Shown piece by piece: positions 1 through 11,293 of a stretch of DNA of 11,293 nucleotides. Both the position numbers and the translations under genes were made by a program. Below the pieces are notes generated by a model, which had not been told where the DNA came from, ran no database searches, and saw only the letters and a list, made by a program, of their open reading frames with translations. Origin of the DNA: an uncultured Sphingobium sp. (GTDB lineage Bacteria > Pseudomonadota > Alphaproteobacteria > Sphingomonadales > Sphingomonadaceae); the NCBI GenBank assembly GCA_913773715.1, contig CAJYHD010000053.1:1-11293 (forward strand). Direction: 5' to 3'. The first letter of the stretch is position 1. Each line of letters begins with the position of its first letter.

Positions 1-90
1 CAGTACATCAACGGATTTTATAACACCCGCCGCCGCCATTCATATCTGGGCGGCATCAGCCCGCTCGCCTTCGAAGCCAAGGTGGCTTAA
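1..90 (+). CDS. IS3-family transposase OrfB, C-terminal fragment
   Basis: The window opens inside a frame that reads QYINGFYNTRRRHSYLGG, then ISPLAFEAKVA, and stops at TAA. The pattern of YN, RRHSYLGG and SPxxFE is the hallmark C-terminus of IS3-family (rve integrase core) transposases, just after the catalytic glutamate of the DDE triad. Only about 29 residues are visible; the catalytic residues and OrfA are outside. The stop codon lies 37 bp before the inferred element end, normal spacing for this family. The protein would move the element by cut-and-circularise transposition. The subgroup cannot be assigned from so short a tail. Confidence 0.85.
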   Translation, partial: QYINGFYNTRRRHSYLGGISPLAFEAKVA

Positions 91-127
91 TGAGATAGGT
101 GACCGGCACAAATCCGTTACAAGTCCA
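1..127 (+). mobile_element. Right-hand end of an IS3-family insertion sequence (partial)
   Basis: The stretch holds the last codons of an IS3-type transposase, a short non-coding tail and the element's terminus. The terminus is placed at 127 because that base ends in CA, as IS3-family ends do (the complement begins TG), and because the reading frame of the interrupted sensor gene on the other strand stops resembling its family exactly there. The rest of the element and its other terminal repeat lie left of the window, so the repeat pair and target duplication cannot be checked here. Confidence 0.75.
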
Positions 128-504
128 TTGAGCACGGCCCGCATGGCGAAGATATGCTCGAGCGTCTCCTTCTGGAGCTGCCCCATGGCCTGGTGCGAGC
201 GATCGACCGCGGCGCCGACGGCGGGGCCATAGCCATGCTCGGACTGGATGGCGTCGGCGAGCTTCGCATTGTCCGCGCGCAGCTCGAGTTCCAGCGCCTT
301 CTTGCGAAGCGCAAACCGCCGTTCGATCTCTTCCATGCGGGCCTTCTGGCTATCGTCCAGGTCGAGATCGTGGTGAAGCAGCGCGTGCAGTTCATTCTCC
401 ACGGGTGCGGGTCGTGCGATGAAAGCGCGGCCGATGAACGCGCCGGCGATTGCTGCCAGAAAGGCGATGACGGCGATCAGGAGCAGCCGGCGCCGGTCGG
501 TCAT
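40..504 (-). CDS. CnrX-like periplasmic heavy-metal sensor, 3' end replaced by IS sequence
   Basis: The N-terminus has basic residues followed by one membrane segment (about residues 7-28), then a helical periplasmic domain of the CnrX/Metal_resist type. Candidate metal ligands are H40 and H44 (HxxxH), E61, H117 and M121 (HxxxM). Their spacing equals that of the Ni/Co site of Cupriavidus CnrX (H42, H46, E63, H119, M123). The first 125 residues or so are native. From residue 126 or 127 on, the frame is read from the IS terminus and ends at a chance stop, giving 154 residues with about 28 foreign ones. The native C-terminus (around 20-25 residues by comparison with CnrX) is lost. The ATG overlaps the upstream gene's TGA by 4 bp, which indicates co-translation. 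In the cnr system the sensor holds the anti-sigma factor and responds to metal; here it is probably damaged or inactive. Confidence 0.75.
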   Translation of the reverse strand: MTDRRRLLLIAVIAFLAAIAGAFIGRAFIARPAPVENELHALLHHDLDLDDSQKARMEEIERRFALRKKALELELRADNAKLADAIQSEHGYGPAVGAAVDRSHQAMGQLQKETLEHIFAMRAVLNGLVTDLCRSPISLSHLGFEGERADAAQI

Positions 505-791
505 TCGCCAGTCCCGATGCCAGACCCCAGCAGCGTCGATGGCGCGAGCGCGGCTGGCGCACCGAACGGAGCGATCGATGGCGCGGGTTCGGCATAGCCG
601 GGAATTGCTGCTCCCAGCAGCCCGACCACGAGCGCGAGGCTGGCGGCGATGCCGACCAGCGAACCGGACAGCGGTTGGCCATGTGTGTCCTGAGCGGCGA
701 TACCGTCGAACACGGCGGCTTCTATTCCGGCCAGCCGCGGATCGACCGGCAAGTCGTGCAGGCGCTGCAACGCCGTATCGACATCCGTCAT
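501..791 (-). CDS. Small single-pass membrane protein, CnrY-like putative anti-sigma factor
   Basis: This 96-residue protein has a soluble N-terminal half (about 1-43) with an amphipathic stretch around LQRLHDLPVDPRL, one hydrophobic segment (GSLVGIAASLALVVGLLG), and a proline/alanine-rich periplasmic tail. Size, topology and position directly before a CnrX-like sensor match CnrY (95 residues), whose cytoplasmic part binds the ECF sigma factor CnrH. The tail motif PFG followed by LLGSG recalls the end of CnrY. Sequence similarity is otherwise weak, so the role is inferred from topology and context. The chosen ATG has GGAG 8 bases upstream. A second ATG at 797 would add two residues but leaves that GGAG too close. 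It would be transcribed from the leftward promoter at 819-844. Confidence 0.6.
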   Translation of the reverse strand: MTDVDTALQRLHDLPVDPRLAGIEAAVFDGIAAQDTHGQPLSGSLVGIAASLALVVGLLGAAIPGYAEPAPSIAPFGAPAALAPSTLLGSGIGTGE

Positions 792-818
792 CGTCATCAC
801 TCCATGCCTCTCGCCAGC

Positions 819-844
819 ATACGCAGCCTGATGTCCCAACCCTC
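819..844 (-). promoter_or_regulatory. Putative ECF-sigma promoter for the cnrYX-like pair
   Basis: Read leftward, GAGGG (844-840) is separated by 16 bases from CGTAT (823-819). The same two boxes with the same spacing occur in the opposite orientation at 870-895. An ECF-type -35/-10 pair typically has about 16 bases between boxes and a CGT-containing -10. Transcription would start near 812, leaving a leader of about 15-21 nt before the start codon. Confidence 0.5.
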
Positions 845-869
845 GGCGCCATGCAGATATTTCGTCGTC

Positions 870-895
870 GAGGGATAGCAGGTCGGGCTGCGTAT
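870..895 (+). promoter_or_regulatory. Putative ECF-sigma promoter for copCD
   Basis: GAGGG (870-874), 16 bases, then CGTAT (891-895). It matches the leftward copy at 819-844 at about 19 of 26 positions, including the shared stretch GGCTGCGTAT. Transcription would start near 902, giving a leader of about 24 nt that contains the TTGGAG ribosome site of copC. No competing sigma-70 promoter is obvious in the gap. Confidence 0.5.
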
Positions 896-925
896 TGAAC
901 GCTTGAACAGAGTTGGAGTGGTTCG

Positions 926-1309
926 ATGAACAAGACGATGATGCTCTCCGCGCTGGCTGCGCTGTCCCTTGGCGCGGCCGGTCCTGCCTTCGCGCACCCT
1001 AAGCTGGTGAGCAGCACGCCCGCCGCCGCCGCGACGGTGAGCGCACCGCGCCAGGTCACCTTGACCTTCAGCGAAACGCTGTTGCCCGCGCTGTCCGGCG
1101 CCGAAGTCGTGATGACCGGAATGCCCGGCATGAAGGATCATCCGCCGATGAAGATCAACGGCGCGAAGACGAGCGTCGCCGCCGACGGCAAGACCTTGCA
1201 GATCGCGTTCGGCCGGCCGCTTGGCGCGGGTAGTTATGCGGTCAATTGGCACGCGGTCTCTGGCGACACCCACCGCGTGACCGGCAGCGTGACCTTCACC
1301 GTCCGGTGA
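926..1309 (+). CDS. copC: Periplasmic copper-binding protein CopC
   Basis: This 127-residue exported protein has a signal peptide with cleavage after AFA, leaving His24 as the mature N-terminus. That His-first end (HPKLVSSTPA) is typical of the Cu(II) site of CopC, completed here by D114 and H116 in the motif HAVSGDTHR. A Met-rich loop (M63, M66, M69, H72, M75 around MTGMPGMKDHPPM) is a candidate Cu(I) site. The rest fits the CopC immunoglobulin-like fold. It has a clear ribosome site (GGAG about 8 bases before ATG). The stop codon overlaps the copD start (TGATG), so the two are co-translated. CopC is thought to bind periplasmic copper and pass it to CopD or hold it. The upstream ECF-type promoter suggests metal-responsive control. 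Confidence 0.93.
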   Translation: MNKTMMLSALAALSLGAAGPAFAHPKLVSSTPAAAATVSAPRQVTLTFSETLLPALSGAEVVMTGMPGMKDHPPMKINGAKTSVAADGKTLQIAFGRPLGAGSYAVNWHAVSGDTHRVTGSVTFTVR

Positions 1310-2214
1310 TGCTCGACTGGCCGTTGGTGGCCGTGCGCTGGGGGCTGTATCTCGTCCTCGGCGCGTTGTTCGGCCTGCCGGATTTCGCAATTTACGGACT
1401 GCCGCAGACGGCGAGCGCCACGGTCTTGCCGCTGCGCTTGCCTGTGATCGCGCTCTCGGTGCTCGGAATCGCGTTGAGCGTGGCCGCCATCCTGCTGATG
1501 ACGGCTGCGATGTCGGGGGTCGGCGTCATGGCGGTCGATCAAGCGACGCTGACCATGATTCTGACCCAAACCAGCATCGGATGGGCGTGGATCGCGCGCG
1601 TCATCGCTCTGTTTGCCATCCTGATGCTCGCGCTCCCGGCAAGGCGCTGGACCTACGTTTATAGCTGGTGCTCGACCTTGCTCGCTGCGGTCGCCGTCGC
1701 GAGCCTTGCCTGGACCGGGCACGGCGCTGCCGGCGAAGGCAATCTCGGCAACGCCCAACTTATCGGCGACATTATTCACCTGCTGGCGGCCTCGGCCTGG
1801 GTCGGTGCGCTTGTCGCGTTTCTCATACTGATGAGCACCGCCCGCGATTCCGAAGCGCTTGCACTCGCCCACGTGGCCTTGACGGGCTTTGCCCGCGCGG
1901 GCACGATTATCGTCGGCCTCCTCATCGCGACGGGCCTGCTCAACCTCTATATTCTCGTCGGGCCTGACCGACTGCTGGCACTTGGCGCGAGCGACTATGG
2001 CCGCGTGCTCCTTGCCAAGCTCGCCCTGTTCGGCCTGATGCTGCTACTTGCGGCCGGCCATCGCTGGCGGCTCGCACCGGCACTGGGCAACGATCCCGCC
2101 CATGCCGCTATCGCCCGCCTGCGAACGAGCCTCTGGCTGGAATTTTTGGCGGCGGTCGCGATCCTGGCGGCGGTGGCGTGGCTGGGCACGCTGCCACCGC
2201 CGGCATCGCTCTAG
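1309..2214 (+). CDS. copD: Copper resistance/transport membrane protein CopD
   Basis: This 301-residue integral membrane protein has about eight hydrophobic segments. The C-terminal part carries the CopD-family signature: H138 in TGHGAAGEG, then H157 in DIIHLLAASAWVGAL, and the pattern YGRVLLAKLALFGLML followed by AAGHRWRLAPAL. It is the partner of CopC; copCD operons take up or handle copper across the inner membrane, with CopC as periplasmic donor. The ATG at 1309 overlaps the copC stop by one base, and the N-terminus MLDWPLVAVRWGLYL begins just before the first membrane helix, as expected. The gene ends 6 bp from the stop of the convergent glutaredoxin-MauE gene, with no clear terminator hairpin between them. 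Confidence 0.9.
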   Translation: MLDWPLVAVRWGLYLVLGALFGLPDFAIYGLPQTASATVLPLRLPVIALSVLGIALSVAAILLMTAAMSGVGVMAVDQATLTMILTQTSIGWAWIARVIALFAILMLALPARRWTYVYSWCSTLLAAVAVASLAWTGHGAAGEGNLGNAQLIGDIIHLLAASAWVGALVAFLILMSTARDSEALALAHVALTGFARAGTIIVGLLIATGLLNLYILVGPDRLLALGASDYGRVLLAKLALFGLMLLLAAGHRWRLAPALGNDPAHAAIARLRTSLWLEFLAAVAILAAVAWLGTLPPPASL

Positions 2215-2220
2215 CGCGGA

Positions 2221-3000
2221 TCAGCCGGGCATGTGGCCGAGCGCGCCTACACCCATCCAGCTCAATCCCATCCAGATCGCCATCGCGACCATCATGATAT
2301 TTTCGGTCAGCGAGACGAAGCCGAGCGGCACCTTGCTCGATCCGCCGACACAGGCGCATTTGATCTCGCGCCGGTCGATATAGACCGCCTTGAACACCGA
2401 GACCGCGCCGATGCCGCCGATGACCAGCGCCACCGGGGCAGAGAGCCAGGTCAGGACGCCGGCGGTCATCAGGACGCCGGCCGCGCCTTCGGCGAAGGGA
2501 TAGACATAGGAATAGGGCACCCAGCGCCGCGCCAGCAGGTCGTAGTTGAGGAACATGGACGAGAAGCGCTCGACGTCCTGCAGCTTGAGCAGCGCCAGCA
2601 CACACATGCTGAGCGAGATGAACCATTCGGCGGCGCGGGTCGTAAACGGCGCGCCATAGACCGACTGGCTGACGGCGAGCGCCATCAGCGCGGTCATCGC
2701 GAACACCGCGATCACCGGCGTGTAGCTGGTCGCGTCGGGATCGGGCACCGACTTGCCGAAGAAGCGGCGCAGATCGTCATAACCGCCGATCCGTCGGCCA
2801 TCGATGAAGGTCTGCGGCGTGGTCTTCACCTCATGCTCGGCCTTGAACGCATCGGTTTCGGCGCGGGTCTTGAGCCAGCGGTCGTCGACCGCATAGCCCT
2901 GGGTCTCGAGCAGATGCTTGGCCTTCAGGCCATAGGGGCAGACATGCTCGGCCATCACCATGCGATAGAGCGTCGCGCGCTTGGAAGGTTGGTCGGTCAT
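2221..3000 (-). CDS. Glutaredoxin-MauE/DoxX fusion, redox-associated membrane protein
   Basis: This 259-residue protein has two parts. Residues 10-82 are a glutaredoxin-like domain: C21 in HVCPYGLKAK, cis-proline region TTPQTFID and the GGYDDL glutathione-binding turn. The CPYG motif has one cysteine, so it is a monothiol type. Residues 92-255 are a four-helix MauE-type membrane domain, carrying C215 and C217 in CACVGGSSKVPLGFVSLTEN. MauE-like proteins act in thiol-disulfide handling, so electrons may pass between cytoplasmic glutathione and the membrane cysteines; the actual partner is unknown. The ATG has AGGA 7 bases upstream. It is transcribed leftward from a mer-like promoter (3040-3071) and divergent from merR, which makes it the apparent main target of that regulator. 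Confidence 0.8.
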   Translation of the reverse strand: MTDQPSKRATLYRMVMAEHVCPYGLKAKHLLETQGYAVDDRWLKTRAETDAFKAEHEVKTTPQTFIDGRRIGGYDDLRRFFGKSVPDPDATSYTPVIAVFAMTALMALAVSQSVYGAPFTTRAAEWFISLSMCVLALLKLQDVERFSSMFLNYDLLARRWVPYSYVYPFAEGAAGVLMTAGVLTWLSAPVALVIGGIGAVSVFKAVYIDRREIKCACVGGSSKVPLGFVSLTENIMMVAMAIWMGLSWMGVGALGHMPG

Positions 3001-3039
3001 TGCGGGTCCTCATCGCCTTGCGATTGATCGGTCCCGACC

Positions 3040-3071
3040 CATATAGGTGCCGTACCATAGTACGGAGTCAA
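3040..3071 (-). promoter_or_regulatory. mer-type promoter/operator between the glutaredoxin-MauE gene and merR
   Basis: Read leftward: -35 TTGACT (3071-3066), a perfect dyad CCGTAC-TATG-GTACGG (3065-3050), and -10 TATATG (3045-3040). The spacer is 20 bases (19 if CTATAT is taken as -10). A stretched 19-20 base spacer with the dyad inside it is the diagnostic layout of promoters activated by MerR-family proteins. The -35 plus dyad arms agree with the Tn501 merT operator as I remember it, differing only in the 4-base centre. Confidence 0.85.
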
Positions 3072-3074
3072 GGC

Positions 3075-3491
3075 ATGGAAATGCTGACGATCGGCAAGCT
3101 CGCCGCGACGGGCGGGGTCGGGGTCGAAACCGTTCGCTATTACCAGCGGCGTGGGCTGCTGGCAGAGCCGCCGCGCGACGACGGCATCCGGCGCTATGGC
3201 GACGACGATGTGCGGCGCCTGCGGTTCATTCGCTCCGCGCAGGCGGCAGGGTTCACGCTGGAGGAAATCGGAGAATTGCTGAGCCTGGACGCAGTGCAGG
3301 ACCGCACCCGGGCGCATGCACTCGCCGAAGCTCGAATCGTGGCGATCGACGCCAGGATCGCCGAATTACAGTCTGCGCGGGCTTCGCTTGCGCGTCTCGC
3401 CAGTGAATGTGCTGGAAATACCTCTGTTGCATGCCCGATCATCTCGGCATTCGAGGCCCAGCGCGATCGAGCATCTGTCGCCGCTGTGTGA
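3075..3491 (+). CDS. MerR-family transcriptional regulator, mercury-type with a missing cysteine
   Basis: This 138-residue protein has an N-terminal winged helix with the family pattern LTIGKLAATGGVGVETVRYY and QRRGLL, then RRYGDDDVRRLRFIRSAQAAGF, a long dimerisation helix, and a C-terminal metal loop. It aligns along its whole length with Tn501 MerR. Of the three Hg ligands (C82, C117, C126), the last two correspond to C112 and C120 in ECAGNTSVACPII, with the loop one residue shorter, but the C82 position is Arg77. It may therefore sense another thiophilic metal or a thiol signal. The start at 3075 has GGAG 8 bases upstream; an in-frame ATG at 3081 is also possible. It is divergent from the glutaredoxin-MauE gene and should repress or activate it, and itself, from the shared operator. 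Confidence 0.88.
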   Translation: MEMLTIGKLAATGGVGVETVRYYQRRGLLAEPPRDDGIRRYGDDDVRRLRFIRSAQAAGFTLEEIGELLSLDAVQDRTRAHALAEARIVAIDARIAELQSARASLARLASECAGNTSVACPIISAFEAQRDRASVAAV

Positions 3492-3499
3492 GCGGCGAC
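3477..3499 (+). terminator. Strong hairpin spanning the merR stop codon
   Basis: A perfect 9-bp GC-rich stem, GTCGCCGCT (3477-3485) and AGCGGCGAC (3491-3499), closes a 5-base loop that contains part of the TGA stop. No U-tract follows, so it is not a textbook intrinsic terminator. In GC-rich genomes such stems often still mark transcript ends or protect the 3' end. Confidence 0.45.
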
Positions 3500-3543
3500 G
3501 CGCTGTCCTCACGCTGTCCTCACGCTGTCCTCACGCTGTCCTC
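3500..3543. repeat. Four tandem copies of an 11-bp unit (ACGCTGTCCTC)
   Basis: The units occupy 3500-3510, 3511-3521, 3522-3532 and 3533-3543. The last three are identical and the first differs only in its first base (GCGCTGTCCTC). The array directly follows the merR hairpin and lies 130-190 bp before the probable chloride-channel starts. It does not overlap a credible gene, so copy-number changes would not shift a frame. It looks like a slippage minisatellite. Confidence 0.95.
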
Positions 3544-3560
3544 GCGAAGCCCCGCGTGGG

Positions 3561-3572
3561 CGACACGTGTCG
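3561..3572. other. Perfect 12-bp palindrome CGACACGTGTCG
   Basis: The site is fully self-complementary and lies in the 183-bp gap between merR and the chloride channel gene. The rest of that gap holds the 11-bp repeat and a small GCGCA/TGCGC inverted repeat (3592-3609), with no recognisable gene. It could be a protein-binding site for the downstream gene, but nothing further supports this. Confidence 0.35.
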
Positions 3573-3674
3573 ATTAGAGGTGCCGCGCACGGCGCAATCT
3601 GCAATGCGCGAGAGTGTCGTTACTCAAAGCGCAGCGCAAACTCGCTCATTGAAGGCCGGACCCGTGGCAGAACC

Positions 3675-5474
3675 ATGGGGTTTGTGAGAATGTTGGAGAT
3701 GGTTCAGTCAAAGTCGCGTGTGCCGCGCCTTCCCAGAGCGCTTCGACGCGGTCCGGCATGGCTTCGCTGGATCGGTGGCCAAATCCGGTCCTTCGAGATC
3801 CTGTTCGTCCTGCTTACCATTCTGGTCGGAATGACTGCGGGACTGTTCGCTGTCCTGCAGGGCGCGGTTGCGCGAACCCTGCAGCATTATCTCTTCGGCC
3901 TGCCTGACGGCGTGCGGTTGAGCGGCAGCCCATCGTTGAGTTGGTGGCAGCTGCTCCTGCTACCGGCCGGCGGTGCGATCCTGGTCGGGTTCAATTATGC
4001 CGTAAAGGCGCGGCGGCGATCACTGGTCGATGCCGTCGAGGCCAACGCACTGCACGGTGGCCGTATGTCATCGACGGACAGCGCGATTGTGTCCGGGCAA
4101 ACGATCATATCCAATGGCTTTGGCGCATCGGTCGGGCTTGAGGCTGCCTATGCGCAGCTCGGCGCACTCGCGGGCTCGCTCTCTGCACGTTGGCTCAGTC
4201 TCCGGCGCGCGGACGTACGAACTCTGGTCGGCTCGGGAGCGGGCGCCGCCATCGCGGCGGCTTTCGGTGCTCCGCTCGCAGGCGCCTTCTACGCGTTCGA
4301 AGTCGTGATTGGCGCATACAGCCCTGCGGCGATCGCACCGGTTGTGGCGGCCGCCCTGGCCGGCGCGCAGACGGCGCAGCGGCTGGGCGTGGTTCCGTAT
4401 ATCGTCGATGTGAGACCAGGCCCCGAGATCCACACACTTGGCTATCTCATCTATGCTGGGTTGGGCATCGGCTGTGCGCTGATCGGTATTGCGATCATGC
4501 GCGCGGTCGCGCTGGTCGAAAGCTCGTCGCGCGTTGTCTTTCCGTCTTGGGCGCGTCCTGTCGTCGGCGGTGCCATCCTCGCCCTGCTAGCTCTGGCGTC
4601 TCCCCAGGTTCTTTCAGCTGGGCACAGCGCGCTGCATATCGATCTGATATCGTCGGCGCCCTTGCTCGTGCTCGCGATCATTCTCGGCGCCAAGGCGCTG
4701 GCGTCGGTCGTATCGCTTGGGTTCGGATTTCGAGGAGGCCTGTTCTTCGCCTCGCTTTTCCTGGGAACACTGGTTGGCCAGCTCTATGCCGGCGGTCTTG
4801 CCTGGATCGCCGGCCAGCCGGTCGTTGACCCCGGAAATGCCGCGATGGTCGGCATGGCTGCCATGGCTGTGGCGATCATTGGCGCACCGTTCACCATGGC
4901 GATGCTGGTTCTCGAAGCGACCGGCAATTTCAGCCTGACGGGAGCGGTCCTTGCGGCGAGCCTGGTTGCATCCATCATTGTCCGCCAGTTCTTCGGCTAT
5001 TCCTTCTCAACCTGGCGCCTGCATCTTCGCGGCGAGACGATCCGCAGCGCCCGCGATGTCGGATGGGTGAAGACGCTGACGGCGGGTAGAATGATGCGAC
5101 GCGAACCCAATCTGGCGGCGACCAATATCTCGATCGGTGAGTTTCGTCGTCGCTTCCCCCTGGGATCGACGAGTCGCGTGGTGCTCGTTGACGATGCGCA
5201 ATGCTATGCCGGCATTATCGATCCAGCGCTCGCATTTGCCGAGGTGCACGAAGGAAGCGCGCCGGTAGGCTCATTGGATGTGTCGAGGGATTTCATCCTT
5301 CGCCCCGACATGGACATCGTCGAGGTGATGCAGGCGTTCGATGAGGCGCAGACGGATGAACTCGCCATCATTGACGATCGCTCACAGGTTCTCGGCATCC
5401 TGACGGAAGCTTATGTCCGTCGGCGCTATGCCGAAGAATTGGAAAAAGCGCAGCGCGAGATGTTCGGCGAGTGA
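3675..5474 (+). CDS. CLC-family chloride channel/transporter with C-terminal CBS domains
   Basis: From this start the protein has 599 residues: a short basic N-terminus, about 400 residues of CLC membrane domain, then a roughly 120-residue cytoplasmic tail with two CBS repeats (ending IIDDRSQVLGILTEAYVRRRY). CLC hallmarks are GxE at NGFGASVGLEAAY (gating Glu about residue 156), AAAFGAPLAGAFYAFEVV (about 196-211) and GGLFFASLFLGTLVG, which aligns with GGIFAP of E. coli ClC. The usual GSGIP motif is replaced by ALHGGRMSS, and the internal proton-glutamate position (E203 in E. coli ClC-ec1) is Val210. It would move chloride or another anion across the inner membrane. The start is uncertain: none of the ATGs at 3675, 3690 and 3699, nor the GTG at 3567, has a good ribosome site. 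It ends 5 bp from the convergent TauE gene. Confidence 0.87.
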   Translation: MGFVRMLEMVQSKSRVPRLPRALRRGPAWLRWIGGQIRSFEILFVLLTILVGMTAGLFAVLQGAVARTLQHYLFGLPDGVRLSGSPSLSWWQLLLLPAGGAILVGFNYAVKARRRSLVDAVEANALHGGRMSSTDSAIVSGQTIISNGFGASVGLEAAYAQLGALAGSLSARWLSLRRADVRTLVGSGAGAAIAAAFGAPLAGAFYAFEVVIGAYSPAAIAPVVAAALAGAQTAQRLGVVPYIVDVRPGPEIHTLGYLIYAGLGIGCALIGIAIMRAVALVESSSRVVFPSWARPVVGGAILALLALASPQVLSAGHSALHIDLISSAPLLVLAIILGAKALASVVSLGFGFRGGLFFASLFLGTLVGQLYAGGLAWIAGQPVVDPGNAAMVGMAAMAVAIIGAPFTMAMLVLEATGNFSLTGAVLAASLVASIIVRQFFGYSFSTWRLHLRGETIRSARDVGWVKTLTAGRMMRREPNLAATNISIGEFRRRFPLGSTSRVVLVDDAQCYAGIIDPALAFAEVHEGSAPVGSLDVSRDFILRPDMDIVEVMQAFDEAQTDELAIIDDRSQVLGILTEAYVRRRYAEELEKAQREMFGE

Positions 5475-5479
5475 CCCGA

Positions 5480-6265
5480 TCAGGCGAACGCGCCGGCACT
5501 TTTCCAAAGCATGTACGCCGCGACCGCGAAGATCAGCACGGCGAACACGGTCGTTAGCGCGCCTCGGCTTTCCGACAGCCGCCGCGCGGCAACCATCCCG
5601 AGCAGACCGCCAACGATGCCGCCGGCAATGAATACGCCCGCAAGCGGCCAGTCGACGAGTCCTGAGAAAGCATAGTTGAGTGCCGTCGTCAGTCCGAACG
5701 CAGCGACCGCGACCAGCGAGGTGCCGACTGCATTCAGCATCGGCATCCGCGTCGAGCCGATCAGCCCCGGCACGATCAGGAACCCGCCGCCGATGCCGAA
5801 AAAGCCAGAGAACAGGCCAGTCGCAAGCCCAAATCCCAGCACCTTGGGCGCATTTTCGCGGTTGCACTGGGCGCCGGGAATGCCCTGCGCCTTGCGGCCG
5901 CGGATCATCGCGATGCCGACCACCACCATGACCAGCGCGAACAGGAACAGCAGCCTGCCGCCGTCGAAGGCCTTGCCCGCGGTCGAGCCGGCCAGCGCCC
6001 CCACGATCCCTGCGGCAGCGTACATGCCCCCACAGCGCCATTTGACGGTGCCGGCCCGCGCATGCCCAATCAGCCCGGTCGCAGCATTGGCGGCCACCGC
6101 GAATGCACTGGTGCCGATCGCCATGTGTGCGCTCGGCACGCCGACAAGATAGACCATGAGCGGCACGGCGAGGATCGAGCCGCCACCGCCAACCAGCCCG
6201 AGCGTAAACCCGACCAATGCTCCCGACAGGCCGCCGAGCACATACTGGATCGGCTCGAGCATCAT
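5480..6265 (-). CDS. TauE/SafE (TSUP) family sulfite/anion exporter
   Basis: This 261-residue membrane protein has about eight helices in two repeated halves. Each half opens with the TSUP glycine signature: FTLGLVGGGGSILAVPLM near the N-terminus, and GFFGIGGGFLIVPGL near residue 160. Family members export sulfite or sulfoacetate, or move thiosulfate and related anions. As last gene of a sulfide-oxidation operon, export of the sulfite product of the persulfide dioxygenase is the likeliest job (inference). Its ATG overlaps the TGA of the upstream SQR fusion by 4 bp (ATGA). A second ATG follows immediately, so the start may be one codon later. BigR-controlled operons in other proteobacteria also include a TauE-like gene. 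Confidence 0.88.
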   Translation of the reverse strand: MMLEPIQYVLGGLSGALVGFTLGLVGGGGSILAVPLMVYLVGVPSAHMAIGTSAFAVAANAATGLIGHARAGTVKWRCGGMYAAAGIVGALAGSTAGKAFDGGRLLFLFALVMVVVGIAMIRGRKAQGIPGAQCNRENAPKVLGFGLATGLFSGFFGIGGGFLIVPGLIGSTRMPMLNAVGTSLVAVAAFGLTTALNYAFSGLVDWPLAGVFIAGGIVGGLLGMVAARRLSESRGALTTVFAVLIFAVAAYMLWKSAGAFA

Positions 6266-7920
6266 GAAGCGCTGATCCGGTGGGGTTTGGCCATCAGCTC
6301 ATGGCCCTTGAGCATCGCGTTCCAGTAGAGCGGCGGCAGCATCCGCTCCTTGAGGAACCAGGCGGCCTTGGTGGGCTTCGTCCCGTCGATCAGCCAGGCT
6401 GGGAAGCTCGGCAGCAGCTTGCCGCCATAGCCGAACTCGGCGAGCACGATCTTGCCGCGCTCGACCGTAAGTGGGCACGAGCCATAGCCGTCATAGTCGG
6501 CGACCGGAGGCTTGCCGTCGAGCGCAGCCAGCACGTTGACCGCCACGACCGGCGCCTGCTTTCTTGCTGCCGCCGCCGTCTTTGCATTGCTGGTGCCAGC
6601 GCCGTCGCCCAGGCCGAAAACATTTTCGTACCGCTTGTGGCGCAGGGTCGCTTCGTCGACCTCGATGAAGCCGCTCGCAGCTGCAAGCGGGCTCTTGGCA
6701 ACCATGTCGAGCGACACCTGTGGCGGCACCGCGTGCAACATGTCGAACTCGCGCTCGATCCGCGTCGCTCCGCCGTCTTTCTTGTGCTCGAACGTCGCGA
6801 TACGGCGCTCGCCATCGACTGCCACGAGGTTGGATTCGAGCTGCAGATCGATGCCGTACTTCTCAATATATTGCATGAGTGCCGGGACATAGGTCGCGAC
6901 CCCGAACAGGACGGCGCCGGCATTGTGGAACTCGACGTCGATCTGCGGGAGCGTCCCAGCGTCGCGCCAGATGTCGCAGGACAGGTACATCGCCTTTTGC
7001 GGGGCACCTGCGCATTTGATCGGCATCGCTGGCTGCGAGAACAGTGCCCGCCCGGTTTTCAACTGCTTGACCAGCTGATGCGTGTAGGGCGCCAGATCGA
7101 AGCGATAGTTGGAAGTGACGCCGTTCTTGCCCAGCGCCCCTTCCAGCCCGTCGATCTGCTCCCAGGCAAGCCGCAGGCCTGGTGCCGCAACGAGGACGCG
7201 GTAGGTGAGCGTCCGGCCATCGGCCAGCTCGACCGCATTGCGATCGGGATCGAAGCCGCTGGCCGGAACCTTTAACCACTCGACGCCGGAGGGCATGACA
7301 TCGGCCTCCGCCTTGCGCGTCTGTTCCGGCGTGAAGACGCCCGCGCCGACCATGGTCCAGCCCGGCTGATAATAGTGATCTGTAGCGGGATCGACGATCG
7401 CGATCGTCACTTTGGAATTGCGCTTGAGAATGCTGGAGGCGGTTGCAATGCCGGCGGCACCGCCACCGACGATGACGACGTCATAGGTCATTGACTGGGC
7501 CATTCTGCGGCGCTGGAGTTGCGGTTCGAGGGCGGCAATGTCGTAGTCTGCCGCGGCGGCCTGCTGCACGAGACTGGCAGAATCGGATGTATCGGCGTTC
7601 GCGAGCGCCCAGAGGGTCGTCGAGCGTGCACCGCTGCGACAATAAGCGAGAATAGGCTGGGGGAGTGTCGCGAGCGCGTGCGCCATCGCATCGGCGTCCG
7701 CATCGCCAGCCTTCCCGGACTCGATCGGAATATGGGCGAAGGCCATGCCGTGACGCTCAGCTTCGGCCTGCATTGCGGCTGCCTTGGGTTGGTCGGCTTC
7801 CTCGCCGTCGGGACGGTTGGAAATGATCGCGCGGAATCCCTTTTGCGCCGCGCGGGCGACATCGCCGAGGCTGAGCTGCGGCGACACCGAAAGGCTGTCA
7901 TCCAGTCGTTTGAACGCCAT
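6262..7920 (-). CDS. DUF442 sulfurtransferase fused to sulfide:quinone oxidoreductase
   Basis: This is a 552-residue two-domain protein. Residues 1-135 are a DUF442/TIGR01244-type domain (SVSPQLSLGD, IISNRPDGEE) with the loop CRSGAR at C94-R99. That six-residue C-x4-R loop is rhodanese-like rather than the CX5R loop of tyrosine phosphatases. Residues 144-552 are a FAD-dependent SQR: GGGAAG nucleotide-binding turn (152-157), first redox cysteine C303 in IKCAGAPQKAMYLS, FAD motif GLGDGAGTSNAKTAAAARKQ (436-454), and second redox cysteine C482 in YDGYGSCPLTV. Both cysteine motifs closely match human SQOR, so this is the mitochondrial-like SQR type. It should oxidise H2S to sulfane sulfur, pass electrons to quinone, and let its own sulfurtransferase domain relay the sulfur. 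The start has AAGGAG at good spacing and overlaps the upstream PmpB-like gene by 23 bp. Confidence 0.92.
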   Translation of the reverse strand: MAFKRLDDSLSVSPQLSLGDVARAAQKGFRAIISNRPDGEEADQPKAAAMQAEAERHGMAFAHIPIESGKAGDADADAMAHALATLPQPILAYCRSGARSTTLWALANADTSDSASLVQQAAAADYDIAALEPQLQRRRMAQSMTYDVVIVGGGAAGIATASSILKRNSKVTIAIVDPATDHYYQPGWTMVGAGVFTPEQTRKAEADVMPSGVEWLKVPASGFDPDRNAVELADGRTLTYRVLVAAPGLRLAWEQIDGLEGALGKNGVTSNYRFDLAPYTHQLVKQLKTGRALFSQPAMPIKCAGAPQKAMYLSCDIWRDAGTLPQIDVEFHNAGAVLFGVATYVPALMQYIEKYGIDLQLESNLVAVDGERRIATFEHKKDGGATRIEREFDMLHAVPPQVSLDMVAKSPLAAASGFIEVDEATLRHKRYENVFGLGDGAGTSNAKTAAAARKQAPVVAVNVLAALDGKPPVADYDGYGSCPLTVERGKIVLAEFGYGGKLLPSFPAWLIDGTKPTKAAWFLKERMLPPLYWNAMLKGHELMAKPHRISAS

Positions 7921-8359
7921 GTCGCTCTCCTTTGTTGATGGGCCGGGCTGCCGGCAGCAGACGGAAAAGACCGAAGCCGGCCGCCATGCCGATGCAGGAA
8001 ATGAGCGCCGGAATGGGCGCAACCGCCAGCGCCGCGACAGCGGGTCCGGGGCATAGGCCGGCAAGGCCCCAGCCAATCCCGAACACTGCAGCGCCGACGA
8101 TCAGCCGTCTGTCGATCGGCTTCGTCGCGGGCAGGTCATAGTCGGCTGCGAAGACCGGGTGCTGACGATGCCGAACGATTGCCCAGGCCATGACCATCGG
8201 GATCAGCGCACCGCCCATCACGAAGGCGAGGGTCGGATCCCAGGCACCACCGATATCGAGGAAGGCGCGGACGCGGGCAGGGTCGACCATGCCAGACACC
8301 GCGAGGCCGGCGCCGAACAGCGTGCCGCTCGTGAGCGAGACGATCACCTGCCGGATCAC
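7898..8359 (-). CDS. YeeE/YedE-like membrane protein, second half (PmpB-like, DUF6691)
   Basis: This 153-residue protein has about four hydrophobic segments and the motif GIGWGLAGLCPGPAVAAL (C103), the conserved cysteine loop of the smaller YeeE/YedE partner. Family members (PmpA/PmpB, TsuA) take up sulfur compounds such as thiosulfate through cysteine-lined channels. The start is GTG at 8359 (VIRQVIVSLTSGTLFGAGLAV); it overlaps the stop of the PmpA-like gene by 4 bp (GTGA). Any upstream extension in this frame reads as arginine-rich shadow of the neighbouring gene. The C-terminus overlaps the SQR fusion start by 23 bp and carries its ribosome site, which suggests tight translational coupling. 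The two half-proteins probably form one transporter. Confidence 0.85.
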   Translation of the reverse strand: MIRQVIVSLTSGTLFGAGLAVSGMVDPARVRAFLDIGGAWDPTLAFVMGGALIPMVMAWAIVRHRQHPVFAADYDLPATKPIDRRLIVGAAVFGIGWGLAGLCPGPAVAALAVAPIPALISCIGMAAGFGLFRLLPAARPINKGERHGVQTTG

Positions 8360-8793
8360 AGGCCAGCCCCAGTGACCCGAAGGATGGTTACGGTCGCGAT
8401 GCCGGACGCCATGAACACAGCGGTCGCAGCCAATGAACGCGGCGAAAGCCGAGCCATGCCGACCACGCCGTGACCACTGGTGCAGCCTGAGCCGAGCCGC
8501 GTTCCGAACCCCACGATGACGCCGGCAATCGCCAGCAGCGCAGGCGATGCGGGAACGTGCGCCTCGATCGCCATTGTCGCGCCGACAAGCGAAGCACCAA
8601 GCGGCAAACCAAGCGTGAATGCGAGTGCAATTGCGCGTGGCGCACCGGATGCGGCGAGGCCGGCTGCCCGGGCGAACAGACCGCTGCAACCCGCCACGCG
8701 GCCATTAGCCAGCAGCATCAGCGCCGCGGCACACCCGATCATGAGGCCACCGATCAGTCCGTGGAGCGGGATCGCCTGCGGAAAGCCCGGCAT
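8356..8793 (-). CDS. YeeE/YedE family sulfur transporter, first half (PmpA-like)
   Basis: This 145-residue membrane protein has about four hydrophobic helices. The key motifs are GRVAGCSGLF (C36) and GFGTRLGSGCTSGHGVVGMARLS (C104, read from 96). The second is the signature of the YeeE/YedE family, whose cysteines contact the sulfur substrate in the thiosulfate transporter structure. The gene sits in a sulfide operon directly before its smaller partner, so transport of a reduced sulfur species is the inferred role; direction and substrate are not shown by sequence. ATG at 8793 overlaps the dioxygenase stop by one base (TGATG); a GTG one codon earlier is possible. Confidence 0.87.
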   Translation of the reverse strand: MPGFPQAIPLHGLIGGLMIGCAAALMLLANGRVAGCSGLFARAAGLAASGAPRAIALAFTLGLPLGASLVGATMAIEAHVPASPALLAIAGVIVGFGTRLGSGCTSGHGVVGMARLSPRSLAATAVFMASGIATVTILRVTGAGL

Positions 8794-9713
8794 CACAGCA
8801 CGTCCAGCGGGATCTTCAGATAGCGGGTACCGTTCGGCTCGGGCTCGGGCAGATGACCGCCACGCATATTGACCTGGATCGACGGGAAGATGAGCTTGGG
8901 CATGGAAAGCGTCGCGTCGCGTTTCGTGCGCATCGACACGAAATCGTCCTCGTCGACCCCTTCATGGACGTGAACATTGCCGGTGCGCTGGGCGCCGACC
9001 GTGGTTTCCCAGACATATGTGTCGCGACCGGCAGCTTTGTAATCGTGACAGAGGAACAGCCGGGCTTCGGGCGGCAGCTTCAGCAATCGGCGAATAGACC
9101 GGAACAGCTCGCGCGCATCGCCACCGGGGAAGTCGGCACGGGCGGTGCCATAGTCCGGCATGAACAGCGTATCGCCAGTGAACACAGCATCGCCGATGAC
9201 ATAGGCAAGATCTGCCGGCGTATGTCCGGGTACATGTAATGCTACCGCTTCGATTCCGCCGATCGTGAACCGGTCGCCGTCATCAAAGAGGTGATCGAAC
9301 TCGGAGCCGTCGCGCTCGAACTCGGTGCCGGCGTTGAAGATTTTGCCGAACACATTCCGCACCCGGATGATCTCGCGCCCAATGGCGAGCTTCCCGCCGA
9401 GAGCCTTCTGGAGATAGGACGCGGCCGACAGGTGATCGGCGTGGGCATGCGTCTCCAGTAGCCAGTCGATCGTCAGGCCTTCGGCACGAACAAAAGCGAT
9501 GATCGCATCAGCCGACGCGGTGTCTGTGCGACCGGCGGCCGAGTCGAAGTCGAGGACGCTATCGATGATCGCCGCGCGCCCGGTTGCGGGATCCCACACC
9601 ACATAGGTCGCGGTGTTGGTCGGCTCGTCGAAGAACGAGCGGATTTCGGCCTTGGTGCCGGTCCGGAGCGAAGCGCGGACCAGCTCGGCGGCGTGGTGAA
9701 GCGCTGAATCCAT
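8793..9713 (-). CDS. ETHE1/Blh-type MBL-fold persulfide dioxygenase
   Basis: This 306-residue metallo-beta-lactamase-fold protein has the motif THAHADH (H89, H91, D93, H94), VPGHTP (H164), TGDTLF (D181) and LCHDY (H223). The pattern matches persulfide dioxygenases (ETHE1, Blh), where two histidines and one aspartate bind a single iron. The reaction oxidises glutathione persulfide to sulfite and glutathione. The C-terminal extension (VHVHEGVDEDDFVSMRTKRD and onward) is typical of the Blh group. Unlike Blh of Xylella and Agrobacterium, it has no N-terminal DUF442 domain; that domain sits on SQR here. It is the first gene of the leftward operon. ATG at 9713 has AAAGGA 8 bases upstream; the preceding GTG at 9716 is an alternative. 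Confidence 0.9.
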   Translation of the reverse strand: MDSALHHAAELVRASLRTGTKAEIRSFFDEPTNTATYVVWDPATGRAAIIDSVLDFDSAAGRTDTASADAIIAFVRAEGLTIDWLLETHAHADHLSAASYLQKALGGKLAIGREIIRVRNVFGKIFNAGTEFERDGSEFDHLFDDGDRFTIGGIEAVALHVPGHTPADLAYVIGDAVFTGDTLFMPDYGTARADFPGGDARELFRSIRRLLKLPPEARLFLCHDYKAAGRDTYVWETTVGAQRTGNVHVHEGVDEDDFVSMRTKRDATLSMPKLIFPSIQVNMRGGHLPEPEPNGTRYLKIPLDVL

Positions 9714-9735
9714 CACGCAAATCCTTTATCGATTT

Positions 9736-9762
9736 CATTGTTTATGTAATTCATAAATCATG
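9736..9762. promoter_or_regulatory. AT-rich operator dyad between sulfide operon and prx-arsR
   Basis: The core is TTTATG-TAATT-CATAAA (9741-9757), a perfect 6-bp inverted repeat about position 9749. The symmetry extends outward to CAT (9736-9738) and ATG (9760-9762). It is a conspicuous AT-rich island in GC-rich DNA and lies between two divergent units, one of which encodes an ArsR-family repressor. It overlaps the predicted -10 of the leftward promoter, so bound repressor would block RNA polymerase. Binding by this ArsR is an inference. Confidence 0.7.
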
Positions 9763-9771
9763 TTGCGTCAA
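9743..9771 (-). promoter_or_regulatory. Putative sigma-70 promoter of the sulfide operon
   Basis: Leftward -35 TTGACG (9771-9766), 17-base spacer, -10 TACATA (9748-9743). The -35 is good and the -10 is weak (3 of 6 to consensus), so the -10 could be shifted by a base or two. Transcription would start near 9736, with AAAGGA (9727-9722) as ribosome site for the dioxygenase. Confidence 0.45.
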
Positions 9772-9797
9772 CGCGCTGGCGCTGGCATTGGATCCCG

Positions 9798-10415
9798 ATG
9801 CAGGATGAGCTTTCCCCACGACCGCTGCGGATCGGCGATCAGGCGCCGAACTTCACGGCGCGCACCACGCAGGGCGAGAAAAGCCTCGAAAGCTATCGCG
9901 GGCGCTGGCTGATCTTCTTTTCGCATCCGGCGGATTTCACGCCGGTGTGCACCAGCGAATTCATCGCCCTCGCCAAGGCGGCCGACCAGTTCGAGCAGCT
10001 CGACTGCGCTCTGTTGGGCCTGTCGGTCGACAGCCTCTACGCGCACATCGCCTGGCTGCGCGCGATCGAGGAAGCGTTTGGCGTCACCGTGCCGTTCCCG
10101 GTCGTCGAGGATCCGTCGATGGCCGTCGGTCGGGCCTATGGGATGCTCGATCCCGATGCTGCCGACGCATCGACGGTGCGCGCCACCTATTTCATCGATC
10201 CCGATGGCGTGATCCGCGCGATGAATTGGTATCCGATGACCATCGGTCGTTCGATCACCGAGATGCTGCGTACGCTTGCAGCGCTGAAGCGCTCGACCGA
10301 GAAGGGCGTCCTGACGCCAGCAGATTGGCATCCAGGCGACGACATCCTGCTCCCGCCCGACCTGCAGCCGTCCAAGGACAAGTCATGGTTCCACCGTTCG
10401 GGACCGGACACATGA
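9798..10415 (+). CDS. 1-Cys (Prx6-type) peroxiredoxin
   Basis: This 205-residue AhpC/TSA-family protein has a peroxidatic cysteine at C51 in FFSHPADFTPVCTSE, with Thr48 of the PxxxTxxC motif, and a Prx6-like C-terminal domain (ATYFIDPDGVIRAMNWYPMTIGRS). The only other cysteine is C70, not at a usual resolving position, so a 1-Cys mechanism using an external thiol is likely. It reduces peroxides and possibly persulfides. It is slightly shorter than mammalian Prx6 (about 224). Its stop overlaps the arsR start by 4 bp (ATGA), so the repressor of the sulfide operon is probably made together with it. The ribosome site is weak (TTGGA about 7 bases upstream), and the AT-rich operator dyad lies 36 bp upstream. 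Confidence 0.9.
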   Translation: MQDELSPRPLRIGDQAPNFTARTTQGEKSLESYRGRWLIFFSHPADFTPVCTSEFIALAKAADQFEQLDCALLGLSVDSLYAHIAWLRAIEEAFGVTVPFPVVEDPSMAVGRAYGMLDPDAADASTVRATYFIDPDGVIRAMNWYPMTIGRSITEMLRTLAALKRSTEKGVLTPADWHPGDDILLPPDLQPSKDKSWFHRSGPDT

Positions 10416-10825
10416 CCGCACTCCACCAGTCGCGCGATCTCGCGGAGGCTGCCGCCGAAAAGTTGCGCGTCTTTGCACAACCGCAGCGGTTGATGATCCT
10501 TTCCTGCCTGCTCGCCGGCGAGCGGCAGGTGGCAGAGATCGAGCGCCTGACCGGTGTCACACAGCCCGCGCTCAGCCAACAGCTCGCCGAGCTTCGCCGC
10601 GCCAGCCTGGTCATGACACGGCGCGATGCGAAGCTGGTTTTCTACAGTCTGGCGGACGACGATGTCCGAACCTGTGTTGCGATAATGGAGCATATGCTTG
10701 CTGGCGCGGAGGCTCCCCCGCCGACGTCGCAAGGCAAGGCCTCCGCAATCCGCAAACCCGCCGAGATCGCTAAGGTGCGATCAGACCCATCGTTGGGCGC
10801 GGCCGCTTTTGCCCGCGTCGGGTGA
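10412..10825 (+). CDS. ArsR-family repressor, BigR/SqrR-like sulfide sensor candidate
   Basis: This 137-residue protein has a winged helix of ArsR type: AQPQRLMILSCLLAGERQVAEIE, recognition helix TQPALSQQLAELRRASLV, wing RRDAKLVFYSL. It resembles BigR and SqrR, which lose DNA binding when a cysteine pair (C42/C108 in BigR) forms a tetrasulfide or disulfide link. Here the cysteines are C32, one residue after the position of the first BigR cysteine (which is serine), and C88, about nine residues before the second. No ArsR/SmtB metal-site cysteines are seen. The tail after residue 100 is low in structure. Co-translation with the peroxiredoxin and position opposite the sulfide operon make it the probable local repressor, binding the 9736-9762 dyad. 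Confidence 0.88.
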   Translation: MTALHQSRDLAEAAAEKLRVFAQPQRLMILSCLLAGERQVAEIERLTGVTQPALSQQLAELRRASLVMTRRDAKLVFYSLADDDVRTCVAIMEHMLAGAEAPPPTSQGKASAIRKPAEIAKVRSDPSLGAAAFARVG

Positions 10826-10834
10826 CTTACAATC

Positions 10835-10864
10835 GATGACCCCGATCGCGGCGATGAGGTCATC
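10835..10864. other. Inverted repeat after arsR (GATGACC ... GGTCATC)
   Basis: Seven-base arms at 10835-10841 and 10858-10864 are separated by 16 bases in the short gap between arsR and the DsrE-family gene. It may be a weak hairpin or an operator half-site pair. There is no T-run, so a terminator is not clearly supported; the ribosome site of the next gene starts just after it. Confidence 0.3.
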
Positions 10865-10882
10865 AGGCGAGGAGAGACTGGC

Positions 10883-11293
10883 ATGCGTGTTTCTGTCGCG
10901 CTTGTGTTGGCGACATTGATGCTGTCGATGGGTGCTGCCGCGCAGGAGGGCCCGCAGCCTGGATCGGTCGTCGCCGCATATGGTCGGGTCTATCCCACGC
11001 CCGATGCACAGGAGCGTCCCGATCCCAAGCTTTCCTACCGTGTCGTGTTCAGCATTACCAAGGCGGCGCCGACTGCCGACAAAGTCAATCCCTCGCTCGA
11101 CAAGGTGGCCCGGTTTCTCAACCTTCTTGGAGCCAACGGTGTCCGCATCAACCCCGGCAATCTCGTCGCGATCGTTCACGGCCCGGCGACCGGGATCGTG
11201 ACCAAGGCCGACGCCTATGCCCGGAAGACGGGCACGACTGGCAACCCGAACCTGGACCTCATAGCGAAGCTGCGCGCGGCCGGTGTCGTCGTG
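10883..11293 (+). CDS. Exported DsrE/DsrF-family protein, 3' end outside the window
   Basis: The frame is open for 137 codons to the window edge. It starts with a signal peptide (MRVSVALVLATLMLSMGAAA, cleavage probably before QEG). The mature part has the DsrE-like pattern: LSYRVVFSITKAAP, a helix NPSLDKVARFLNLLGANGV, then NLVAIVHGPAT, and NPNLDLIAKLRAAGVVV, where family members continue into a cysteine-bearing strand that is not visible here. DsrE-family proteins bind or relay sulfur on a cysteine; a periplasmic one beside SQR and a dioxygenase fits a sulfur-handling role, but whether it keeps the active cysteine cannot be seen. GGAG lies 8 bases before the ATG. It follows arsR by 57 bp on the same strand and may be co-transcribed. 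Confidence 0.75.
   Translation, partial: MRVSVALVLATLMLSMGAAAQEGPQPGSVVAAYGRVYPTPDAQERPDPKLSYRVVFSITKAAPTADKVNPSLDKVARFLNLLGANGVRINPGNLVAIVHGPATGIVTKADAYARKTGTTGNPNLDLIAKLRAAGVVV

Follow-up and report, generated by a model that had tools for sequence, protein, structure and literature searches.

The window, a stretch of 11,293 nucleotides from an uncultured Sphingobium sp., contains two divergently oriented gene sets separated by a 128-bp gap (Table 1). The rightward set starts with the copper resistance genes copC and copD. The leftward set is composed of a gene for a small membrane protein, Y, and a gene for a periplasmic metal sensor, X, which lacks its 3' end. Y has 98 residues when translated from position 797 and 96 residues from position 791. 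The initial annotation described the two leftward products as an anti-sigma pair. Of the two, X carries a Metal_resist domain of the CnrX kind. Y of the window has no significant family match and no PDB match, and is proposed as the anti-sigma factor by its size and position.

Table 1. Coordinates of the genes, predicted promoters and insertion sequence around the copC/Y gap
Feature	Position	Strand	Basis
Insertion sequence end, interrupting X	1..127		Similarity to Sphingobium replicons, with alignments that end at 121-128
X, CnrX-type periplasmic metal sensor without 3' end	128..504	-	Metal_resist PF13801
Y, small membrane protein, proposed anti-sigma factor	501..797	-	CnrY-like position and size; start 797 or 791
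P_Y, predicted promoter towards the Y-X operon	819..844	-	Exact motif; -35 GAGGG 844-840, -10 CGTAT 823-819; predicted start ~811
Gap separating both -35 boxes, 25 bp	845..869		Sequence
P_C, predicted promoter towards copC	870..895	+	Exact motif; -35 GAGGG 870-874, -10 CGTAT 891-895; predicted start ~903
copC	926..1309	+	NCBIfam NF033814, over curated cut-off
copD	1309..2214	+	NCBIfam NF033808, over curated cut-off

X is interrupted by an insertion sequence. The junction was placed at 127/128 by comparison with pSES220, a plasmid of Sphingobium yanoikuyae SHJ. The transposase tail is readable to about base 90, and close copies of the element are present on Sphingobium replicons. The reading frame of X continues into the insertion sequence as far as base 40, and 29 residues encoded by the element stand in place of roughly 21 at the C-terminus of the 146-residue protein. 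No sigma factor gene was found in the window: the best tblastn matches have E values of 0.89 (pSES220 sigma factor as query) and 0.15 (CnrH), and both are short. The left edge of the window falls within the insertion sequence, and the sigma gene may thus lie behind it.

Downstream of copCD, at 2221-3491, a glutaredoxin-MauE fusion gene is divergent from a gene for a MerR-family regulator, an arrangement also present after copCD on pSES220. Further to the right, 5480-10415 is occupied by a sulfur-detoxification-like cluster encoding a TauE/SafE exporter, a BLH-phosphatase/oxidoreductase fusion, a Sulf_transp protein, a metallo-beta-lactamase-fold hydrolase and a peroxiredoxin.

The divergent gap contains the pattern GAGGG-N16-CGTAT twice, once in each orientation, as the initial annotation had proposed. 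Both copies are exact matches, with the sequence GAGGGTTGGGACATCAGGCTGCGTAT on the minus strand and GAGGGATAGCAGGTCGGGCTGCGTAT on the plus strand. The likeness of the two copies was also correctly noted, the shared bases numbering 20 of 26 rather than about 19. The pattern is expected 0.03 times by chance in the window, and two copies occurred in none of 200 dinucleotide shuffles, a comparison that is post hoc because the motif was taken from the same DNA. In a motif-free test, the top identity between inverted 26-mers in the gap was 20/26, which none of 60 mononucleotide shuffles equalled (maximum 16).

Each predicted -10 box is suitably spaced from its gene, in line with the initial annotation. 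The end of the -10 box lies 30 nt from the copC start at 926 in P_C, and 21 or 27 nt from Y in P_Y, depending on whether the ATG at 797 or at 791 is chosen. The predicted transcription starts were placed 8 nt past CGTAT, a rule taken from the cnr promoters. Two further features of the gap were considered and discarded. An UP element common to both promoters was sought between the -35 boxes, where the A+T content is 53%, compared with 35% in coding sequence, yet bases 1-12 past the -10 box also average about 48%. Helical phasing of P_Y relative to P_C, calculated over related loci for a 10.5-bp period, gave an R of about 0.3.

An intact relative of the locus is present on pSES220 (locus L121), which is 85.7% identical to the window over 128-2263. 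Its gene order is copB-copA-sigma-X-Y, the gap, and copC-copD-glutaredoxin-MerR. The plasmid keeps both P_Y and P_C boxes, while the spacer sequences differ from those of the window. A third box, with one mismatch, is located ahead of copA, overlapping the end of the sigma gene. When mismatch is allowed, the pSES220 scan yields 3 matches against 1.38 expected, and the third box is weak by itself without comparison across loci. The sigma factor of pSES220 has 187 residues, ends after region 4, and contains one cysteine and no C-terminal extension. Sphingobium sp. SYK-6 (NC_015974) is another strain in which the sigma gene and copC occur together.

The proteins of pSES220 resemble those of the CnrYXH system, encoded on pMOL28 of Cupriavidus metallidurans. 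The best PDB match of the sigma factor (P0001) is CnrH, with an E value of 1.4e-30 and 41% identity, and the next match follows at 3.7e-19. The X protein shares 36% identity with CnrX (E 9e-20), and its seven PDB matches are all CnrX or NccX entries. Residues H42, H46, E63 and H119 are found in every one of the 132 sensors, and M123 in 127 of them; all five, which are the metal ligands of CnrX, are present in the window copy. In addition, all 132 close sensors have His106 and Met109 (CnrX numbering) where CnrX has Glu and Ala. The two residues possibly provide extra metal contacts in X. They were rejected as marks of copper specificity, since the His is shared by all eight distant sensors and the Met by seven of the eight. 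Y is not recognisably related to CnrY: in a set of three sequences, CnrY scores 8.4 bits against a profile built from 131 Y proteins, and the BLAST E value is 1.8, while size and position agree.

The promoters are also alike. On pMOL28, cnrYp reads AAGGG-N17-CGTAT and cnrCp reads GAGGG-N17-CGTAT. According to the available text of PMC9045368, primer extension located the starts of both promoters at 24 and 25 nt ahead of their genes, and by these distances the mapped starts fall 8 nt after CGTAT. The same text reports an RpoD promoter for cnrY, so the twin box may not be the only promoter of Y here either.

The two systems thus have in common the order Y-X-sigma, seen on pSES220 and pMOL28 (the window itself contains Y and the cut X only), and promoters with a -10 box of CGTAT and a -35 box of (A/G)AGGG in front of both Y and the resistance operon. 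They differ in their targets, which are predicted to be copCD and copAB in sphingomonads and are the cnrCBA efflux pump and cnrT in the cnr system. The sphingomonad system additionally possesses a divergent promoter pair, and its spacer is 16 instead of 17. Because copCD and copAB take the place of a nickel/cobalt RND efflux operon, the sphingomonad locus would not be the nickel system itself; it would be a branch that works alike.

Conservation of the boxes was examined starting from the sigma gene. A total of 131 places with a close sigma homolog were listed at E <= 2e-43; one at a contig edge was omitted, and the gap was readable in 129 of the remaining 130. A box was called when it had at most one mismatch to GAGGG-N16-CGTAT. 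A box towards Y is present in 124 of 129 loci and is exact in 78. A divergent copC is present in 94 loci. P_C is found in 88 of these (exact in 67), and P_Y and P_C occur together in 88 of the 94, both exact in 44. The 35 loci without divergent copC have a divergent box in 12 cases. copA follows the sigma gene in 103 of 130 loci, and a box, P_A, precedes it in 98 of the 103. At this threshold, P_Y was not found in L190, L198, L223, L235 and L237, and P_C was not found in L198, L205, L223, L237, L244 and L273.

Control patterns are rarely found in the same regions. The reversed motif matches 1 of 129 gaps towards Y, 0 of 94 towards copC and 1 of 130 before copA, and the true motif occurs within the X and sigma genes in two loci. 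The complement of the motif gave one match, five letter shuffles gave 0 to 2 each, and spacers of 14, 15, 17 and 18 towards Y gave 12, 2, 3 and 0. The highest control, with 18 matches, was the motif with swapped halves; these represent 11 distinct words, eight of them near-identical and from related loci, and an intact GAGGG is present in 2 of the 18. The 315 sites comprise 284 distinct sequences, and the locus counts are not independent since the loci are related. The consensus is (T/C)GAGGG-N14-(T/C)GCGTA(T/A), in which the T/C before GAGGG and the (T/C)G before CGTAT are conserved although they were not selected for.

The opposite search, starting from the box pair alone (ATACG-N16-CCCTC-N5-35-GAGGG-N16-CGTAT), covered 397 Sphingomonadaceae genomes. 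The divergent pair was found in 42 genomes at 45 places, and the backward-read pattern in none of the 397. Thirty of the 45 places were fetched: a homolog of the pSES220 sigma factor adjoins the pair in 30 of 30, X in 29 and CopC on the opposite side in 22. A sigma match at E <= 1e-18 is present in 179 of the 397 genomes, some of which hold more than one sigma copy. All 42 pair-bearing genomes belong to these 179 and none to the other 218 (hypergeometric 1.5e-16, ignoring kinship). A class-level search of 289 genomes returned the pair in two: G092, which the family set also contains, and G462 (L285), where sigma and X adjoin it. Conservation in orthologous gaps, the check proposed together with the initial annotation, is therefore strong from both directions. 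A lone box was rejected as a diagnostic, as a single-pattern scan of genome contigs returned at least 120 stretches from many unrelated phyla. Two distant CnrH-like sphingomonad loci (L124:1501-1564 and L133:1501-1564) carry the same twin boxes with non-copper genes opposite, encoding a DUF2231 protein and a cytochrome c, respectively; they perhaps represent a branch for another signal.

Boxes also occur away from sigma loci. A hand-picked subset of 40 copC genes not adjoining a close sigma locus was inspected, with one region cut to 225 bases. Of the 14 copC genes from genomes with a sigma match elsewhere, 4 are preceded by a box. In three of these four (G140, G047 and G254), copC with its box lies on another contig, and the sigma locus has P_Y and no copC opposite. 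Of the 26 copC regions from genomes lacking a sigma match, three have the box, one of them exact; X was not found in these three cases, and their boxes are unaccounted for by the model. An exact box stands upstream of copC at L338; the genome concerned, G041, has no sigma match at 1e-18, and X was not found in it.

In a search of 16 genomes for regulon members, GAGGG-N15-GCGTAT gave 76 matches versus 15 for the reversed control. A spacer-17 register was abandoned, with 11 sites versus 18 control matches. Eight sites outside sigma loci were inspected for the neighbouring gene. A DUF411 gene lies behind two of them (L310 and L322), both at a distance of about 7-9 kb from a sigma locus. The site at L325 precedes a gene for a second copper oxidase and that at L307 one for a TonB receptor; the other four (L299, L304, L308 and L312) have no clear copper link. 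At several sigma loci without copC opposite, the divergent gene encodes a P-type ATPase with a YHS domain, and that of L192 is closest to copper pumps.

The boxes are conserved with exact spacing and orientation, they co-occur with the sigma gene, and they share their -10 box with the mapped CnrH promoters. The mirror-image boxes are very probably promoters of one CnrH-like ECF sigma factor that drives both the Y-X(-sigma) operon and copCD, as predicted from these sequence patterns. The proposal of the initial annotation that a single ECF sigma factor serves its own regulators and copper resistance gains support from the conservation of the boxes beside a CnrH-like sigma gene. Its description of the locus as a copper version of a cnr-type system fits the family, since the sigma factor is 41% identical to CnrH and the promoters have the same -10 box and nearly the same -35 box; copper as the signal is suggested by the target genes.

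The symmetry of the gap might instead be that of an operator bound by a copper regulator of the two-component or MerR type. Two inverted copies in one divergent gap resemble an operator, and a MerR gene is located at 3078-3491. Yet the distance between the -35 boxes varies from 4 to 86 bp (median 24 bp) among 83 distinct relatives, while each copy keeps a near-constant distance to the gene it faces (median 27 nt for Y and 31 nt for copC). The internal spacing is fixed at 16, a single copy stands before copA, and both the -10 and the -35 boxes agree with mapped sigma-dependent promoters. We consider an operator highly improbable.

A CnrH-like sigma factor might also use these same promoters in response to another metal, such as nickel, cobalt or zinc, or to envelope stress, with the copper genes as mere passengers. 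The nickel/cobalt ligands of CnrX are unchanged in X, and the distant copies with the same boxes face DUF2231 (L124) and cytochrome c (L133) genes. In the close branch, by contrast, the boxes precede copC and copD, copA in nearly all loci where it is present (98 of 103), copper-type P-type ATPases, a DUF411 gene and a second copper oxidase gene, and a signal other than copper appears unlikely. A different doubt concerns the window copy, which could be a relic whose boxes fell silent when X was cut and the sigma gene was lost. The insertion sequence within X and the lack of a sigma gene in the window point in this direction. On the other hand, both boxes are intact, the sigma gene may sit behind the insertion sequence, and several genomes have more than one sigma copy. 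Decay of the window pair is a less likely outcome than function, though one to be reckoned with. As the sigma gene is missing from the window, activity of the pair would depend on a sigma factor encoded past the insertion sequence or by another copy of the gene.

Under the preferred reading, in which one CnrH-like sigma factor recognizes the boxes, Y would keep that factor bound at the membrane. On detecting metal in the periplasm, X would cause Y to release the sigma factor, which would then bring RNA polymerase to (T/C)GAGGG-N14-(T/C)GCGTA(T/A) before Y, copC and copA; some genomes would have further target copper genes at other sites. Activation of Y-X-sigma by the sigma factor would constitute feedback, with copCD and copAB driven alongside. 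The binding by the sigma factor, the anti-sigma action of Y and metal sensing by X are inferred by homology.

Several ECF sigma factors have been linked to copper: CorE (PMC10141476), and SigAb, CorE-like and CarQ-like factors (PMC12153292), as named in the available parts of these papers. CorE of Myxococcus xanthus is likewise connected to copper homeostasis and, within it, to a multicopper oxidase gene, but is described in the accessible text of PMC10141476 as controlled by its own Cys-rich C-terminal extension, whereas the sphingomonad sigma factor sits with X and Y. The 187-residue sigma factor of pSES220 has neither the Cys-rich C-terminal extension nor the CxC motif of the CorE type. SigAb-AabA-AabB of Acinetobacter baumannii resembles the proposed sphingomonad system in that an ECF sigma factor stimulated by copper is paired with small anti-sigma proteins, one of which, AabA, binds in the model in a manner close to that of CnrY on CnrH. 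In contrast, the genes of its anti-sigma proteins are located downstream of that for the sigma factor, metal resistance belongs to the indirect regulon, and a CnrX-type sensor is not mentioned, so far as the available portion of PMC12153292 goes.

No description of a CnrH-type copper system was found in the literature on sphingomonads, copper, ECF factors and CnrH, as judged by titles and abstract openings and with few subscription papers included. Two sphingomonad papers mention copper or a heavy-metal sensor, and their accessible passages describe no such CnrH-type system. The CnrYXH type is already known, and a copper branch of it would be new as far as these papers go.

CnrYXH is the model of metal sensing by an ECF system and responds to nickel and cobalt. 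As the copper branch keeps the same five ligands, discrimination between copper and nickel by one CnrX fold becomes directly testable. The promoter is readable from the DNA, and members of the regulon can thus be listed by pattern. A relative of the sigma factor is present at E <= 1e-15 in 78 plasmid records, 40 of which are predicted to be conjugative; some are from outside the sphingomonads, for example from Cupriavidus. It is reasonably probable that, on Sphingomonadaceae chromosomes and conjugative plasmids, a CnrH-type sigma factor under a CnrX-type sensor runs copper resistance through a three-promoter cassette (Y, copC and copA), which would add to CorE, CarQ-like factors and SigAb as another mode of ECF-based copper sensing. 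On plasmids, such a cassette would bring its own sigma factor and promoters, and hence its own promoter specificity, into each new host.
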